Assembly (NCBI GenBank): GCA_905478765.1
Contig: CAJQJY010000010.1
Coordinates: 1 to 64,000 of the forward strand
Origin: an uncultured Flavobacteriales bacterium
Lineage (GTDB): Bacteria; Bacteroidota; Bacteroidia; Flavobacteriales; BACL11
DNA length: 64,000 bases
Direction: 5' to 3'
In this document: positions 1 to 64,000 of the stretch, piece after piece
How the letters are laid out: every line of letters starts with the position of its first letter
Numbering within the stretch: position 1 is the first letter of the stretch
Program-made: the position numbers and the translations under genes
The notes under the pieces: generated by a model
The model's input: the letters and a program-made list of their open reading frames with translations, nothing else
Databases searched by the model: none
What the model was told of the DNA's origin: nothing

Positions 1-1
1 T

Positions 2-745
2 AATTTACCACAAATAGTTGCTGATTTTTCACCTATTTCATTGGATGAAATGGATGATGTGAAATTGATGAGCCGTACTGACACTAAGTTTGCTTTTAAA
101 GCGAATAAAATGCCTTTGCTTTTGCAAAAATTATTGCCTTTCTATAGAGTTTTAGCAATTGATGGTGAACTTATTCACGATTACAAATCCCTTTACTATG
201 ATACTGATAATAGTAAGTTTTATTTGGATCATCATAACGGAAGGGTAAACCGAAACAAGATTCGTTTTAGAGAATATGTGGGTAGTAAACTTACTTTTTT
301 AGAAATAAAAAGAAAGAATAACAAAGGTAAAACCATCAAAAAAAGAATGAGGGTGGATGCTATTAGCAATGAGCTTTCAGAAAAACAGAAAAACTACATT
401 GAAAAAATTATTGGGAGACCTATGAATGTAAATGCTAAACAGTGGATTAATTTTAGCAGAATTACTTTTGTGCATAAAACCCAAAAAGAACGACTGACTA
501 TTGATGTTAATCTTACTTTTGAAAATTCAGATGAAAAGGGGGATATGAAGCATATTGTTATTGCTGAGGTAAAGCAAGAACGCATGAGTCGTTCCTCTGA
601 CTTTATGCGTATTGCAAAAGAAATGTATATCTTGCCCATCCGTATTAGCAAGTATTGCTTAACAACTTTAGCTTTGAACCCAAAGCTTAAAAAAAACAGA
701 TTTAAAGAAAAAGTATTATTTATAAATAAATTAAAACAAGCGTAA
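2..745 (+). CDS. VTC-domain protein (polyphosphate polymerase-like), 5' truncated by window edge
   Basis: The frame is open to the window edge, so the true start lies upstream; the TTG at 41 is unlikely to be the start. The VTC fold is recognisable from its charged tunnel residues: a YYDT segment, an H-x2-G-x3-R-x-K-x-R-x-R block, then FLEIKRK followed by KKR, and later IDV and AEVK strands. In yeast Vtc4 this domain makes polyphosphate from ATP. In bacteria the polymer made by such proteins is mostly untested. The stop codon directly abuts the ATG of the DUF4956 gene (TAAATG), so the two are probably co-translated. Function is inferred from the family and the neighbours. Confidence 0.85.
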   Translation, partial: NLPQIVADFSPISLDEMDDVKLMSRTDTKFAFKANKMPLLLQKLLPFYRVLAIDGELIHDYKSLYYDTDNSKFYLDHHNGRVNRNKIRFREYVGSKLTFLEIKRKNNKGKTIKKRMRVDAISNELSEKQKNYIEKIIGRPMNVNAKQWINFSRITFVHKTQKERLTIDVNLTFENSDEKGDMKHIVIAEVKQERMSRSSDFMRIAKEMYILPIRISKYCLTTLALNPKLKKNRFKEKVLFINKLKQA

Positions 746-1390
746 ATGGAACTATTAACAATTTTATTGAGTGGATTTGGAGATTTTTTAGGAACTCCAA
801 TTTTTGATTCAGAAGATTTTTGGAAACTGATTACAAAAACAATTTTTAACCTTATAATCATCACTACTATTATCAGGTATATTTACTATCCTGTAACTAA
901 AAATAAGGATTATTTATTTACTTATTTTCTTATTAGTTTAACGGTATTCTTGCTTTGTGTACTACTAGATAGTGTAAAGTTACAACTAGGGTTTGCATTG
1001 GGGCTTTTTGCCATTTTTGGTATTATCCGTTACCGTACCGACCCTATTCCTATTAAAGAGATGACTTACCTATTTTTGGTTATTGGCGTGTCGGTTGTAA
1101 ATGCTTTGGCGAACAAAAAAATTAGTCATGCTGAGCTAGTATTCGCTAACCTTATGATCGTATTTGTTACTTTCGGAATGGAACGTATTTGGCTATTGAA
1201 AGGCGAGTCACGTAAGAATGTAATCTATGAGAAAATTGAATTGATTGTTCCTGAAAGAAGAGAGGAATTATTGGCAGATTTAAAAGATAGAACAGGAATT
1301 GACATATTAAGAGTTGAAATTAGAAGAATAGATTTTTTAAGAGATACCGCCAACATTCGTATTTTCTATTATGAGGATAATAAAAAATAG
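746..1390 (+). CDS. DUF4956 family membrane protein
   Basis: 214-residue inner-membrane protein. About four hydrophobic segments lie in residues 28-148, followed by a soluble C-terminal domain of about 65 residues. The loop GIIRYRTDPIPIKEMTYLF is the family hallmark. DUF4956 proteins are repeatedly encoded beside VTC-domain proteins, which suggests a membrane partner of the polymerase (inference). It starts immediately after the VTC stop codon and overlaps the DUF2490 gene by 20 bases, so all three are one transcription unit. The biochemical role is unknown. Confidence 0.85.
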   Translation: MELLTILLSGFGDFLGTPIFDSEDFWKLITKTIFNLIIITTIIRYIYYPVTKNKDYLFTYFLISLTVFLLCVLLDSVKLQLGFALGLFAIFGIIRYRTDPIPIKEMTYLFLVIGVSVVNALANKKISHAELVFANLMIVFVTFGMERIWLLKGESRKNVIYEKIELIVPERREELLADLKDRTGIDILRVEIRRIDFLRDTANIRIFYYEDNKK

Positions 1391-2012
1391 TATATTCCTT
1401 TTATTATTTTGCTCCATATCTGCTTTTGCGCAGGAGAATGATTTCCAAACTTGGTATGCAGTTTCTCTGAACAAGAAAATCATAAAAAAGACAAACCTTA
1501 CTGTAAAAACAGGTTTGCGCTTAAGGGAAAATTCAAGCTTGTATGCTAAGCAGTTTACGGATGTAAAAATCAAGCGTAAGTACAATAAGCGTATTTCTTA
1601 TGCTGTGGGGTATCGTTATATCAATAGGTGGGATATTGCTTTGAACATTTCAAATCAGAATCGTTTTTATGCGGATGTATACTATAAAAACAAATTCAGC
1701 AAACGCTTTAGCTATGCTGTACGGAATAGATGGCAAACGCAAGGGGATTTGTATGGCTATAAAATGACCTTGCGTCAGAAATTTTCTTTGAACTATAATA
1801 TCCGAAAAACAAAATTAAGTCCAAGTATAGCTACTGAATATTTTTTAACTTTGGAAGATGGTATAAACAAATTGCGTTCTAACATTGCTTTTGGCTATCC
1901 CTTGGCTAAAAAGTTAGATTTTGAATTGGCGTATAGAATTCAACACGAGTTTTATGTCAATAATCCTGAAACTCTTTTTATCTTTGAAGGAAAATTAGCT
2001 TACAATTTATAA
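1371..2012 (+). CDS. DUF2490 family outer-membrane beta-barrel-like protein
   Basis: 213 residues with a clear signal peptide (residues 1-20, ending SAFAQ). The mature part is made of amphipathic, aromatic- and lysine-rich beta strands and ends in a strand with a terminal Leu, as expected for a small outer-membrane barrel. It matches DUF2490 in length and in the opening QTWYAVSLNKK. It overlaps the DUF4956 gene by 20 bases, which places it in the VTC operon. A role as outer-membrane component of a polyphosphate-related system is inference only. Confidence 0.8.
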   Translation: MRIIKNSIFLLLFCSISAFAQENDFQTWYAVSLNKKIIKKTNLTVKTGLRLRENSSLYAKQFTDVKIKRKYNKRISYAVGYRYINRWDIALNISNQNRFYADVYYKNKFSKRFSYAVRNRWQTQGDLYGYKMTLRQKFSLNYNIRKTKLSPSIATEYFLTLEDGINKLRSNIAFGYPLAKKLDFELAYRIQHEFYVNNPETLFIFEGKLAYNL

Positions 2013-2016
2013 TTTT

Positions 2017-2505
2017 ATGCAAGAAAAGAAAATAGAACTTTCCTTTATTACCGCTCATCTTTCTGAGCTTTCTGAACAAGAACAGCAATTAGTTGCCAAT
2101 GCAAAATCATCACTCAAAACGGCTTATGCTCCTTATTCTGGTTTTTTAGTTGGGGCAAGTGTCTTGCTCGAAAATGGCGAAATAATTAATGGAAGTAATC
2201 AGGAAAATGTAGCCTATCCTTCAGGGCTTTGTGCGGAAAGGGTTGCCCTTTTTTATGCAGGAGCAAGATATCCTGATGTAAAAGTAAAGAAGATTGCTGT
2301 ATCGGTACATTCCAAAAACTTTGAGGTAACTGAGGTCGTTTCTCCTTGTGGTGCTTGCAGGCAAGTTATGGCAGAATATGAGGAGAAGCAGGAAGAGGCA
2401 ATTAAAGTAATTTTACACTCTCCAACGGATGAGGTGCTTATTGCCAATACGGTTGAGGATTTATTGCCCTTTATGTTCAAAAGTCCTTTGCTTAAAAAGC
2501 ATTAG
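2017..2505 (+). CDS. cdd: Cytidine deaminase
   Basis: 162-residue homotetrameric-type cytidine deaminase, converting cytidine or deoxycytidine to uridine or deoxyuridine in pyrimidine salvage. The zinc site is complete: Cys72-Ala-Glu74 (catalytic Glu) and Pro110-Cys111-x2-Cys114. The substrate-binding segment YAPYSGFLVGAS (37-48) is also present. It begins 4 bases after the DUF2490 stop and may be read from the same transcript. The N-terminal 20 residues are longer than in the shortest homologues but usual for Bacteroidota. Confidence 0.95.
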   Translation: MQEKKIELSFITAHLSELSEQEQQLVANAKSSLKTAYAPYSGFLVGASVLLENGEIINGSNQENVAYPSGLCAERVALFYAGARYPDVKVKKIAVSVHSKNFEVTEVVSPCGACRQVMAEYEEKQEEAIKVILHSPTDEVLIANTVEDLLPFMFKSPLLKKH

Positions 2506-2519
2506 TTTCCTTATCTTTA
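2488..2519 (+). promoter_or_regulatory. Putative recG promoter, leaderless type
   Basis: TTG (2488-2490), 21-base spacer, then TATCTTTA (2512-2519), one mismatch from the Bacteroidota -7 element TAnnTTTG. Only four bases separate it from the recG ATG at 2524, so a transcript from it would have essentially no leader. Confidence 0.45.
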
Positions 2520-2523
2520 CCCC

Positions 2524-4620
2524 ATGCATATTCTTGATACCCCAATTGACTTTTTGAAAGGTGTCGGTCCTTTACGGTCCGATTTGCTTAAAAAGGAGTT
2601 GCGTATCTTTACCTATGGGGACTTGCTCATGCACTATCCTTTTCGTTATATCGATAGAAGTAAAATCCATATCATTGCTGAACTTAGGGAATCAATGCCT
2701 AACATACAGCTAAAAGGTAAAATTATAAAATTTGAGGAAAAAGGACATAAGAGAGCTAAACGCTTGATTGCTCATTTTCAAGACGAAACAGGTATTGTAG
2801 AGTTGGTGTGGTTCAAAGGTGCTAGATGGATAAGATCAAGCATAAAATTACATACGGAATATATTGTTTTTGGGAAGCCTTCTGCTTTTAAAGGAAATTT
2901 CAACATTGTACATCCTGAAATGGATATGCAAGAAGAAAATCAACAATTTACTGCAGGTTTGCAAGCCGTTTACCACGCTACAGAATTATTAAATGCAAAA
3001 GGATTGAGCAGTAGAGCAATTGGTAAATTAACAAAAGGATTATTGCCACTATTGAAAAATCAATTGGAAGAAACCCTTTCGGCATCTTTAGTGGATAAGT
3101 TGAATTTACCAACTAGAGTTCAGGCACTTGTTGATGTGCATCAGCCTAAAGATGCTAAAAGTTTAGTGCGAGCTCAAAAACGCTTAAAGTTTGAAGAGTT
3201 TTTCTTTCTGCAATTACATTTGTTAAAACTTAAACTAACTCGAAATAAAAAGTTCAAGGGCTATCCTTTTGAAAACTTGGGGGAATGCTTTAATGAATTT
3301 TACAATAAACATTTACCTTTTGAATTGACAGGAGCGCAAAAGCGTGTAATAAAGGAAATCAGGAATGATGTTAGGAATCCTAAGCAAATGAATCGCCTTT
3401 TGCAAGGGGATGTAGGGAGTGGGAAAACTTTGGTTGCACTACTAAGTATGCTTATGGCAGTTGACAATGGTTATCAGGCTTGCCTTATGGCACCAACTGA
3501 AATTTTGGCTCGCCAGCATTTTACAACAATTTCAGAATATTTGAAAGAGCAAAATATTAAGGTGGCCATTCTTACTGGTTCAACAAAAACTAAGGATAGG
3601 CGTGTGCTACACGAACAATTGGAAAATGGAGAAATTGATATCTTGATTGGTACGCATGCTCTTATTGAGGATAAAGTAGTATTTCAGAATTTGGCTTTTG
3701 TTGTAATTGATGAACAGCACAGGTTTGGGGTGGCACAAAGAGCGAAACTTTGGAAGAAAAATAAATTCCCTCCTCATATGTTGGTGATGACGGCAACTCC
3801 AATTCCAAGAACTTTATCCATGACCCTTTATGGCGATTTGGATGTTTCCATTATTGATGAACTTCCTCCAGGAAGAAAGGAAGTTAAAACCATGTGGAAA
3901 ACAGATTCTTCTCGTTTGCAGATTATCAATTTTATGCGAGAACAAATTGCTTTGCAAAGGCAAATCTATGTTGTGTTTCCTTTAATTGAAGAATCAGAAA
4001 AACTGGATTATAAAAATTTAATGGAAGGCTATAATGCGATTGATAGAGAGTTTCCTATGCCAGAATTTCAAGTAAGTGTGGTGCATGGGCAAATGAAAGC
4101 AGAGGATAAAGAATATGAAATGAAACGCTTTGTGGATGGTGTAACTAATATTATGGTGGCCACTACAGTAATTGAAGTAGGGGTAAATGTGCCCAATGCC
4201 TCTGTTATGATTATTGAAAGTGCTGAGCGTTTTGGGCTTTCTCAGCTCCATCAGTTAAGAGGTAGAGTAGGTAGGGGTGCTGAGCAATCCTATTGTATTT
4301 TGGTGAGTGGTAACAAAGTAAGTGTAGAAGGGAAAACTCGTTTACAAACTATGGTGGACACTAATGATGGTTTTAAAATCTCTGAAGTAGATTTAGAATT
4401 GAGAGGTCCTGGTGATATGATGGGAACTAAGCAAAGTGGTGAACTCAATTTTAAAATTGCAGATATTATTGCGGATAATAAAATACTGCATTTTGCAAGA
4501 AATGAAGCAGACCTTTTGTTAAAAGAGGATGAAGAGTTGGAAAAAGCAGAAAACATCAATATTGCTCGTGCTTATCGCCCTTATGCTAGGGAACGTATGG
4601 GTTGGAGTAGGATTTCTTAA
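2524..4620 (+). CDS. recG: ATP-dependent DNA helicase RecG
   Basis: 698 residues, the usual RecG length. It remodels stalled replication forks and branch-migrates Holliday junctions. The N-terminal wedge/OB domain (about 1-230) is followed by the two helicase lobes. Visible motifs are GDVGSGKT (295-302, Walker A), DEQH (396-399), TAT (423-425) and QLRGRVGRG (577-585). The C-terminal LELRGPGDMMGTKQSG segment (about 625-639) is the RecG/Mfd TRG region. The gene is monocistronic and faces the convergent SRP RNA gene a few bases downstream. Confidence 0.97.
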   Translation: MHILDTPIDFLKGVGPLRSDLLKKELRIFTYGDLLMHYPFRYIDRSKIHIIAELRESMPNIQLKGKIIKFEEKGHKRAKRLIAHFQDETGIVELVWFKGARWIRSSIKLHTEYIVFGKPSAFKGNFNIVHPEMDMQEENQQFTAGLQAVYHATELLNAKGLSSRAIGKLTKGLLPLLKNQLEETLSASLVDKLNLPTRVQALVDVHQPKDAKSLVRAQKRLKFEEFFFLQLHLLKLKLTRNKKFKGYPFENLGECFNEFYNKHLPFELTGAQKRVIKEIRNDVRNPKQMNRLLQGDVGSGKTLVALLSMLMAVDNGYQACLMAPTEILARQHFTTISEYLKEQNIKVAILTGSTKTKDRRVLHEQLENGEIDILIGTHALIEDKVVFQNLAFVVIDEQHRFGVAQRAKLWKKNKFPPHMLVMTATPIPRTLSMTLYGDLDVSIIDELPPGRKEVKTMWKTDSSRLQIINFMREQIALQRQIYVVFPLIEESEKLDYKNLMEGYNAIDREFPMPEFQVSVVHGQMKAEDKEYEMKRFVDGVTNIMVATTVIEVGVNVPNASVMIIESAERFGLSQLHQLRGRVGRGAEQSYCILVSGNKVSVEGKTRLQTMVDTNDGFKISEVDLELRGPGDMMGTKQSGELNFKIADIIADNKILHFARNEADLLLKEDEELEKAENINIARAYRPYARERMGWSRIS

Positions 4621-4626
4621 AATAAA

Positions 4627-4730
4627 TAAGGGTAAGCTACTTATATCGCACCGCTACAACCTATTACCCTTGCTGCATTCCTGCCCTGGGGGAGTTCATA
4701 GGGAGCTGGTCGTACAAGACTTACCCTTAA
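4627..4730 (-). ncRNA. ffs: Bacterial small signal recognition particle RNA (4.5S type)
   Basis: On the minus strand the conserved apical hairpin reads CAGG-GCA-GGAA-TGC-AGCA: the GGAA tetraloop with both sides of the Ffh-binding symmetric loop. The ends pair as AAGGGTAAG (4720-4728) with CTTACCCTT (4628-4636), giving a closed RNA of about 104 nt, as expected for the short bacterial form. A very good promoter sits just upstream (4736-4764). The RNA scaffolds Ffh/FtsY in co-translational membrane targeting. Confidence 0.93.
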
Positions 4731-4735
4731 GGCTG

Positions 4736-4764
4736 CAAAACTAACATAATCTTGCTTTTCACAA
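4736..4764 (-). promoter_or_regulatory. Promoter of SRP RNA
   Basis: On the minus strand: TTG (4764-4762), 18-base spacer, then TAGTTTTG (4743-4736), a perfect match to TAnnTTTG. The paired 5' end of the RNA begins about 7-8 bases after this element. It calibrates -7-to-start spacing for this genome. Confidence 0.85.
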
Positions 4765-4789
4765 AACATTTTAGACATTCTATTTTGTT

Positions 4790-4797
4790 TATATTTG
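4790..4797 (+). promoter_or_regulatory. -7 element upstream of DUF4199 gene
   Basis: TATATTTG is a perfect TAnnTTTG match 26 bases before the ATG at 4824. No clear TTG was found at the right distance upstream. Confidence 0.5.
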
Positions 4798-4823
4798 CCA
4801 CTATTAATTTTAAAATAAAACAG

Positions 4824-5345
4824 ATGGATACTAAGAAATTTGCAATGAACTATGGAGCTATGTTAGGCCTTTGCTTAGTTGCTTTTGCAATTATTATGTG
4901 GTCAGTTGGTGCTGATGACAAACAATCAATCATCCCTTCCTTATTAAACAATGGAATCACAATTGCATTTATTGCTTATGCTGTTATTCAGTATCGAGAC
5001 ATTAATAATAATGGTTTTATTACTTATGCTGAATCATTGAAGCTAGGAACTACTGTCGCTTTTTTCTCTTCAATTATCCTGGCTTTCTATCAGTTTATTT
5101 ATATTACTTATCTTGATCCTAAAGCTTTAAGTGAGATAATAAAAATTACTGAGCAAGCTATGTTGGAATCAAACCCTGAAATATCGGATGAAGAATTAGA
5201 TATGGCTTTAGAAATGACAAGTAAGTTTATGCAGCCACATTGGATGATGATAATGGGAATGCTGGGTGGTACTTTTATGGGCTTTCTTTATTCGTTAATT
5301 ATTTCTATTTTTGTTAAAAAAGAAGATCCAACTTTAATCGCTTAG
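4824..5345 (+). CDS. DUF4199 family membrane protein
   Basis: 173-residue protein with four hydrophobic segments: near residues 10-28, 40-58, 75-97 and 140-160. The N-terminal MNYG-x-MLGL and the YAESLKLG segment before the third helix fit DUF4199. The ATG at 4824 is chosen rather than upstream codons because it follows the -7 element and gives the usual N-terminus. It lies 3 bases before a dolichyl-phosphate-mannose-synthase-like glycosyltransferase, a common pairing in Bacteroidota. Function is unknown; a role in lipid-linked sugar metabolism is only suggested by context. Confidence 0.8.
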   Translation: MDTKKFAMNYGAMLGLCLVAFAIIMWSVGADDKQSIIPSLLNNGITIAFIAYAVIQYRDINNNGFITYAESLKLGTTVAFFSSIILAFYQFIYITYLDPKALSEIIKITEQAMLESNPEISDEELDMALEMTSKFMQPHWMMIMGMLGGTFMGFLYSLIISIFVKKEDPTLIA

Positions 5346-5348
5346 CTT

Positions 5349-6296
5349 ATGAATATTAGTGTAGTAGTACCGTTATTTAATGAGGAAGAATCTTTGCCAG
5401 AATTATGTGCTTGGATTGGTAGAGTAATGCAAAAGAATAACTTTAGTTATGAAGTACTTTTGATTGATGATGGAAGTAAGGATAAATCATGGGAAGTGGT
5501 TGAGAAAATTTCAGCTGATAATTCCAATATTAAAGGAATAAAATTCAGAAGAAATTACGGAAAATCAGCAGCACTTAATGTCGGTTTTGTAAAAGCAAAA
5601 GGTGATGTAGTAATAACTATGGATGCTGATTTGCAAGATAGCCCTGATGAAATTCCGGCATTGTATAACAAAATTGCTGTTGATGATTTTGATTTGGTTT
5701 CAGGCTGGAAAGCCAAACGCTATGATCCTTTAACTAAAACTATACCTACTAAATTGTTCAATTGGGCAGCTCGTAAAGCATCTGGTATTTATTTGCATGA
5801 TTTTAATTGCGGACTTAAATCCTATAAAAATACGGTTGTAAAATCTATTGAGGTTCATGGCGAAATGCACAGGTATATTCCTGTATTAGCAAAATGGGCT
5901 GGGTTTTCAAACATCACGGAACAAGTTGTAGTGCATCAAAGCAGAAAATATGGCGTTACTAAATTTGGTTTGGAGCGTTTTGTAAATGGTTTTTTGGATT
6001 TAATGACTATTACATTTGTTAGTCGATTTGGCAAAAAACCAATGCACTTTTTTGGGGTGTTGGGGAGCTTAATGTTTTTGCTTGGTTTTGGTTTGTTTAT
6101 TTATATTGGAGGCGCAAAATTATATGCTATGTTCTCTGGTATTCCTGCAAAAAACATTGCAAATATGTCAGGTTTTTACATTGCACTTACAGCACAAATT
6201 ATTGGTGTTCAGCTTTTTTTAGCAGGTTTTATTGCTGAAATGATATCACGAAATGCTTATGATAGAAATAATTATCAAGTAGAAAAAGAAGTTTAG
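5349..6296 (+). CDS. GT2 family glycosyltransferase, membrane-anchored (GtrB/dolichyl-P-mannose synthase-like)
   Basis: 315 residues. An N-terminal GT-A fold shows VVVPLFNEEESL (6-17), DDGS (40-43) and the metal-binding DADLQD (92-97). Two C-terminal transmembrane helices (about 233-257 and 275-300) follow. This architecture transfers a sugar from a nucleotide donor to a polyprenyl-phosphate carrier on the cytoplasmic face of the membrane. It forms an operon with DUF4199 (3-base gap) and the GT4 gene (3-base gap). The sugar cannot be told from sequence. Confidence 0.88.
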   Translation: MNISVVVPLFNEEESLPELCAWIGRVMQKNNFSYEVLLIDDGSKDKSWEVVEKISADNSNIKGIKFRRNYGKSAALNVGFVKAKGDVVITMDADLQDSPDEIPALYNKIAVDDFDLVSGWKAKRYDPLTKTIPTKLFNWAARKASGIYLHDFNCGLKSYKNTVVKSIEVHGEMHRYIPVLAKWAGFSNITEQVVVHQSRKYGVTKFGLERFVNGFLDLMTITFVSRFGKKPMHFFGVLGSLMFLLGFGLFIYIGGAKLYAMFSGIPAKNIANMSGFYIALTAQIIGVQLFLAGFIAEMISRNAYDRNNYQVEKEV

Positions 6297-6299
6297 ATT

Positions 6300-7439
6300 T
6301 TGCCAAAACAAAAAGTCATTATTATTGGACCTGCTTTTCCTTTTAGAGGGGGAATAGCCAATTTTAATAATGCTTTAGCGCAAGAATATTACAAAAGAGG
6401 AGATGATGTAACGCTTTATTCTTTTACCCTTCAATATCCAGGTTTTTTATTTCCAGGCACTACACAGTACGAAAGTGGGAAAACGCCAAAAGAATTGAAA
6501 ATAAAAACACTTATCAATTCTGTAAATCCTTTTAATTGGGTAAAAGTTGCTCGTAAGATTAATACTGAAAAACCCGATTTGGTTATTATAAGATATTGGT
6601 TGCCTTTTATGGCTCCTTGTTTGGGTTCTATTGCTCGTTTGTTGAATTCTAAAATTAAGATTCTTGCAATTACTGATAATGTATTTCCTCATGAAAAAAG
6701 GATTGGAGATACTTTGTTTACTCGCTATTTTGTTAAAAGTTGTGATGCTTTTTTATCCCTTTCTGAATCTGTTTTGGATGACTTAAACAAATTTATCCCC
6801 TCTACTTCTAAAAAGTTTATTCCTCATCCTATTTATAATATTTTTGGTAAAAAAATTGATAAAAATACAGCAATAAAAAATTTAGGACTTAATGTTAATG
6901 ATAAACACTTGTTGTTTTTTGGCTTTATTCGTAAATATAAAGGCTTGGGTTTAATGCTAAAAGCAATGGCTGATAATCGTATTAAAGAATTAGGAGTAAA
7001 ATTGGTTATTGCAGGTGAGTTTTATGATAGCAAACAAGAGTATTTGGATTTGATTAATGAGCTTGAAATTTCCGATAATATTATTCTTAAAAGTAACTTT
7101 ATTTCATCTAATAAAGTGAAAGATTACTTCTGTGCTTGCGATATGATAACTCAAACTTACAAAACTGCAACTCAGAGTGGAGTAACACAAATTGCATATT
7201 CCTTTGATAGGCCAATGTTAGTTACTGATGTGGGTGGGTTGGCTGAAATTGTTCCACATAATAAAGTGGGATATGTAACTTCACAAAATCCTACAGCTGT
7301 AGCAGATTGTATTATAGATTTTTATAAAAATAATAGAGAGGAAGAGTTTTCATTAAATACCTTTAAAGAAAAAGAAAGATTCTCTTGGAAATCCTTTGTT
7401 GATGGAGTGGATGAATTAATGATTTCAGTTAATAAGTAA
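6300..7439 (+). CDS. GT4 family glycosyltransferase
   Basis: 379 residues, two Rossmann-like GT-B lobes. The N-terminal GPAFPFRGGIANFN (10-23) is the acceptor-side glycine motif. The C-terminal lobe has the KYKGLG segment after a LLFFGFIR strand, and DVGGLAEIV in the donor-binding region. The start is TTG at 6300: no in-frame ATG would keep the first beta strand (KVIIIGP), and the previous stop is 3 bases upstream. Probably works with the preceding GT2 on a lipid-linked or surface glycan; substrate unknown. Confidence 0.85.
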   Translation: MPKQKVIIIGPAFPFRGGIANFNNALAQEYYKRGDDVTLYSFTLQYPGFLFPGTTQYESGKTPKELKIKTLINSVNPFNWVKVARKINTEKPDLVIIRYWLPFMAPCLGSIARLLNSKIKILAITDNVFPHEKRIGDTLFTRYFVKSCDAFLSLSESVLDDLNKFIPSTSKKFIPHPIYNIFGKKIDKNTAIKNLGLNVNDKHLLFFGFIRKYKGLGLMLKAMADNRIKELGVKLVIAGEFYDSKQEYLDLINELEISDNIILKSNFISSNKVKDYFCACDMITQTYKTATQSGVTQIAYSFDRPMLVTDVGGLAEIVPHNKVGYVTSQNPTAVADCIIDFYKNNREEEFSLNTFKEKERFSWKSFVDGVDELMISVNK

Positions 7440-7455
7440 TCTTTACTTTTTAACC

Positions 7456-7463
7456 TATCTTTG
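7456..7463 (+). promoter_or_regulatory. -7 element upstream of MORN-repeat gene
   Basis: TATCTTTG, a perfect TAnnTTTG match, ends 15 bases before the ATG at 7479, predicting a leader of only about 10 bases. No clear -33 TTG. Confidence 0.5.
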
Positions 7464-7478
7464 CCAAAATATCATTTT

Positions 7479-8135
7479 ATGAAAAAATTACTTTTACTAT
7501 CAATGTTGTTGCCATTTTTAGCTTTTTCTCAATCAGTTAATGAGTTAGATGCTAGTGGTAAAAAACAAGGTATTTGGACTAAAACTTACAAAAATGGTAA
7601 TTTAAGGTACAGAGGTCAATTCAAAGATGATAAACCTCAGGGTTTATTTTACTATTATCAAACTTCAGGTGAGTTGCTAGCTGAAAAAAAGTTCTTTCAT
7701 AATGGAACAGCTGCTGCATCTCATATCTTTTATAAAGGTGGAGAATTGCAAGCTTCAGGTTTATATGTAAATGAATTAAAAGATAGTACTTGGAATTATT
7801 ATAATAGGGATAGTCTTTTAATTATGAGTGAAGAATACAAGGAAGGAAAATTGAATGGAACAACTAAAACTTACTATTATGAAGGCTCAATTTATGAGAT
7901 TAAAAGTTGGAACAAAGATGTTTTAGATGGCAAGTGGGAGCAGTTTTTTATGGATGGAACATTAAAAATGCAGAGTGCTTATAATCAGGGTAAAAGAGAT
8001 GGAAAACAAACTTATTATCATCCGAATGGAAAGGTGTATTATAAAGGAAAATACACTGATGATTTAAAAGTTGGAGTTTGGGAATATTTTAATGAGGAAG
8101 GAGTTACGGATACAATAATTAATTACAATGAGTAA
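7479..8135 (+). CDS. Secreted MORN_2-repeat (YwqK-like) protein
   Basis: 218 residues with a signal peptide (MKKLLLLSMLLPFLAFSQ). The mature part consists of MORN_2-type repeats of about 22-24 residues, recurring as G-x-W-x-x-Y/F-x2-G-x-L (KNGNLRYRGQFKD, DGTLKMQSAYNQGKRDG, NGKVYYKGKY). Such proteins are often auto-labelled YwqK-family antitoxins in Bacteroidota, but no toxin gene is next to it and the export signal argues against that role. The last 8 bases overlap mnmA, so translation is coupled. Confidence 0.8.
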   Translation: MKKLLLLSMLLPFLAFSQSVNELDASGKKQGIWTKTYKNGNLRYRGQFKDDKPQGLFYYYQTSGELLAEKKFFHNGTAAASHIFYKGGELQASGLYVNELKDSTWNYYNRDSLLIMSEEYKEGKLNGTTKTYYYEGSIYEIKSWNKDVLDGKWEQFFMDGTLKMQSAYNQGKRDGKQTYYHPNGKVYYKGKYTDDLKVGVWEYFNEEGVTDTIINYNE

Positions 8136-9216
8136 AGGTAAAGTTTTAATGGCAATGAGTGGAGGTATTGATAGTACAATGGCCTCACTATTACTACATG
8201 AGGAAGGTTATGAAGTAATTGGTTTAACTATGAAAACTTGGGATTATGAAAGCTCAGGAGGAAGTAAAAAAGAAACGGGTTGTTGTAGTTTGGATTCTAT
8301 AAATGATGCAAGACAATTAGCTGTGGATTGTGGTTTTCCTCATACTATTTTGGATATTCGTGATGAGTTTAAAGGTTTTATTATTGATAATTTTGTTGAG
8401 GAATATATGGCTGGAAGAACACCTAACCCTTGTGTACTTTGTAATACTCACATTAAGTGGGAGGCTCTGTTAAAAAGGGCAGATATGCTTAACTGTGAGT
8501 TTATAGCGACTGGGCATTACGCACAGGTTCGTGAGATGGAAGGTAGGTTTGTTGTATCAAAAGGATTGGATGAAAGTAAGGATCAATCTTATGTACTTTG
8601 GGGGGTAACGCAGGAGTGTCTTAAAAGAACCATTTTCCCTATGGGAGAATATCATAAAAAGGATATAAAGCAAATGGCTTTGGATAGAGGATATAAAGCA
8701 TTAGCTGAGAAAAACGAGAGTTATGATATCTGCTTTATACCTGATAATGATTACAGAGGATTTTTGAAAAGAAGGGTAGAGGGCTTGGAGGAAAAAGTGA
8801 AGGGAGGAAACTTTATTACCATTTCTGGTGAGGTGGTTGGTACGCATGATGGTTATCCTTTTTACACTATTGGGCAAAGAAAAATTGGGATTTCATTAGG
8901 CAAAAACCCTACTTTTGTTATTGGCATTAACCCAGAGGATAATACAGTAACTGTTGGTACTAAAGAAGATTTGCAAAAGCAAGAAATGTACATCAGAAAT
9001 GTAAATTACCTTAAATATGATAAGATTGAAGATGGTAAGGAATATGTATTAAAAGTGAGATATAAACATAAAGGAGAGATGGCTACTATTACTAATGAAG
9101 GCGAAAACCTAAAAGTGCTTTTCCATAAAAAAGTGGAGGGTATAGCTCCAGGGCAATCGGCTGCAATTTATGAGGGTAATGATTTGATTGCTGGTGGGTT
9201 TATAATGAAGAAGTAA
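8128..9216 (+). CDS. mnmA: tRNA-specific 2-thiouridylase MnmA
   Basis: 362 residues. It adds sulfur to C2 of U34 in tRNA-Lys/Glu/Gln, using ATP and a persulfide relay. The PP-loop SGGIDST (11-17) binds ATP. NPCVLC holds catalytic Cys102, and YDICFIP holds the second catalytic Cys202. Length and motif order are typical. It overlaps the MORN gene by 8 bases and is followed by bshC after 3 bases. mnmD, another enzyme of wobble-uridine modification, is elsewhere in the window (33727-34401). Confidence 0.97.
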   Translation: MSKGKVLMAMSGGIDSTMASLLLHEEGYEVIGLTMKTWDYESSGGSKKETGCCSLDSINDARQLAVDCGFPHTILDIRDEFKGFIIDNFVEEYMAGRTPNPCVLCNTHIKWEALLKRADMLNCEFIATGHYAQVREMEGRFVVSKGLDESKDQSYVLWGVTQECLKRTIFPMGEYHKKDIKQMALDRGYKALAEKNESYDICFIPDNDYRGFLKRRVEGLEEKVKGGNFITISGEVVGTHDGYPFYTIGQRKIGISLGKNPTFVIGINPEDNTVTVGTKEDLQKQEMYIRNVNYLKYDKIEDGKEYVLKVRYKHKGEMATITNEGENLKVLFHKKVEGIAPGQSAAIYEGNDLIAGGFIMKK

Positions 9217-9219
9217 GAT

Positions 9220-10752
9220 TTGGAATTAACTAGCCTTCCATATCAAACTACTAATAGTTACTCTAAACTACTTATTGATTACGTTAATGAAGATAAGAAA
9301 TTAATACCTTTTGTAAATCACTTTCCAGTCCTTAGTAATTTTAAAAAACAAATTACTGAGAAGAAAAACCATACTATTGATAGAGGAGTTTTAGTTAAAG
9401 TTTTAAAAGAACAGAATTTTAAATTCCCTCTTACTATTGCATCAAAAAGCAATATTAATTTATTGCAATCAGAAGAAACGTTTACGGTAACAACTGGGCA
9501 TCAATTGTGTTTGTTTACGGGTCCTTTATATTTTATTTATAAGATTGTTTCAACCATTAATCTTGCTGAACAATTAAAAGAAAAATATCCTCAAAATAAT
9601 TTTGTTCCTACCTTTTGGATGGCTACTGAGGATCATGATTTTCAGGAGATAAACCATATTAATTTATTTGGAAAAAAAATAGCATGGGACAATAAGGAAA
9701 CTGGTGCAGTGGGTAGCATGAGTTTAGATAGTTTTGAAAGTGTTTTAGTGGAGTTAAAAGAGATGTTAGGAGAAACTGAAAATGCTAAAAAATTAGTTTC
9801 CATTTTTGAAATTGCATATCTAAAACATAAAAATTTAGCTGATGCTACTCGTTTTTTGGTAAATGAACTCTTTGGTAAATTTGGGCTTGTAATTATTGAT
9901 GGTGATGATAAAAAACTAAAAAAGAAGTTTGTTCCCATTATAAAAAAGGATGTTTTACAAAATGGTTTTGTTACTGCTATTAAACAAAATTCTAAAAGTT
10001 TAGCAAAGGATTATAAAGTTCAAGCATTTGTTAGGGATATCAATTTCTTTAAATTAACTAAGGGTAATAGGGTATTGATTAAAGGAGAGATTTCCCAAAA
10101 AGAAATAGAGGAAAATCCTGAAAATTTTAGTCCTAATGTGTTATTACGACCTTTATATCAGGAAACAATACTTCCTAATATTGCTTACATTGGAGGAGGT
10201 GCTGAGGTGGCTTATTGGATGCAGCTTAAAACTGCTTTTAAGCAAGAAAATATTCCTTTCCCTATACTTGTTTTAAGAAATTCTGCAATGTTAATTGATG
10301 ATAAACAAAGCCAAAAAATTGAAAGTTTAGGATTTGAAATAAAAGATTTATTTTCGGCTATTGATGAGTTAAAAAAACAATACGTTTTGTCTAATTCTAA
10401 AGAGGATATTACTTTAGATGTTGAAAAAAGGGAGTTAAAAGAATTGTACAATAAAGTACATTTAAAAACGAATGATAAGGGTTTGCAAGCTAGTATTAAT
10501 GCAAGCCACCAAAAGCAATTAAAATCATTCGAAAAATTGGAGCAAAAGTTAATAAGGTTGGAAAAGCAAAAACATGAAAATGCTCTAAATACTATTTCAA
10601 AAATAAAGCATCAATTATTGCCTAAAAATTGTCTACAGGAACGCTTTGATAATTTTATTCCATTCTATTTAAAAGATGGGGAAAAATTTATTGTAATGTT
10701 AAAAGATAATTTTGACCCTCTGGATACAAATTTTGTAGTTTTGTCATACTAA
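9220..10752 (+). CDS. bshC: Bacillithiol biosynthesis cysteine-adding enzyme BshC
   Basis: 510 residues. It performs the last step of bacillithiol synthesis, joining cysteine to GlcN-malate. Recognised by TTGHQLCLFTGPLYFIYK (about 91-108) and WMATEDHDFQEI (about 133-144) in the Rossmann-like core. A C-terminal coiled coil (about 410-470) precedes a final FVVLSY. The start is TTG at 9220, 3 bases after mnmA; no suitable ATG exists nearby. It implies that the organism uses bacillithiol as a low-molecular-weight thiol. Confidence 0.93.
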   Translation: MELTSLPYQTTNSYSKLLIDYVNEDKKLIPFVNHFPVLSNFKKQITEKKNHTIDRGVLVKVLKEQNFKFPLTIASKSNINLLQSEETFTVTTGHQLCLFTGPLYFIYKIVSTINLAEQLKEKYPQNNFVPTFWMATEDHDFQEINHINLFGKKIAWDNKETGAVGSMSLDSFESVLVELKEMLGETENAKKLVSIFEIAYLKHKNLADATRFLVNELFGKFGLVIIDGDDKKLKKKFVPIIKKDVLQNGFVTAIKQNSKSLAKDYKVQAFVRDINFFKLTKGNRVLIKGEISQKEIEENPENFSPNVLLRPLYQETILPNIAYIGGGAEVAYWMQLKTAFKQENIPFPILVLRNSAMLIDDKQSQKIESLGFEIKDLFSAIDELKKQYVLSNSKEDITLDVEKRELKELYNKVHLKTNDKGLQASINASHQKQLKSFEKLEQKLIRLEKQKHENALNTISKIKHQLLPKNCLQERFDNFIPFYLKDGEKFIVMLKDNFDPLDTNFVVLSY

Positions 10753-10766
10753 AAAATAACAGCTAA

Positions 10767-12302
10767 ATGCAACACGAAAAAATACTAATCTTAGATTTTG
10801 GATCGCAATACACTCAACTTATTGCTAGAAGAGTAAGAGAGTTAAATATTTATTCTGAGATACATCCTTACAATAAAATGCCTGAGATAGATGGGAGTTG
10901 GAAAGCTGTTATTTTATCTGGTTCTCCTCACTCTGTTCGTGAAGAAAATGCTCCAATACCTGATTTAAGTGCTATAAAAGGCAAGTTGCCTTTGCTTGGT
11001 GTTTGTTATGGTGCACAGCATCTGGCACATGAGTTTGGAGGTGAAGTTTTGCCTTCAAATACTAGGGAATATGGTCGTGCTAATCTTTCTTTTGTTGATA
11101 CTGATAGTATTTTAATGAAGCAAGTTCCTACTGATTCTCAAGTTTGGATGAGCCATGGTGATACTATTGCTACTATCCCTTCTAGTTATAAAGTTATAGC
11201 TTCAACACGTGATGTAAAAGTTGCTGCTTATGAGATTGTTGGTGAGCAAACTTATGCTTTACAATTTCATCCTGAGGTTTATCATTCAAAAGAGGGTAGT
11301 ACTATTCTAAAGAATTTCTTAGTTGGTATCTGTGGTTTCTCACAAGATTGGACTCCTGCAATTTTTGTTGATGAAACAGTTGCTGATTTAAAAGCAAAAA
11401 TTAGAAATGATAAAGTTGTTCTTGGTTTATCTGGTGGAGTAGATTCTACTGTCGCTGCTGTGCTTTTACATAAAGCAATTGGCGAAAATTTATACTGCAT
11501 TTTTGTTGATAATGGTCTCTTAAGAAAGGACGAATTTGAAAGTGTGTTAGAGCAATATAAAGGAATGGGATTGAAAGTAAAAGGAGTGGATGCAAAAGAT
11601 AGTTTCTATGATGTATTAGCTGGATTATCTGACCCTGAGAAAAAGCGTAAAGCAATTGGGGCTATGTTCATTAATGTGTTTGATGTTGAAGCAAACCAAA
11701 TTAAAGATGTAAAATGGTTGGCTCAAGGCACTATTTATCCTGATGTAATTGAGTCAGTTTCAGTAAATGGAGGTCCTTCCCAAACTATAAAATCGCACCA
11801 CAATGTTGGTGGATTACCTGACTATATGAAGTTGCAAATTGTAGAACCTTTAAAGACATTATTTAAAGATGAGGTAAGAAGAATTGGTAAATCAATGGGT
11901 ATTGATGGGGAGCTTTTGGGAAGACACCCTTTCCCTGGTCCTGGATTGGCAATTCGTATTTTAGGCGATATTACAAAAGAAAAAGTAAGAATTTTACAAG
12001 AAGTAGATCATATTTTCATTTCCTCATTAAAATCATCTGGCTTGTATGATAAAGTATGGCAAGCAGGTGCAATATTCTTACCTGTTCAATCAGTTGGTGT
12101 AATGGGTGATGAAAGAACTTATGAAAATGCAGTTGCTCTTAGGGCAGTAGAATCAACTGATGGAATGACTGCTGATTGGGTGCATTTACCTTACGATTTT
12201 TTAGCAAAAGTATCTAATGATATTATTAATAAAGTAAAAGGAATTAACCGTGTAGTTTATGATATTTCATCAAAACCACCTGCAACTATTGAATGGGAAT
12301 AA
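10767..12302 (+). CDS. guaA: GMP synthase (glutamine-hydrolysing)
   Basis: 511 residues, converts XMP to GMP. The class I glutamine amidotransferase domain (1-190) has nucleophile Cys80 in GVCYGAQ and the His168/Glu170 pair in FHPEVYHS. The ATP-pyrophosphatase domain has the P-loop GLSGGVDST (220-228). The C-terminal dimerisation domain ends in PPATIEWE, as in the family. The next gene overlaps its last 10 bases. Confidence 0.98.
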
Positions 12303-13615
12303 TTAAGAACATAGTATTTACATTTTTTATTTTATTTTATGTACAAACTTCTGCACAGACATATGATACTATTATTTTTTCTGGTAAAAATTTTGTTGAG
12401 CATTTTGTAAAAGGAGGAGAATCTCTTAAAAAAATTGCAAAGCTTCATAATGTAAAAACTTCTGCCATAAAGAATGCGAATGAATTGAATAAGCGTTTGT
12501 TTTACAATCAACTTTTATATATTCCAATTTATTTAAATAAGGTTGATGAGAAAGCTTTTTCAGTAAATAAGTTAATAGTTGATGAGGTTGCAATTGATAA
12601 TAATCCATCAGTTACAAATATTGCACTTTTAATGCCTTACTATTTAGTTAAGAATGATACCATGTTTAATAACTATAAGGATACTTTAGAGATTCCTAAT
12701 ATTTTATATGAGAAATCAAAAACAGCTTTATCGTTTCATATAGGAGTTGAATTAGCTTTAGATTCTTTAAGGAGGGCTGGTAGAAATATAGTTTTACATA
12801 CTTTTGATACCAACCAAGATACTTTAGAAGTACGTAAGATTATTTACTCTAATAGATTAAATAATATGGATGTTATTATTGGTCCTTTGTATTCTAAGTT
12901 TTTTCAGATTTTATGTAAAAAATATGGTAAAGATACTTCTAAAGTGCTGATAGCTCCTTTGTCAATAAATACTAAAGCGATTAGTAAATATCCTGCTGTT
13001 TATCAAATTGCACCTTCTAATAAATTGCAAACTGAAATTCTAACTAATTATTTATTAGCAAACAAGAAAGATGAACGAATTATTCTATTTCATGATAAAA
13101 AGGAAAAAGGACTTTCAGCATATGTTAAACACTTGTTTAATACTGCTGGAAAGGAAGTCTCAGTTTTCCAAGTTAAGAATACTAATGTAGATTCTATTAG
13201 AAAGTTTTTTACTGAAGAACAAAATGTCATGTTGCTTTCTTCAAATAAAGCATTTATTAGTAAAATGCTAGGATCTATTGGTAGTATTGATTCAATCTCT
13301 ACAGTTTTTGCTTTTGAATCAGTTAAAGGTTTTGATAACTTAGATATTACAAATTTAATGGAACTGGATGTTCATATTTTAAATTCTAGAAGTGTTGATT
13401 ATTCAACGAATTATGATTTACGGTTTCTTAAAATTTTTGAGCTAGAATATATGACTAACGAACGAAAATATACTAAAATAGCTTATGATATTATTATGCA
13501 TTTTTGTGGTAATTCTAATGTTTATGAGTTTAAACAAAATTCATTTGGTTTTAAACAAAATACATTAACTCCTCTTTTTCATTATTCTGATTATGAGTTA
13601 GTCCCTGTGAATTAA
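12293..13615 (+). CDS. Exported LysM protein with periplasmic binding-protein fold
   Basis: 440 residues. Signal peptide (1-21, ending TSAQ), one LysM domain at about 36-79 ([17 protein letters not shown] ... YNQLLYIPI), then about 340 residues resembling a type 1 periplasmic binding protein: [33 protein letters not shown]. This LysM/PBP architecture next to guaA is common in Flavobacteriia and is sometimes labelled an amino-acid ABC transporter binding protein. Peptidoglycan binding by the LysM is expected, but no transporter genes are nearby. It overlaps guaA by 10 bases. Confidence 0.8.
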
Positions 13616-13626
13616 TTTTTTTTTTG

Positions 13627-13634
13627 TAAGTTTG
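13627..13634 (+). promoter_or_regulatory. -7 element in the gap before the surface-protein operon
   Basis: TAAGTTTG, a perfect TAnnTTTG match, in the 129-base gap 13616-13744. It would give a leader of about 105 bases, unusually long for this window. No TTG at the right distance. The rest of the gap is A/T-rich with a T-run right after the LysM stop and no clear hairpin. Confidence 0.45.
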
Positions 13635-13744
13635 TAGCAAAACCCTATTAGATGTTATATTATTTTTTTTATATAAGTTTTAAACTAATACTTTCTTGCA
13701 ACTAAAATATTTATTAGCCGTTAATAAATAAAAATCAAAAATTA

Positions 13745-16003
13745 TTGAAAAGAATTATTGTTATAATATTATTAGTTCTTCTAGTTTTTCAAGTAAGAAG
13801 TCAATGTGTTGGCTCCCAAACTGCAACAATGTCTCCTGCTGGTCCTTATTCTGCCGGGCAAGTTGTTACGGTTACTTATACTTTAACTAGTTTCACTCAA
13901 CTTAATATTAACTGGATAATTGCTTTTGATATTGACTATGGTGTCGGTTGGTCATCAATCTCTCCTGTTTCAGCACCTGCTAATCCTGGAGGTTCAGGAG
14001 GTTCATGGATATGGGATACTCAAAATACTTACCCAAGTGGATTGAATTTTGGTCCTGGATATCGATTTCAAAATAATGGGAATGCTAATTGGGGAACCTC
14101 TTCAACTGGACCCTTTACATTAAGTTTTCAGTTAGTAGTAGGAAATTCTTGTACTGCTGAGGATTTATCAATTGATTTAAATGTACTTGGTGATTGTCAG
14201 ACAGGAGGTTGGAATAATGGAAGCTGCTGTACTGATCCTTCTTATTCAGTATATAATGGCAATTCAATACCAATAAATAATAATATTTCAATACTTGATA
14301 ATTCTTCAGATATAACTTGTTATGGTTCTTCTGATGGTAGTATATCTTTAAATATTTCTTCAGGTATTAGTCCATTTACTTATTCTTGGTCTAATGGTTT
14401 TGTAACAGCTGCAATAAATAATTTAACTGTCGGTTCCTATGATGTTATTGTTACTGATGCTGCAGGCTGTTCTGCAGCTTTAAATAATATTATTATTAAT
14501 GAGCCGTTAGAAATACAGATTGCTAGTAATACTTCTCCTATAAGTTGCTATGGTTCTTCTGATGGTAGTATATCTTTAAATGTTTCTTCAGGAGTTAGTC
14601 CATTTACTTATTCTTGGTCTAATGGTGCAACTGCAGCTGCAATAAATAATTTAAGTGTTGGTTCATATGACGTTATTGTTACTGATGCTGTAGGGTGTTC
14701 TGCAGCTTTAAATAATAATAATATTAATGAGCCGTTAGAAATACAGATTACTAGTAATACTTCTCCTATAAGTTGCTATGGTTCTTCTGATGGCAGTATA
14801 TCCTTAAATATTTCTTCTGGAATTACCCCATTTACTTATTTTTGGTCTAATGGTGCAACTACAGCTGCAATAAATAATTTAATTGCTGGATCATATAATG
14901 TTATTGCAACTGATGCTACAGGTTGTACATCTAATTTAAATATTATTATTAATGAGGCATCTACTTTAGTTTATGTGCTTAATACTAATGATGCATCTTG
15001 TTTTGACTCTTCAGATGGTAATGCAAGTATTGATCTTCAAGCTGCTTTAACACCAACAGGTACTGTCTCTATGCTAACTTACTGTGCATCTAATCCATCT
15101 AATTCTACACAGCCAGCAACAATTATTGAAGAAGTACAATTAAGTGGTGATAATAATTCCATCACTAATAATTCTGGAGGAGTTAATGATTTTTATGAAG
15201 ATTATACTGCATCTATGTATGCTGACATTACTGAAAACCAATCTTATACAGTTAATGTTACATTAGGCGATTTATCTGGCACCAACTCCTATCTAGGGGG
15301 CGCTAAAGTTTTTATAGATTTTAATATTGATGGTGATTTTAATGATCCTGGTGAAGATATTGGAATAATACCAGTTCAGACATCAGCTGGGGTATTAGTA
15401 CCACTTTCATTTAATGTCCCAACAACTGGAGCTTATGGCCCTACAAGAATGAGAATTGTTTGTCAAAGTACTTATGATTTTACCACTCCTAATGATATAG
15501 GCCCTTGTGAATCTCCTTTTGTGGGAAGTTGGGTAAATCCTTGGTTCGGAGCAACTGAGGATTATTCTATAGTTTTAAATAACCCCAATGTCAATGCTAC
15601 TTATTTATGGTCTACAGGTCAAATTACAGATAGTATTTATGCATTATCTGCTGGAAATTATACAGTAAGTATTACTGATGATAATGGGTGTTTAACAATT
15701 GAAAATTTTACAATTTCATCTAATGCGCAACTTTCAGTAATTGCGAGTGCTAATCAAGCTATATGTAATGGATTTTTACCAAATAATCTGACGGCAAATG
15801 GAAGTGTTTCAGGAACTTATTATTGGACTCCAGCATCAGATTTTATAAATCCAAATATTCAAAACCCAGTCTTTGCTAATGGATTAACAAACTCTACTAC
15901 ATATTCTGTTAATTTTACTGATAATAATGGGTGTATAGCAATAGATACTGTAGATATTATAATTTTCCCTATAACTACAACTCAGCCAATAAGTCACAAC
16001 TAA
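13745..16003 (+). CDS. Surface protein A: SprB repeats, inserted GEVED domain, C-terminal PISHN tail
   Basis: 752 residues, TTG start at 13745, signal peptide 1-20 (FQVRSQ). Order: a unique Cys-rich N-terminal domain (21-180); SprB repeats at about 185-253, 260-330 and 337-403 (CYGSSDGSISLN ... YSWSNG ... VGSYDVIVTDAxGC); the first half of a fourth repeat (about 412-432); a GEVED domain (about 440-612, with KVFIDFNIDGDFNDPGEDIG and GATEDYSI); the second half of the fourth repeat (615-657); an Ig-like domain (665-745). It ends TTTQPISHN. No T9SS sorting domain is present. It is first of three tightly spaced genes (12-base gap to B). SprB repeats are known from gliding adhesins; a tip or adhesin role here is inference. 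Confidence 0.85.
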   Translation: MKRIIVIILLVLLVFQVRSQCVGSQTATMSPAGPYSAGQVVTVTYTLTSFTQLNINWIIAFDIDYGVGWSSISPVSAPANPGGSGGSWIWDTQNTYPSGLNFGPGYRFQNNGNANWGTSSTGPFTLSFQLVVGNSCTAEDLSIDLNVLGDCQTGGWNNGSCCTDPSYSVYNGNSIPINNNISILDNSSDITCYGSSDGSISLNISSGISPFTYSWSNGFVTAAINNLTVGSYDVIVTDAAGCSAALNNIIINEPLEIQIASNTSPISCYGSSDGSISLNVSSGVSPFTYSWSNGATAAAINNLSVGSYDVIVTDAVGCSAALNNNNINEPLEIQITSNTSPISCYGSSDGSISLNISSGITPFTYFWSNGATTAAINNLIAGSYNVIATDATGCTSNLNIIINEASTLVYVLNTNDASCFDSSDGNASIDLQAALTPTGTVSMLTYCASNPSNSTQPATIIEEVQLSGDNNSITNNSGGVNDFYEDYTASMYADITENQSYTVNVTLGDLSGTNSYLGGAKVFIDFNIDGDFNDPGEDIGIIPVQTSAGVLVPLSFNVPTTGAYGPTRMRIVCQSTYDFTTPNDIGPCESPFVGSWVNPWFGATEDYSIVLNNPNVNATYLWSTGQITDSIYALSAGNYTVSITDDNGCLTIENFTISSNAQLSVIASANQAICNGFLPNNLTANGSVSGTYYWTPASDFINPNIQNPVFANGLTNSTTYSVNFTDNNGCIAIDTVDIIIFPITTTQPISHN
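14321..15004 (+). repeat. Three tandem 228-base repeats (SprB units) inside gene A
   Basis: The block starting TATGGTTCTTCTGATGG recurs at 14321, 14549 and 14777, a period of exactly 228 bases (76 codons). The first two intervals are nearly identical; the third copy diverges toward its end. A degenerate fourth start lies near 14999. This is a likely site of unequal recombination. Confidence 0.85.
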
Positions 16004-16015
16004 AAATAAAATATT

Positions 16016-17326
16016 ATGAAAACAAAAAGCAAATTTTTAAAAATAATTACACTAAGTATGTTGTTTTTAGTGAGCACTACAATTATTGCTCAAACAAATA
16101 CATCACCAACTCAATTGGTTTGTATTGGATCAACTGAACCCTATTTATTAAATCCATCAAATCCAACATCAAATTACCAATGGGTATTGAATTCTGGAGG
16201 TACAATTATTACAGGTCAAGGTTCTGATGCAATTACTATTGATTGGAATATGGTAGCTGGTGGTCCTCATACGTTAACTGTCACTGAAACAGATGCAAAT
16301 GGGTGTGCAGGTTTACCAAAAACAGTTGATGTAACTTTGAACATGATTGATGATGCTACTTTTATATTAACTGATTATTGCGAGGGATCTGCAAACTCAG
16401 CAACTTCAATTATTACTGCAGGGGGTGCATTTAATTTTAATCCACTACCAACAGCAGGAGAGACAATAAATACTACAACAGGTGAGATAATAGGAGGTAT
16501 TGCTGGAAACACTTATCAGATTGAGCATATTACATCTGGAGTTTGCCCTGACAACTCATTACAATCTGTAAATGTAAATCCTTTAGATGATGCTACTTTT
16601 GTATTAACAGATTATTGCGAGGGTGCTACAAATTCAGCATCTGCAATTATTACTTCAGGGGGTGCATTTACTTTTAATCCATTGCCGACAAGCGCAGAAA
16701 CTATCAACGCAACTACAGGAGAAATAACTGGGGGAGTTGCAGGAACATCATACTCAGTAGAATATATAACAGCTGGAGTTTGCCCTGATTATTCAATAGA
16801 AACTGTAACAGTTAATAATTTAGATGATGCTGCTTTTGTATTAACAGATTATTGCGAGGGTGCTGCAAATTCAGCAACTGCAATTATTACTTCAGGGGGT
16901 ACTTTTAATTTTAATCCATTGCCGACAGGTACAGAAACAATTAACGCAACTACAGGAGAAATAACTGGGGGAGTTACAGGAATATCATATTCAGTAGAAT
17001 ATATAACAGCTGGAGTTTGCCCTGATTATTCAATAGAAACTGTAACAGTTAATAATTTAGATGATGCTTCATTTGTTTTGACAGATCATTGTGTAGGATC
17101 AGTAAATTCAGCAACGGCTATTGCAACTGTAGGAGGTAGCTTTGTGTTTAACCCCATGCCAATTGGAGGAGAATCTATTAATTCTTTAACTGGAGAAATT
17201 ACAGGTGGACTTTCAGGTATTTCTTACACGGTTGAGTATTCTACAACAGGCGTTTGTCCTGATACACAATCACAAAATGTTTTAATTTATACAACTCCAG
17301 CAACAGGTCCTATATTCCATAATTAA
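16016..17326 (+). CDS. Surface protein B: N-terminal PKD-like domain, four 79-residue repeats, PIFHN tail
   Basis: 436 residues with signal peptide 1-26 (STTIIAQ). Residues 33-105 form a PKD-like/Ig-like domain (VCIG ... YQW ... GQGSDAITI ... ETDANGCAG) homologous to residues 23-96 of protein C. Four tandem units start at Asp112, Asp191, Asp270 and Asp349, each about DDAxFVLTDYCEG ... NPLPT ... TGEITGG ... YSVEYITAGVCPD. The protein ends TPATGPIFHN, like the end of protein A, and has no T9SS C-terminal domain. It sits 12 bases after A and 2 before C. A repeat-built shaft subunit is the simplest reading (inference). Confidence 0.85.
   Translation: MKTKSKFLKIITLSMLFLVSTTIIAQTNTSPTQLVCIGSTEPYLLNPSNPTSNYQWVLNSGGTIITGQGSDAITIDWNMVAGGPHTLTVTETDANGCAGLPKTVDVTLNMIDDATFILTDYCEGSANSATSIITAGGAFNFNPLPTAGETINTTTGEIIGGIAGNTYQIEHITSGVCPDNSLQSVNVNPLDDATFVLTDYCEGATNSASAIITSGGAFTFNPLPTSAETINATTGEITGGVAGTSYSVEYITAGVCPDYSIETVTVNNLDDAAFVLTDYCEGAANSATAIITSGGTFNFNPLPTGTETINATTGEITGGVTGISYSVEYITAGVCPDYSIETVTVNNLDDASFVLTDHCVGSVNSATAIATVGGSFVFNPMPIGGESINSLTGEITGGLSGISYTVEYSTTGVCPDTQSQNVLIYTTPATGPIFHN
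16349..17296 (+). repeat. Four tandem 237-base repeats inside gene B
   Basis: Units start at 16349, 16586, 16823 and 17060, period 237 bases (79 codons), in frame. Units 2 and 3 are almost identical at DNA level; units 1 and 4 are more diverged. Copy number could change by recombination without breaking the frame. Confidence 0.9.
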
Positions 17327-17328
17327 TA

Positions 17329-18606
17329 TTGCGTAAAACGGGGTTAGTCATATTATTATTTTTTGCATATGTATTTGGAATGAATGCACAAAATTTGGTA
17401 CATCTCTGTTTGGGAGATTCTCATGATTTTGGTATTCCAGCAACATCTGGATCGGTTTATGATTGGAATATTCAAAATAGCTCTATTGCTACAATTATTT
17501 CAGGAAACGGAACGGAACTTATCACTATTAAACTTAATAATGCAGGAGTGTTCAAGTTGGTTGTTCAAGAAACAAATCAAGATGGGTGTTTTGGTTTTGA
17601 TAGTGTAATGGTAGAAATTCATGATTTACCTACTGCAGATATTATAGCACTAGGACCTCTTACTTTTTGTAAAGGTAATAATGTTGATTTGCAACTGAAT
17701 ACTGTTGAATCAATCTTTGCTTGGAATAATGGGGTTAATAACATTTTAAATAATATTACAGAGAGTGGAAATTATTTTGCAACTGTAATGGATAACTATG
17801 GTTGTTCAGTTAATACGAATTCAATTGATGTTTTGGTCGAAGAAAATCTAAATGTAGATTTTACAATAGACGGATTTTGTATTGGGAATCCAACATCATT
17901 TGTAAATAAATCAGTATTAGATACTTTGGCTGTTATGAATTATAGTTGGTATTTGGATAATGGAGTAATTTTATACGATGATAGTACGAGTTATATTTTT
18001 AATGATATGGGAGATTATTCAGTTTCTTTTGTCGCGATTTCTGATATTTCTTGTAAAGATTCTATTGCAAAGGATTTTACAATTTTCGGAAACCCTGAAG
18101 CTAATTTTACTTATAATCCTTTTACTGTTTCTACTTTGTACCCGCAAGTAAGTTTTACAAATACTTCATTAAATGCTACTCCAATTTTATGGACTTTTAA
18201 TGACACTACTACCTCTCTTGATGAAAATCCAGCGCTTTCTTTTTATGACCCAGGAATACATGAGGTATGGCTCACAGTAGCAGATGATAATAGATGTATT
18301 GATTCTATTCAAAAATATATAAAAGTTTATTATGATTATGTTGTGCATGTGCCAACTGCATTTACACCTAATGATGATGGTAATAATGATTCTTTTGGGC
18401 CAAGTGGTTGGAGAATGGAGAAGTATCAAAGTTATCAGTTTATAATCTATAACCAATGGGGAGATAAAATATTTGAAACTACTGATGTCTTAGAACAATG
18501 GGGTGGAAAAGGTGCTCCTACTGGTGTTTATAGTTGGGTATTACTCATTACTGATGAACTAGGTGCAGTAAGAAAAGAAAATGGATTGGTTACTTTGATA
18601 AGGTAA
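17329..18606 (+). CDS. Surface protein C: T9SS type B sorting-domain protein
   Basis: 425 residues, TTG start, signal peptide 1-21 (FGMNAQ). Residues 23-96 match the N-terminal domain of B. Further Ig/PKD-like domains follow (about 97-170, 172-252, 255-332; e.g. GNYFATVMDNYGC, DMGDYSVSF). The last about 88 residues are a T9SS type B domain (gliding motility-associated C-terminal type): VPTAFTPNDDGNND, then FIIYNQWGDKIFET, then PTGVYSWVLLITD. It is the only member of the operon that can be attached by the T9SS in the usual way, so it is the likely base or anchor. Its stop abuts the convergent lolA stop with no spacer. Confidence 0.9.
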   Translation: MRKTGLVILLFFAYVFGMNAQNLVHLCLGDSHDFGIPATSGSVYDWNIQNSSIATIISGNGTELITIKLNNAGVFKLVVQETNQDGCFGFDSVMVEIHDLPTADIIALGPLTFCKGNNVDLQLNTVESIFAWNNGVNNILNNITESGNYFATVMDNYGCSVNTNSIDVLVEENLNVDFTIDGFCIGNPTSFVNKSVLDTLAVMNYSWYLDNGVILYDDSTSYIFNDMGDYSVSFVAISDISCKDSIAKDFTIFGNPEANFTYNPFTVSTLYPQVSFTNTSLNATPILWTFNDTTTSLDENPALSFYDPGIHEVWLTVADDNRCIDSIQKYIKVYYDYVVHVPTAFTPNDDGNNDSFGPSGWRMEKYQSYQFIIYNQWGDKIFETTDVLEQWGGKGAPTGVYSWVLLITDELGAVRKENGLVTLIR

Positions 18607-19230
18607 CTACCTCAAGTCAATCACTTCAACTCCTTGGTGTTTTTCATTATCAAAGTAAAAAGGTTTTGTTTTGGTATTGCTTTTAAAACTATTAACTAGA
18701 TAAGTATAAGTTCCACCGTTTTTATCGTGCATTCTAATGCGATAAATTTCATTTTTGACAGCATCAATAGCAATGTTAATTTTCATAAAATCACCGCTTT
18801 CTTCCGGAAATAAATCAATAAGCTGTAATCTTTTTCCTTGTACTGAACTTGCACCAATATAAGTGTATTTATATCCGTTTTCATAAATAGTAAAGAGTTT
18901 ATTTGGAGTCATTTCTTCCTCAGGATCATGTTCCATTATTTGTACTTCATTCATATCAGATAAATATACCCATTGACTTTCTCCATTATTTATTATTGTT
19001 TGAGCATCCATTTCTAGTATGAATTTATCCTCTTGTAATACCAAAATTCCTTGCTGAGTTTCTTTAATATTTTGGCTCTTATTTTCAATAATAAAATCAA
19101 AACCAATAGTCATATTTTTGTAAGATTTAGTAGTTGACCTCAGTTTATCAAGTGCTTCTTTTGCTAATGGGTCCTGTGCATATAATGTTGAGCTAATTGC
19201 TAATAATAAGATTGTTGTTATTTTATTCAT
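18607..19230 (-). CDS. lolA: LolA-like outer-membrane lipoprotein carrier protein
   Basis: 207 residues with signal peptide (TLYAQ at about 15-19). The fold pattern fits LolA: an N-terminal helix (AKEALDKLRSTTKSYKNMTI), then beta strands forming a hydrophobic cradle, including GILVLQEDKFILEMD and TIINNGESQWVYLSD. It would ferry lipoproteins from the LolCDE complex across the periplasm. The gene starts inside the last 8 bases of ftsK; the ftsK-lolA pair is common in Bacteroidota. It meets gene C end to end. Confidence 0.85.
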   Translation of the reverse strand: MNKITTILLLAISSTLYAQDPLAKEALDKLRSTTKSYKNMTIGFDFIIENKSQNIKETQQGILVLQEDKFILEMDAQTIINNGESQWVYLSDMNEVQIMEHDPEEEMTPNKLFTIYENGYKYTYIGASSVQGKRLQLIDLFPEESGDFMKINIAIDAVKNEIYRIRMHDKNGGTYTYLVNSFKSNTKTKPFYFDNEKHQGVEVIDLR

Positions 19231-21598
19231 TGTTTACTAAATTTCTTAATAATTCTTCAAGAGTGACTTCATCTCTAACTAATACCTGTCTTGCTTTACT
19301 TCCTTCAAAAGGACCAACGATTCCTGCAGCTTCAAGTTGGTCAATAATTCTTCCTGCCCGGTTATATCCTAATCTTAATTTCCTTTGGATGAGTGAAGTT
19401 GATCCTGATTGATGTTTTACTACAACTGCTGCTGCATCTTCAAATAGTGCATCTTTATCATCTAAATCAGCTGTTGAACCAACAGCATCAGCTTCTCCTT
19501 CATATTCTGGTAATAAATGAGCATCAGGGTAAGCTCTTTGAGAACCAATAAACTCACATATTTTCTCTACCTCAGGTGTGTCAATAAATGCACATTGCAA
19601 ACGGGTTAAATCATTTCCTGTTGAAATAAGCATATCACCCATACCAATTAACTGCTCAGCACCTTTACTGTCCATAATTGTTCTAGAGTCTGTTGTAGAA
19701 GAAACTCTAAATGCAACTCTAGCTGGGAAGTTTGATTTAATAAGTCCAGTAATAACATTTACTGATGGTCTTTGTGTTGCAACAATTAAATGAATGCCAA
19801 TAGCACGAGCCAATTGTGCTAGCCTAGCAATAGGAGTTTCAATTTCTTTTCCTGCAGTCATAATAAGATCAGCAAACTCATCAATAACTAATACAATATA
19901 AGGCATGTATCTGTGCCCATTATTTGGATTTAATTTCCTGTTTATAAACTTAGTATTGTATTCCTTGATGTTACGGCATTGAGCAATTTTACAAAGCTCG
20001 TATCGTTCATCCATTTCAATGCATAATGAATTTACTGTATTTACAACTTTTTTGGTGTCCGTAATAATTGCATCTTCCTCTCCTGGCAATTTTGCCAAGT
20101 AGTGACGTTCAATTTTATTGAAAAGAGTAAGTTCTACTTTCTTAGGGTCAACCAATACAAACTTAACTTGTGAGGGATGCTTTTTGTAAAGTAAAGATGC
20201 TAAAATTGCATTTAGCCCTACTGATTTCCCCTGCCCAGTTGCTCCAGCCATAAGTAGATGGGGCATTTTTGCCAAATCCACTACATAGGTTTCATTTGAA
20301 ATGGTTTTTCCAAAAGCAATTGGTAAGTCCATTTTGCTGTTTTGGAATTTCTCTGACTGTAACACTTCCAGCATAGAAACTGTGTTTTTCTTTGCATTTG
20401 GAACTTCAATACCTACAGTTCCTTTGCCAGGTATTGGAGCTATGATTCTTATTCCTTCAGCAGCTAAGCTTAGGGCAATATCATCTTCTAAGTTTTTAAT
20501 TTTAGAGATTCTTACGCCAGCTACAGGTACAATTTCATAAAGTGTAATTGTTGGACCTACAGTTGCTGATATTGATGCAATTCCAATTTTGTAATGCCCA
20601 AGAGTTTCAACAATTCTATTTTTATTGTTCTCCAAATCATCTTTATCAATTTCAATTTTATTACCTCCATAATCGTTCAATAAATCCATGCCTGGCATTT
20701 TGAATTTAGACAATTCAAGGGTTGGGTCATAATCACCTAATTCTTCTAATTTCTTCTCGATCTCAGTTTTGCTTAGTATTTCTTCTGTCTCACCCGCACT
20801 TACTTCCATACCTATCTCTTCCTTTTCTTCTTCTTTTTGTGGCTCAACTTGAGGTGTAACTAAAGTGGGTTCTAATGGATTTGAAATTGGCTCAGTTGTT
20901 TCACTAATTGTTTCTATTGTAGTTTCTTCTAAAACAGGCGCAGTTGTTTGTTCATTAAAAACTGTAGTTACTTCTTCCTCTTGCGTTTCATCATTCTTTT
21001 TAGGTTTTATCTTTTCAATAAAACTGCTTAATTTTTCTGATGTAATATCAAAAGTTAAAACAAGATAAAGCACTAATGAAGTCAGTAAAAGGAGAGAAGT
21101 TCCAATTCCTCCAATTGCTTGATTAAGCAGTTCATTTACAAATATTCCAATTCCACCAGCCGTTATTAATCCGCCAAAAAAATGACGAATAAATACGGGT
21201 ACAATAATCATTCCTAGTATACTGTTGAAAATAAACTTACTTAGTTTAACTTTATTAAATCCAAGGATTTTTAATCCGCTAAGTAAAATGGCTAGAGGTA
21301 TAAATAGAGCAGATAATCCAAACCAAAGCTTTATCAGTCTGTGAGAAAGTTGAGCTCCTAATCCTCCAATTTGATTGTTAGTGTTATTATTAAAAATGGT
21401 ATATCCTTCTGATGTAAGGATGCTGTCATCAGACTTCCAATCTAGTAAATAAGAAATAAAAGCAATAATCATAAGTACTGATACGAGTACAAGTATAGTT
21501 GCAAATATTTTCTGATTATTAGAGTCAAGAAAAGGAGCTTTGATTTTCCCCCAATCTATCTTCTTAGATTTTTTTACTTTTAAATTAGTTTTTGCCAT
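19223..21598 (-). CDS. ftsK: DNA translocase FtsK
   Basis: 791 residues. Four N-terminal transmembrane helices lie within residues 30-185. An acidic Glu/Thr/Pro-rich linker (about 200-280) follows, then the alpha/beta motor domain with Walker A GATGQGKS (452-459) and Walker B VLVIDEFADL (569-578). A C-terminal winged-helix gamma domain (about 715-791; SLIQRKLRLGYNRAGRIID) reads KOPS-type sequences. It pumps chromosome ends through the division septum and activates XerCD at dif. Translation is coupled to lolA by an 8-base overlap. Confidence 0.97.
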   Translation of the reverse strand: MAKTNLKVKKSKKIDWGKIKAPFLDSNNQKIFATILVLVSVLMIIAFISYLLDWKSDDSILTSEGYTIFNNNTNNQIGGLGAQLSHRLIKLWFGLSALFIPLAILLSGLKILGFNKVKLSKFIFNSILGMIIVPVFIRHFFGGLITAGGIGIFVNELLNQAIGGIGTSLLLLTSLVLYLVLTFDITSEKLSSFIEKIKPKKNDETQEEEVTTVFNEQTTAPVLEETTIETISETTEPISNPLEPTLVTPQVEPQKEEEKEEIGMEVSAGETEEILSKTEIEKKLEELGDYDPTLELSKFKMPGMDLLNDYGGNKIEIDKDDLENNKNRIVETLGHYKIGIASISATVGPTITLYEIVPVAGVRISKIKNLEDDIALSLAAEGIRIIAPIPGKGTVGIEVPNAKKNTVSMLEVLQSEKFQNSKMDLPIAFGKTISNETYVVDLAKMPHLLMAGATGQGKSVGLNAILASLLYKKHPSQVKFVLVDPKKVELTLFNKIERHYLAKLPGEEDAIITDTKKVVNTVNSLCIEMDERYELCKIAQCRNIKEYNTKFINRKLNPNNGHRYMPYIVLVIDEFADLIMTAGKEIETPIARLAQLARAIGIHLIVATQRPSVNVITGLIKSNFPARVAFRVSSTTDSRTIMDSKGAEQLIGMGDMLISTGNDLTRLQCAFIDTPEVEKICEFIGSQRAYPDAHLLPEYEGEADAVGSTADLDDKDALFEDAAAVVVKHQSGSTSLIQRKLRLGYNRAGRIIDQLEAAGIVGPFEGSKARQVLVRDEVTLEELLRNLVNNE

Positions 21599-21698
21599 AT
21601 ATTCATCAAAAATACAAATGAATTGTACTTTTTTTATGCTAGTAATAACATATGTTTTAGCATTATATTGTTAATAAATGTTAAAGTTAAAACAATGT

Positions 21699-21727
21699 TT
21701 GCTGTATAGTATAAAACATTAAATTTG
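21699..21727 (+). promoter_or_regulatory. Promoter of the amidinotransferase-fold/argS operon
   Basis: TTG (21699-21701), 18-base spacer, TAAATTTG (21720-21727). Both elements match the Bacteroidota consensus with the same spacing as the SRP RNA promoter. The ATG at 21736 is only 8 bases past the element, so the mRNA probably has a leader of 0-4 bases. Confidence 0.8.
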
Positions 21728-21735
21728 CATACGAA

Positions 21736-22650
21736 ATGTTTAAGATAAATATACATAACGAAACTGCAACTTTAAAAGCTGTTGTTGTTGGTATTGCTGA
21801 TGATTTTGGTGGTATTCCTAAGTTGGAGGATTGCTATGATCCAAAATCAAGGGAGCATGTAGTTGATGGGACTTTCCCTTCAAATGATGATTGTATTTTA
21901 GAAATGAATGCTTTAGTTTCTGTGTTTGAAAAGTATGATGTAAAAGTTTATCGTCCAGAAAATATTAAAGGATTGAATCAGATTTTTAGTAGAGATATTG
22001 CTTTTGCAATTGAGGATAAGTTGATTTTACCAAATATTATTGAAGATAGAGCAAAAGAAGTTGATGCAATTAGTAATGTGTTTTCCCAAATTTCTGAGGA
22101 AAACAAAATAAAAATGCCAATTGAGGCTAGGGCAGAAGGTGGCGATATAATGCCTTGGAATGATTATATTTTTGTTGGATATTCTGAAAAGGAGGATTTT
22201 GATAAATATACAGTTGCTCGCACCAATAAAACTGGACTTGATTTTTTGACTGAGACTTTTCCAAATAAAATAGTGAAAGGTTTTGAACTCAACAAATCGG
22301 ATATTGACCCAAGAGAAAATGCATTGCACTTGGATTGTTGTTTTCAGCCTTTAGGAAAAAATATGGCTATTATTTATAAGGCAGGTTTTAAGTATTCAGC
22401 AGATGTTGAGTTTTTAGTAACTTATTTTGGTGAGGAAAATATAATTGAAGTAGATAAAGAAGAAATGTATAATATGAATTCAAATATATTTTCAATTTCA
22501 GAAGAGGTAATTATTTCTGAAAAAGGATTTGTAAGATTAAATGCTGAATTAAGAAAAAGAGGGTTTACATTAGAAGAAGTTCCTTATGCCGAGATAGCAA
22601 AAATGGAAGGGCTTTTAAGATGTTCAACAATGCCATTAATTAGAGATTAG
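21736..22650 (+). CDS. Dimethylarginine dimethylaminohydrolase-like amidinotransferase-fold enzyme
   Basis: 304 residues, guanidino-group-modifying superfamily. The catalytic set is visible: FSRD (Asp87), EGGD (Glu134, Asp137), His198 in ALHLDC and nucleophile Cys296 in LLRCSTMPL. Relatives hydrolyse methylarginine, arginine or citrulline, or transfer amidino groups; the exact substrate is not clear from sequence. It lies 4 bases before a second member of the superfamily and is co-transcribed with argS, pointing to arginine or citrulline metabolism. Confidence 0.85.
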   Translation: MFKINIHNETATLKAVVVGIADDFGGIPKLEDCYDPKSREHVVDGTFPSNDDCILEMNALVSVFEKYDVKVYRPENIKGLNQIFSRDIAFAIEDKLILPNIIEDRAKEVDAISNVFSQISEENKIKMPIEARAEGGDIMPWNDYIFVGYSEKEDFDKYTVARTNKTGLDFLTETFPNKIVKGFELNKSDIDPRENALHLDCCFQPLGKNMAIIYKAGFKYSADVEFLVTYFGEENIIEVDKEEMYNMNSNIFSISEEVIISEKGFVRLNAELRKRGFTLEEVPYAEIAKMEGLLRCSTMPLIRD

Positions 22651-22654
22651 ATAG

Positions 22655-23590
22655 ATGAAACAGATTACAAATTCAATAATGATGATAAAGCCGGTAGGCT
22701 TTAGGTACAATGAGCAAACTGCTGTCAATAATTATTATCAGCAGGTATTAAATAATTTAACGGATGAACAAACCCAAGAAAAAGCGTTAAATGAGTTTAA
22801 TACATTTGTAGATAAATTAAGAAATGTAGGAGTGAATGTGGTTGTAATTGGGGATACAGAATATCCCGATACTCCAGATTCTATTTTCCCTAATAATTGG
22901 GTTTCATTCCATAGTAATGCTATGATAGGACTGTATCCTATGTGTGCTGAAAATAGGAGAGATGAAAGAAGGGAGGATATCTTTATTACTCTAGTTGATG
23001 AATATGGTTTTACTATTGAGGGAATAAAGGATTTTACTGAATTTGAAGAGCACGATAAGTATCTGGAGGGTACAGGTAGCATGGTGATGGATCATGTAAA
23101 TATGATTTGTTATGCTGCTATTTCTATCCGTACGGATGAGATTGCCGTAATGCAGTTTTGTGAAGAGTTTGGTTATCGTCCAATATGCTTTACGGCCAAC
23201 CAAGATGTAGAGGGTGAGCGTATGGCAATTTACCATACTAATGTAATGATGTGTGTGGCAGATACTTTTGTTGTAATTTGCTTGGATACCATTGATGATG
23301 AAGCTGAAAGAGAGCATGTGTTAGAAGCGCTTACAGAAACAGGAAAAGAAATTATTGAGATTACTGAAGTTCAAAAGCATAGATTTGCAGGAAATATGTT
23401 GCAAGTAATGGGGGATAAGCCTTACCTTGTGATGTCTAAATCGGCTTATAGTAGCCTAACAGAAGAACAAAAAATAGCTATTGAAAAACATTGCCCTATT
23501 TTGTATAGTTCATTAGATACTATTGAAGCGTGTGGTGGCGGTAGTGCAAGATGTATGATGGCAGAAATATTTTTACCAAAACAAAAGTAA
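22655..23590 (+). CDS. ctlX: CtlX-like citrulline/arginine hydrolase (amidinotransferase fold)
   Basis: 311 residues. Landmarks are PNNWVSFH (79-86), EGTGSMVMD (138-146), YHTNVMMCVAD (His194) and GGGSARCMMAEIF (nucleophile Cys300). This is the pattern of the family named citrulline utilization hydrolase CtlX; I give the symbol on family resemblance only. Its TAA overlaps the argS ATG (TAATG), so translation of the two is coupled. The predicted product of citrulline hydrolysis would be ornithine. Confidence 0.8.
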   Translation: MKQITNSIMMIKPVGFRYNEQTAVNNYYQQVLNNLTDEQTQEKALNEFNTFVDKLRNVGVNVVVIGDTEYPDTPDSIFPNNWVSFHSNAMIGLYPMCAENRRDERREDIFITLVDEYGFTIEGIKDFTEFEEHDKYLEGTGSMVMDHVNMICYAAISIRTDEIAVMQFCEEFGYRPICFTANQDVEGERMAIYHTNVMMCVADTFVVICLDTIDDEAEREHVLEALTETGKEIIEITEVQKHRFAGNMLQVMGDKPYLVMSKSAYSSLTEEQKIAIEKHCPILYSSLDTIEACGGGSARCMMAEIFLPKQK

Positions 23591-25359
23591 TGATAGAAGA
23601 AATTTTAAAACAGGAAATAGAAAAATGTTTAGCTGAATTGTATTCATCAACTGAACAAAGTATTCAATTTCAAAAAACAAGAAAGGATTTTAAGGGAGAT
23701 ATTACTTTGGTAGTATTTCCATTGTTGAGAGCTTCAAAAAAAGGACCTGAGCAAACAGCTGAAGAAATAGGAAACTATCTGAAAGAAAAGGTTGCTGAGG
23801 TTGCTGATTTTAATGTGGTAAAAGGATTCTTGAATTTAGAAATTACGCAAGAATATTGGTACAATCAATTTGTTGCCGCTTATAATACTGATGATTATGG
23901 AGTAGTAAAAGCTGATGAAAACGCACCTACTTATTTAGTAGAATATTCATCACCAAATACTAACAAGCCAATTCACTTAGGGCATTTACGAAATAATTTT
24001 TTGGGCTATTCAGTTGCTGAAATTATTAAAGCAAGTGGTAAAAATGTAAAAAAAGTACAAATCATTAATGATAGAGGAATTCATATTTGTAAATCAATGA
24101 TTGCTTGGCAGGAGTATGGGAATGGTGAAACTCCTGAGTCTTCTGGAATAAAAGGAGATCATTTGGTGGGGAAATACTATGTGGAGTTTGATAAGTATTA
24201 TAAAAAAGAAGTTGCTGATTTAGTTGCTGATGGAATGGAGAAAGGGCTAGCTGAAAAAGAAGCTCCTATCTTTAAGAAAGCCCAAGATATGTTGAGGAGT
24301 TGGGAGACAAAAGAGCCGACTGTAAGAGCACTTTGGGAGAAAATGAACAAATGGGTATTTGCTGGCTTTGCTGTTACTTATAAAAGATTGGGGGTTGATT
24401 TTGATAAGAACTATTATGAGAGCGATACTTATCTGCTAGGAAAAAAGGTAGTAGAAATCGGCCTTGATAAAGGAGTGTTTTATAAAAAAGTAGATGGGTC
24501 AGTATGGATAGATTTATCAGCTGAAGGATTAGATGAGAAAATCATTTTACGTTCGGATGGAACAGCTGTTTACATGACACAAGATATTGGTACGGCCATA
24601 CAAAGACATGAAGATTTTGCTTTTTCAAATATGGCATATACGGTAGGGAATGAACAGGATTACCATTTCAAAGTTTTATTCTTAATCATTGATAAACTAG
24701 GCTATGACTGGGCAAAAAACTGTTATCATTTATCCTATGGAATGGTTGACTTACCTTCTGGTAGAATGAAATCACGTGAAGGCACAGTGGTGGATGCAGA
24801 TGATTTTATGCAGGAAATGGTGGATACAGCCAAAAGTATAGCAAAGGAACTAGGAAAGTTAGATGGTATGACGGATGAAGAGGCAAATGAACTTTATGAA
24901 ATAGTTGGTATGGGAGCACTTAAGTATTTTATGCTAAAAGTTGATCCTAAAAAGAGAATGTTATTTAACCCTGAAGAGTCGGTAGATTTTAATGGAAATA
25001 CTGGGCCTTTTATTCAATATACTTATGCGCGTATTCAATCCTTACAAAGAAAGTATACTGCTGAGGTGTTAATACCAAAATCTATTGAGATAACAAATAA
25101 TGAACAAGAAATCATAAAGCAGTTAATGGAATTCCCATCTACTATACAAGAGGCCGCAGCTAATTATAGCCCTGCATTGATGGCTAATTATGTTTATGAT
25201 TTAGTGAAGGAGTACAATACTTACTACCAGAATACGGCTATACTAACTGCTGAAAGTAAAGAATTGATTAATTTCCGATTAGGCTTATCGGTTAAAGTTG
25301 GTGAAGTTATTAAAACTTCAATGAGTTTACTAGGTGTAAATGCTCCTGATAGGATGTAA
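23590..25359 (+). CDS. argS: Arginyl-tRNA synthetase
   Basis: 589 residues, class Ia synthetase charging tRNA-Arg. Starts at ATG 23590, overlapping the ctlX stop by one base; an upstream in-frame codon at 23551 would only add part of the ctlX region. It has the N-terminal Add-1 domain (about 1-105), the HIGH signature as HLGH (129-132) after EYSSPNTNKPI, the KMSKS equivalent in SGRMKSREGT, and a C-terminal DALR-type anticodon-binding domain. Coupling to two arginine-analogue enzymes is notable. Confidence 0.97.
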   Translation: MIEEILKQEIEKCLAELYSSTEQSIQFQKTRKDFKGDITLVVFPLLRASKKGPEQTAEEIGNYLKEKVAEVADFNVVKGFLNLEITQEYWYNQFVAAYNTDDYGVVKADENAPTYLVEYSSPNTNKPIHLGHLRNNFLGYSVAEIIKASGKNVKKVQIINDRGIHICKSMIAWQEYGNGETPESSGIKGDHLVGKYYVEFDKYYKKEVADLVADGMEKGLAEKEAPIFKKAQDMLRSWETKEPTVRALWEKMNKWVFAGFAVTYKRLGVDFDKNYYESDTYLLGKKVVEIGLDKGVFYKKVDGSVWIDLSAEGLDEKIILRSDGTAVYMTQDIGTAIQRHEDFAFSNMAYTVGNEQDYHFKVLFLIIDKLGYDWAKNCYHLSYGMVDLPSGRMKSREGTVVDADDFMQEMVDTAKSIAKELGKLDGMTDEEANELYEIVGMGALKYFMLKVDPKKRMLFNPEESVDFNGNTGPFIQYTYARIQSLQRKYTAEVLIPKSIEITNNEQEIIKQLMEFPSTIQEAAANYSPALMANYVYDLVKEYNTYYQNTAILTAESKELINFRLGLSVKVGEVIKTSMSLLGVNAPDRM

Positions 25360-25378
25360 AGAAGTAATTTAGAGTATA

Positions 25379-25408
25379 AAAAAGCCGAGCATTTGCTCGG
25401 CTTTTTTT
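25379..25408. terminator. Bidirectional intrinsic terminator between argS and pckA
   Basis: Stem AGCCGAGC (25383-25390), loop ATTT, stem GCTCGGCT (25395-25402), with A-run on the left and T-run on the right, so it can stop transcription from both convergent genes. Confidence 0.92.
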
Positions 25409-25426
25409 ATTGTTATTTTAATACAA

Positions 25427-27037
25427 TTAGTTTTTTATTGTGCTTTTAGGTGCGGCATCTAAAATTTCATCATTTGCATTTTCTGCAAACTGAGTAAAGT
25501 TTTTATTAAATGCATCAGCTAATTCATTAGCTTTCGAATTGTAAGCATTTTTATCAGTCCAAGTATTCTTAGGGCTTAAAATCTTAGAAGGAACATTGGG
25601 GCAGGCAGTTGGCATTTGTAAGCCAAATACTTCATGAGTTGTATATTTTGCATCCTCCAATTCTCCATTTAGGATAGCTGTAATCATAGCTCTTGTGTAT
25701 TTCAAGGAGATACGCTTCCCAACACCATAAACACCACCTGACCAACCTGTATTTATTAGCCAAACGTTTACATTATGCTCTTGCATTTTATTGCCTAACA
25801 TTTCAGCATATTTTGTTGGATGTAAAGGTATAAATGGTGCACCAAAACAAGCTGAGAATGTAGTTTGCGGTTCAGTAACTCCAGCTTCTGTTCCTGCAAC
25901 CTTAGCTGTGTATCCTGAAATAAAGTGATACATTGCTTGCCCTGAAGTTAGCTTAGATACAGGAGGTAAAACTCCAAAAGCATCAGCTGTAAGGAAGAAA
26001 ACATTTTTTGGATTCTTTCCTAAAGATGGTTTTGCAATTTTATCAATATGATGAATTGGGTAACTTACTCTTGTATTCTGAGTAATAGCAGTATCTTCAT
26101 AATTAACCTCATTTGTTCCTTCAAAAAAGGAGATATTTTCCAATAATGCTCCTGACCTAACAGCAGCAAAAATATCTGGTTCTTTTTCAGCAGATAGGTC
26201 AAGACATTTTGCATAACAACCTCCTTCAAAGTTGAATACGGTATCCCCACTCCAACCATGCTCATCATCCCCAATTAAGTTTCTATATGGATCAGCCGAA
26301 AGGGTAGTTTTCCCTGTTCCTGATAATCCAAAGAACACAGCAGTATCACCATCTTTACCAGTGTTGGCACTACAGTGCATTGAAAGTACATTCTTTTGAT
26401 GTGGAAGAATAAAGTTTAAAGCAGAGAAAATTCCTTTCTTGATTTCACCAGTATAACCAGTTCCTCCTATAAGAATAATCTTTTTTGTAAAGTTTAATAT
26501 AGCAAAATTATGCTGACGAGTTCCATCTACTTCAGCATCTGCCATAAATCCTGGTGCATTTAGGATAGTCCATTCTGCATCAAAATTTTCAATTTCAGTA
26601 TCAGTAGGTCTTAGGAACATGTTGTAAGCAAACATATTACTCCAAGCATATTCATTTACTACACGAATATTCATTCTGTATTTTTCATCAGCACATGCAT
26701 AAGCATCTCTTACATAAAGCTCTTTCTCGCTTAAGTAGTTCAATACTTTTTGGTGTAGTGCGTCAAATTTATTCTCGTCAAAAGATAAGTTAACATCTCC
26801 CCACCAAACTGATTCTTCAGTAATAGCATCACGGACAATAAAACGATCCATTGGAGATCGGCCAGTAAACTCGCCTGTGTTAATATTGATTGCTCCAGTA
26901 GAAGTTAGAGTTGCTTGTCCTTTTTCAATTGCAATTCTTGCTAATTCCTCTGGAGATAAATTCCAGTGTGCAGTTGCATTTTTTATTCCTAAATCAGAGA
27001 TGGTAGCATTGTTAGCTCGCTTGCCTGTTTCGGTCAT
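25427..27037 (-). CDS. pckA: Phosphoenolpyruvate carboxykinase (ATP)
   Basis: 536 residues, the normal length. It decarboxylates and phosphorylates oxaloacetate to PEP at the first step of gluconeogenesis. The kinase-1a P-loop GLSGTGKTT (237-245) marks the ATP-using form. GDDEHGW (256-262) binds metal, and FEGGCYAKC follows. Expressed from its own promoter (27069-27096) and ended by the shared hairpin at 25379-25408. Confidence 0.98.
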   Translation of the reverse strand: MTETGKRANNATISDLGIKNATAHWNLSPEELARIAIEKGQATLTSTGAININTGEFTGRSPMDRFIVRDAITEESVWWGDVNLSFDENKFDALHQKVLNYLSEKELYVRDAYACADEKYRMNIRVVNEYAWSNMFAYNMFLRPTDTEIENFDAEWTILNAPGFMADAEVDGTRQHNFAILNFTKKIILIGGTGYTGEIKKGIFSALNFILPHQKNVLSMHCSANTGKDGDTAVFFGLSGTGKTTLSADPYRNLIGDDEHGWSGDTVFNFEGGCYAKCLDLSAEKEPDIFAAVRSGALLENISFFEGTNEVNYEDTAITQNTRVSYPIHHIDKIAKPSLGKNPKNVFFLTADAFGVLPPVSKLTSGQAMYHFISGYTAKVAGTEAGVTEPQTTFSACFGAPFIPLHPTKYAEMLGNKMQEHNVNVWLINTGWSGGVYGVGKRISLKYTRAMITAILNGELEDAKYTTHEVFGLQMPTACPNVPSKILSPKNTWTDKNAYNSKANELADAFNKNFTQFAENANDEILDAAPKSTIKN

Positions 27038-27068
27038 AATCGTTTTTTCGTTTTGGTTTTATGGGAGG

Positions 27069-27096
27069 CAAAGGTAAAGATTAATCCTTTATACAA
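27069..27096 (-). promoter_or_regulatory. pckA promoter
   Basis: On the minus strand: TTG (27096-27094), 17-base spacer, TACCTTTG (27076-27069). Both parts match consensus; start codon 31 bases past the -7 element. Confidence 0.75.
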
Positions 27097-27101
27097 TTAA
27101 A

Positions 27102-27488
27102 TTAACCCTGTTTTTTAATGCTAAAGAATAACATTATCCATGCACTTATTAACAATAGCCCTCCTATTGGAGTGATCGGTCCTAAAAAAGATAATGAAAA
27201 CCCTAAGATGCCCTGGAGACTTAATAGGTAGATAGAGAAAGAAAAACAACAAATTCCTGTAGTCATCAAATATAGACTTCTATTCAGTTTTGGATTAAAT
27301 TTTTCAGTATTTAATGCTAAAAATAAAATTGCTAGAGCATGAAAAAATTGATACCTCACTCCAGTTTCAAAAGAATGTAATTGGTTTTCAGTAAGAATTT
27401 CTTTTAAAGCATGAGCGCCTAAAGCTCCTAATGCAACTGCTGTTACTGCAAAAAATATTGCGATATTCATAAATTTATCTGTTGTCAT
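27102..27488 (-). CDS. DUF423 family membrane protein
   Basis: 128 residues, four transmembrane helices. The N-terminal FFAVTAVALGALGAHALKE and the following FETGVRYQFFHALAILFLAL are the DUF423 (YgdD-type) hallmarks. The ATG at 27488 is preferred to an upstream in-frame codon because it gives the family N-terminus, and TATTTTTG on the minus strand lies about 20 bases upstream. Function unknown; monocistronic and divergent from the saccharopine-dehydrogenase-like gene. Confidence 0.85.
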   Translation of the reverse strand: MTTDKFMNIAIFFAVTAVALGALGAHALKEILTENQLHSFETGVRYQFFHALAILFLALNTEKFNPKLNRSLYLMTTGICCFSFSIYLLSLQGILGFSLSFLGPITPIGGLLLISAWIMLFFSIKKQG

Positions 27489-27545
27489 TTTACTTTCTTT
27501 AGTCAAGCAAAAATAATACTTTAGCCATTTAATTTTATAAAACAA

Positions 27546-28874
27546 ATGAAAAAGATATTAGTAATAGGAGCGGGCAGGTCGGCAGTAACATTAATTAAGT
27601 ATTTGTTGGATAATTCGTCAGCTAATAATTGGCAAGTTACAGTGGCTGATTTTTCTATAGAATTTGCTGAACAGGCAGTTGGAAATCATAATAATGGTAA
27701 AGCAACTTTCTTTAATGTTACGGATGAAAAGCAAAGAGAAAGTGAAATAGAAAATGCTGATATTGTTATTTCAATGCTGCCAGCAAGTTTACATATTACG
27801 GTAGCTAAGGATTGCGTTCGATTAGGTAAAAACTTAGTTACGGCATCTTATGTTTCTCCTGAAATTGCTGAGCTTGATGAGGCTGCAAAACAAGCTGGAA
27901 TTTTGTTATTAAATGAAATTGGTTTGGATCCAGGAATTGATCATATGTCGGCAATGCAAGTGATAGATGAAATTAAAGAAAATGGGGGGGAACTTACTTC
28001 TTTTAAATCATTTTGTGGGGGTTTAGTACATCCTGATTATGATAATAACCCTTGGAATTATAAATTTACTTGGAACCCTAGAAATGTAATATTAGCAGGG
28101 CAGGGTACTGCACAATATATTGAGAATGGTGATTATAAATACATTCCTTATACGAGTTTGTTTGAGCGTACTGAACATATGGAAGTGCTTGATGCAGGAG
28201 AGTTTGAAGGTTACGCAAATAGAGATTCACTTTCTTATAGAAAATCTTACGGATTAGATGATATTCCTACACTTTTTAGAGGAACATTGAGGAGAAAAGG
28301 ATATTCAGAGGCTTGGAATGTTTTTGTACAATTGGGTATGACTGACGATACTTATAAATTAGAAAATTCTGCAAGCATAACTAACAGAGAGTTTATTAAT
28401 ATGTTCTTACCTTTTAATGATACTTTAACGGTTGAGGAAAAATTATGTAAACAATTTAGCTTAACTACTGATTCAGTTATTTTCCAAAAGATAGCTTGGT
28501 TAAATGCATTCTCTGAAAATAAGGTAGGAATAGAAAATGCTTCTCCCGCTCAGATTTTACAAAAAATTTGTGAGGAAAAATGGACTTTAGGAAGTGTAGA
28601 AAAGGATATGATAGTAATGCAGCATCAGTTTGAATATGTGCAAAACGGAGAGCAAAAGAAATTAAATTCTTCTTTGTTAGTTTTTGGTGATGACCCAAGA
28701 TATACATCTATGGCTAAAACAGTTGGTTTGCCAGTTGCAATTGCAACTAAATTAATTTTAAGTGGTGCGATAAAGTCAATTGGAGTAAAAATACCTACTA
28801 CTAAAGATATTTATATTCCTGTGTTAAAAGAGTTAGAAGAAAACGGGATTAACTTTGTGGAGGAGTTAGTTTAA
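27546..28874 (+). CDS. Saccharopine dehydrogenase-like NAD(P)-dependent reductase
   Basis: 442 residues. An N-terminal Rossmann fold (ILVIGAGRSAVTLIKYLL) leads into the saccharopine-dehydrogenase substrate domain with LLNEIGLDPGIDHM and SFCGGLVHPDYDNNPWNYKFTWNP. This resembles the glutamate-forming (Lys9-like) branch, which joins or splits lysine-derived semialdehyde and glutamate; a lysine catabolic role is plausible but untested. It overlaps the convergent rimM gene by 9 bases. Confidence 0.85.
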   Translation: MKKILVIGAGRSAVTLIKYLLDNSSANNWQVTVADFSIEFAEQAVGNHNNGKATFFNVTDEKQRESEIENADIVISMLPASLHITVAKDCVRLGKNLVTASYVSPEIAELDEAAKQAGILLLNEIGLDPGIDHMSAMQVIDEIKENGGELTSFKSFCGGLVHPDYDNNPWNYKFTWNPRNVILAGQGTAQYIENGDYKYIPYTSLFERTEHMEVLDAGEFEGYANRDSLSYRKSYGLDDIPTLFRGTLRRKGYSEAWNVFVQLGMTDDTYKLENSASITNREFINMFLPFNDTLTVEEKLCKQFSLTTDSVIFQKIAWLNAFSENKVGIENASPAQILQKICEEKWTLGSVEKDMIVMQHQFEYVQNGEQKKLNSSLLVFGDDPRYTSMAKTVGLPVAIATKLILSGAIKSIGVKIPTTKDIYIPVLKELEENGINFVEELV

Positions 28875-29387
28875 GTCTAACAATTCTTCAGGAATTTCTA
28901 CTTCCATAATTCCTTCTTTTGGATCAATTCCTTTTACAAATTTTTCGTGCATAGGAAAGCAAAATTCTATTCCATGCTTTTCAACATAAATTAATTGTTG
29001 TGAAGTTTGTGAATTTATGTAGGTAATTTCTCCTAATTTTCCAAAGTTAATGTCAAGTACAGTATAGCCGATTAGCTTTTTTTCTGTAATTTCATTTAAA
29101 TCAGTTTCTGGTAGCCATTCTTTTGGTAGATAAACTTTCCTTTTAAGGATTTTTAGTGCTTCCTTTTCAGAATTAACATCTTCAAAATTTACTAAAATAA
29201 CATTTTTCTTTGTTGGTCGAGCTCTGTCAATAAAGTATGGGATGAGCTCATTTTTTTGCTCAATTAAAAAGTAATCAAGCTTTGAAAAATCAAAAGGGAT
29301 GTCATCATCATTATAGATATTGACATCCCCTTTATAACCATGCAATTTAAAAACTGTTCCGAATAAGAAGCAATCTTTCTTTTGCAT
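28866..29387 (-). CDS. rimM: 16S rRNA processing protein RimM
   Basis: 173 residues: an N-terminal RimM barrel (GTVFKLHGYKGDVNI at about 10-24) and a C-terminal PRC-barrel domain (about 100-170; LIGYTVLD, IPEELLDLN). It assists maturation of the 30S head with S19. It follows rpsP after 10 bases, the usual rpsP-rimM order, so co-transcription is expected. Confidence 0.95.
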   Translation of the reverse strand: MQKKDCFLFGTVFKLHGYKGDVNIYNDDDIPFDFSKLDYFLIEQKNELIPYFIDRARPTKKNVILVNFEDVNSEKEALKILKRKVYLPKEWLPETDLNEITEKKLIGYTVLDINFGKLGEITYINSQTSQQLIYVEKHGIEFCFPMHEKFVKGIDPKEGIMEVEIPEELLDLN

Positions 29388-29397
29388 TATATGAGTA

Positions 29398-30123
29398 TTA
29401 AGCTTCTTCAGTTTTTTCTTCAGTAGCAGGATTCTCTTCTGCTTTTTGCTCTTCTACTGCTTCAGCAGCAGCAGGAGTTTCTTTTGATACAACTTCCTCA
29501 GTAGTAGGCTCTACAGCTGCAGGAGTTTCTTCAGCTACAACTTCCTCAGTAGTAGGCTCTACAGCTGCAGGAGTTACTTCAGCTACAACTTCCTCAGTAG
29601 TAGGCTCTACAGCTGCAGGAGTTTCTTCAGTTACCACTTCCTCATTAGTAGATTCTTCTACCATTGGAGAGTTTTTAAGGGCAATTGCAGTAGCTCTTTC
29701 ATCACTTTTAGCTTTTTCAGCATCTAATGCAGCTTTAGTTGCGGCAATTGCAGCTTTTTCTAATCCTGATTTTTTATCAGCAACTTGTCCTTCTTTATTT
29801 TCCATCCAAGCAGCAAATCTTTTTTCTGCTTCTTCTTCATTAAAAGCACCTTTAGCTACACCAGCCATTAAGTGTTTTTTCATCATTACACCTTTATAGG
29901 ATAAAATTGCTCTTGCAGTATCAGAAGGTTGTGCACCTTTTAATAGCCATTCAACTGCTCCGTCAAAGTTTATATCTATTGTTGCAGGATTTGTATTAGG
30001 ATTATAAGTTCCTAATTTTTCAATAAATCTTCCGTTTCTTGGTGATCTAGTGTCTGCTACTACAATGTGGTAAAATGCTTGTTTTTTTCTACCGTGTCTT
30101 GCTAATCTAATTCTTGTTGCCAT
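29398..30123 (-). CDS. rpsP: 30S ribosomal protein S16 with long acidic repeat tail
   Basis: 241 residues. The S16 core (1-85: [20 protein letters not shown]) is normal. It is followed by an Ala/Lys helical region (about 90-150) and a Glu/Thr/Val/Pro tail built from four 16-residue units starting at Glu161, 177, 193 and 209 ([16 protein letters not shown]). Bacteroidota S16 is usually extended, but this tail is long. The start at 30123 is chosen because S16 begins MATRIRL; an in-frame ATG at 30168 would add 15 basic residues and lies in the leader. Confidence 0.93.
29452..29643 (-). repeat. Four 48-base in-frame repeats in the rpsP tail
   Basis: Period 48 bases (16 codons); conserved 20-base-plus blocks recur near 29498, 29546 and 29594 on the plus strand. 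The outer copies are slightly diverged. Confidence 0.85.
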
Positions 30124-30181
30124 TTTTCTTTTTAATTTGGTTAAACCAACTCTGTGGTTATTCCTCATTATTGAGGGGATG

Positions 30182-30189
30182 CAAAATTA
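30182..30189 (-). promoter_or_regulatory. -7 element of rpsP-rimM
   Basis: TAATTTTG on the minus strand, perfect TAnnTTTG, about 60 bases before the rpsP start. The leader holds two small hairpins: CCTCA/TGAGG (30163-30176) and TTGG/CCAA (30137-30149). Whether they regulate S16 is unknown. Confidence 0.5.
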
Positions 30190-30316
30190 GTAATCTTTTG
30201 TAATATACAGCTAAAAAGAGTAGTTTTTTATTTTTAGATTTTGAGCTACTATTTATATTGTTAAAATAAGAATATTTTGATTACTTTCGCATTCCTAAAT
30301 TTTAAATATATTGAAG

Positions 30317-32731
30317 ATGACTGCTAAAGGAAAAGGTAAGATATCAAAGAATGATTTTAAGCAAACTATTCTTGCTGATTATAGACTAGCTGCTGAAGTT
30401 AGAGAGTCTGGATCTCAGGGTAGAAGAGATGTTTTGTCAGGAAAAGGGACTTTTGGTATTTTTGGTGATGGTAAAGAATTAGCTCAAATTGCTCTTGCAA
30501 AAGTTTTTAGACATGGAGATTTTCGAGCAGGATATTATAGAGATCAGGCGTTAATGACTGCATTGGGGCAATATTCTCCAAAGCATATGTTTTCTGCACT
30601 TTATGCTGATCCTGAATTAGAAAGAGAGCCATCTTCAGGTTCGCGTCAAATGATGAATCATTTTGGCACTCGTTTTTTAAATGATGATGGAAGTTGGAGA
30701 AATTTAATGGAGCAGAATAATTCTACTTCTGATATGGCTTGCTTGGCATCTCAATTTCCTAGGTTAGTTGGTTTAGCACAAGCGTCTCAGGTTTATAGAG
30801 ACAACCCAGAGCTTGCAAAAAACAAACCAGGCTTTACAAATGGTGGAAATGAAATTGCTTTTGCAACTATTGGGAATTCGTCTTGTGCAGAAGGGCATTT
30901 TTGGGAAGCTGTAAATGCAATTGGGGTATTACAAGTTCCTGCTATTATTTCTATTTGGGATGATGCTTATGGAATTTCAGTTGCTAATGATGTACAAATG
31001 ACAAAATCAGATGTGTCTGCAGTTTTATCAGGCTTCCAAAGAGATGAAAAAGGTGCTGGTTATGAAATTATAAAAGTAAATGGTTGGGATTATCCTGCAC
31101 TTATAGAAGTTTACGAAAAAGCAGAAAAATTAGCAAGAGAAGAGCATATCCCTTCTATTATACATGTTGTAGAAATGACTCAACCTACAGGGCATTCTAC
31201 TTCTGGTTCTCATGAAAGATACAAAAGTAAGGAAAGAATGCAATGGGAAAAAGATTTTGATTGTAATCTTAAATTTAGAGAGTGGATTGTTGAGAGTGGT
31301 GTAGCAACTAAAGAAGAAATTGCAACTATTGATAAAGAAGTTGTTGCTTTTGTGAAAGTTCAGAAAAAAGAAGCTTGGACAGAATTTCAAGCTCCTATCA
31401 AAGAAGAGTTAAAAGAAGTTATTTCTATTTTCAATTCTATTTCAGCACAAGTTAATATTCCTGAAATTGCAGATTGGATTAAAGATTTAAATCAATCATC
31501 AATGTTTGGTTTATTCAGAAGAAATTTCATGAGTAAAGCAAGAATGTTATTAGGGATGATTGTAAATGAAAATATCCCTGAAAAAGCAACTTTACGTAAT
31601 TTTATTAACAGGATTAATTCTGAAAATTATGAAAGATATAATACTAAACTGTATAATGAATCAGCTACATCAGCACTTAAAGTTGAAGAAGTAAAGCCTA
31701 CTTATAGTTCTGATTCTGAGGAGGTAGATGCAAGAATTATTTTAAGAGATAATTTCCATCATATGTTTGATGCAATACCAGAAGCAATGATTTTTGGTGA
31801 AGATGTTGGTAAAATTGGTGGTGTAAATCAAGGTGTGGAAGGATTGCAAGATAAATTTGGCGAAAGTAGAGTTGCAGATACAGGAATTAGAGAAGCTACA
31901 ATTATTGGACAAGGTATTGGTCTTTCATTAAGAGGGTTGAAGCCAATTGCAGAAATGCAATATTTGGATTATGTGATTTATGGTTTCCAACCAATGGTTG
32001 ATGATATCGCATCGTTGCATTATAGAACTCATGGAGGACAAATTACTCCTTTGATTATTCGTACAAGAGGGCATAGATTAGAAGGGATTTGGCATTCAGG
32101 TTCTCCAATGGGTATGTTATTGAACGGAATGAGAGGTATGTATTTATGTGTGCCAAGAGACATGACAAGAGCAGCAGGTTTCTACAATACTTTAATGCAG
32201 TCAAATGATCCTGGAATGGTTATTGAATGTTTGAATGGATACAGAATAAAAGAAAAATTACCAACTAATATTGGGGAGTTTAGAGTTCCTTTAGGAAAAG
32301 TAGAAACTACAAGAGTTGGTAGTGATATTACTTTGGTTTCTTATGGAAGTACTTGGAGGGTAGTTATGGATGCGACTGAGAAATTAGAAAGAGCAGGAAT
32401 CTCTTGTGAAGTAATTGATATTCAAACTTTAGTTCCTTTTGATTTGAGTCATGATATTTTAGAAAGCGTTAAGAAAACAAACAGATTATTAGTTATTGAT
32501 GAGGATGTTCCAGGTGGTGCTACAGCTTATATTTTGCAAAAAATACTAGAAGAACAAGATGCGTATAATTACTTAGATTCTGAACCACAAACTTTAGCAG
32601 CTAAAGCACATAGACCTCCTTATGGAGCAGATGGTGATTACTTTACAAAACCATCTTCTGAAGATGTATTTGAAAAAGTATATGCAATGATGCATGAAGC
32701 TAATCCTGTTAAATTCCCTTCATTATACTAA
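30317..32731 (+). CDS. Fused alpha-beta E1 component of 2-oxoacid (branched-chain-type) dehydrogenase
   Basis: 804 residues from ATG 30317. The N-terminal part (about 1-400) is the thiamine-diphosphate-binding alpha subunit (IGNSSCAEGHFWEAVNAIG and IWDDAYGISV). The C-terminal part (about 475-804) is the beta subunit (FGEDVGKIGGVNQG, VADTGIREATIIGQGIGLS, DEDVPGGATAYIL). It decarboxylates a 2-oxoacid and passes the acyl group to lipoyl-E2. Substrate could be branched-chain 2-oxoacids or pyruvate. E2 and E3 genes are not in the window. The preceding sequence has TACTTTCG (30281-30288), a near -7 element. Confidence 0.88.
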   Translation: MTAKGKGKISKNDFKQTILADYRLAAEVRESGSQGRRDVLSGKGTFGIFGDGKELAQIALAKVFRHGDFRAGYYRDQALMTALGQYSPKHMFSALYADPELEREPSSGSRQMMNHFGTRFLNDDGSWRNLMEQNNSTSDMACLASQFPRLVGLAQASQVYRDNPELAKNKPGFTNGGNEIAFATIGNSSCAEGHFWEAVNAIGVLQVPAIISIWDDAYGISVANDVQMTKSDVSAVLSGFQRDEKGAGYEIIKVNGWDYPALIEVYEKAEKLAREEHIPSIIHVVEMTQPTGHSTSGSHERYKSKERMQWEKDFDCNLKFREWIVESGVATKEEIATIDKEVVAFVKVQKKEAWTEFQAPIKEELKEVISIFNSISAQVNIPEIADWIKDLNQSSMFGLFRRNFMSKARMLLGMIVNENIPEKATLRNFINRINSENYERYNTKLYNESATSALKVEEVKPTYSSDSEEVDARIILRDNFHHMFDAIPEAMIFGEDVGKIGGVNQGVEGLQDKFGESRVADTGIREATIIGQGIGLSLRGLKPIAEMQYLDYVIYGFQPMVDDIASLHYRTHGGQITPLIIRTRGHRLEGIWHSGSPMGMLLNGMRGMYLCVPRDMTRAAGFYNTLMQSNDPGMVIECLNGYRIKEKLPTNIGEFRVPLGKVETTRVGSDITLVSYGSTWRVVMDATEKLERAGISCEVIDIQTLVPFDLSHDILESVKKTNRLLVIDEDVPGGATAYILQKILEEQDAYNYLDSEPQTLAAKAHRPPYGADGDYFTKPSSEDVFEKVYAMMHEANPVKFPSLY

Positions 32732-33538
32732 ATGAAAAAAACTACTGAATCTGACTCTAATTATGATGGTCTGGACAAGATGTCTGTTTCAGAACTTTTG
32801 CTTAATATAAATAGAGAAGATAAAACAGTAGCAAACTCTGTAGAAAAACAGCTTCCAAAAATAGAAGAACTAGTTGAAGCAATCATTCCCAAAATGAAAA
32901 TTGGAGGACGATTGTTTTATATTGGTGCGGGTACATCTGGTAGACTAGGAATTGTAGATGCATCTGAATGTCCTCCAACTTTTGGGGTAGATCATGGATT
33001 GATAATTGGTTTAATGGCAGGAGGCGATAAAGCCATGCGTAAAGCAGTAGAATTTGCTGAAGATGATATTGAATTAGGGTGGAAGGATTTATCGGAACAT
33101 AACATAAATACAAATGATGTGGTAGTAGGAATTGCTGCATCTGGTACAACTCCTTACGTAATTGGTGCGCTTAAAAAATGCCAAGAACAAAAAACCACAA
33201 CGGCTTGTATAGTTTGTAATGAAGGAAGTCCTCTTTCTGAAATATCAGATATTGCAATTGAAATTGTGGTTGGTCCTGAATTTGTTTCTGGAAGCACTCG
33301 CATGAAATCGGGTACTGCTCAGAAATTAGTTTTGAATATGATTTCTACATCAGTAATGATAAAATTAGGAAAGGTAAAGGGAAACAAAATGGTAGATATG
33401 CAGCTTTCTAATAATAAACTAGTACATAGAGGAACTAAAATGATAATGAAAGAAATAGCTGTAGATTATGAAACTGCTAATGCTCTTTTAACTGAATTTG
33501 GTTCTGTAAGAAATGCTGTAAATAATTATAATGGATAA
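32732..33538 (+). CDS. murQ: N-acetylmuramic acid 6-phosphate etherase
   Basis: 268 residues. It cleaves the lactyl ether of MurNAc-6-P to GlcNAc-6-P in cell-wall recycling. The SIS domain is clear: GGRLFYIGAGTSGRLGIVDASECPPTFG (Glu in ASECPP is catalytic) and VGIAASGTTPYV, with FVSGSTRMKSGTAQK as the family signature. It starts directly after the E1 stop and overlaps the DUF6095 gene by 8 bases. Confidence 0.96.
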   Translation: MKKTTESDSNYDGLDKMSVSELLLNINREDKTVANSVEKQLPKIEELVEAIIPKMKIGGRLFYIGAGTSGRLGIVDASECPPTFGVDHGLIIGLMAGGDKAMRKAVEFAEDDIELGWKDLSEHNINTNDVVVGIAASGTTPYVIGALKKCQEQKTTTACIVCNEGSPLSEISDIAIEIVVGPEFVSGSTRMKSGTAQKLVLNMISTSVMIKLGKVKGNKMVDMQLSNNKLVHRGTKMIMKEIAVDYETANALLTEFGSVRNAVNNYNG

Positions 33539-33746
33539 AGAAAAACTTATAAAAGGAGCAATGTGGCTTTCGGGATTTTCCTTAAGTATTATGCTTTCTG
33601 CTATGAGCCTATTTGCTGGTTTTAATAACATACGTTTTGGAAGTTATACTATGCTGATTATTGGTTTACTATTAATTCCTGCAATTTTCTTTTTTGCTTA
33701 TAAAGGATTCGGACTTATTTTAAATGCTATTTTTGAGAAGGAGTAG
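33531..33746 (+). CDS. DUF6095 family small membrane protein
   Basis: 71 residues, two transmembrane helices (about 12-30 and 38-62) joined by a short NNIRFGSY loop, then a charged C-terminus. It overlaps murQ by 8 bases and the convergent mnmD by 20 bases. The arrangement after murQ is recurrent in Flavobacteriia. Function unknown. Confidence 0.75.
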   Translation: MDKEKLIKGAMWLSGFSLSIMLSAMSLFAGFNNIRFGSYTMLIIGLLLIPAIFFFAYKGFGLILNAIFEKE

Positions 33747-34401
33747 TATTCTTATCAGCTCTTGTCATTTGTCTTTTTCCTGGAGGTCCATCTAAAGTAA
33801 TTACATCAAAACCAACCGCTTTCATAGTTCGTTTTACAACTCCTTTTGCACAGTAGGTTACTAAAAATCCATTTTCTTTTAAGTAGTTGTACATTTTTTT
33901 AAAGATGATTTCTGTCCAGAGTTCCGGTTGTTTTTCAGGTGAGAAAGCATCAAAATAAATAATATCAAATTTTGTGTTGGAAGTATAGTTTTCTAAATCA
34001 CTTTTACTTTTATTTAAAATAAAGAACTCGTTTATTTTATATTCTTCCTCCCATGGTGTTTCGTGCAAATTTAAAAGTGATTCTTTTTCAAGTCCGATTA
34101 AATCAGTAAAGTTAAGTTGTGTATAATTCTCTTTTGGAATTGGGTATAATTCCATTGTATAGTAATTGACCGTTATACTTTTCTGCACTGCTTTTTGTGA
34201 CGTTAAAAGTGCATTTAATCCTGTTCCAAAACCAATTTCAAGAATGTTTAATTCATTCTTATTTGCTTTTGAAAATCCATTTTTAATAAATACATGCTCA
34301 GCTTCAACTATCGCTCCATGTTTTGAATGGTAAGTTTCATTTATCTCAGGGTTAAAGATAGAATGAGATCCATCATTTGTGATTACAATTTTATTATTCA
34401 T
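33727..34401 (-). CDS. mnmD: tRNA (mnm5s2U34)-methyltransferase MnmD
   Basis: 224 residues, SAM-dependent methyltransferase making mnm5s2U34 without the MnmC oxidase half. SAM motif ILEIGFGTGLNALL; catalytic-region FDAFSPEKQPELWT; C-terminal GPPGKRQMTRA. The start at 34401 gives the family N-terminus MNNKIVITNDGSHSI; thirteen extra residues upstream would cross the promoter. It acts in the same wobble modification as mnmA (8128-9216). Confidence 0.92.
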   Translation of the reverse strand: MNNKIVITNDGSHSIFNPEINETYHSKHGAIVEAEHVFIKNGFSKANKNELNILEIGFGTGLNALLTSQKAVQKSITVNYYTMELYPIPKENYTQLNFTDLIGLEKESLLNLHETPWEEEYKINEFFILNKSKSDLENYTSNTKFDIIYFDAFSPEKQPELWTEIIFKKMYNYLKENGFLVTYCAKGVVKRTMKAVGFDVITLDGPPGKRQMTRADKNTTPSQK

Positions 34402-34405
34402 TTTT

Positions 34406-34413
34406 GCAAAGGT
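34406..34413 (-). promoter_or_regulatory. -7 element of mnmD, leaderless type
   Basis: TACCTTTG on the minus strand, perfect TAnnTTTG. Four bases separate it from the ATG at 34401. A TTG lies 23 bases upstream. Confidence 0.6.
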
Positions 34414-34527
34414 AAAAGTATTGCATAGACTATGATGCAAGTTATAAAAAATAAATATTAAAACTATTTGTGTTTTTTTCGTAATATTGTATTTGATACT
34501 TAATTGTTAACTAAACACTTATTCATT

Positions 34528-35964
34528 ATGAAAAAACTTATTACTTTAATTTTAGGAATTGCTCTAACATTTTCTTCTTATGCTACTCATTTAATGGGTG
34601 GGCAAATCTCAGCAACTTATTTAAGTTCAGATACAACTGGTTCACATTATTTTCTTGAGCTTGATGTTTATCGCGATACACTTGGCGTTCCAATGACATT
34701 AGCACAAACGGTTGAAATTTATGAATTAGACATTACAACTGGAATATATAATTTAGTTTCTGTTGATTCCATTTCTTTAGGAGCTTCAGGTGCTGTAGCT
34801 ACAATGTCAGCTGTTTATGGTGTGGAGATTTATCATTTTGCAGATTCAATTACTTTCCCAGCAAATGGATATTATATGATTAAATGGAGCGATTGTTGTA
34901 GAAATGGAGCAATTATAAATATGAGTTCTGCCTTAACTGAGGATATGGAGTTTTTAACTTATGTAAATGTTGATAGCGCAAATCCTAATTCCTCTCCAAC
35001 ATACTTAGCACCTCCAGTCATTTATTTGCCTACAAATAATGTTTGGCAATACAATCCTTTGCCTTTCGATCCTGATGGAGATTCTTTAGTGTGGAACTTA
35101 TCTGTTCCGCTTTCTAACAATACTACAGTTGCAGGTTATCAGTATTTATCTGATACTGTTTTGTATTCTAACACTACTGGTATATTCTCAATGGATGCTA
35201 TTACAGGAGAGATAACTTGGGATCCTAAAATGGTTGGTAATTTTGTAGCTTCATTTGCAATTCAAGAGTTCAGAAATGGGGTGTTAGTTGGTGCTATGAG
35301 TAGGGATATGCAATTTGTTGTTGTCCCTGATTCTACTAATGCAGTTCCTGATGTTTCCTTTATGCAATCGCCACCTACTAATAATTTAGGTTACCCTTAT
35401 GTTAAAATTATGCCTGGACAAAATTATGACATTACTTTATTAGCTTCAGATGCTGATGCTAATGATGTTGTAATTATGGATGTATATGGTGAACCATTTG
35501 AAATTCTTAATCCTGCTTCATTTAATGTTTCAAATACTGGAAATGGAAATGAAATTGAGGGGGTTTTTGCTTGGACTCCAGATGTCAGTCAAGTGCGTTC
35601 TAAGCCATATGTTGTTGTTTTCCGTACTACTGATAACTTCTTCTATTTTGATGAAACGGTTCAGTTTGAGGTGAGTTTAACAACTGCAGTTGAGGATGTA
35701 AATGTTTTTGAGGTTATGGATATTTACCCTAACCCTGCCAATACTAATTTTACACTTCCAATTAACTTAGATCAAGGACAAAGAATCACTTTGGATATTT
35801 ATAATTTTTTAGGTGTAAAGGTTTCATCTGAGGAGTTAAATTTAGCTTCAGGAAATCATATTCTTGTTAAGAATTTTGATTTAAGAAGTGGACAATATTT
35901 TGTCAATCTTGCTGCTGAAAATGGTATAGCAATTACAACTAAAAAATTAGTTGTAGTAAAGTAA
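34528..35964 (+). CDS. Secreted T9SS type A sorting-domain protein
   Basis: 478 residues from ATG 34528, signal peptide ending SSYAT. It opens with HLMGGQISATYL, a start shared by many Bacteroidota surface proteins. Beta-rich domains follow, including YRDTLGVPM and a cadherin-like stretch (FDPDGDSLVWNLS ... ITGEITWDP). The last about 80 residues are a T9SS type A domain: MDIYPNPANTNFTLP, LDIYNFLGVKV and a terminal KKLVVVK. No catalytic motif was seen, so an adhesin or matrix protein is likely. Followed by its own terminator. Confidence 0.85.
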   Translation: MKKLITLILGIALTFSSYATHLMGGQISATYLSSDTTGSHYFLELDVYRDTLGVPMTLAQTVEIYELDITTGIYNLVSVDSISLGASGAVATMSAVYGVEIYHFADSITFPANGYYMIKWSDCCRNGAIINMSSALTEDMEFLTYVNVDSANPNSSPTYLAPPVIYLPTNNVWQYNPLPFDPDGDSLVWNLSVPLSNNTTVAGYQYLSDTVLYSNTTGIFSMDAITGEITWDPKMVGNFVASFAIQEFRNGVLVGAMSRDMQFVVVPDSTNAVPDVSFMQSPPTNNLGYPYVKIMPGQNYDITLLASDADANDVVIMDVYGEPFEILNPASFNVSNTGNGNEIEGVFAWTPDVSQVRSKPYVVVFRTTDNFFYFDETVQFEVSLTTAVEDVNVFEVMDIYPNPANTNFTLPINLDQGQRITLDIYNFLGVKVSSEELNLASGNHILVKNFDLRSGQYFVNLAAENGIAITTKKLVVVK

Positions 35965-35986
35965 ATATAACAGTTGAATGCAATTG

Positions 35987-36016
35987 AAAAGAGGAGAGTT
36001 ATCTCCTCTTTTTTTA
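35987..36016 (+). terminator. Intrinsic terminator after the T9SS type A gene
   Basis: Stem AAAGAGGAGA (35988-35997), loop GTTA, stem TCTCCTCTTT (36002-36011) followed by a T-run. Confidence 0.9.
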
Positions 36017-36064
36017 GTATGTTTTTTATCATAAATAAGTAGTATATTTTAGATTTATTTTTTA

Positions 36065-36072
36065 TATTTTTG
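36065..36072 (+). promoter_or_regulatory. -7 element of ilvE
   Basis: TATTTTTG, perfect TAnnTTTG, 32 bases before the ATG at 36105. No clear -33 TTG. Confidence 0.5.
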
Positions 36073-36104
36073 CAAAACGAAAATGATTCAAATTGTTCTA
36101 GAGT

Positions 36105-37169
36105 ATGAAGATTACAAAAACAAGCATTTCAAAATTAAAATCAATAGATTTTTCTAACTTACCTTTTGGGACAGTTTTTTCTGACCACATGCTTATTTGT
36201 AATTTTAAACATGGAAAATGGGGTGCTCCTGAGGTTTTGCCTTATGGCCCAATTTCAATTTCTCCTGGGGCTAAAGTTCTGCATTATGGACAGTCAGTTT
36301 TTGAAGGCATGAAAGCTTTTAAAAACTCAGATAATGAAGTTTTACTTTTCAGAAAACAAGAAAATTATAAAAGAATTAATCGTTCAGCTGTCAGATTATC
36401 AATTCCTGAAATTCCAGAGGGTGTTTTTATGAATGGTTTGGATGAGCTATTGTCACTAGATAATGAATGGTGCAAGGCTGATGAAGGTTACTCTCTTTAT
36501 ATTAGACCTTTTATTTTTGCATCAAGTGAGGGAGTAAAAGCATCAGCTTCAGAAGAGTATACTTTTATAATAATTACGTCTCCATCAACTAAATATTATG
36601 CGGGTGAGATGAATGTAGTTATTGAAGAGCATTTTACAAGAGCTCCAAAAGGAGGTGTGGGTTCAGCAAAAGCAGCTGGAAATTATGCGGCATCATTTTA
36701 TCCAACTAAACAAGCTAATGCTAAAGGATTTCAACAATTAATTTGGACGGATTCAATTGAACATAAATATATTGAAGAATCAGGAACAATGAATATTTGG
36801 TTTAGAGTTGGGGATAAACTAATTACACCAGAACTTTCAGATAGTATATTAGGTGGAATTACTAGACAAAGCATAATTACTTTAGCTAAAAATAATGGTA
36901 TAAAAGTTGAGCAAAGAAAAATACTTGTTTCTGAGGTTGTTGAAGGAATTAAAAGTGGAATAATTATTGAGGCATTTGGTACAGGAACAGCAGTTACTGT
37001 TAATCCTATTAATTCTATTACTTTTAGAGATGAGAAGTTAGTTATTCCTACCATTGAAAATTCTTATGCTATAAAATTAAAGCAAGAATTACAAGGAATT
37101 CAAAAAGGCAAGTTAGAAGATAAATTAGGTTGGACTTCTAAAGTTGTTTCAAAAGTGAGTTTATCTTAA
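36105..37169 (+). CDS. ilvE: Branched-chain amino-acid aminotransferase
   Basis: 354 residues, fold type IV PLP enzyme. The PLP Lys is Lys189 in VGSAKAAGNYAAS. Substrate residues include HYGQSVFEGMKAF (60-72) and EESGTMNIWF; the phosphate cup is EAFGTGTAVTV. It interconverts Leu/Ile/Val and their 2-oxoacids, which can feed the fused E1 at 30317-32731. The last 4 bases overlap the convergent GNAT gene. Confidence 0.95.
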   Translation: MKITKTSISKLKSIDFSNLPFGTVFSDHMLICNFKHGKWGAPEVLPYGPISISPGAKVLHYGQSVFEGMKAFKNSDNEVLLFRKQENYKRINRSAVRLSIPEIPEGVFMNGLDELLSLDNEWCKADEGYSLYIRPFIFASSEGVKASASEEYTFIIITSPSTKYYAGEMNVVIEEHFTRAPKGGVGSAKAAGNYAASFYPTKQANAKGFQQLIWTDSIEHKYIEESGTMNIWFRVGDKLITPELSDSILGGITRQSIITLAKNNGIKVEQRKILVSEVVEGIKSGIIIEAFGTGTAVTVNPINSITFRDEKLVIPTIENSYAIKLKQELQGIQKGKLEDKLGWTSKVVSKVSLS

Positions 37170-37591
37170 TTTATTAATTTCATTTTGAAGTGCATAATTC
37201 CTGCTTCTTCAAATTCTTCTCCACTTTTCTTAAAACCCATCTTTTCATAAAATGGAATTACCTTTGTTTGCGCATGCATGTAAATTTCACCTTTGTAATC
37301 TGATAAATCATTTAGTATTGCTTTAAGAACTATATTACCAAAACCTTTTCCTCTTTCTGAATTTAATACAGCAAAACGCTCTAATTTAAAACCTTTTTCT
37401 GTTTTCCTATGTCTTGCTGTAGCTACTCCTTTATCATTATAAAAAATTAAGAAATGAGTTGATTCTTCCTCAAATTCCCATTCCATATTTTCAGGGCAGT
37501 TTTGTCCAATTACAAAAACTTCATACCTAATTGCATGAGCCTTTTTCATTAAAGACTCATCTGAGAAAGTGAATTTTTTTATATCAACCAT
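37166..37591 (-). CDS. GNAT family acetyltransferase (ElaA-like)
   Basis: 141 residues. The acetyl-CoA site is RGKGFGNIVLKAIL (about 79-92), followed by YMHAQTKVIPFYEKMGFKKSGEEF, typical of ElaA/GNAT proteins. The N-terminal AIRYEVFVIGQNCP also fits. Substrate unknown. Divergent from yceI across a 58-base gap and overlapping ilvE by 4 bases. Confidence 0.88.
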   Translation of the reverse strand: MVDIKKFTFSDESLMKKAHAIRYEVFVIGQNCPENMEWEFEEESTHFLIFYNDKGVATARHRKTEKGFKLERFAVLNSERGKGFGNIVLKAILNDLSDYKGEIYMHAQTKVIPFYEKMGFKKSGEEFEEAGIMHFKMKLIN

Positions 37592-37618
37592 GCAAACGTT
37601 TATTTCTGTAAAAATATG

Positions 37619-37626
37619 TATTTTTG
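37619..37626 (+). promoter_or_regulatory. -7 element of yceI-like gene
   Basis: TATTTTTG, perfect TAnnTTTG, 23 bases before the ATG at 37650. Confidence 0.5.
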
Positions 37627-37649
37627 TTGAAAATAAAAAATTAAATAAA

Positions 37650-38240
37650 ATGAAGAAAATATTTTTATCTGCAATATTGAGTGTTATTACACTTTTTGCA
37701 ATGGCTACAGAACCACATGTTGATCATGTAAGAGTTAATACTGAAAATTCAACAGTTAAATGGAAGGGGTCTAAAATTTCATCTAGCCATGAAGGTACAG
37801 TAAATATTCTTAAAGGCAATTTAAATATCGATCATGGTACTCTAGTTGCTGGTCAGTTTAGTATCGATATGCAATCTTTAGCAACAACTGATATGTCTGA
37901 AGAATATAATAAAAAGTTAGATGGTCATTTAAAGAATGAAGACTTCTTTAATGTATCTAAGTTTCCTACAGCTTCTGTAACTATTACTAATGCAGTGAAA
38001 GGCAAAGGAAATTCTTATAAAGTTGTTGCTGATTTAACTATTAAAGGCATTACACACCCTATTACTTTTGCTGCTGATGTAAATATTAATGGAAAAAACT
38101 TTTTAGCAACTGCTAAAATTAAAATTGATAGAACTAAATGGGATATCAAATACAACTCAGGTAATTATTTTAAAGATTTAGGGGATAAACTAATTCTAGA
38201 TGAAATTGAATTTGATATTTTCTTGCTATCAGTTAAATAG
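37650..38240 (+). CDS. YceI-like periplasmic lipid-binding protein
   Basis: 196 residues, signal peptide ending LFAMAT. The mature protein has the YceI lipocalin-like barrel: STVKWKGSKISSSHEGTV, then FSIDMQSL, LKNEDFFNVSKFPTA, ADLTIKGITHPI and IDRTKWDIKYNSG. Family members bind polyisoprenoid or amphipathic ligands. The ATG at 37650 is chosen because it begins the signal peptide and follows the -7 element. Its TAG overlaps a possible small downstream ORF. Confidence 0.92.
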   Translation: MKKIFLSAILSVITLFAMATEPHVDHVRVNTENSTVKWKGSKISSSHEGTVNILKGNLNIDHGTLVAGQFSIDMQSLATTDMSEEYNKKLDGHLKNEDFFNVSKFPTASVTITNAVKGKGNSYKVVADLTIKGITHPITFAADVNINGKNFLATAKIKIDRTKWDIKYNSGNYFKDLGDKLILDEIEFDIFLLSVK

Positions 38241-38395
38241 TGAGTTTATACATTTTACTAGCAATTTCTATAGTTATATCATATTTAATCGCAGTAAACC
38301 AAAGAATAAGGGGGCTCAAATTTTGGCCCTCTTTTTTTAAATCATTGATTGCTATTGGGGGTGTTTTAGGTACTATTTGGAAGATAATAAACTAA
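38240..38395 (+). CDS. Possible 51-residue membrane peptide overlapping the yceI stop
   Basis: GTG at 38240 overlaps the last base of the yceI stop (TAGTG). The frame encodes 51 residues: a transmembrane helix (SLYILLAISIVISYLIAV), a basic turn (NQRIRGLKFWPS), then a second hydrophobic stretch ending WKIIN. It overlaps the convergent ATP-grasp gene by 23 bases. Against it, a terminator-like hairpin (38309-38338) lies inside, and the codons AGG, GGG, CTC and CCC there are rare in this genome. It may be real or a chance frame. Confidence 0.35.
   Translation: MSLYILLAISIVISYLIAVNQRIRGLKFWPSFFKSLIAIGGVLGTIWKIIN
38309..38338 (+). terminator. Terminator-like hairpin between yceI and the ATP-grasp gene
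   Basis: Stem AGGGGGCT (38309-38316) with GGCCCTCT (38325-38332, two wobbles), then seven T. Located between two convergent genes, where a terminator is expected. Confidence 0.6.
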
Positions 38396-39272
38396 ATACA
38401 ACTTCTGCTAAAAGTTTAGCGCTTTCTGGTTTATTTCGAAACCATAACTCTGGTTCAATAAGTTCTAGTTCGCTTAATGATAGCTTATTGTAATTGTCGT
38501 AAACAACATCAACTCTAGCGTAAATTGGTGAATATGGACATTTTTCTAAACAATTTTTTGCAAATTCAATTTCCGATTCAGTTGCAATATATTGCTCAAC
38601 TGTTCCTCCATGATCATCTTGAACTCGGAAATCTCCTTTTTTTGCAATCTTTTTTACTGCATGTGTATATTCTCCCCCTATCATTATTAAAGAAATTTCT
38701 CCTTTAGTTTCAATGTTCATCATAAATTCCTGAAACAATACACATTCTTTGCCTATTAACTCTCTAAATATGTTTTCATATTCTTTATAGTTCTTAGTGT
38801 TTATGCGGTAAGTATGTCTTGCTGCACCAGAAATAGCAGGTTTTATTACTGCTTCTTTCCATTTGGTTTTTTGTAATAATGCTGAAAGGGTATTTGATTC
38901 TCCTTTTTCAATAAACAGTGTAGGAGAAATATTAACCTTGTTTTTTATTAAATCTTGTAAATAGTGTTTGTCAATATTCCAATTGATTATTTCATAGGAG
39001 TTGATAAAAGTAGTTTTGTTTTTTGTGTTTTCTAACCAAATAAAGAATTCATCAAATCGTTCAAAATAATCCCAAGTACTTCGGAAGATAGCGTATTTGG
39101 TACTTGTCCAATCAAAGTTTTTAAAAGCCCAATCTTTTTTACAAACTGTGAGACCTTTTTTCGTTAATGCATCTAATAGAAGTTGGTCCTCTAATAAAAC
39201 TTGGTCTATGTACCAATCATTTTTTGTAGGATTTACATATCTGTTATCAGTTAGAATAACAACATCATACAT
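38373..39272 (-). CDS. ATP-grasp (RimK/glutathione-synthase-like) ligase
   Basis: 299 residues. A pre-ATP-grasp N-terminal half (YDVVILTDNRYV ... DQLLLDALTKKGL, FRSTWDYFERFDEF) is followed by the ATP-grasp domain: WKEAVIKPAISGAARHTYRI (ATP Lys and glycine-rich loop), ECVLFQEFM, EISLIMIGGEYTHAVKK, YARVDVV and LELIEPELWF (metal-binding Glu). Such enzymes join carboxylates to amines. Its ATG overlaps the M14 gene stop by one base (TAATG), so it is coupled to two exported peptidases. Substrates unknown. Confidence 0.82.
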   Translation of the reverse strand: MYDVVILTDNRYVNPTKNDWYIDQVLLEDQLLLDALTKKGLTVCKKDWAFKNFDWTSTKYAIFRSTWDYFERFDEFFIWLENTKNKTTFINSYEIINWNIDKHYLQDLIKNKVNISPTLFIEKGESNTLSALLQKTKWKEAVIKPAISGAARHTYRINTKNYKEYENIFRELIGKECVLFQEFMMNIETKGEISLIMIGGEYTHAVKKIAKKGDFRVQDDHGGTVEQYIATESEIEFAKNCLEKCPYSPIYARVDVVYDNYNKLSLSELELIEPELWFRNKPESAKLLAEVVFSLLSSK

Positions 39273-40795
39273 TATTCAATAAGTATTGTTTTCCCTTCTA
39301 TTGTTTTTATAAGTTTAATCTTATTAGTTTTACTTTCTCTTCCTAAGATATCAATATTAATAATCTTGTTGCTTTTTGAAGTTGCTATCTCTGAAATAGA
39401 AGTAGCATTCCCAAATGGAACAAGTGCCACATCCTCAATTACAATATCATTATTAAATATAGTTGCATTTATTGTTTTTGGATAATATCCATTTTTACTA
39501 AAAGTAAGGCTATAGTTTCCTTGATACAAATACCTGTGGTAGTTTCCAATTGGTAGAATAGAATATACGTGAGAACTATCAACATCATGGTTAGTGATTT
39601 CTACTTTTGCTTTTATAGCATTTCCAGTAAAACTATCAGTAACTAACCCTCTAATTCCATAAAGGGATTGCTCCATATAATTTAACAATGAAGGGTAGTT
39701 TGCATCCCATAAATTAGGTAAATCATTTGGGTTTGGTGTTTTGTCATCTGATAGTTCCAAAGTAAATTCTCTGCAATGTTTAAAGTAATTCATGTAATCT
39801 TGTCTTCCTCCAGCTACTGAATACCAATCCCATCCATTTGTTATTCCATCATTCAGATAATTAAAATATCCATTACCACTATTTGTTTGGCAGCTATCAG
39901 CATATTCTTGTGATACATATTGCCACCAATTGTCATCTGCAGTTAAGTTACTCCAAGTGTCCCAAGGATAGTTGCAAACTTCTGCCCCCCCGTGCATATT
40001 TGCTGAGATTGTAAAGTTAACAGTGTCAGCAAGACCTAAAAATATATTTGTTTCTTCTTGATATGGATTTCCGTCAGGGTGCGCTCCATCTTCTGGATCT
40101 GGATAATTTCTGTTTAAATCAACCCAATTTGAGTTATATCTAATTGCCGACCAAACATCTTGATTTCCTCCATAATAGGCTCCATCTGGATTCGCAAGCG
40201 GATTTATCCAGATATCAATGTCATTTACTAATTCTGTTAATCTAGTATTGTTATTATACCCATTTAGGATGTAATCAATTAATCTCAAACTTAAAATATA
40301 CCCAGCAAGTTCGTCTCCATGCATTGATGAGGTATATAAAAAGGATGGTTCATTTTCTTTTTGACCTACATTGTCAGAAATCTGGACTATTAATATTTCT
40401 TTTCCTGAATTTAGTGTGCCTAAATTATGAAGTTTACAGATATCAGGAAAAGAATCTGCAAAAGCAATCATCATATCTACATATTCTTCATAAGTAGGGT
40501 AGTAGTCCCAATTATTTTTACTACCATTATTATATGAAATAATTTTCTTTGGAATAATTTTATAATCAATGCCAAGCTTTAGAAATTCAGAGAACTCTTT
40601 TTTATTTGCATAAGCATATGCAAGTTCAGTGTTTGTTTTGTGGTCAATAGAAACAATATCTGAAATATCATTTAACTGATTTTTATTTTTGTATTCAAAA
40701 GAGAAATTAACCTCTCCTCTTTCTAAAAAAAGTTCGTCAATATTTTGGGTAAAGCCTATGAAAGGCATAAGTAAAAGGAAAAGCAGTTTTTTCAT
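39272..40795 (-). CDS. Exported M14 family zinc carboxypeptidase with carboxypeptidase-D-type domain
   Basis: 507 residues, signal peptide 1-16 (FIGFTQ). Peptidase M14 domain about 100-375: zinc ligands His159 and Glu162 (MHGDE) and His268 (NMHGG), substrate Arg in DLNRNYP, general base Glu347 in TLELSD. A carboxypeptidase regulatory-like domain covers about 380-460 (IRGLVTDSFTGNAIKAKVEI). The C-terminal 40 residues look like a shortened T9SS type A domain (INIDILGRESK ... GKTILIE). Probably releases C-terminal amino acids outside the cell. TAATG overlaps link it to both neighbours. Confidence 0.9.
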   Translation of the reverse strand: MKKLLFLLLMPFIGFTQNIDELFLERGEVNFSFEYKNKNQLNDISDIVSIDHKTNTELAYAYANKKEFSEFLKLGIDYKIIPKKIISYNNGSKNNWDYYPTYEEYVDMMIAFADSFPDICKLHNLGTLNSGKEILIVQISDNVGQKENEPSFLYTSSMHGDELAGYILSLRLIDYILNGYNNNTRLTELVNDIDIWINPLANPDGAYYGGNQDVWSAIRYNSNWVDLNRNYPDPEDGAHPDGNPYQEETNIFLGLADTVNFTISANMHGGAEVCNYPWDTWSNLTADDNWWQYVSQEYADSCQTNSGNGYFNYLNDGITNGWDWYSVAGGRQDYMNYFKHCREFTLELSDDKTPNPNDLPNLWDANYPSLLNYMEQSLYGIRGLVTDSFTGNAIKAKVEITNHDVDSSHVYSILPIGNYHRYLYQGNYSLTFSKNGYYPKTINATIFNNDIVIEDVALVPFGNATSISEIATSKSNKIINIDILGRESKTNKIKLIKTIEGKTILIE

Positions 40796-42003
40796 TATTT
40801 ATTGAATTTATCTAAAGTTGATTTAACAGCATCTTTATGAATAGTAAAAGTCATCATTTTTAATTTTACAAAATCTTCATGGTAGAAGTAGTATCCTGGG
40901 AAGTTTCCATTACGGGCACCTGAGCCACTATCTTTAATTAAAAACCACCAATCTCCATTCTCATCAATTTTATAGCCGATTAAATGAATGGCATGGTCAT
41001 CTGTGGTTGTTCCATTAGAAAATCTAAACTGACGAGCATTTTCATCAATGTGTTCTGAAGGAATATCGTAAGAAGGAACCATAGCTACATCATGTGTTGA
41101 TGAGTATCCACTTTCTGAAACATCACCACCAATTGAGATAGAATAACCGTTTTCAATAGCATTTTTTATTGCAAACATAAACTCATCTAAAGTTACATTA
41201 TAGTAGACATCAGATTTCCACCAGTTATCTGGAACTTTGTATTCTTCTTGACTCCAGTAAGGTTTTTGCATCAAACTCATAAAATCAACATAGTCGTTTG
41301 GCTTTAGTTTTGTTACATTCTTCAAAAATGATTTTGGCGTGTAGGTTTTCCCATTGTATTTGAATGAAGTAGGTGGCACTCCCATATAATGATTCAAAAT
41401 AGCTTTAATATTTGAAAGAATTGCTCCCTCATCCCAAAAGTTTGTGGATTTACAATTATTTAGGTAAGTTTTAATTTCAGAAAACATTTTTTCATGATTG
41501 TAAAAAGGTTGGTCTGATGGTTTTCCTTCATAAGCTTCAAATGGGACAATTCCGTACATTTCCATCATTCTTTGTACAGCATTTGTTTCTGATCCTTCTC
41601 CTAAATGTGTATTTCCCCTAGTGTTAATGAATCCTCTTGCTTTTTCAATGTATTCAAAATAGACAGGGTATAACTCCGAAAGGTTGATTGTTTTTCCTGT
41701 TATCCTATGGATTTCACTTTCGTAAAATGAAGTAGTTGAAAAGCACCAGCACGTTCCTGTGTTTCCTTGTGAGATTGGGTTTTCGGCCTCAATAATTGTA
41801 AATTCATCTAAACTTTGTGGAATTTGTTTCCCATCAAAATCCATTTTAAAGGATTTGTATTCTGCCTTTTCACCTTTATCATATTCCTTGCTTTCTTCTA
41901 TAATTTTACCGTAAAAGTTATTTGAATAGGACTCAAATTTCCCTTTGTCTTGTGCAATTACTGATGAAGAAATTAGTAGTAATATTCCTAGTTTTTTTAT
42001 CAT
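40795..42003 (-). CDS. Exported C1 family cysteine peptidase (aminopeptidase C/bleomycin hydrolase-like)
   Basis: 402 residues, signal peptide 1-17 (SSVIAQ). Papain-type site: oxyanion Gln79 and nucleophile Cys85 in ISQGNTGTCWCFSTTSF, His337 in DDHAIHLIGY. The third residue, Asn in papain (usually NSWG), reads LIKDSGSG here, so Asp358 replaces Asn. Family members remove N-terminal residues or act as small endopeptidases. It is the first gene of a coupled operon with the M14 peptidase and the ATP-grasp ligase; its stop overlaps the M14 start by one base. Confidence 0.87.
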   Translation of the reverse strand: MIKKLGILLLISSSVIAQDKGKFESYSNNFYGKIIEESKEYDKGEKAEYKSFKMDFDGKQIPQSLDEFTIIEAENPISQGNTGTCWCFSTTSFYESEIHRITGKTINLSELYPVYFEYIEKARGFINTRGNTHLGEGSETNAVQRMMEMYGIVPFEAYEGKPSDQPFYNHEKMFSEIKTYLNNCKSTNFWDEGAILSNIKAILNHYMGVPPTSFKYNGKTYTPKSFLKNVTKLKPNDYVDFMSLMQKPYWSQEEYKVPDNWWKSDVYYNVTLDEFMFAIKNAIENGYSISIGGDVSESGYSSTHDVAMVPSYDIPSEHIDENARQFRFSNGTTTDDHAIHLIGYKIDENGDWWFLIKDSGSGARNGNFPGYYFYHEDFVKLKMMTFTIHKDAVKSTLDKFNK

Positions 42004-42083
42004 AATTTAATGGTCTGATTTGAAAGCCCAAAGTTAGAGATAATTTGTAATTTGCACATCAAACTAACTAAAAACATTATTTA

Positions 42084-42605
42084 ATGAAAGCCTTAATGCA
42101 AATTCTTAAATGGGCACTTATTACTATGCTTGCTTTTACATCATTTAACTTATTTATTTCACCAGAATATAAGGTAGAAAGAAGTGTGGAAATAAATGTA
42201 CCAACCTATATTGTTTATGAGCAAGTTACTGATTTACACCAATGGGAAAATTGGGCTGTTTGGTGGAAAAAAGACTCTTCAATGATCACTAATTATTCTG
42301 GTGCTGAAAGAGGATTAGGTGCTAAAATGATTTGGATTAGTGATGTATTTGGAGATGGGGATTTAGAAATTATTGAATGTAGTTCGCAAGGAATGAAAAC
42401 TAAATTAGCTTGGGGAAATGGTAGTTGGAATTTTGAAGAAACTGAAAATGGAACATATGTTTCTTGGAGCATGAATGGAAAAATGCCATTTTTAATGAGT
42501 TTTATGACAATGTTTATTGAAGATATGGTTGGACCAGATTTTGAAAAAGGTTTGGCAGAATTAAAGGAATTTTGTGAAAGTATCCCAGCCAAATCAATAG
42601 ATTAA
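42084..42605 (+). CDS. SRPBCC-domain (polyketide cyclase-like) protein with N-terminal membrane segment
   Basis: 173 residues. Hydrophobic N-terminus (ILKWALITMLAFTSFNLFI) and then a START/SRPBCC fold: YKVERSVEINVPTYIVYEQVTDLHQWENWAVW, the helix of the C-terminal part being GPDFEKGLAELKEFCESI. The fold binds hydrophobic ligands. Nothing indicates the ligand. Divergent from the C1 peptidase. Confidence 0.82.
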   Translation: MKALMQILKWALITMLAFTSFNLFISPEYKVERSVEINVPTYIVYEQVTDLHQWENWAVWWKKDSSMITNYSGAERGLGAKMIWISDVFGDGDLEIIECSSQGMKTKLAWGNGSWNFEETENGTYVSWSMNGKMPFLMSFMTMFIEDMVGPDFEKGLAELKEFCESIPAKSID

Positions 42606-42620
42606 CGATAAACTAAGATT

Positions 42621-42714
42621 ATGAAAAAACTTCTACTTATATTACTTTACTATTCTAACATCTGATTCTCTTGAGGAATATGACGCATTAATTGTTTATG
42701 AAATTAATCATTAG
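42621..42714 (+). pseudogene. Possible remnant of a small exported-protein gene
   Basis: ATG 42621 opens a signal-peptide-like MKKLLLILLYYS that meets TGA at 42663. A +1 frame continues as LTSDSLEEYDALIVYEINH and stops at 42714. This looks like a 5' and a 3' end joined by a frameshift or deletion. It overlaps the end of the convergent LptG-like gene. The tract is short, so chance is possible. Confidence 0.25.
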
Positions 42715-43780
42715 CTTTATATAATAAAATTCCAGCCAATATCACATATAAAATATTTGGTATCCATACTGCTAATGAAGGAGATAAATTACTGTTAGTT
42801 GCAAATGTTGTACTTACTTGCATAAATAGTATATAAGTAAAGGCTATTAGTATCCCAATTCCTATATGAATCCCAATACCCCCTCTTGTTTTTCTACTAG
42901 CAATTGAAACTGCAATTAGAGTAAGAATAATTGATGCAAACGGAAAAGCAATACGTTTATGTTTCTCAATTTTATGATAGACTAATTGTTCACTCCCTTT
43001 CATTTCTTCTTCCTTAATATATTCATTGAGTTCAAATAGATTCATTGTTTCAACTAGGGAGGTGCGTTTTGTGAAGTCAGTTGGATGAAGATTTAGTGTA
43101 GTGTCAATTTTATTTCCACTACTTAACTGCTCTCCATCTTTATAAAATTCTCTTATCTCGTATTTATGTATAGTCCATTTCTGGTTTAAAGAGTCAAATT
43201 GAATGTAATCAGATTTTAGCTTTGAGGTTAATTTTCCATCATTAAAATTCTCAAGAGTAAATTTGTAACCAATTTCTCTCTTTGAATTAAAACTTTGCAT
43301 ATAAATATATTGTCCTGGAAGGATTTGCATATGAATATTTTTAGCTCTGGAATACCTTTTGTTTTTAAGATATTTATTAGTGAAATCAATGCGTTCACTA
43401 TTAGAGGGGGGAATAATAAAATTCCCAAGAATAAACGATAAAGTCCCAAGTGTTACAGCTGAAATCATAAAAGGCTTCAGTAGGCGTTTAAAACTCATTC
43501 CGCTATTTAAAATCGCAATAATTTCAGTATCTCCTGCCATCTTTGAAGTAAAGAATATTACTGAGATAAAAATAAATAGAGGACTAAATAAATTTCCGAA
43601 ATAGGGGATGAAGTTAAAGTAATAGTCAAAAATAATTGATTTTATTCTTACTTCATGTTCCAAAAAATCATCTATCTTTTCGGAGATATCAAAAACAATA
43701 ACAATTAGTAAAATCAATGCTAAGGCAAAGAAGAAAGTACCTAAGAATTTTTTAATGATATACCAATCTAGTTTTTTCAT
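42704..43780 (-). CDS. LptF/LptG family lipopolysaccharide export permease
   Basis: 358 residues of YjgP/YjgQ type. Three N-terminal transmembrane helices (about 14-33, 50-77, 98-123), a periplasmic beta-jellyroll (about 140-240; ILPGQYIYMQSFNSKREIGYKFTLENF) and three C-terminal helices follow. With LptB2 it extracts LPS from the inner membrane and hands it to the Lpt bridge. The gene starts directly after the tgt stop, a common arrangement in Bacteroidota. Whether it is F or G cannot be decided from sequence alone. Confidence 0.9.
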   Translation of the reverse strand: MKKLDWYIIKKFLGTFFFALALILLIVIVFDISEKIDDFLEHEVRIKSIIFDYYFNFIPYFGNLFSPLFIFISVIFFTSKMAGDTEIIAILNSGMSFKRLLKPFMISAVTLGTLSFILGNFIIPPSNSERIDFTNKYLKNKRYSRAKNIHMQILPGQYIYMQSFNSKREIGYKFTLENFNDGKLTSKLKSDYIQFDSLNQKWTIHKYEIREFYKDGEQLSSGNKIDTTLNLHPTDFTKRTSLVETMNLFELNEYIKEEEMKGSEQLVYHKIEKHKRIAFPFASIILTLIAVSIASRKTRGGIGIHIGIGILIAFTYILFMQVSTTFATNSNLSPSLAVWIPNILYVILAGILLYKAND

Positions 43781-44911
43781 TTATAGCCTAAGATCTAATT
43801 TTTTAACCATCATGTTTTTCCATTTTGTAAAAGTTCCTTCTTCTAATTGTTTTTGAGCCTCTTCCATTAACCATAAGTAAAATCGGATATTGTGTAAAGT
43901 AGCTATTTGTTTACCAAGCAATTCATTACTTCTAAAAAGATGACGTACATAGGCTTTTGTATAAGTGCTATCAACAAAAGAGGTCCCGTTTGGGTCAAGT
44001 GGGCTGTAATCATTCTCCCACTTTTTATTCTTTAAGTTTATAGTTCCTTCTGATGTAAATATCATTCCATTTCTAGCATTTCTTGTAGGCATAACACAAT
44101 CAAACATATCAATCCCTAGCGCAATATTTTCTAAAAGATTTACAGGGGTTCCAACTCCCATTAAGTATCTGGGTTTATCCCAAGGTAATACTGAACAAAC
44201 AGTCTCTGTCATTTCATACATCATATGATGTGGCTCCCCAACTGAAAGTCCTCCAATAGCATTTCCTTCTCTTTCAAAACTTGCAATTTTTTCTGCAGAT
44301 TGCAAACGCAAATCTTTATAAACACTTCCTTGTACAATTGGAAAAAATGTTTGTTCAAATCCGTATTTTCCTTCAGTAAAATCAAATCTATCACAACATC
44401 TTTTGAGCCATCTATGTGTCATGTGCATTGATCTTTTCGCATAATCATAATCACAAGGGTAGGGTGTGCATTCATCAAAAGCCATAATAATATCTGCACC
44501 AATAGTTCTTTGCACATCTATTGCATATTCAGGTGTAAAAAAGTGATAACTACCATCAATATGAGATTGAAATTTCACGCCTTTTTCTTCTATTTTTCTT
44601 GTTCCTGAAAGTGAATAAACTTGATATCCACCACTATCAGTAAGTAAAGGTTTATCCCATCCTATAAATTTATGCAATCCACCTGCTCCTTCAATTATAT
44701 CAAGCCCTGGTCGTAAGTATAAGTGGTAAGTATTTCCTAAAATTATTTGAGCTAAAGTATCTTCAACTAACTCATGTTGATGCACTCCTTTCACCGTTCC
44801 AGCAGTACCAACAGGCATAAAAATGGGAGTTTTTATTTTTCCGTGTGCTGTTTCAATTTCCCCTAATCTAGCTTTGCTTTGCTTATCTTCTTGTAATAAT
44901 GTAAACTTCAT
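43781..44911 (-). CDS. tgt: Queuine tRNA-ribosyltransferase lacking the zinc cysteines
   Basis: 376 residues. It exchanges guanine-34 for preQ1 in GUN-anticodon tRNAs. The TIM barrel shows general acid Asp92 in LTDSGGYQV, GGLSVGEPH, and nucleophile Asp271 in MFDCVMPTRNARNG. The usual C-x-C-x2-C zinc knot is replaced by G309-T-S311-x2-D314 (DPNGTSFVDSTY), while the fourth ligand His340 remains. From memory, other Bacteroidota Tgt proteins share this loss. Followed without gap by the LptG-like gene. Confidence 0.94.
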   Translation of the reverse strand: MKFTLLQEDKQSKARLGEIETAHGKIKTPIFMPVGTAGTVKGVHQHELVEDTLAQIILGNTYHLYLRPGLDIIEGAGGLHKFIGWDKPLLTDSGGYQVYSLSGTRKIEEKGVKFQSHIDGSYHFFTPEYAIDVQRTIGADIIMAFDECTPYPCDYDYAKRSMHMTHRWLKRCCDRFDFTEGKYGFEQTFFPIVQGSVYKDLRLQSAEKIASFEREGNAIGGLSVGEPHHMMYEMTETVCSVLPWDKPRYLMGVGTPVNLLENIALGIDMFDCVMPTRNARNGMIFTSEGTINLKNKKWENDYSPLDPNGTSFVDSTYTKAYVRHLFRSNELLGKQIATLHNIRFYLWLMEEAQKQLEEGTFTKWKNMMVKKLDLRL

Positions 44912-44916
44912 GTATG

Positions 44917-44924
44917 CAAAAGTA
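44917..44924 (-). promoter_or_regulatory. -7 element of tgt, leaderless type
   Basis: TACTTTTG on the minus strand, perfect TAnnTTTG, five bases before the ATG at 44911. No -33 TTG at normal spacing. Confidence 0.55.
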
Positions 44925-45005
44925 ATTTAATTTCAAAAATATTGACTCGTGACTAATGAAAAGTAACTAGTGCCTTGTTTCTAGTAGCTAAAAACAATCT
45001 TTTAG

Positions 45006-45013
45006 TATTTTTG
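45006..45013 (+). promoter_or_regulatory. -7 element of RNase P RNA
   Basis: TATTTTTG, perfect TAnnTTTG, six bases before the start of the P1 helix. Confidence 0.65.
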
Positions 45014-45016
45014 CAC

Positions 45017-45312
45017 AAGTAATTACTGATGCTATCGCTTTTAATTAAGAGGAAAGTCCGGACACCATAGAGCAATATAATGGGTAGCGCCCATCTGCCG
45101 CAAGGTATGGACAAGTGCAACAGAAAGTATGTACAGGTAATGCTGTAGTGAAAACAGGTAAACTCTATATGGTGCAATACCATGTATATCAGGATTTAAG
45201 GGCTGCTCGCTTTTTCCTGAGGGGTAGGTAGCTTGAGGTAATAGGTAACTATTATCCTAGACAAATGATGGCACTCTTAGGAGAACAGAATCCGGCTTAT
45301 GTGTAATTACTG
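45017..45312 (+). ncRNA. rnpB: RNase P RNA (bacterial type A)
   Basis: The conserved 5' core GAGGAAAGTCCGGACACC lies at 45049-45066. The middle holds ACAGAAAGTATGTACAGG and GTGAAAACAGGTAAACTC. The conserved 3' half runs GGTAACTATTATCCTAGAC ... ACAGAATCCGGCTTA (to 45299). P1 forms between GTAATTAC at 45019-45026 and 45303-45310. At about 295 nt it is on the short side for type A. It trims tRNA 5' leaders with protein RnpA. A strong terminator follows. Confidence 0.95.
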
Positions 45313-45318
45313 ATATAA

Positions 45319-45347
45319 AGCCGACACTTAGGTGTCGGCTTTTTTTA
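45319..45347 (+). terminator. Intrinsic terminator of RNase P RNA
   Basis: Stem AGCCGACAC (45319-45327), loop TTAG, stem GTGTCGGCT (45332-45340), then seven T in all from 45340. Confidence 0.95.
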
Positions 45348-45353
45348 TCTTTG
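45346..45353 (+). promoter_or_regulatory. -7 element directly after the rnpB terminator, leaderless type
   Basis: TATCTTTG, perfect TAnnTTTG, overlapping the terminator T-run and only four bases before the ATG at 45358. Confidence 0.55.
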
Positions 45354-45357
45354 CCTT

Positions 45358-46275
45358 ATGAGATTTTTAATATTTATACTATCTTTTTTATTTACGTTTC
45401 AGATTTCAGCTCAAGATACTTTAATGCCTATTATTTTCTTAGATGATATTCTAATTTCAGAAGAAAATAATGGTTTTACTGTTGAGGATTTTGTGGGTTA
45501 TGTTAAAAAGGATACAACTTTTTACATGGGGTTTAAGCATTTGAGGTATTACTCTCATCAATTTAATAGTGAATTAAACATATTCAATAAAAAAGGAGAA
45601 ACAATTGGGACTTTAATTAAGAAAGGGACACACTTTTCTGATGAAAAAAAGGCATGGATTGTAAATGATACTATTATTGATAATGGTAAAATCTTTAAAA
45701 GAAACGGGAAATACCGTTATTATACTCCAGAGGCTTTTGATGAGGTGTTCTTTCCAAAAGACACTATTGATGTAAGTATGCAAATTTCAGACGATATAAA
45801 TGAAGATGACACCCAAAATATGCGTGATGCCAAAACAGTAGGTTTTTCTATAGGTACTGATGGGGTGGAGCAGAATAAGGGAGGGGTAAAAAAGAAATTA
45901 GCCATTTTTGATATTGAGATGCAGCAATATTATAACTATACAATTAGTGATACTATTTACAATGGCAGAGATTGTTATTCTTTTACAGTTAAGGTTAAGG
46001 ATACTTTATTAGACAAAGAAAAAGAGGGGGCACTTATCAGAAAAATTGTTTCCTATTTTGATAAAGAGAATTTTAATGTGATTTATAGAGAGTATAAATT
46101 TATATATAGTAATTGGTTTTTAGATTTAGATATGGATATTATTGTTAATATGGATTATGTACGTAATAAACATATTCCAACTTACATCCACTATAAAGGA
46201 TATTGGGATGTAATATTTTTTAAGCCTGAACGAGCAGAGTTTAAGTTAAAAAATACAAATTACTTAGTTAACTAA
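45358..46275 (+). CDS. Exported protein of unknown function
   Basis: 305 residues, signal peptide 1-18 (FQISAQ). The mature protein is strand-rich with many Asp/Lys/Tyr residues and no transmembrane segment, Cys pair or catalytic motif that I recognise. A segment near 195-245 (YNYTISDTIYNGRDCYSF ... KIVSYFDKENFNVI) resembles periplasmic beta-barrel or lipocalin-like folds only loosely. The last 4 bases overlap the convergent CDGSH gene. I do not recognise a family. Confidence 0.75.
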   Translation: MRFLIFILSFLFTFQISAQDTLMPIIFLDDILISEENNGFTVEDFVGYVKKDTTFYMGFKHLRYYSHQFNSELNIFNKKGETIGTLIKKGTHFSDEKKAWIVNDTIIDNGKIFKRNGKYRYYTPEAFDEVFFPKDTIDVSMQISDDINEDDTQNMRDAKTVGFSIGTDGVEQNKGGVKKKLAIFDIEMQQYYNYTISDTIYNGRDCYSFTVKVKDTLLDKEKEGALIRKIVSYFDKENFNVIYREYKFIYSNWFLDLDMDIIVNMDYVRNKHIPTYIHYKGYWDVIFFKPERAEFKLKNTNYLVN

Positions 46276-46511
46276 AGGCTTTTATGTGAACCATCACAGA
46301 AGGCGCCTTTATTAGAATGTTTACATCCGCACCATGCTATTTTGGTGTCTTCTTCCAAAATTACTATTTCTGGAGAAAATCCTGTTCCTTTATGGCTCCC
46401 GTCACAATAAGGGTCTTTACTGCTTAACCCACAAGTGCAAAAAGCTCTTTTGCCAGCTTTTTCATTTGTTATATAAGGTGATTTTTGTGTAATTTTTGGT
46501 AACTTTTGCAT
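46272..46511 (-). CDS. CDGSH iron-sulfur protein with two cluster motifs
   Basis: 79 residues. Two CDGSH-type [2Fe-2S] sites: Cys25-x-Cys27 ... Cys36-DGS-His40 and Cys61-x-Cys63 ... Cys72-DGS-His76. Each has the 3Cys-1His ligand set, so both clusters should form (MitoNEET/Miner2-like internal duplication). Possible redox or cluster-transfer role; partner unknown. No transmembrane anchor. Confidence 0.93.
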   Translation of the reverse strand: MQKLPKITQKSPYITNEKAGKRAFCTCGLSSKDPYCDGSHKGTGFSPEIVILEEDTKIAWCGCKHSNKGAFCDGSHKSL

Positions 46512-46528
46512 GTATTTTTTATTTTTAG

Positions 46529-46536
46529 CAAATATA
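46529..46536 (-). promoter_or_regulatory. -7 element of CDGSH gene
   Basis: TATATTTG on the minus strand, perfect TAnnTTTG, 17 bases before the ATG at 46511. Confidence 0.5.
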
Positions 46537-46605
46537 GGAAAAATCTATTACTAAAAATGATGTAACTTTTTTCTTAATAAAAAAGCAGATTATAAAAAAA
46601 CCTTT

Positions 46606-46613
46606 TATATTTG
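46606..46613 (+). promoter_or_regulatory. -7 element of rpmH
   Basis: TATATTTG, perfect TAnnTTTG, 29 bases before the ATG at 46643. Confidence 0.6.
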
Positions 46614-46642
46614 CAGCCCAGAAATTTAAAAGAATTAAAGTC

Positions 46643-46801
46643 ATGCCAAAAAGAACATTTCAACCATCTAACAGAAAAAGAAAAAATAAACACGGTTTTA
46701 TGGATCGTATGTCTTCAGCTAATGGACAGCAAGTAATTGCAAGAAGAAGAGCGAAAGGAAGAGCCCGTTTAACGGTTTCTGATGAAATGGGTCATAAATA
46801 A
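46643..46801 (+). CDS. rpmH: 50S ribosomal protein L34
   Basis: 52 residues beginning [20 protein letters not shown] and ending VSDEMGHK, with RARGRAR-like basic core ([15 protein letters not shown]). Clear L34. It is monocistronic, with a TATATTTG element before it and a strong terminator 25 bases after it. The usual dnaA/rnpA neighbours are absent, although RNase P RNA is 1.3 kb away. Confidence 0.97.
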
Positions 46802-46825
46802 TAAATGATTGATATTTATATATAG

Positions 46826-46857
46826 AGGTGTTGCTTTTGCAACACCTTTTTTTTTTT
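46826..46857 (+). terminator. Intrinsic terminator of rpmH
   Basis: Stem AGGTGTTGC (46826-46834), loop TTTT, stem GCAACACCT (46839-46847), then a T-run of about 11. Confidence 0.95.
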
Positions 46858-46950
46858 AATATAAGAGTAAAACTTGTTAATATCTATTAATAAATAGCAC
46901 CTAAAATAAAAAACAAAAAATTGTAAATTCGCAAATACATAAATAAAGAA

Positions 46951-49797
46951 ATGCCAAAAAATAATAAATTAAAATCAGTACTAATTATAGGAAGTGGTCC
47001 TATTGTAATTGGGCAAGCATGTGAGTTTGATTATTCAGGATCCCAAGCAGCAAGATCACTTAGAGAGGAAGGGATTAAGGTTTCATTAATCAATTCTAAT
47101 CCTGCAACTATTATGACTGATAAGGTTGTAGCTGATCATATTTACTTAAAGCCTCTTACGACTGCATCAATTATTGAGATATTAGAAAAAAGTAATATTG
47201 ATGCTGTATTACCAACAATGGGTGGACAAACAGCCCTAAACCTTTGTATTGAAGTAGATGAAAAAGGGATTTGGGAAAAGTATGGTGTTGATATTATTGG
47301 TGTCGATATTGCTGCTATTCATATTACTGAGGACAGAGAGCAGTTCCGTAAGTTAATGAATGAAATTGATATTCCTGTTGCACCTGCTCGTATTGCAACT
47401 TCATTTTTAGAGGGAAAAGAAATAGCACAAGAATTAGGGTTTCCATTAGTAATTCGTCCTTCATTTACATTGGGTGGAAGTGGAGCTGCATTTGTACATA
47501 CTAAGGAAGAGTTTGAGGATTTATTATCTAAAGGTTTACATGCTTCACCAATTCATGAAGTGTTAATTGATAAAGCAGTATTGGGTTGGAAAGAATATGA
47601 ATTAGAACTTTTACGTGATGATAATGACAATGTAATCATCATCTGTAATATTGAAAATTTGGATCCCATGGGAATTCATACTGGAGATTCCATTACGATT
47701 GCTCCTGCAATGACTTTGGCAGATACTACTTATCAAAGAATGCGTGACATGGCAATAAAAATGATGCGTTCTATTGGTGATTTTGCAGGAGGATGTAATG
47801 TGCAGTTTGCTATAAACCCTGAATCAACAGAAGAGATTATTGCTATTGAGATTAACCCTAGGGTTTCTCGTTCATCAGCATTAGCATCTAAGGCAACTGG
47901 CTATCCTATTGCAAAAATTGCTTCTAAGTTAGCAATTGGTTATACTTTGGATGAGTTAGACAATCAAATTACAAAATCAACTTCAGCTTATTTTGAGCCA
48001 ACTCTGGATTATGTTGTTGTTAAAATTCCTAGATGGAATTTTGATAAATTTAAAGGTTCAGATATAGAATTAGGCCTTCAGATGAAGTCAGTAGGAGAGG
48101 TGATGTCTATTGGGCGTTCATTCCAAGAGGCGTTACAAAAAGCTTGTCAATCTTTAGAGATTGGAAGGAATGGATTAGGAGCTGATGGAAAAGGTGAAAC
48201 TGATCAAGATAAAATCTTGTATGAATTAAAACATGCTAGTGGAGATAGAATTTTTAGAGTTTATGATGCCATGAGAATTGGTATTCCAACTAAAAAAATT
48301 CATGACATAACAAGAATTGATTACTGGTTTCTACACCAAATTGAAGAAATGGTCGTGTTAGAAAAAGAGATTGAAAACTACACTATTGAAACTATTCCAA
48401 CTGAATTGCTTTTGGAAGCAAAGATGACAGGTTATGCTGATAGGCAAATAGCTCATTTAGTAAAGTGTTTGGAAAGTTCAGTATATGATAAGCGTAATAA
48501 TGAAAATATTAAGCGTGTGTATAAGTTAGTAGATACTTGTGCTGCAGAGTTTACAGCCAAAACACCTTATTATTATTCTACTTTTGAAATGTCTAAAGAA
48601 GTAAATGGAGAACAATTTGCTGAAAATGAAAGTATTTCTTCTGAAAAGAAAAAAATTATTGTTTTGGGGTCTGGACCCAATAGAATTGGGCAAGGAATTG
48701 AATTTGACTATTCTTGTGTGCATGGGGTGTTAGCAGCTAAAGAATGTGGTTATGAAACTATTATGATAAATTGTAATCCTGAAACTGTTTCTACTGATTT
48801 TGATACTGCTGATAAACTTTATTTTGAACCTGTTTTCTGGGAGCATATCTATGATATTATTCGTCATGAAAAACCGGCAGGAGTAATTGTACAGCTAGGC
48901 GGGCAGACAGCACTTAAATTAGCTGAAAAATTAGAGCGTTACGGTATTAAAATAATGGGTACTTCTTACAATGCTTTGGATGTTGCTGAAGATAGAGGAA
49001 GGTTCTCGGAATTACTGAAAGAACACAATATTCCTTATCCAGAATTTGCAGTAGCAGAAACAGCTGAACAGGCTATTGGAATCTCTAAAACTTTAAACTT
49101 CCCAATTTTGGTTCGTCCTTCTTATGTTTTAGGCGGACAAGGAATGAAAATTGTAATTAACGAAGAAGAACTAGAACATCATATTGTTAATCTTTTAAAA
49201 GATATGCCAGGCAATCAAGTGCTTTTAGATCATTATTTGGATAAAGCGATTGAGGCAGAAGCAGATGCTATTTGTGATGGAGAAAATGTATATATTATTG
49301 GAATGATGGAGCATATTGAACCTTGTGGAATTCATTCTGGAGATTCTTATGCAGTGCTTCCAACTTTTGATTTAAGCGACAATGTACGTCAGCAAATGAT
49401 TGATATTACAAAAAAAATTGCGGTTGCACTAGAAACAGTTGGTTTGATTAATATTCAGTTTGCCATTAAGGATGATATAGTTTATGTAATTGAAGCTAAT
49501 CCAAGAGCATCAAGAACTGTACCTTTTATTGCTAAGGCGTATGATGAGCCTTATGTAAAGTATGCTGCAAAAGTGATGTTGGGAGATAAAAAAGTTACGG
49601 ATTTTAATTTTAACCCTACTAAGGGTGGTTATGCAATAAAGGTTCCGGTATTTTCGTTTGATAAATTCCCTGATGTAAATAAAGAATTAGGTCCAGAAAT
49701 GAAATCAACAGGAGAAGCAATTTATTTTATTGATGATTTAAAAGATGACTACTTTACCAAAGTATATTCTGAACGAAATCTATATTTGAGTAGATAA
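46951..49797 (+). CDS. carB: Carbamoyl-phosphate synthase large subunit, without the C-terminal regulatory domain
   Basis: 948 residues. Two homologous halves, each with biotin-carboxylase-like ATP-grasp: IGSGPIVIGQACEFDYSG and EINPRVSRSSALASKATG in the first, LGSGPNRIGQGIEFDYSC and EANPRASRTVPFIAK in the second. It makes carbamoyl phosphate for pyrimidines and arginine. The E. coli enzyme is about 1073 residues; here the protein stops after the second ATP-grasp domain, so the MGS allosteric domain (UMP/ornithine site) is missing. The upstream element TAAATTCG (46924-46931) may be its -7 box. The small subunit gene is not in the window. Confidence 0.96.
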   Translation: MPKNNKLKSVLIIGSGPIVIGQACEFDYSGSQAARSLREEGIKVSLINSNPATIMTDKVVADHIYLKPLTTASIIEILEKSNIDAVLPTMGGQTALNLCIEVDEKGIWEKYGVDIIGVDIAAIHITEDREQFRKLMNEIDIPVAPARIATSFLEGKEIAQELGFPLVIRPSFTLGGSGAAFVHTKEEFEDLLSKGLHASPIHEVLIDKAVLGWKEYELELLRDDNDNVIIICNIENLDPMGIHTGDSITIAPAMTLADTTYQRMRDMAIKMMRSIGDFAGGCNVQFAINPESTEEIIAIEINPRVSRSSALASKATGYPIAKIASKLAIGYTLDELDNQITKSTSAYFEPTLDYVVVKIPRWNFDKFKGSDIELGLQMKSVGEVMSIGRSFQEALQKACQSLEIGRNGLGADGKGETDQDKILYELKHASGDRIFRVYDAMRIGIPTKKIHDITRIDYWFLHQIEEMVVLEKEIENYTIETIPTELLLEAKMTGYADRQIAHLVKCLESSVYDKRNNENIKRVYKLVDTCAAEFTAKTPYYYSTFEMSKEVNGEQFAENESISSEKKKIIVLGSGPNRIGQGIEFDYSCVHGVLAAKECGYETIMINCNPETVSTDFDTADKLYFEPVFWEHIYDIIRHEKPAGVIVQLGGQTALKLAEKLERYGIKIMGTSYNALDVAEDRGRFSELLKEHNIPYPEFAVAETAEQAIGISKTLNFPILVRPSYVLGGQGMKIVINEEELEHHIVNLLKDMPGNQVLLDHYLDKAIEAEADAICDGENVYIIGMMEHIEPCGIHSGDSYAVLPTFDLSDNVRQQMIDITKKIAVALETVGLINIQFAIKDDIVYVIEANPRASRTVPFIAKAYDEPYVKYAAKVMLGDKKVTDFNFNPTKGGYAIKVPVFSFDKFPDVNKELGPEMKSTGEAIYFIDDLKDDYFTKVYSERNLYLSR

Positions 49798-49798
49798 T

Positions 49799-50071
49799 AT
49801 GTTAGCAGGATTAATTAAATTTTTATTTTGGTTTTTCTTTATTTCATATTTAATAAAGACACTCACTAAGTTGTTAGCACCAATTTTATTAAAACGTTTT
49901 GCTTATAAAATACAAGATCGTTTTCAACAGCAGTTTAATAAGCAACATCAAAATCAACCAAACCCACCACAACAGGAGGGAAAGGTGACACTTGAAAAAA
50001 ATAAACCTTCCACAAAAACTAAATCTGATAATGTAGGTGATTATGTTGATTTTGAAGAAGTTGAAGAGTAA
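49799..50071 (+). CDS. DUF4834 family protein
   Basis: 90 residues. One N-terminal transmembrane helix (about 5-22, LIKFLFWFFFISYLI), then a short helix (LLAPILLKRFAYKIQDRFQQQF), a Gln/Asn/Pro-rich linker, and an acidic end DYVDFEEVEE. That pattern matches DUF4834. One base after carB and 9 before the YfhO gene, so likely in one transcript. Function unknown. Confidence 0.8.
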   Translation: MLAGLIKFLFWFFFISYLIKTLTKLLAPILLKRFAYKIQDRFQQQFNKQHQNQPNPPQQEGKVTLEKNKPSTKTKSDNVGDYVDFEEVEE

Positions 50072-50080
50072 AATACAAAT

Positions 50081-52519
50081 ATGAAACAAATTAAAAAACT
50101 AAGCCCACATCTAATAGTAATCCTATTATTTGTAGGTATTTCTTTTGCCTATTTTTCACCCGTTATGCAAGGTAAAGTATTGGATATGCCTGATATAAAG
50201 CACTGGAAAGGAATGAGTAAAGAAGTTCAAGATTTCAGAGAAGATACAGGAGAAGAAGCACTTTGGACCAACTCTATGTTCTCAGGAATGCCAGCTTATC
50301 AGATTTCTACAAAATCAAATGCTAATTTAATCCAATATGTTGTTAAGGCTATTTCTTTAGGAATTCCAAGGCCAGCCAATCTATTGTTCTTGTATTTGTT
50401 AGGATTTTATTTGTTGTTGCTAAGTGTTAAAGTTGATTATAGACTCTCAGCTGTAGGTGCAATTGCTTTTGCTTTTTCTTCCTACTTTTTTATCATTATA
50501 ATGGCTGGTCATATGACTAAAGCACATGCAATAGCTTATGTGCCAATGGTAGTGGCAGCTGTACTTTATACCTACAGAGGAAGGATTTTTCTAGGAGGAG
50601 TACTGACTGCATTAGCTGTTGCTTTGGAACTTTATGCTAACCACTTACAAATTACTTATTACTTAGTGTTGGTGCTTATTTTAATAGGAATAGTTCAGTT
50701 TGTTAAAGATTTAAAAGCTAATAATATTTCCAGTTTTGCAAAGCGTTCAGGGGTTTTGGTTTTAGCTGCTTTATTAGCTTCTGGTACTGCTGTTACTCGT
50801 CTGAGTACAACTATGGAATACGGTAAAGAAAGTACGAGAGGAAAATCAGAACTCACCAATGATTTGGATAATAAAACTTCTGGTTTGGATAAGGATTATG
50901 CTACTTCTTGGAGTTATGGAATTGCTGAAACATTTACATTGCTGATTCCTAATTTTTATGGCGGTGCCTCACAAGGAGAGTTGACTACTGATTCTGAAAC
51001 TTATCAGGCAATAAAAAGAGCTCCTAATGCAAAGCAGCTTATTAAGCAATTACCACTTTATTGGGGAACCCAACCTTTTACTTCTGGCCCTACCTATGCT
51101 GGTTCAATAGTTATGTTCCTTTTTATTTTTGGTTTATTATTTGTAAAATCAGAAATGAGAGTTTGGATTTTATTGGCGACTATAATGTCTATTATGCTGG
51201 CTTGGGGTAAAAACTTTATGCCCCTTACTGATTTATTTCTGGAATATTTTCCTGGATATAATAAGTTCCGTGCAGTATCCATGATATTAGTAATTGCAGA
51301 ATTTACTTTACCCCTTTTAGGTTTTGTAGCCTTGAATAAATTTTTATCAGAAGATAATGAAGATTATGAAACTGATAAAAAGGTTAAGGATATTAAAACA
51401 CAGAAGGTGTCACATGCTTTAGTTAAAAGTAAGAAGTTAATTTCATTAAATCTAGCTTTCTATATTGCGGGGGGTATTACTTTAGTTTTTGCTTTAATTC
51501 CCAATTTATTTTTTGATTTTGCAGGTGGTCAAGATGATAGTCTAGCAAAAAGCGGTTGGCCAATTGATGCCTTGCAAGCAGATAGAGCAGGACTATTAAG
51601 TGCTGATGCTTGGCGTTCCTTTATATTTATTGCGCTTACTTTTGGGACAATGTGGATGTTCTTAAAAAACAAATTCAGTAGTAAATATGTTATTCTTATC
51701 GTTGGAGTGTTGGTGTTAGCTGATATGTGGACGGTTAATAAGCGCTACTTGAATGATGATAATTTTGCAAGAAAATCTAAGGTAGAGATACCTTATCAAG
51801 CAACTGTAGCTGATCAACAGATATTTAGAGATACTGATCCGAATTTCAGGGTATTTAATCAGTCTGTAAGTACTTTTAATGATGCTAGCACTTCTTACTT
51901 TCATAAATCAATTGGAGGTTATCATGGTGCAAAATTAAAGCGTTACCAAGAATTGATTGAAAATCATATTTCAAAAGGAAATATGGCAGTATTAAATATG
52001 TTAAATACTAAGTATTTCATTACGCCAAAAGGACAAGCACAGCAAAACCCTGGTGCAATGGGTAATGCTTGGTTTATCAATGAAATTAATATGGTTCCTA
52101 ATGCTGATGCTGAAATTGCCTCACTTAACGGATTTAACCCTACAAATACAGCCATTGTTGATGTTAGGTTTAGTGAGCAAATAATAGATGGTTTAGATAA
52201 TTCTGGTTCTAGTATTACTTTAGCAGAGTACAAGCCCAATTATTTGAAATACAATTCTACTACATCAAAAAATGGCATAGCTATTTTTTCTGAAATCTAT
52301 TATGATAAAGGATGGAATGCTTATGTTGATGGGGAGTTAAAACCTCATTTTAGAGCAAATTACGTATTAAGAGGAATGCAAATTCCTGCCGGAAACCATG
52401 TTGTTGAGTTTAAGTTTGAACCTTTAGTATATCATTTATCGGAGCGTATTGCATTTACATCATCTATTATATTGTTATTACTATTAACTTTTGTTTCGGT
52501 TAAGGAATTAAAGGCTTAA
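50081..52519 (+). CDS. YfhO-type multi-pass membrane protein
   Basis: 812 residues with about 12 transmembrane helices in the first 560 residues and a C-terminal periplasmic beta domain (EIYYDKGWNAYVDG ... HVVEFKFEPLVY), then a last helix. YfhO proteins belong to the GT-C-like membrane glycosyltransferases and in Firmicutes are linked to glycosylation of teichoic acid. The N-terminal first loop and SYFFIIIMAGHMTKAHAIAYVP fit. The stop overlaps the next glycosyltransferase start (TAATG). Confidence 0.85.
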   Translation: MKQIKKLSPHLIVILLFVGISFAYFSPVMQGKVLDMPDIKHWKGMSKEVQDFREDTGEEALWTNSMFSGMPAYQISTKSNANLIQYVVKAISLGIPRPANLLFLYLLGFYLLLLSVKVDYRLSAVGAIAFAFSSYFFIIIMAGHMTKAHAIAYVPMVVAAVLYTYRGRIFLGGVLTALAVALELYANHLQITYYLVLVLILIGIVQFVKDLKANNISSFAKRSGVLVLAALLASGTAVTRLSTTMEYGKESTRGKSELTNDLDNKTSGLDKDYATSWSYGIAETFTLLIPNFYGGASQGELTTDSETYQAIKRAPNAKQLIKQLPLYWGTQPFTSGPTYAGSIVMFLFIFGLLFVKSEMRVWILLATIMSIMLAWGKNFMPLTDLFLEYFPGYNKFRAVSMILVIAEFTLPLLGFVALNKFLSEDNEDYETDKKVKDIKTQKVSHALVKSKKLISLNLAFYIAGGITLVFALIPNLFFDFAGGQDDSLAKSGWPIDALQADRAGLLSADAWRSFIFIALTFGTMWMFLKNKFSSKYVILIVGVLVLADMWTVNKRYLNDDNFARKSKVEIPYQATVADQQIFRDTDPNFRVFNQSVSTFNDASTSYFHKSIGGYHGAKLKRYQELIENHISKGNMAVLNMLNTKYFITPKGQAQQNPGAMGNAWFINEINMVPNADAEIASLNGFNPTNTAIVDVRFSEQIIDGLDNSGSSITLAEYKPNYLKYNSTTSKNGIAIFSEIYYDKGWNAYVDGELKPHFRANYVLRGMQIPAGNHVVEFKFEPLVYHLSERIAFTSSIILLLLLTFVSVKELKA

Positions 52520-53793
52520 TGAAGAAAGTATTAGTCATCACTTACTATTGGCCTCCAGCAGGAGGTTCAGGAGTGCAGAGGTGGTTAAAGTTTACAAAGT
52601 ATTTACCTAAATACGATTGGAAACCAATTGTTTATACTCCTGAAAATCCTTATTTTGAAGTACAGGATGAATCTTTGCTAAATGATATTACTTCTGAAGT
52701 TGAAATTTGGAAAACACCAATTTGGGAGCCTTATACGCTTAAAGATAAATTATTTGGTAAAGGAGAAAGCTCGCAAAGTGCTGGAGTTATTACTAATAAA
52801 AAATCATTGAAAAATAAGGTATTAAATTGGGTGAGAGGCAATGTATTTATTCCTGACCCTAAAATAAATTGGGTAAAGCCATCAGTAAAAGTATTACTTA
52901 AAAAAATAAAAGAGGAAGGGATTGAGCATATCATTACTACAGGTCCTCCTCATTCAATGCACTTGATTGGCTTAGGACTAAAAAAAGCAATACCTAACTT
53001 AAAATGGATAGCTGATTTCCGTGATCCATGGAGTGAATTGGATTTATTGGATGAATTTAACCTTAGTAGCTCTTCTACAAAGAAGCATAAGGATTTAGAA
53101 AAGGAAGTTTTACAAACAGCTGATGTTGCCTTAACGGTTAGCGAAACTTGGGTAGATGATTTAAAACGACTTGGAGGGGGTAGAGTGGAGTTAATTACTA
53201 ATGGTTATGATGTAGCTGATTTTGAGCTAAAACCAAAAACGAATAATGAGTTTATTATTGGGCATTATGGTTTATTGAATCACCTTAGGAACCCTAAAAA
53301 TTTATGGAAAGCATTAGCAGATTTATGTACTGAAAATACTGATTTTAATGATAAACTCAAAATTCATTTGTCAGGTAATATTGATGGAGAAATATTGGCT
53401 GAAATAGAAACTTATCCTCAACTAAAAGGCAAAGTAAAGCAATTAGGTTACATTTCGCATGCAAAGGTCTTACATCAGTATAATGAAGCTGATTTACTAT
53501 TATTATTGTTGTTTAATTCTAAAAGCGGTGTAGGAAATTATCCAGGAAAAATATTTGAATATTTTGCTGCCCAAAAGCCAATTTTGGCTTTTGGTCCAGA
53601 AGGGAGTGACACTCAAAAACTGATTGAAAAAACAAATACTGGAATGTATTTTTCTTATGCAGAAACAAATTTAAAAAATGATTTTTTAAGATTGTTTAAA
53701 AAGGAAGTAAATTTTTCTCTTGAAAATAATGAAGATTTCACAAGACAAAAACTTAGCCATGATTTAGCGAATCTTTTAAATACTTTAAGTTAA
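52519..53793 (+). CDS. GT4-like glycosyltransferase
   Basis: 424 residues, GT-B fold. N-terminal ITYYWPPAGGSGVQRWLKF (8-26) is the typical start; WIADFRDPWSEL and DVALTVSETW mark the first lobe; GHYGLLNHLRNPK, LGYISHAKVLHQYNEADLLLLL and SGVGNYPGKIFEYFAAQKPIL mark the donor lobe. Overlaps YfhO and the flippase by one base each. Likely adds a sugar to the glycan made by this cluster. Confidence 0.87.
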   Translation: MKKVLVITYYWPPAGGSGVQRWLKFTKYLPKYDWKPIVYTPENPYFEVQDESLLNDITSEVEIWKTPIWEPYTLKDKLFGKGESSQSAGVITNKKSLKNKVLNWVRGNVFIPDPKINWVKPSVKVLLKKIKEEGIEHIITTGPPHSMHLIGLGLKKAIPNLKWIADFRDPWSELDLLDEFNLSSSSTKKHKDLEKEVLQTADVALTVSETWVDDLKRLGGGRVELITNGYDVADFELKPKTNNEFIIGHYGLLNHLRNPKNLWKALADLCTENTDFNDKLKIHLSGNIDGEILAEIETYPQLKGKVKQLGYISHAKVLHQYNEADLLLLLLFNSKSGVGNYPGKIFEYFAAQKPILAFGPEGSDTQKLIEKTNTGMYFSYAETNLKNDFLRLFKKEVNFSLENNEDFTRQKLSHDLANLLNTLS

Positions 53794-55253
53794 TGGGGAT
53801 TATTAGAAACCAGAGCATTAAAAATTCAATTAGTTTTTATATTGGCATGTCGATCGGTGCGGTTAATACAGTTTTAATTTTCCCTAATGTGTTTAATGAT
53901 CAGCCTGAGCATTGGGGGCTTTTAAGCCTACTAGTTGCTTATGCTACTTTAATAGGTGCTTTTTCTTCTTTAGGTATCCCAAAAACTTTTATTCGTTTCT
54001 TTCCAGTAATTCAGGAAAAAGGACAGTTTTATTTTTTGAGTTTGATAACCCCTTTGTTTGGATTCTTACTTTGTTGTTTAGTATATTGGTTTTTAAAAGA
54101 GGAATTATTTTTATTATTAAATGCAAGCCCTCTTTTACAAGAGAATTTCTTTTACATTTTTTTGCTTGTATTTTTTATTAGTTTTTATGATGTATTAACT
54201 TCTGTTTCTCGTTCCTATTTGGATGCAGTAATTCCCATATTTCTGAATGAAGTATTTCATAAGCTATATTGTTTATTTATCTTAGTTCTTCATGGGTTTA
54301 AAATTGTTGATTTTACTACATTTTTGAAGTTGTATATAGCAGGTTTCTTTCTCAAGTTTTTGATATTATTTGTACTGCAATTGTATAAGGGAAACCTATA
54401 TTTAAAGCTTTCATTAGGTGCTTTAAAAATTAAGGAAATTATAGTATATGGTTTTTATGTTTTAATTGGTGGAGCATCTGTAATGTTTGTAAGCCGATTG
54501 GATATGCTAATGATTGGCGCATTATTAGGTTTAGAGCAAGTGGCATTTTATACACTAGCTTTTTATATTGGTTCAGTAATAAAAGTGCCAGGAAAATCAA
54601 TTGTTTCTATTTCGGTACCCTTATTAGCAAAAGCCTGGGAAGAGCAGAACTTCAAGCAAATTCAAACTATTTATTCTAAATCCTCTATTAATCAATTAAT
54701 AATTGGAGGCTTATTCTTTTTATGTGTTTGGATTAATATTGATGCTGTTTTTAGCATTCTACCTGAAAAATTTTCTCATGGAAAATGGGTAGTCCTTTAT
54801 ATAGGATTGGCACAATTATTTAATGTTGCTAGTGGGGTAAATGGATCTATTATTGTAAACTCAAAGTATTATAAATACGATTTGATTACGAATATACTAT
54901 TGGTTATTTTCACTGTTATTTCTAATTATATATTAATTCCAAAATATGGGATAAACGGAGCTGCAATGGCGACAGCACTTTCTGTGTTTTTATTTAATCT
55001 TATTCGTTTAATTCTTATTAAAGTAAAGATGGGCTTACAACCTTTTTCATTAAACACACTTTATACTGTTTTGATTTTATTAGGTGTATATGGTATCAGT
55101 ATTTATTTACCATTAAGCGGTAATTTATATATAGATATTATTTGGAAAATCTTTGTTGTTGTGACTATTTTTATTCCCTTATTGTTGGCGTTAGAACTAT
55201 CAGAAGATATTAATAAAATGGTTATTGATATTAGGAAAAGATTAGGTGTTTAG
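53793..55253 (+). CDS. Wzx-type lipid-linked oligosaccharide flippase
   Basis: 486 residues, 12-14 transmembrane helices, polysaccharide biosynthesis (MOP/MATE) family. Recognised by the hydrophobic pattern and by GGASVMFVSRLDMLMIGALLGLEQVAFYTLAFYIGS, a typical conserved helix pair. It would flip undecaprenyl-linked glycan to the periplasmic face. Overlaps the preceding glycosyltransferase by one base. Confidence 0.88.
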   Translation: MGIIRNQSIKNSISFYIGMSIGAVNTVLIFPNVFNDQPEHWGLLSLLVAYATLIGAFSSLGIPKTFIRFFPVIQEKGQFYFLSLITPLFGFLLCCLVYWFLKEELFLLLNASPLLQENFFYIFLLVFFISFYDVLTSVSRSYLDAVIPIFLNEVFHKLYCLFILVLHGFKIVDFTTFLKLYIAGFFLKFLILFVLQLYKGNLYLKLSLGALKIKEIIVYGFYVLIGGASVMFVSRLDMLMIGALLGLEQVAFYTLAFYIGSVIKVPGKSIVSISVPLLAKAWEEQNFKQIQTIYSKSSINQLIIGGLFFLCVWINIDAVFSILPEKFSHGKWVVLYIGLAQLFNVASGVNGSIIVNSKYYKYDLITNILLVIFTVISNYILIPKYGINGAAMATALSVFLFNLIRLILIKVKMGLQPFSLNTLYTVLILLGVYGISIYLPLSGNLYIDIIWKIFVVVTIFIPLLLALELSEDINKMVIDIRKRLGV

Positions 55254-55275
55254 TGTTTTTTTATTAATTAGAACC

Positions 55276-55283
55276 TATCTTTG
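55276..55283 (+). promoter_or_regulatory. -7 element of the second glycan sub-operon
   Basis: TATCTTTG, perfect TAnnTTTG, in the only real gap inside the glycan cluster, 20 bases before the ATG at 55304. It suggests that 55304-58946 can be transcribed separately. Confidence 0.55.
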
Positions 55284-55303
55284 TACTACTCTAATGAAAG
55301 TGA

Positions 55304-56344
55304 ATGTCTAAAAAAAAGATAATATTTATTTACCCAGGATTATATACCTTTATTCAGACAGAAATAAAGTTACTTTCTGATGAATATCAATTAATATCAA
55401 TTAATCAAGGATGGTCTAAAAAGCTGCTATTGCCTTTTAATTTATTAATTCAGTTTTTTTTCTTGTTATTTAACATGCATAAAGTTGAGTGTATTTTAAT
55501 TTCTTTTGGTGGGTATAGCTCTTTTTTACCTTCTTTGTTAGGTAATTTATTTGGGAAAAAAGTTGCTATTATTGTGCATGGTACTGATTGTGTAAGTTTT
55601 CCTGAAATTAATTATGGTAATTTAAGAAGTCCTTTGTTGCGTTATTTTACAAAGAAATCCTATCAGTGGGCTAGTATAATACTTCCTGTTAGTGAATCAT
55701 TAGTTTATACTGAAAATAATTATTTTTCTTCTGCTACTTTGAAGTTTGGTTACACGCATCATTTGTCAAACATTAATACTCTTTATAAAGTTATACCAAA
55801 TGGCTTAATAACAGGAGATTGGAATGTAGTAAGTAAAGCTAAAATAGAGAATAGTTTTATTACAGTAATGACTTCTAATCAAACTGAAAGGAAAGGGGCT
55901 AACTTAATAGCTGAAGTTGCATATAAATCACCAAAATGTATTTTTTATATAGCTGGATGCGATAGAATTAAAGGAATTGATTCTTTGCCAAAAAATGTGA
56001 TTTTTTTAGGAATGCTTTCTTCAGATGAGTTAAAAAATTACTATAATAAAACTCAATTTTATTTTCAACTATCAAACTTTGAAGGTTTTGGTGTTGCTTT
56101 ATGTGAGGCAATGTTATGTGGCTGTATTCCAATTGTTTCAAATGTTAATTATTTACCAAATATTGTTGGTGATTCAGGCTTTGTATTGTTGAAAAGAAAT
56201 TCAGAAATGTTATTTGGTTTAATGAATACAGCATTAAATTCTGATTTAATTAATTTAGAAGAAAAAGCAAGAAATCGAATTTTAGATAATTTTTCTGCTG
56301 AGAATAGACAAAGATTATTAATTTCGACTTTGAAAAATTATTAA
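55304..56344 (+). CDS. GT4 family glycosyltransferase
   Basis: 346 residues. Donor-lobe signature NFEGFGVALCEAMLCGCIPI (about 258-277) with the E-x7-E pattern; VIPNGL and TSNQTERKGANL also fit. First gene of the AT-rich stretch 55304-58946. The stop overlaps the next ATG (TAATG). Confidence 0.87.
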   Translation: MSKKKIIFIYPGLYTFIQTEIKLLSDEYQLISINQGWSKKLLLPFNLLIQFFFLLFNMHKVECILISFGGYSSFLPSLLGNLFGKKVAIIVHGTDCVSFPEINYGNLRSPLLRYFTKKSYQWASIILPVSESLVYTENNYFSSATLKFGYTHHLSNINTLYKVIPNGLITGDWNVVSKAKIENSFITVMTSNQTERKGANLIAEVAYKSPKCIFYIAGCDRIKGIDSLPKNVIFLGMLSSDELKNYYNKTQFYFQLSNFEGFGVALCEAMLCGCIPIVSNVNYLPNIVGDSGFVLLKRNSEMLFGLMNTALNSDLINLEEKARNRILDNFSAENRQRLLISTLKNY

Positions 56345-56862
56345 TGAAAAATATTAAATATATACCAATAATTGATGAGCTAGCTACCTTTATTCTGAAT
56401 AGGGCTAGAGCCTACAAAAAGAGAAGACTTTTAAAAAACGAAAATATTCATTCATCAGTTAGAATTGGTAATGATTGTTTGATAGACAAGAATGTTTATA
56501 TAGCTCAAGGAACTTATATTGGTGGTGGTGGAAAGTTATATGCTGGAGTTGAATCTAAAATTGAAATTGGGAAGTATTGTGCTATTGGGTATAATGTTCA
56601 TATAAAGGCTAGATCTCATGATCTGAAAAGACCTACTTCAACTGGTTTGATTAAACATTTAAGAATTGAAAAAGATATTAAAATTGGTGATTTTGTTTGG
56701 ATAGGAGATAATGTATTTATTAAAGAAGGTGTTAGTATTGCTTCACATGCTATTATTGCAGCTAATAGTGTTGTAGTTAAAAACGTTAATGAAAAAGAGA
56801 TAGTTGGAGGAGTCCCGGCAAAACATATTAGGATTAATAATTCTTTAATCGATAGCTATTAA
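56344..56862 (+). CDS. Left-handed beta-helix acyl/acetyltransferase (WbbJ-like)
   Basis: 172 residues. Hexapeptide repeats from about 35 to 160 (VRIGNDCLIDKNVYI, IEIGKYCAIGYNV, IGDFVWIGDNVFIKEG, IASHAIIAANSVV, IVGGVPAKHIR). SHD at about 96-98 gives the catalytic His. It probably O-acetylates a sugar of the glycan. One-base overlap with the preceding glycosyltransferase. Confidence 0.88.
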   Translation: MKNIKYIPIIDELATFILNRARAYKKRRLLKNENIHSSVRIGNDCLIDKNVYIAQGTYIGGGGKLYAGVESKIEIGKYCAIGYNVHIKARSHDLKRPTSTGLIKHLRIEKDIKIGDFVWIGDNVFIKEGVSIASHAIIAANSVVVKNVNEKEIVGGVPAKHIRINNSLIDSY

Positions 56863-56887
56863 AATATAATAATATAAAAAATAATTT

Positions 56888-57451
56888 ATGTTAATCACAA
56901 TTCTTGGGCCTGATGGTACTGGAAAAACAACTTTAGCAAAATTAATAGCCGAAAAATATTTTAATATTGATTATATTTATTTTGGGAATAATTTAGATAG
57001 CAGAAAATATAGGTTTTTTAGTAATTTTCTTTATGCTAATCATGAGGGGAAGGTATATACATTTTTGAAATACATTTTTATTTTTATTAATGATTTTTAT
57101 TACTTCAGTTTAGCACGTAATAAACATCTTATATCGGATAGATGTCCTATTGATAAATACATAGGAACAATTATTAGTAAAGATAAGTATAGAAATTTAT
57201 TTCATAAGTATACATTGAAATTATTTCCTAATCCAGATTATGTTATTTTATTGCAAGGTGATCCAGCTGTATTATATAAAAGGAAAGAAGAGATATCAGA
57301 AAGTAAGATTATAAGTTATATTAATTTGTATGAAAAATATATACAATCTAGAAATATAAATTTTCATGTGATTGATACTACAAAAAATAATATTCTACAA
57401 ACACTCAGCCTCGCATCAAAACAAATAGAAAAAGTATTAAGTGAGGGCTAA
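56888..57451 (+). CDS. P-loop kinase related to thymidylate kinase
   Basis: 187 residues. Walker A GPDGTGKTT (7-15), DR motif Asp84-Arg85 in LISDRCPIDKYIG, and a lid-like RKEEISESK. This resembles dTMP kinase, but the sequence between P-loop and DR motif (YIYFGNNLDSRKYRFFSN) differs from housekeeping Tmk. Its place in a glycan cluster argues for a specialised acceptor, perhaps a sugar or lipid. It overlaps the next gene by 11 bases. Confidence 0.72.
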   Translation: MLITILGPDGTGKTTLAKLIAEKYFNIDYIYFGNNLDSRKYRFFSNFLYANHEGKVYTFLKYIFIFINDFYYFSLARNKHLISDRCPIDKYIGTIISKDKYRNLFHKYTLKLFPNPDYVILLQGDPAVLYKRKEEISESKIISYINLYEKYIQSRNINFHVIDTTKNNILQTLSLASKQIEKVLSEG

Positions 57452-58163
57452 ACTAGAATATATATTCTCATATTTAGATGATAATGCTATTAAATATTTT
57501 CTTTTAAGACCAATTGATCTTAATAGCCATATTGAGGATATTGATTTAATTATTCCAAAACAAGGTTTTATGAAACTTGTAAAGGTATTGGATAAAGACT
57601 CAAAAAAAGTTCATTTTAAATATTCAAATGCTAATGAATCAATTCAACTATTCGTAAATGATGTTTTATTAGATATTAAATTTAACATTTGTTTTTTACC
57701 AAGGAAGAGTTTAATACTTAATGATAGTTTCCCATATTGCACTGTAGTGATAAAAGAGAATAGATATATATATCCTAGTATTGATGAAGATATGCTCTTT
57801 ACGTTTTGGGCTTATCATTTGCTACTTGACAAAGTGGATCCGACCTTATCTTCTACTTACTTAATGTTTAAAAACTGTTTCAGCATTACTTGGGATACTT
57901 TAATCAAAAGTAATTTCTTTATTAAATGGACTAATTTGATATTTAGAGAGAATAGTACTCAAGCGTTACAATTAGTTGCGTTATTTTTTAGTAATAAAAC
58001 AAATATTGCAAATCAAATTAATAATAAGAAACTACAAAAATTAGCAATTAAGAGCAATAGACTAAGTTTTAAATTTTATTTTGATAAATATTATTTTAAA
58101 ATACTTAGGTTGTCAGGTTTTATTAAAAGAAAAAGGTCTTTACAGGAAATAAATATTAAGTGA
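57441..58163 (+). CDS. Nucleotidyltransferase-fold protein (NTP_transf_5-like), function unknown
   Basis: 240 residues, GTG start overlapping the kinase gene by 11 bases. The N-terminal half follows the pattern of small nucleotidyltransferases: YFLLRPID, then ED33-I-D35-LIIP, then LLD79IKF, giving the three acidic positions. The usual Gly-Ser helix is not obvious. The C-terminal half is helical and Phe/Lys-rich without a known motif. It lies between a P-loop kinase and an APH-like protein in one operon. Activity is uncertain. Confidence 0.55.
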   Translation: MRAKLEYIFSYLDDNAIKYFLLRPIDLNSHIEDIDLIIPKQGFMKLVKVLDKDSKKVHFKYSNANESIQLFVNDVLLDIKFNICFLPRKSLILNDSFPYCTVVIKENRYIYPSIDEDMLFTFWAYHLLLDKVDPTLSSTYLMFKNCFSITWDTLIKSNFFIKWTNLIFRENSTQALQLVALFFSNKTNIANQINNKKLQKLAIKSNRLSFKFYFDKYYFKILRLSGFIKRKRSLQEINIK

Positions 58164-58166
58164 ATT

Positions 58167-58946
58167 ATGAAGTTTAATTGTTTCCCTAAAAAACAAGCAA
58201 TGTATCTTGTTTATTCTAACTATAAGGTTTTTAAATCTAGATTATTTAGCGATTTAATTTTACAGTCCTCTCCAAAGAATTCTATTTTTTATCGCATATT
58301 AAAATCAAGAATAGGCTTTTATGTTTCATCTGTTTTTAAGTACTCAATTAAACTGCCTACTAATAATTTGAACTATATAGGAATTATTAAAGATGTTAGG
58401 TTGGTTTTTTTTGAATTAGATGAAGATAATACTCCAATTAATGTCTGGAGAAAATCAGGAGATATGAGTTGGGTTAAAGAGAAGTTTATTGGATTTCAGT
58501 TAATATCATTATATACACTTGCTAATTTTAAGATAAGGTGTTTGTATATTGAAAAAGCTTTTAGTATTCACTGGAAAAATTTAAATAAAAACACTGTAGT
58601 TCATGGTGATTTTACACATTTTAATATACTGGTTGATATTAATGAGAAAATTAATTTCATTGATGATAAGTCACATATTAACTCTAGATTATTTGATTTT
58701 TTTTATTTCTACTCTTATTTGGAGCAGTGTTTGGAAAGGTGTAAGACAATTACAAAAGTTGATAAGTTAATTATCTTAAATAAATTAGAAGAAATGATTA
58801 TCAAAGTATGTAGTTATAATAATCAAATTAGTTTTAATAATGATTGTAGCACTATTATATTTCCTGTAAGTTGGGGGTTAAGAAATGAAAATAAACAACT
58901 ATATTTAGATAGGTTTAAAGAAAGAATTCTCATTAGAATTAAATAG
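58167..58946 (+). CDS. Aminoglycoside-phosphotransferase/choline-kinase-like protein
   Basis: 259 residues. The catalytic loop is VVHGDFTHFNIL (His146, Asp148, Asn153), followed by NFIDDKSHI (metal-binding Asp166/167) and LFDFFYFYSYLE. This is the C-lobe of the APH kinase fold. The N-lobe is short and I see no clear glycine loop. Likely phosphorylates a small hydroxyl compound such as a sugar of the surface glycan. Last gene of the AT-rich run; it nearly meets galE (4-base gap, convergent). Confidence 0.65.
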   Translation: MKFNCFPKKQAMYLVYSNYKVFKSRLFSDLILQSSPKNSIFYRILKSRIGFYVSSVFKYSIKLPTNNLNYIGIIKDVRLVFFELDEDNTPINVWRKSGDMSWVKEKFIGFQLISLYTLANFKIRCLYIEKAFSIHWKNLNKNTVVHGDFTHFNILVDINEKINFIDDKSHINSRLFDFFYFYSYLEQCLERCKTITKVDKLIILNKLEEMIIKVCSYNNQISFNNDCSTIIFPVSWGLRNENKQLYLDRFKERILIRIK

Positions 58947-58950
58947 AAAT

Positions 58951-59943
58951 TTACACTTTCCCTTTTTCCCAATCCCATGCAGATCTCATAGCTTCTTCTA
59001 GGCTTTCTTTGGCTTCCCAACCTAATTTAACTTGCACTAAACTGCCATTAGCGTATATTTGTTCTATATCCCCAATTCTTCTAGGGCCAATGGAGTAATT
59101 GATTATTAGATTATTGGTTTTCTCAAAAGCCTTTATTGCATCTAATACGCTTACTCCAATGCCTGTACCTACATTAAATGCATGTTTACCTGGGTTATTA
59201 ATTAGAAAATCCATTGCTTTAACATGTGATTTTGCTAAATCCACCACATGAATGTAATCACGAACACAAGTTCCGTCAGGGGTGTTGTAGTCATTCCCAA
59301 AAATAGTAATTTTCTTTCTTTTCCCAATAGCAACTTCTGTTATGATAGGAACTAAATTACTGGCTCTGTCAGCTGAGCAATCCCCAATTAAAGCAGAAAA
59401 GTGGGAGCCAATAGGATTGAAATACCTAAGTGCAACACTGTTGCAAGTATCGTTCTTTAGGATGCCTTCACAAATTTGCTTTGTTTCTCCATAAGGAGAT
59501 TCAGCTTTCTTGAATGGAGCGTTTTCAGCAACTGGTAAAACATCAGGCATGCCATATACAGTACAAGAGGAGGAGAAGATGATATTCTTCACCTTATATT
59601 TTCGCATACATTCTAAAAGCACCTTCAATGAACCAATATTATTGTCGTAATACTTTTGTGGGTTTTGTGATGATTCTTCTACTGATTTGTAGGCTGCAAA
59701 ATGTATAGCACCTTCAATAGTCCCTTCTTCAGAAAATACTTTATCCATACCAACTTTATCAGTACAGTCAGTATTATGCCATTTTATTTTATTACCTGTA
59801 ATTTTCTCAATCCCCTCAATATTTTGAATGGAGGTGTTACATAGATTATCTACTAAAATCGGCGTGTAGCCTGCTGAAGTTAGTTCAACTACTGTGTGTG
59901 AGCCAATATATCCAGCACCTCCTGTTACTAATATTTTTCTCAT
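58951..59943 (-). CDS. galE: UDP-glucose 4-epimerase
   Basis: 330 residues, extended SDR. NAD motif GGAGYIGSH (8-16), catalytic Ser124-126 region (FSSSCTVYG) and Y151-x3-K155 (PYGETK). RYFNPIGSH and CVRDYIHVVDLA are typical of GalE. It makes UDP-galactose, a possible donor for the adjacent glycan cluster. Its ATG overlaps the stop of the M1 peptidase gene by one base, so it is translated from that mRNA. Confidence 0.95.
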   Translation of the reverse strand: MRKILVTGGAGYIGSHTVVELTSAGYTPILVDNLCNTSIQNIEGIEKITGNKIKWHNTDCTDKVGMDKVFSEEGTIEGAIHFAAYKSVEESSQNPQKYYDNNIGSLKVLLECMRKYKVKNIIFSSSCTVYGMPDVLPVAENAPFKKAESPYGETKQICEGILKNDTCNSVALRYFNPIGSHFSALIGDCSADRASNLVPIITEVAIGKRKKITIFGNDYNTPDGTCVRDYIHVVDLAKSHVKAMDFLINNPGKHAFNVGTGIGVSVLDAIKAFEKTNNLIINYSIGPRRIGDIEQIYANGSLVQVKLGWEAKESLEEAMRSAWDWEKGKV

Positions 59944-62900
59944 TATAATGCTCTATTGATTCCGATTAACCATCTCATCTGCACAAAATCCTCATCAGAT
60001 GCTGGTGCCTTATTTAAGAAAAATGGCATATCAAATCTGATAACTAAAGGTCTTACAGTTTCAAGCGGTCTAAAGTTACTGAAAGTATAAGTAAATCCGA
60101 TTCCTGCATCTGCTCTTAAATCAGAAAAAGAAGTTTTGTAATTTTCCTTAGTTAAAACCTCATTACTAATGATACCAGCATCAGCAAAAAGGTAAGAAAC
60201 TATATTATTTTTTCTAATAGAATATGGCAAATAAGCGGTAAAATCAATTTCAGTATTAAATGCAACTCCACTTGTTCCATTATAGTTATAAGATGCAATT
60301 GTTCCATCTTTATTAAACTCTGGAGCTAAGTATCCTGAGTAACCTCTTAAGTTTAAACCTCCTGCTGAGTGAAAATAATTTGTTGTGTAGTCATAGTTCA
60401 TAAAGTCACCTGGTACAATTCCTTCTGCTCTTGTAAATTTAGAATTCATCATTTCTTCATTGTTAGCACCCGCTAAAACTACTTTGCTTTCTTCTGCCCA
60501 ATTATTACCTGTTCCTAATTGAAAATAGGCTCTAGTTTTTATTTTTAGTTTTTTAACTTTATTATTGTTATTAGCCGTAAGGATAAGTTTGTTGTAATCG
60601 TAAGCACTACCTAATGCTGATGTTTGGAGCTTTAAATTAAGTGTACCTTTACCGTAACTATAATCGTAATTGCACTCTAAATCTACATCAATCCTATTGT
60701 TCATTTTTCGCAAATCCCAACCTGCATTAATTAAATAATTATCATTTACTCTGTATAAAGATAAAAAGTCAACTGTAAGTTTATTGTTTCCTTTACTGTC
60801 TGATTTTACCAAGCTAAGTTTGTTTGTGTATAAACCAGCTAAGAATCTTGTGTTAAGTTTTACTCTAGTATTTAAAGAAACTTTATCTAAGTTAGTGTTG
60901 TAGTTTAATCTGTAAGAATAGAAGTCATAATCATTATTATTTGCAATACTATTTTTTTGTAAAGCTCCTGTGTTAAACCAAACGCTTGCATCAAATAAAT
61001 GATGATGTCTCATGTATCCTCCATTCAGGTTTAATCCCACCTTCAATCCATCATAATTATTCCACCATAAATCTGGTCGGTATTTTATTTCATAATTTGT
61101 CCAGTCTGGATATTGGTATAATTTATGGTCAAAACTAAATGTAGTATTACATTTAGAATTATTGTCAGGCATGTAAGCGTCAGCTAATCTACCACTTGGA
61201 TCAATAATTACTTTTTCAATTCCTGATGGAATATTTAAGGTAGTTGTATAATAAGGGTGAATTAGATCCCAACCGTGCCATTTATCTAATACTGTAGCAT
61301 CAGTCTTTTTTACAAACCAGTTATTAGGTATATGGTAATCGTAAGAATTTCCATCTTTTGCAATTACTTTAAAATCAATTGGCATCTGCATTCTAGACTT
61401 CCTTTCAAAAGTTACTGTATTTCCTTTTACTTTTACTGAATAATCAATTCGTTTTGTTGATTCTAACCATTGGTCAAAAAACCAGTTTAAATCTACTTTT
61501 GTATACTGAATAACGGTATTTCTAAAATCCTCAGTATATGGGTGAGCCATCTTCCAAGTGTTAAAATAATGTTTCATAGCATCAAGGAACAGCTCATCTC
61601 CCAAAACATATTGAAGATTATAAAGCATTGATGCAGTTTTGTAGTACACATGCCTGTAGCCACCACCATGGCTTAAAGCTCCATTAAAACAATCTGAGTG
61701 AGTTGCAATTACAGGGTCATTATATTTTGTTGCATCGTTTATGTAAGCAGAATAAACTCGACTGTCAATTGCTTTTGTAGGCTTCTCAAAATGAGCTTTA
61801 TATTTATCTGTGGTTTTATTTGTAACTAGATACTCCCCATCAATTTTTATTAGACCCCATGCAGTTAAGAATTGAGTAAAGCCTTCATCTAATAATGCTC
61901 TGTAGGTTTCATTATTACCAACTTGTCCAAAGAACCAATTGTGCCCTATTTCATGAACTAGAAGTCCTCTGTAGCTAGGATCTTCACCGCTATCTAAAGT
62001 AAGCATAGGATATTCCATTCCTGACCTTGCGTCAGCAACAATCATTTTATGATATGTATATCTTCCAAAATCTTCTGAGAAAACCTTAATAATTTCTGCA
62101 GCATATTCAGCCGCATTCTGCCACCTACTTGCGTGTGGCTCTTGCGCTAAAGAATAACAAACTTTATCCTGCCACCAAGCTTCTCCAATACGGTATGTTG
62201 GATCTGCTGTAAAGGAGAAATCATGTACATTCTCTGCATGAAATTTCCATATTTTTCTTTCTCCTTTTATGTAAGGTGTAATCACTGAAGGAGTAGAATT
62301 CCATAGTTTATCTTTAAAATTTTCTATATCTAGTTTTTCTCTTAATTCTTTTGGTAATACTTCATCTCTATTTAATAAAAAACCAGTAGCACCTACAACA
62401 AAATTAGAAGCAAAATCAAGCTCTACATCAAATCCACCAAAATTACCATAAAACTCTTTACCTAGATGTTGGTCTTTTGTCCAACCAAATTTTGCGTCAT
62501 AAACACAAATTCTGGGGTACCAATGTACTCCATTATAGTGTTTGAATCCCCAAGAATTAAAAATAGCCATTCTTCTTCTAAGATCTCCACTGTCAAAATA
62601 AGTTTTAAACTCAATATCAAAGGTGATACTGCTATTAGTATTAAGAGTATTTGGTAAGTAAACTTTTAAAATGGTATTATCTAATTCTGTTTTTACATTT
62701 AGCCCATTAACAGTAATGTCATTAATTACGGTTCCTAGTTTTTGAGATTCATATTCTCCATATTTTGGATTCTTTCCATTCTGAAATTGCAGTTCTTCAA
62801 GGTAAGAATCTGGCTGGAATGCATTTTGATATAAATGAAAATACACAACATTTAGTTCATCTGGGGAATTATTGGTATAAATTAATTGCTCAGTAGCAGA

Positions 62901-63107
62901 TATTATATCTGTTTCTTCATCAATCTTTGCTTTAATATTATAGTATACATCTTGTTGCCAATAAGCTGCATGTGGCATCTTATTCTTCCAATAATTAGGG
63001 TTGTCAATACTCTGATAAGTGTTTGGTTTTGCTAAAGCATTGTATTTTTCTTGAGAAAATGATAATGTGCTAAAAAAAAGAATAGCTAATAGTAATATAT
63101 TTTTCAT
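59943..63107 (-). CDS. M1 family metallopeptidase with C-terminal Omp85-like outer-membrane barrel
   Basis: 1054 residues, signal peptide 1-19 (STLSFSQ). M1 part about 45-650: exopeptidase motif GMEY (363-366, variant of GxMEN), zinc motif HEIGH (385-389) with third ligand Glu408, and YYKTASMLYNL for the transition-state Tyr. From about 655 to the end come about 16 amphipathic aromatic strands. They include GGLNLRGYSG (916-925), the R-G-Y/F signature of Omp85 loop 6, then FADAGIISN, DAGIGFTYTF and a terminal MRWLIGINRAL. No POTRA domain is evident. An upstream TAAATTCG on the minus strand (63128-63135) is a near -7 element. Confidence 0.85.
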   Translation of the reverse strand: MKNILLLAILFFSTLSFSQEKYNALAKPNTYQSIDNPNYWKNKMPHAAYWQQDVYYNIKAKIDEETDIISATEQLIYTNNSPDELNVVYFHLYQNAFQPDSYLEELQFQNGKNPKYGEYESQKLGTVINDITVNGLNVKTELDNTILKVYLPNTLNTNSSITFDIEFKTYFDSGDLRRRMAIFNSWGFKHYNGVHWYPRICVYDAKFGWTKDQHLGKEFYGNFGGFDVELDFASNFVVGATGFLLNRDEVLPKELREKLDIENFKDKLWNSTPSVITPYIKGERKIWKFHAENVHDFSFTADPTYRIGEAWWQDKVCYSLAQEPHASRWQNAAEYAAEIIKVFSEDFGRYTYHKMIVADARSGMEYPMLTLDSGEDPSYRGLLVHEIGHNWFFGQVGNNETYRALLDEGFTQFLTAWGLIKIDGEYLVTNKTTDKYKAHFEKPTKAIDSRVYSAYINDATKYNDPVIATHSDCFNGALSHGGGYRHVYYKTASMLYNLQYVLGDELFLDAMKHYFNTWKMAHPYTEDFRNTVIQYTKVDLNWFFDQWLESTKRIDYSVKVKGNTVTFERKSRMQMPIDFKVIAKDGNSYDYHIPNNWFVKKTDATVLDKWHGWDLIHPYYTTTLNIPSGIEKVIIDPSGRLADAYMPDNNSKCNTTFSFDHKLYQYPDWTNYEIKYRPDLWWNNYDGLKVGLNLNGGYMRHHHLFDASVWFNTGALQKNSIANNNDYDFYSYRLNYNTNLDKVSLNTRVKLNTRFLAGLYTNKLSLVKSDSKGNNKLTVDFLSLYRVNDNYLINAGWDLRKMNNRIDVDLECNYDYSYGKGTLNLKLQTSALGSAYDYNKLILTANNNNKVKKLKIKTRAYFQLGTGNNWAEESKVVLAGANNEEMMNSKFTRAEGIVPGDFMNYDYTTNYFHSAGGLNLRGYSGYLAPEFNKDGTIASYNYNGTSGVAFNTEIDFTAYLPYSIRKNNIVSYLFADAGIISNEVLTKENYKTSFSDLRADAGIGFTYTFSNFRPLETVRPLVIRFDMPFFLNKAPASDEDFVQMRWLIGINRAL

Positions 63108-63141
63108 AGTTAAATTTTTAAAGTGTGCGAATTTACAATTC

Positions 63142-64000
63142 CTATTCTGAAAATTCCTTATTATCTTTAGCGTTTAAAATGCTAGCATTTAGTTCAAATC
63201 CTGTTAGTAGGATAATGGAATTAAAATACATCCAAATAAGGATAATCATTAGTGTACCAATAGATCCATAAACCTTATTGTATTGCGCAAAATGATTGAT
63301 ATAATAGTTAAAACCTATAGAGGTAACAATAATACCTAAAGTAGCTAGTATAGAACCTGCTGTAAAGAATTTCCATTTTTGTGTAGTAGCAGGACCAAAA
63401 TGAAATAAGATTGAAATACCTGAAAATAACATAGTGAGCATTACAAACCATTTTCCATACAGTATTAAATCAGCTGAAAATTTACTGATGATTTCAAAGT
63501 CAGTAAGATAGTTAACAGCAACTTTTCCAAATATTATAAGACCAATTGCAATAAATAAGAGCAAAGCAAGGAAAAAAGTTAAGGTTATTGAAAGTGCCTT
63601 TTGCTTTAATATTGAACGGTATTCATTAATGTGGTACGAGGAATTAAAAGCCTCAATTAAGGAACTCATACCATTGGTAGAAAAATAAAGAGCTAAAATA
63701 AAACCTATAGAAAGTAATCCTCCTCTTGGGTTATTAATAATATCATCAAGGGTATTAAAGGTAATCTCATTTGTTGATGGTGGTAAAACCACTGAAATTA
63801 ATTCTATGAGTGTGTTTTGCAATCCAGCAATGGGAATATAAGGGATAAGCGTAAAAAAAACAATAATGGACGGAAAGAAGGCTAAGAAAAAATTGAATGC
63901 TAAGGATGATGCTCTGGTTGTAATTGCTCCCTCAACTAATCCTTTCCAAAAGAAAATAGTTACATCATAAACACTAAGCCCAGCAAAACCTAATGGTTTT
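63142..64000 (-). CDS. YihY/UPF0761 family membrane protein, 5' truncated by window edge
   Basis: The frame is open beyond the TTG at 63822 to the window end, encoding at least 286 residues; the extra part (GLVEGAITTRASSLAF, then NFFLAFFPSIIVFFTLIPYI) is the family's conserved first transmembrane region. Six helices in all are visible, including GGLLSIGFILALYFSTNGM and the last IGTLMIILIWMYFNSIILLTG. Long misnamed RNase BN, the family is an inner-membrane protein of unclear role. The true start is outside the window. Confidence 0.92.
   Translation of the reverse strand, partial: KPLGFAGLSVYDVTIFFWKGLVEGAITTRASSLAFNFFLAFFPSIIVFFTLIPYIPIAGLQNTLIELISVVLPPSTNEITFNTLDDIINNPRGGLLSIGFILALYFSTNGMSSLIEAFNSSYHINEYRSILKQKALSITLTFFLALLLFIAIGLIIFGKVAVNYLTDFEIISKFSADLILYGKWFVMLTMLFSGISILFHFGPATTQKWKFFTAGSILATLGIIVTSIGFNYYINHFAQYNKVYGSIGTLMIILIWMYFNSIILLTGFELNASILNAKDNKEFSE

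Follow-up and report, generated by a model that had tools for sequence, protein, structure and literature searches.

Three adjoining genes of an uncultured Flavobacteriales bacterium (GTDB Bacteroidota; Bacteroidia; Flavobacteriales; BACL11), here called A, B, and C, probably encode the subunits of one surface adhesin: a defined, non-covalent chain in which A is a swappable tip, B a rod, and C the anchor through which the whole is exported. They lie in the 64,000 nt stretch of DNA analyzed here, referred to below as the window (GenBank GCA_905478765.1, contig CAJQJY010000010.1, positions 1–64,000, forward strand). The sequences give good support to a three-part assembly, to which structure prediction adds for the step from B to C, where docking of the B tail to C is predicted. 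For docking of the A tail to B, the adhesive function, and the role of the phage copies, what is said here is what we infer.

In the proposed scheme, A, B, and C would each be exported first by Sec. The C-terminal tail of one subunit would supply the missing strand A of the N-terminal Ig/PKD-like domain of the next. Subunit A would bind at the outer end through an exchangeable domain and have a tail but no acceptor domain; in B, a rod of Ig repeats would connect an acceptor domain with the tail; and in C, an acceptor domain and PKD domains would precede a type B sorting domain. This last would take C through SprA, with B and A riding along, after which C would stay bound to a PorP/SprF-like outer-membrane protein. 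Minimal versions of all three are encoded by T4-like phages of marine Bacteroidota. Adhesion or surface display is probably the function of the cassette. The broader idea, that proteins with no sorting signal are exported docked to one type B substrate in a strand-donated T9SS structure, and that a minimal form has been adopted by phages to remodel the host surface, could in our judgment equally well stand or fall.

The three genes and their variation among host genomes

All three genes are on the forward strand, with gaps of exactly 12 bases between A and B and 2 bases between B and C (Table 1). The coordinates, strand, and gaps of the first-pass annotation were reproduced, as were its signal peptides, which look typical and were called by eye, and its assignment of a sorting domain to C only, now identified with Pfam as CHU_C. 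In A and B, searches with Pfam and TIGR04131 gave no match to CHU_C, TIGR04131, or any other sorting domain; C itself scores 32.1 bits against TIGR04131, just below the cut-off of 35. B and C were also described from the start as having a common N-terminal domain, and this Ig/PKD-like domain is matched by PKD_6 in Pfam with 28.6 bits at the N-terminus of B (cut-off 25) and weakly, with 22.7 bits, below cut-off, at that of C. No solved structure matching B by sequence was found. The N-terminal domain of A is different, as noted before, but it is not unique as was also claimed: it recurs in 20 of 396 genomes of the order, and in phage cassettes.

Table 1. Features of genes A, B, and C, in window coordinates.
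Feature	Position	Strand	Basis and remarks
Gene A, putative tip subunit	13745..16003	+	752 aa, TTG start; orthologues at same locus
A signal peptide	13745..13801	+	By eye (..VRS/QC); mature protein would begin QC
A N-terminal domain, no Pfam family	13802..14272	+	Common to phage A proteins and other families
A SprB-type repeats, approximate extent	14303..15034	+	PF13573, 4 stretches, 2e-35
A GEVED domain	15305..15571	+	PF20009, 2.6e-11
A last Ig_7-like domain	15740..15955	+	PF19081, E 0.01, weak
A C-terminal tail TTTQPISHN	15974..16000	+	Tail pattern search and tail alignment
Gene B, putative rod/adaptor subunit	16016..17326	+	436 aa
B signal peptide	16016..16090	+	By eye (..IIA/QT)
B N-terminal PKD_6-like domain, proposed A-tail acceptor	16091..16342	+	Pfam; AF2 pLDDT ~90; Ig/PKD fold
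B Ig-like repeats	16343..17296	+	Number and type differ among genomes
B C-terminal tail PATGPIFHN, proposed donor strand for C	17297..17323	+	Tail alignment; B-tail/C prediction
Gene C, putative base	17329..18606	+	425 aa, TTG start
C signal peptide	17329..17388	+	By eye (..MNA/QN)
C N-terminal PKD_6-like domain, proposed B-tail acceptor	17389..17619	+	Pfam; modelled in orthologue L069
C two PKD domains, approximate	17851..18333	+	PF18911, PF00801
C type B T9SS sorting domain (CHU_C)	18346..18606	+	PF13585, 48.7–53.1 bits, cut-off 27

Homologues of B were found in 25 of 60 related genomes. About 17 genomes of the family share the gene order guaA, LysM gene, A, B, C, lolA (convergent), ftsK, followed as far as contigs extend, and a second family has an A-B-C cassette at the same locus. 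Such cassettes occur in marine Flavobacteriales and in some of their viruses, described below. The length of A varies between genomes from 200 to 1046 aa and that of B from 190 to 578 aa, with the tails and N-terminal domains retained and the repeats of B differing in kind and number; C is about 425 aa in most, and keeps its anchor. In L208, L217, L221, and L224 there is no cassette, and the LysM gene directly adjoins lolA. Since several genomes have the locus without it, the cassette seems to come and go; it is also absent from the lolA loci of several large-genome families.

In other genomes an L-type lectin domain (3.6e-48) or a CUB domain stands in place of the N-terminus of A. Because this end is exchanged among lectin, CUB, phage-type, and other types of domain and the tail is retained, A is placed at the outer end of the chain, in agreement with the role of tip originally proposed for it; judged from the sequences, such swapping is the behavior expected of a binding tip. 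Fused versions also occur. One family has an A-type domain inside a chain of 1255–1373 aa with CHU_C at or near its end (confirmed with Pfam in L149), and in two genomes a single protein of 1234–1337 aa, ending in EIPTP[GA]AIGF, precedes C where A and B would otherwise be. By established reasoning, proteins encoded separately in some genomes and as one chain in others can be expected to work together.

Cassettes in viral contigs

A scan of IMG/VR with the N-terminal domain of B gave 16 contigs and another scan 23, for 25 distinct ones in all. A, B, and C are all present in 22; in the remaining three the contig stops inside the cassette or right beside it. Some of these contigs are clearly T4-like, and genes neighboring the phage cassettes include those for a UvsX-like recombinase, a DnaB-like helicase, DNA polymerase, SbcC/SbcD-like proteins, DNA ligase, and Hsp20. 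There are two gene orders, A-B-C and B-C-A. The viral proteins are minimal, at 112–200 aa each: in L041, the 112 aa B consists of a signal, one domain, and a tail, and the 187 aa C of a signal, one domain, and CHU_C, while A has 199 aa. The domain model for B also finds most of the phage C proteins. The N-terminal domain of A in the window is 54–61% identical to those of the closer phages, and in a tree of this domain one phage group falls among host sequences and another is separate, with many weak forks.

With B of the window as query, no homologues were found in a collection of named phages; when the phage versions of A, B, and C were the queries, the only matches were in two unannotated phage genomes of about 640 kb, and there to long single-chain proteins. 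As a guess, the phage cassettes may serve to coat, mask, or re-label the infected cell. T4-like copies with proteins down to 112 residues would make phage remodeling of the Bacteroidota surface directly testable.

Tails of A and B, their proposed docking, and rival readings

A and B have a common tail, [P/G]-I-x-H-N, directly before the stop codon (sequences in Table 1). The first-pass annotation had pointed this out, and the resemblance is well beyond chance: among 338 distinct ORFs of at least 100 aa at the host loci, 35 end in I-x-H-[NWFYD], against 0.06 expected, and every one of them is an A or a B. Across the complete 1.6 Mb genome there are 14 places with P-I-x-H-x-stop, but only for A and B is the preceding frame long; elsewhere it is open for at most 53 codons. 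The Ile is kept in 62 of 62 aligned tails, while the lengths of A and B vary widely. Tails of the second family, VIPPPIVTN in A and NPGPIIFN in B, keep the P-I, and as neither PPPIVTN nor GPIIFN includes a His, this residue is apparently not essential. Wherever the contig permits checking, the tail has a C gene beside it.

In form, the tail looks like the linker and strand A of a following domain, severed at a gene boundary. Covalent arrays of the same domain family join one domain to the next as 'ITVNPLPVAAGTITGTATV' followed by CQG, and C's own Ig1 and Ig2 are joined as 'IHDLPQPNIFASGLISF' followed by CEG (in L069); sequence of the '..P-x-T-G-P-I-x-x' type links neighboring Ig domains covalently in ordinary tandem-Ig proteins. 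The resemblance is suggested because the B tail, ending in 'VIPNPTPGPIFHN' at the stop codon, corresponds to the stretch preceding the next domain's Cys, and because the Ile position is absent from the N-termini of both B and C. In mature C the first Cys is preceded by about 6 residues. In mature B there are about 10, so its N-terminal domain may be partly self-complete.

As AF2 folding here was of single chains, read-through translations of adjoining genes were used, which put a tail and the next N-terminal domain in one chain. For L069, the last Ig domain of B, the tail, and the N-terminal domain of C gave a mean pLDDT of 84 and a pTM of 0.64, with tail residues 95–96 beta-paired; the pLDDT of the tail itself is only ~64–70, and tethering favors docking. 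The PKD domain of ColG (4aqo, 86 aa) aligns with this model with a Z of 10.0 at 1.9 Å over 82 residues, model positions 86–200 (tail and C domain) corresponding to 795–880 of the chain, and 1l0q with a Z of 9.5 at 2.1 Å over 84 residues (model 88–203). Both are complete single PKD domains, and the alignments cross from the tail into the C domain; on the simplest reading of the model, the B tail takes the position of strand A in the N-terminal domain of C. Tandem Ig domains of GhpA (9flp) align over both domains of the model (Z 10.0, 3.0 Å, 161 residues). For the window, a chain of the last Ig domain of A, its tail, and the whole of B was confident only in the N-terminal domain of B (pLDDT ~90), and the A tail was left undocked (pLDDT ~37), in a model whose alignment had few paired rows. 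The B domain aligns with PKD, Ig, and cadherin folds at middling Z; without a docked tail, ColG PKD (2y72) aligns only from residue 803 onward. Conservation, homology to Ig-Ig linkers, and the B-to-C prediction are thus in favor of the original claim that each tail docks into the next N-terminal domain, while the A-to-B model did not reproduce it.

Two kinds of tail can be distinguished. P and G are invariant and at fixed positions in 31 of 31 B tails; A tails do not have them fixed, except for a G in two phage A tails, and the two sets separate as classes (label-swap p 0.0005 in hosts, 0.001 in phages). This difference could be due to paralogue inheritance instead of two interfaces. It also bears on a further part of the first-pass annotation, the option A-(B)n-C, here read as a pilus-like fiber of variable length in which B docks into B as well. 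B does have both a tail and an acceptor domain, the tails of A and B have a common core, and the N-terminal domains of B and C are homologous. The fiber is nevertheless improbable, given that the tail classes are distinct in hosts and phages alike, that in one lineage pair a single tailed protein replaces A and B, and that a rod is already present as the Ig repeats inside B; the minimal phage B has just one domain, and no sign of B-B contacts was seen. The description of B as a shaft survives for these internal repeats and not for repeated B subunits.

A defined chain of A, B, and C also accounts for the tails in a different way from a short, stand-alone sorting or processing signal by which A and B would reach the surface independently of C. 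The latter would suit the position of the tail, with which two secreted proteins end in an organism that has a T9SS. It was rejected, and we consider it unlikely, as no other protein in the genome ends in this way, the tail is found beside a C gene wherever this can be checked and matches an internal Ig-Ig linker, and known CTDs are whole domains (PMC12618676, PMC10994853). More doubtful still is that the three are surface proteins unrelated to one another, co-transcribed but with tails that do not serve to bind a partner: the undocked tail in the A-tail/B model would fit, but the three-gene linkage is strict in hosts and phages, even in the order B-C-A, and docking of the B tail to C is predicted. 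Gene decay, with A, B, and C as fragments of one recently broken adhesin gene that no longer work together, was rejected as very improbable in spite of the covalent versions and of the likeness of tail and N-terminal domain to two sides of a cut Ig-Ig junction, because A, B, and C each begin with a start codon and signal peptide of their own and the three-way split is conserved, with its tail ends, in two families and several phage lineages.

Proposed export and comparison with known systems

The role of C as a T9SS-anchored base, put forward with the first description of the genes, fits both the protein and the genome. C ends in CHU_C (48.7 bits), and the genome encodes SprA (2702 bits) and six PorP/SprF-like candidate carriers, four adjoining CHU_C genes and two alone, as expected for a type B substrate. 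No porP/sprF gene adjoins the cassette, whose neighbors are the LysM gene and lolA. A and B have neither a type A nor a type B sorting domain of their own, by which T9SS substrates are recognized; to our knowledge, all known T9SS substrates bear one. We infer that A and B traverse SprA docked to C. Orphan type B substrates of Flavobacterium johnsoniae are like C in having no adjacent carrier, and use one common orphan carrier (PMC12618676); type B proteins remain bound to their PorP-like carriers (PMC9143113). If A and B do surface by docking to C, cargo of more than one protein must pass through the T9SS, and genome scans for T9SS substrates by sorting domain would overlook docked passengers, for which the tail provides a simple sequence rule. 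A swappable tip on a fixed tail would be a natural modular display system.

The type B gliding adhesins typified by SprB/SprF of F. johnsoniae resemble the cassette in the type B sorting domain (of C), the Sec signals, the SprB repeats (of A), and the SprA and SprF-like proteins that the genome encodes. SprB, however, is one giant chain encoded beside its own sprF, while the cassette has three chains of 425–752 aa with one sorting domain and no adjacent sprF. SprC and SprD of F. johnsoniae were considered as a possible parallel as well; SprC moves on the gliding track (PMC12635249).

Completion of the next subunit's fold by a donated strand, predicted here, is known from chaperone-usher pili and from type V fimbriae (Porphyromonas gingivalis Mfa1; PMC5789003). 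The donor strand of chaperone-usher pili is N-terminal and the one proposed here C-terminal, and no chaperone or usher genes were seen around the cassette. Type V fimbriae (Mfa1/FimA) have lipoprotein precursors and a fimbrillin domain, whereas A, B, and C have no lipobox and belong by Pfam to PKD/Ig families. The cassette would differ from both in its T9SS route, in a donor that corresponds to the interdomain linker and strand A of tandem Ig proteins, and, as far as is visible, in a fixed hetero-order instead of a homopolymer.

Phage-encoded T9SS cargo is known once, from Cryophage (PMC7468147), whose products also use the host T9SS. Those proteins have type A sorting domains, while the phages described here encode a three-gene type B surface assembly, of which no report was found in the literature searched. 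Structural parallels to the proposed junction are tandem-Ig surface proteins such as GhpA of Aureispira (PDB 9flp, 9fly), and PKD_6/Ig_7 arrays: the Ig-like fold is the same and the junction geometry is similar in the model, but the junctions of these proteins are covalent, while that of the cassette would lie between polypeptides.

Host loci: tips, gaps and fused versions

The A proteins (putative tips) of two genomes (L022 6049-8865, L026 8821-11961) have the same C-terminal tail and different tip domains: one bears an L-type lectin domain, the other a CUB domain. The cassette is absent from the same locus in L208, L217, L221 and L224, where the LysM gene directly adjoins lolA. In a second family (L146 8705-13159, L148 3543-8042), an extra protein of 1480-1640 aa with a type B sorting domain (CHU_C) lies between the LysM gene and A.

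The arrangement in L206 and L207, one long protein followed by C, is a two-part version of the cassette. The single chains with an A-type domain (L149, L150, L153) neighbor a further CHU_C protein. Candidate carriers of C are two lone PorP/SprF-like proteins in the source genome (G000).

Coordinates of fused, single-chain and carrier proteins
Feature	Locus	Position	Remark
Single long protein in place of A + B, before C	L206	5193-8897	C-terminal end EIPTPGAIGF / EIPTPAAIGF (L206/L207 pair)
Same	L207	2931-6944	As L206
A-type domain in single chain, end carrying or resembling CHU_C	L149	2036-5851	
Same	L150	5868-9989	
Same	L153	6796-10563	
PorP/SprF-like carrier, no adjacent type B substrate	G000 C14	81018-81881	
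Same	G000 C19	9660-10559	
Single chain matching phage C	L070	5431-10443	Phage genome of about 640 kb
Same	L071	2163-4661; 12816-15014	Phage genome of about 640 kb

Viral contigs

Minimal A, B and C genes occur in phages, some clearly T4-like (L041-L056, L102-L124; L117 is 297 kb), in two gene orders, A-B-C and B-C-A. In L123 (4783-5280), A stops early (..YADGVIYKV) and so lacks the tail; its B and C genes are complete. The huge phages (LR756502.1, LR745206.1) behind L070 and L071 encode multi-domain single chains of 732-1670 aa that end in type B sorting-domain-like sequence.
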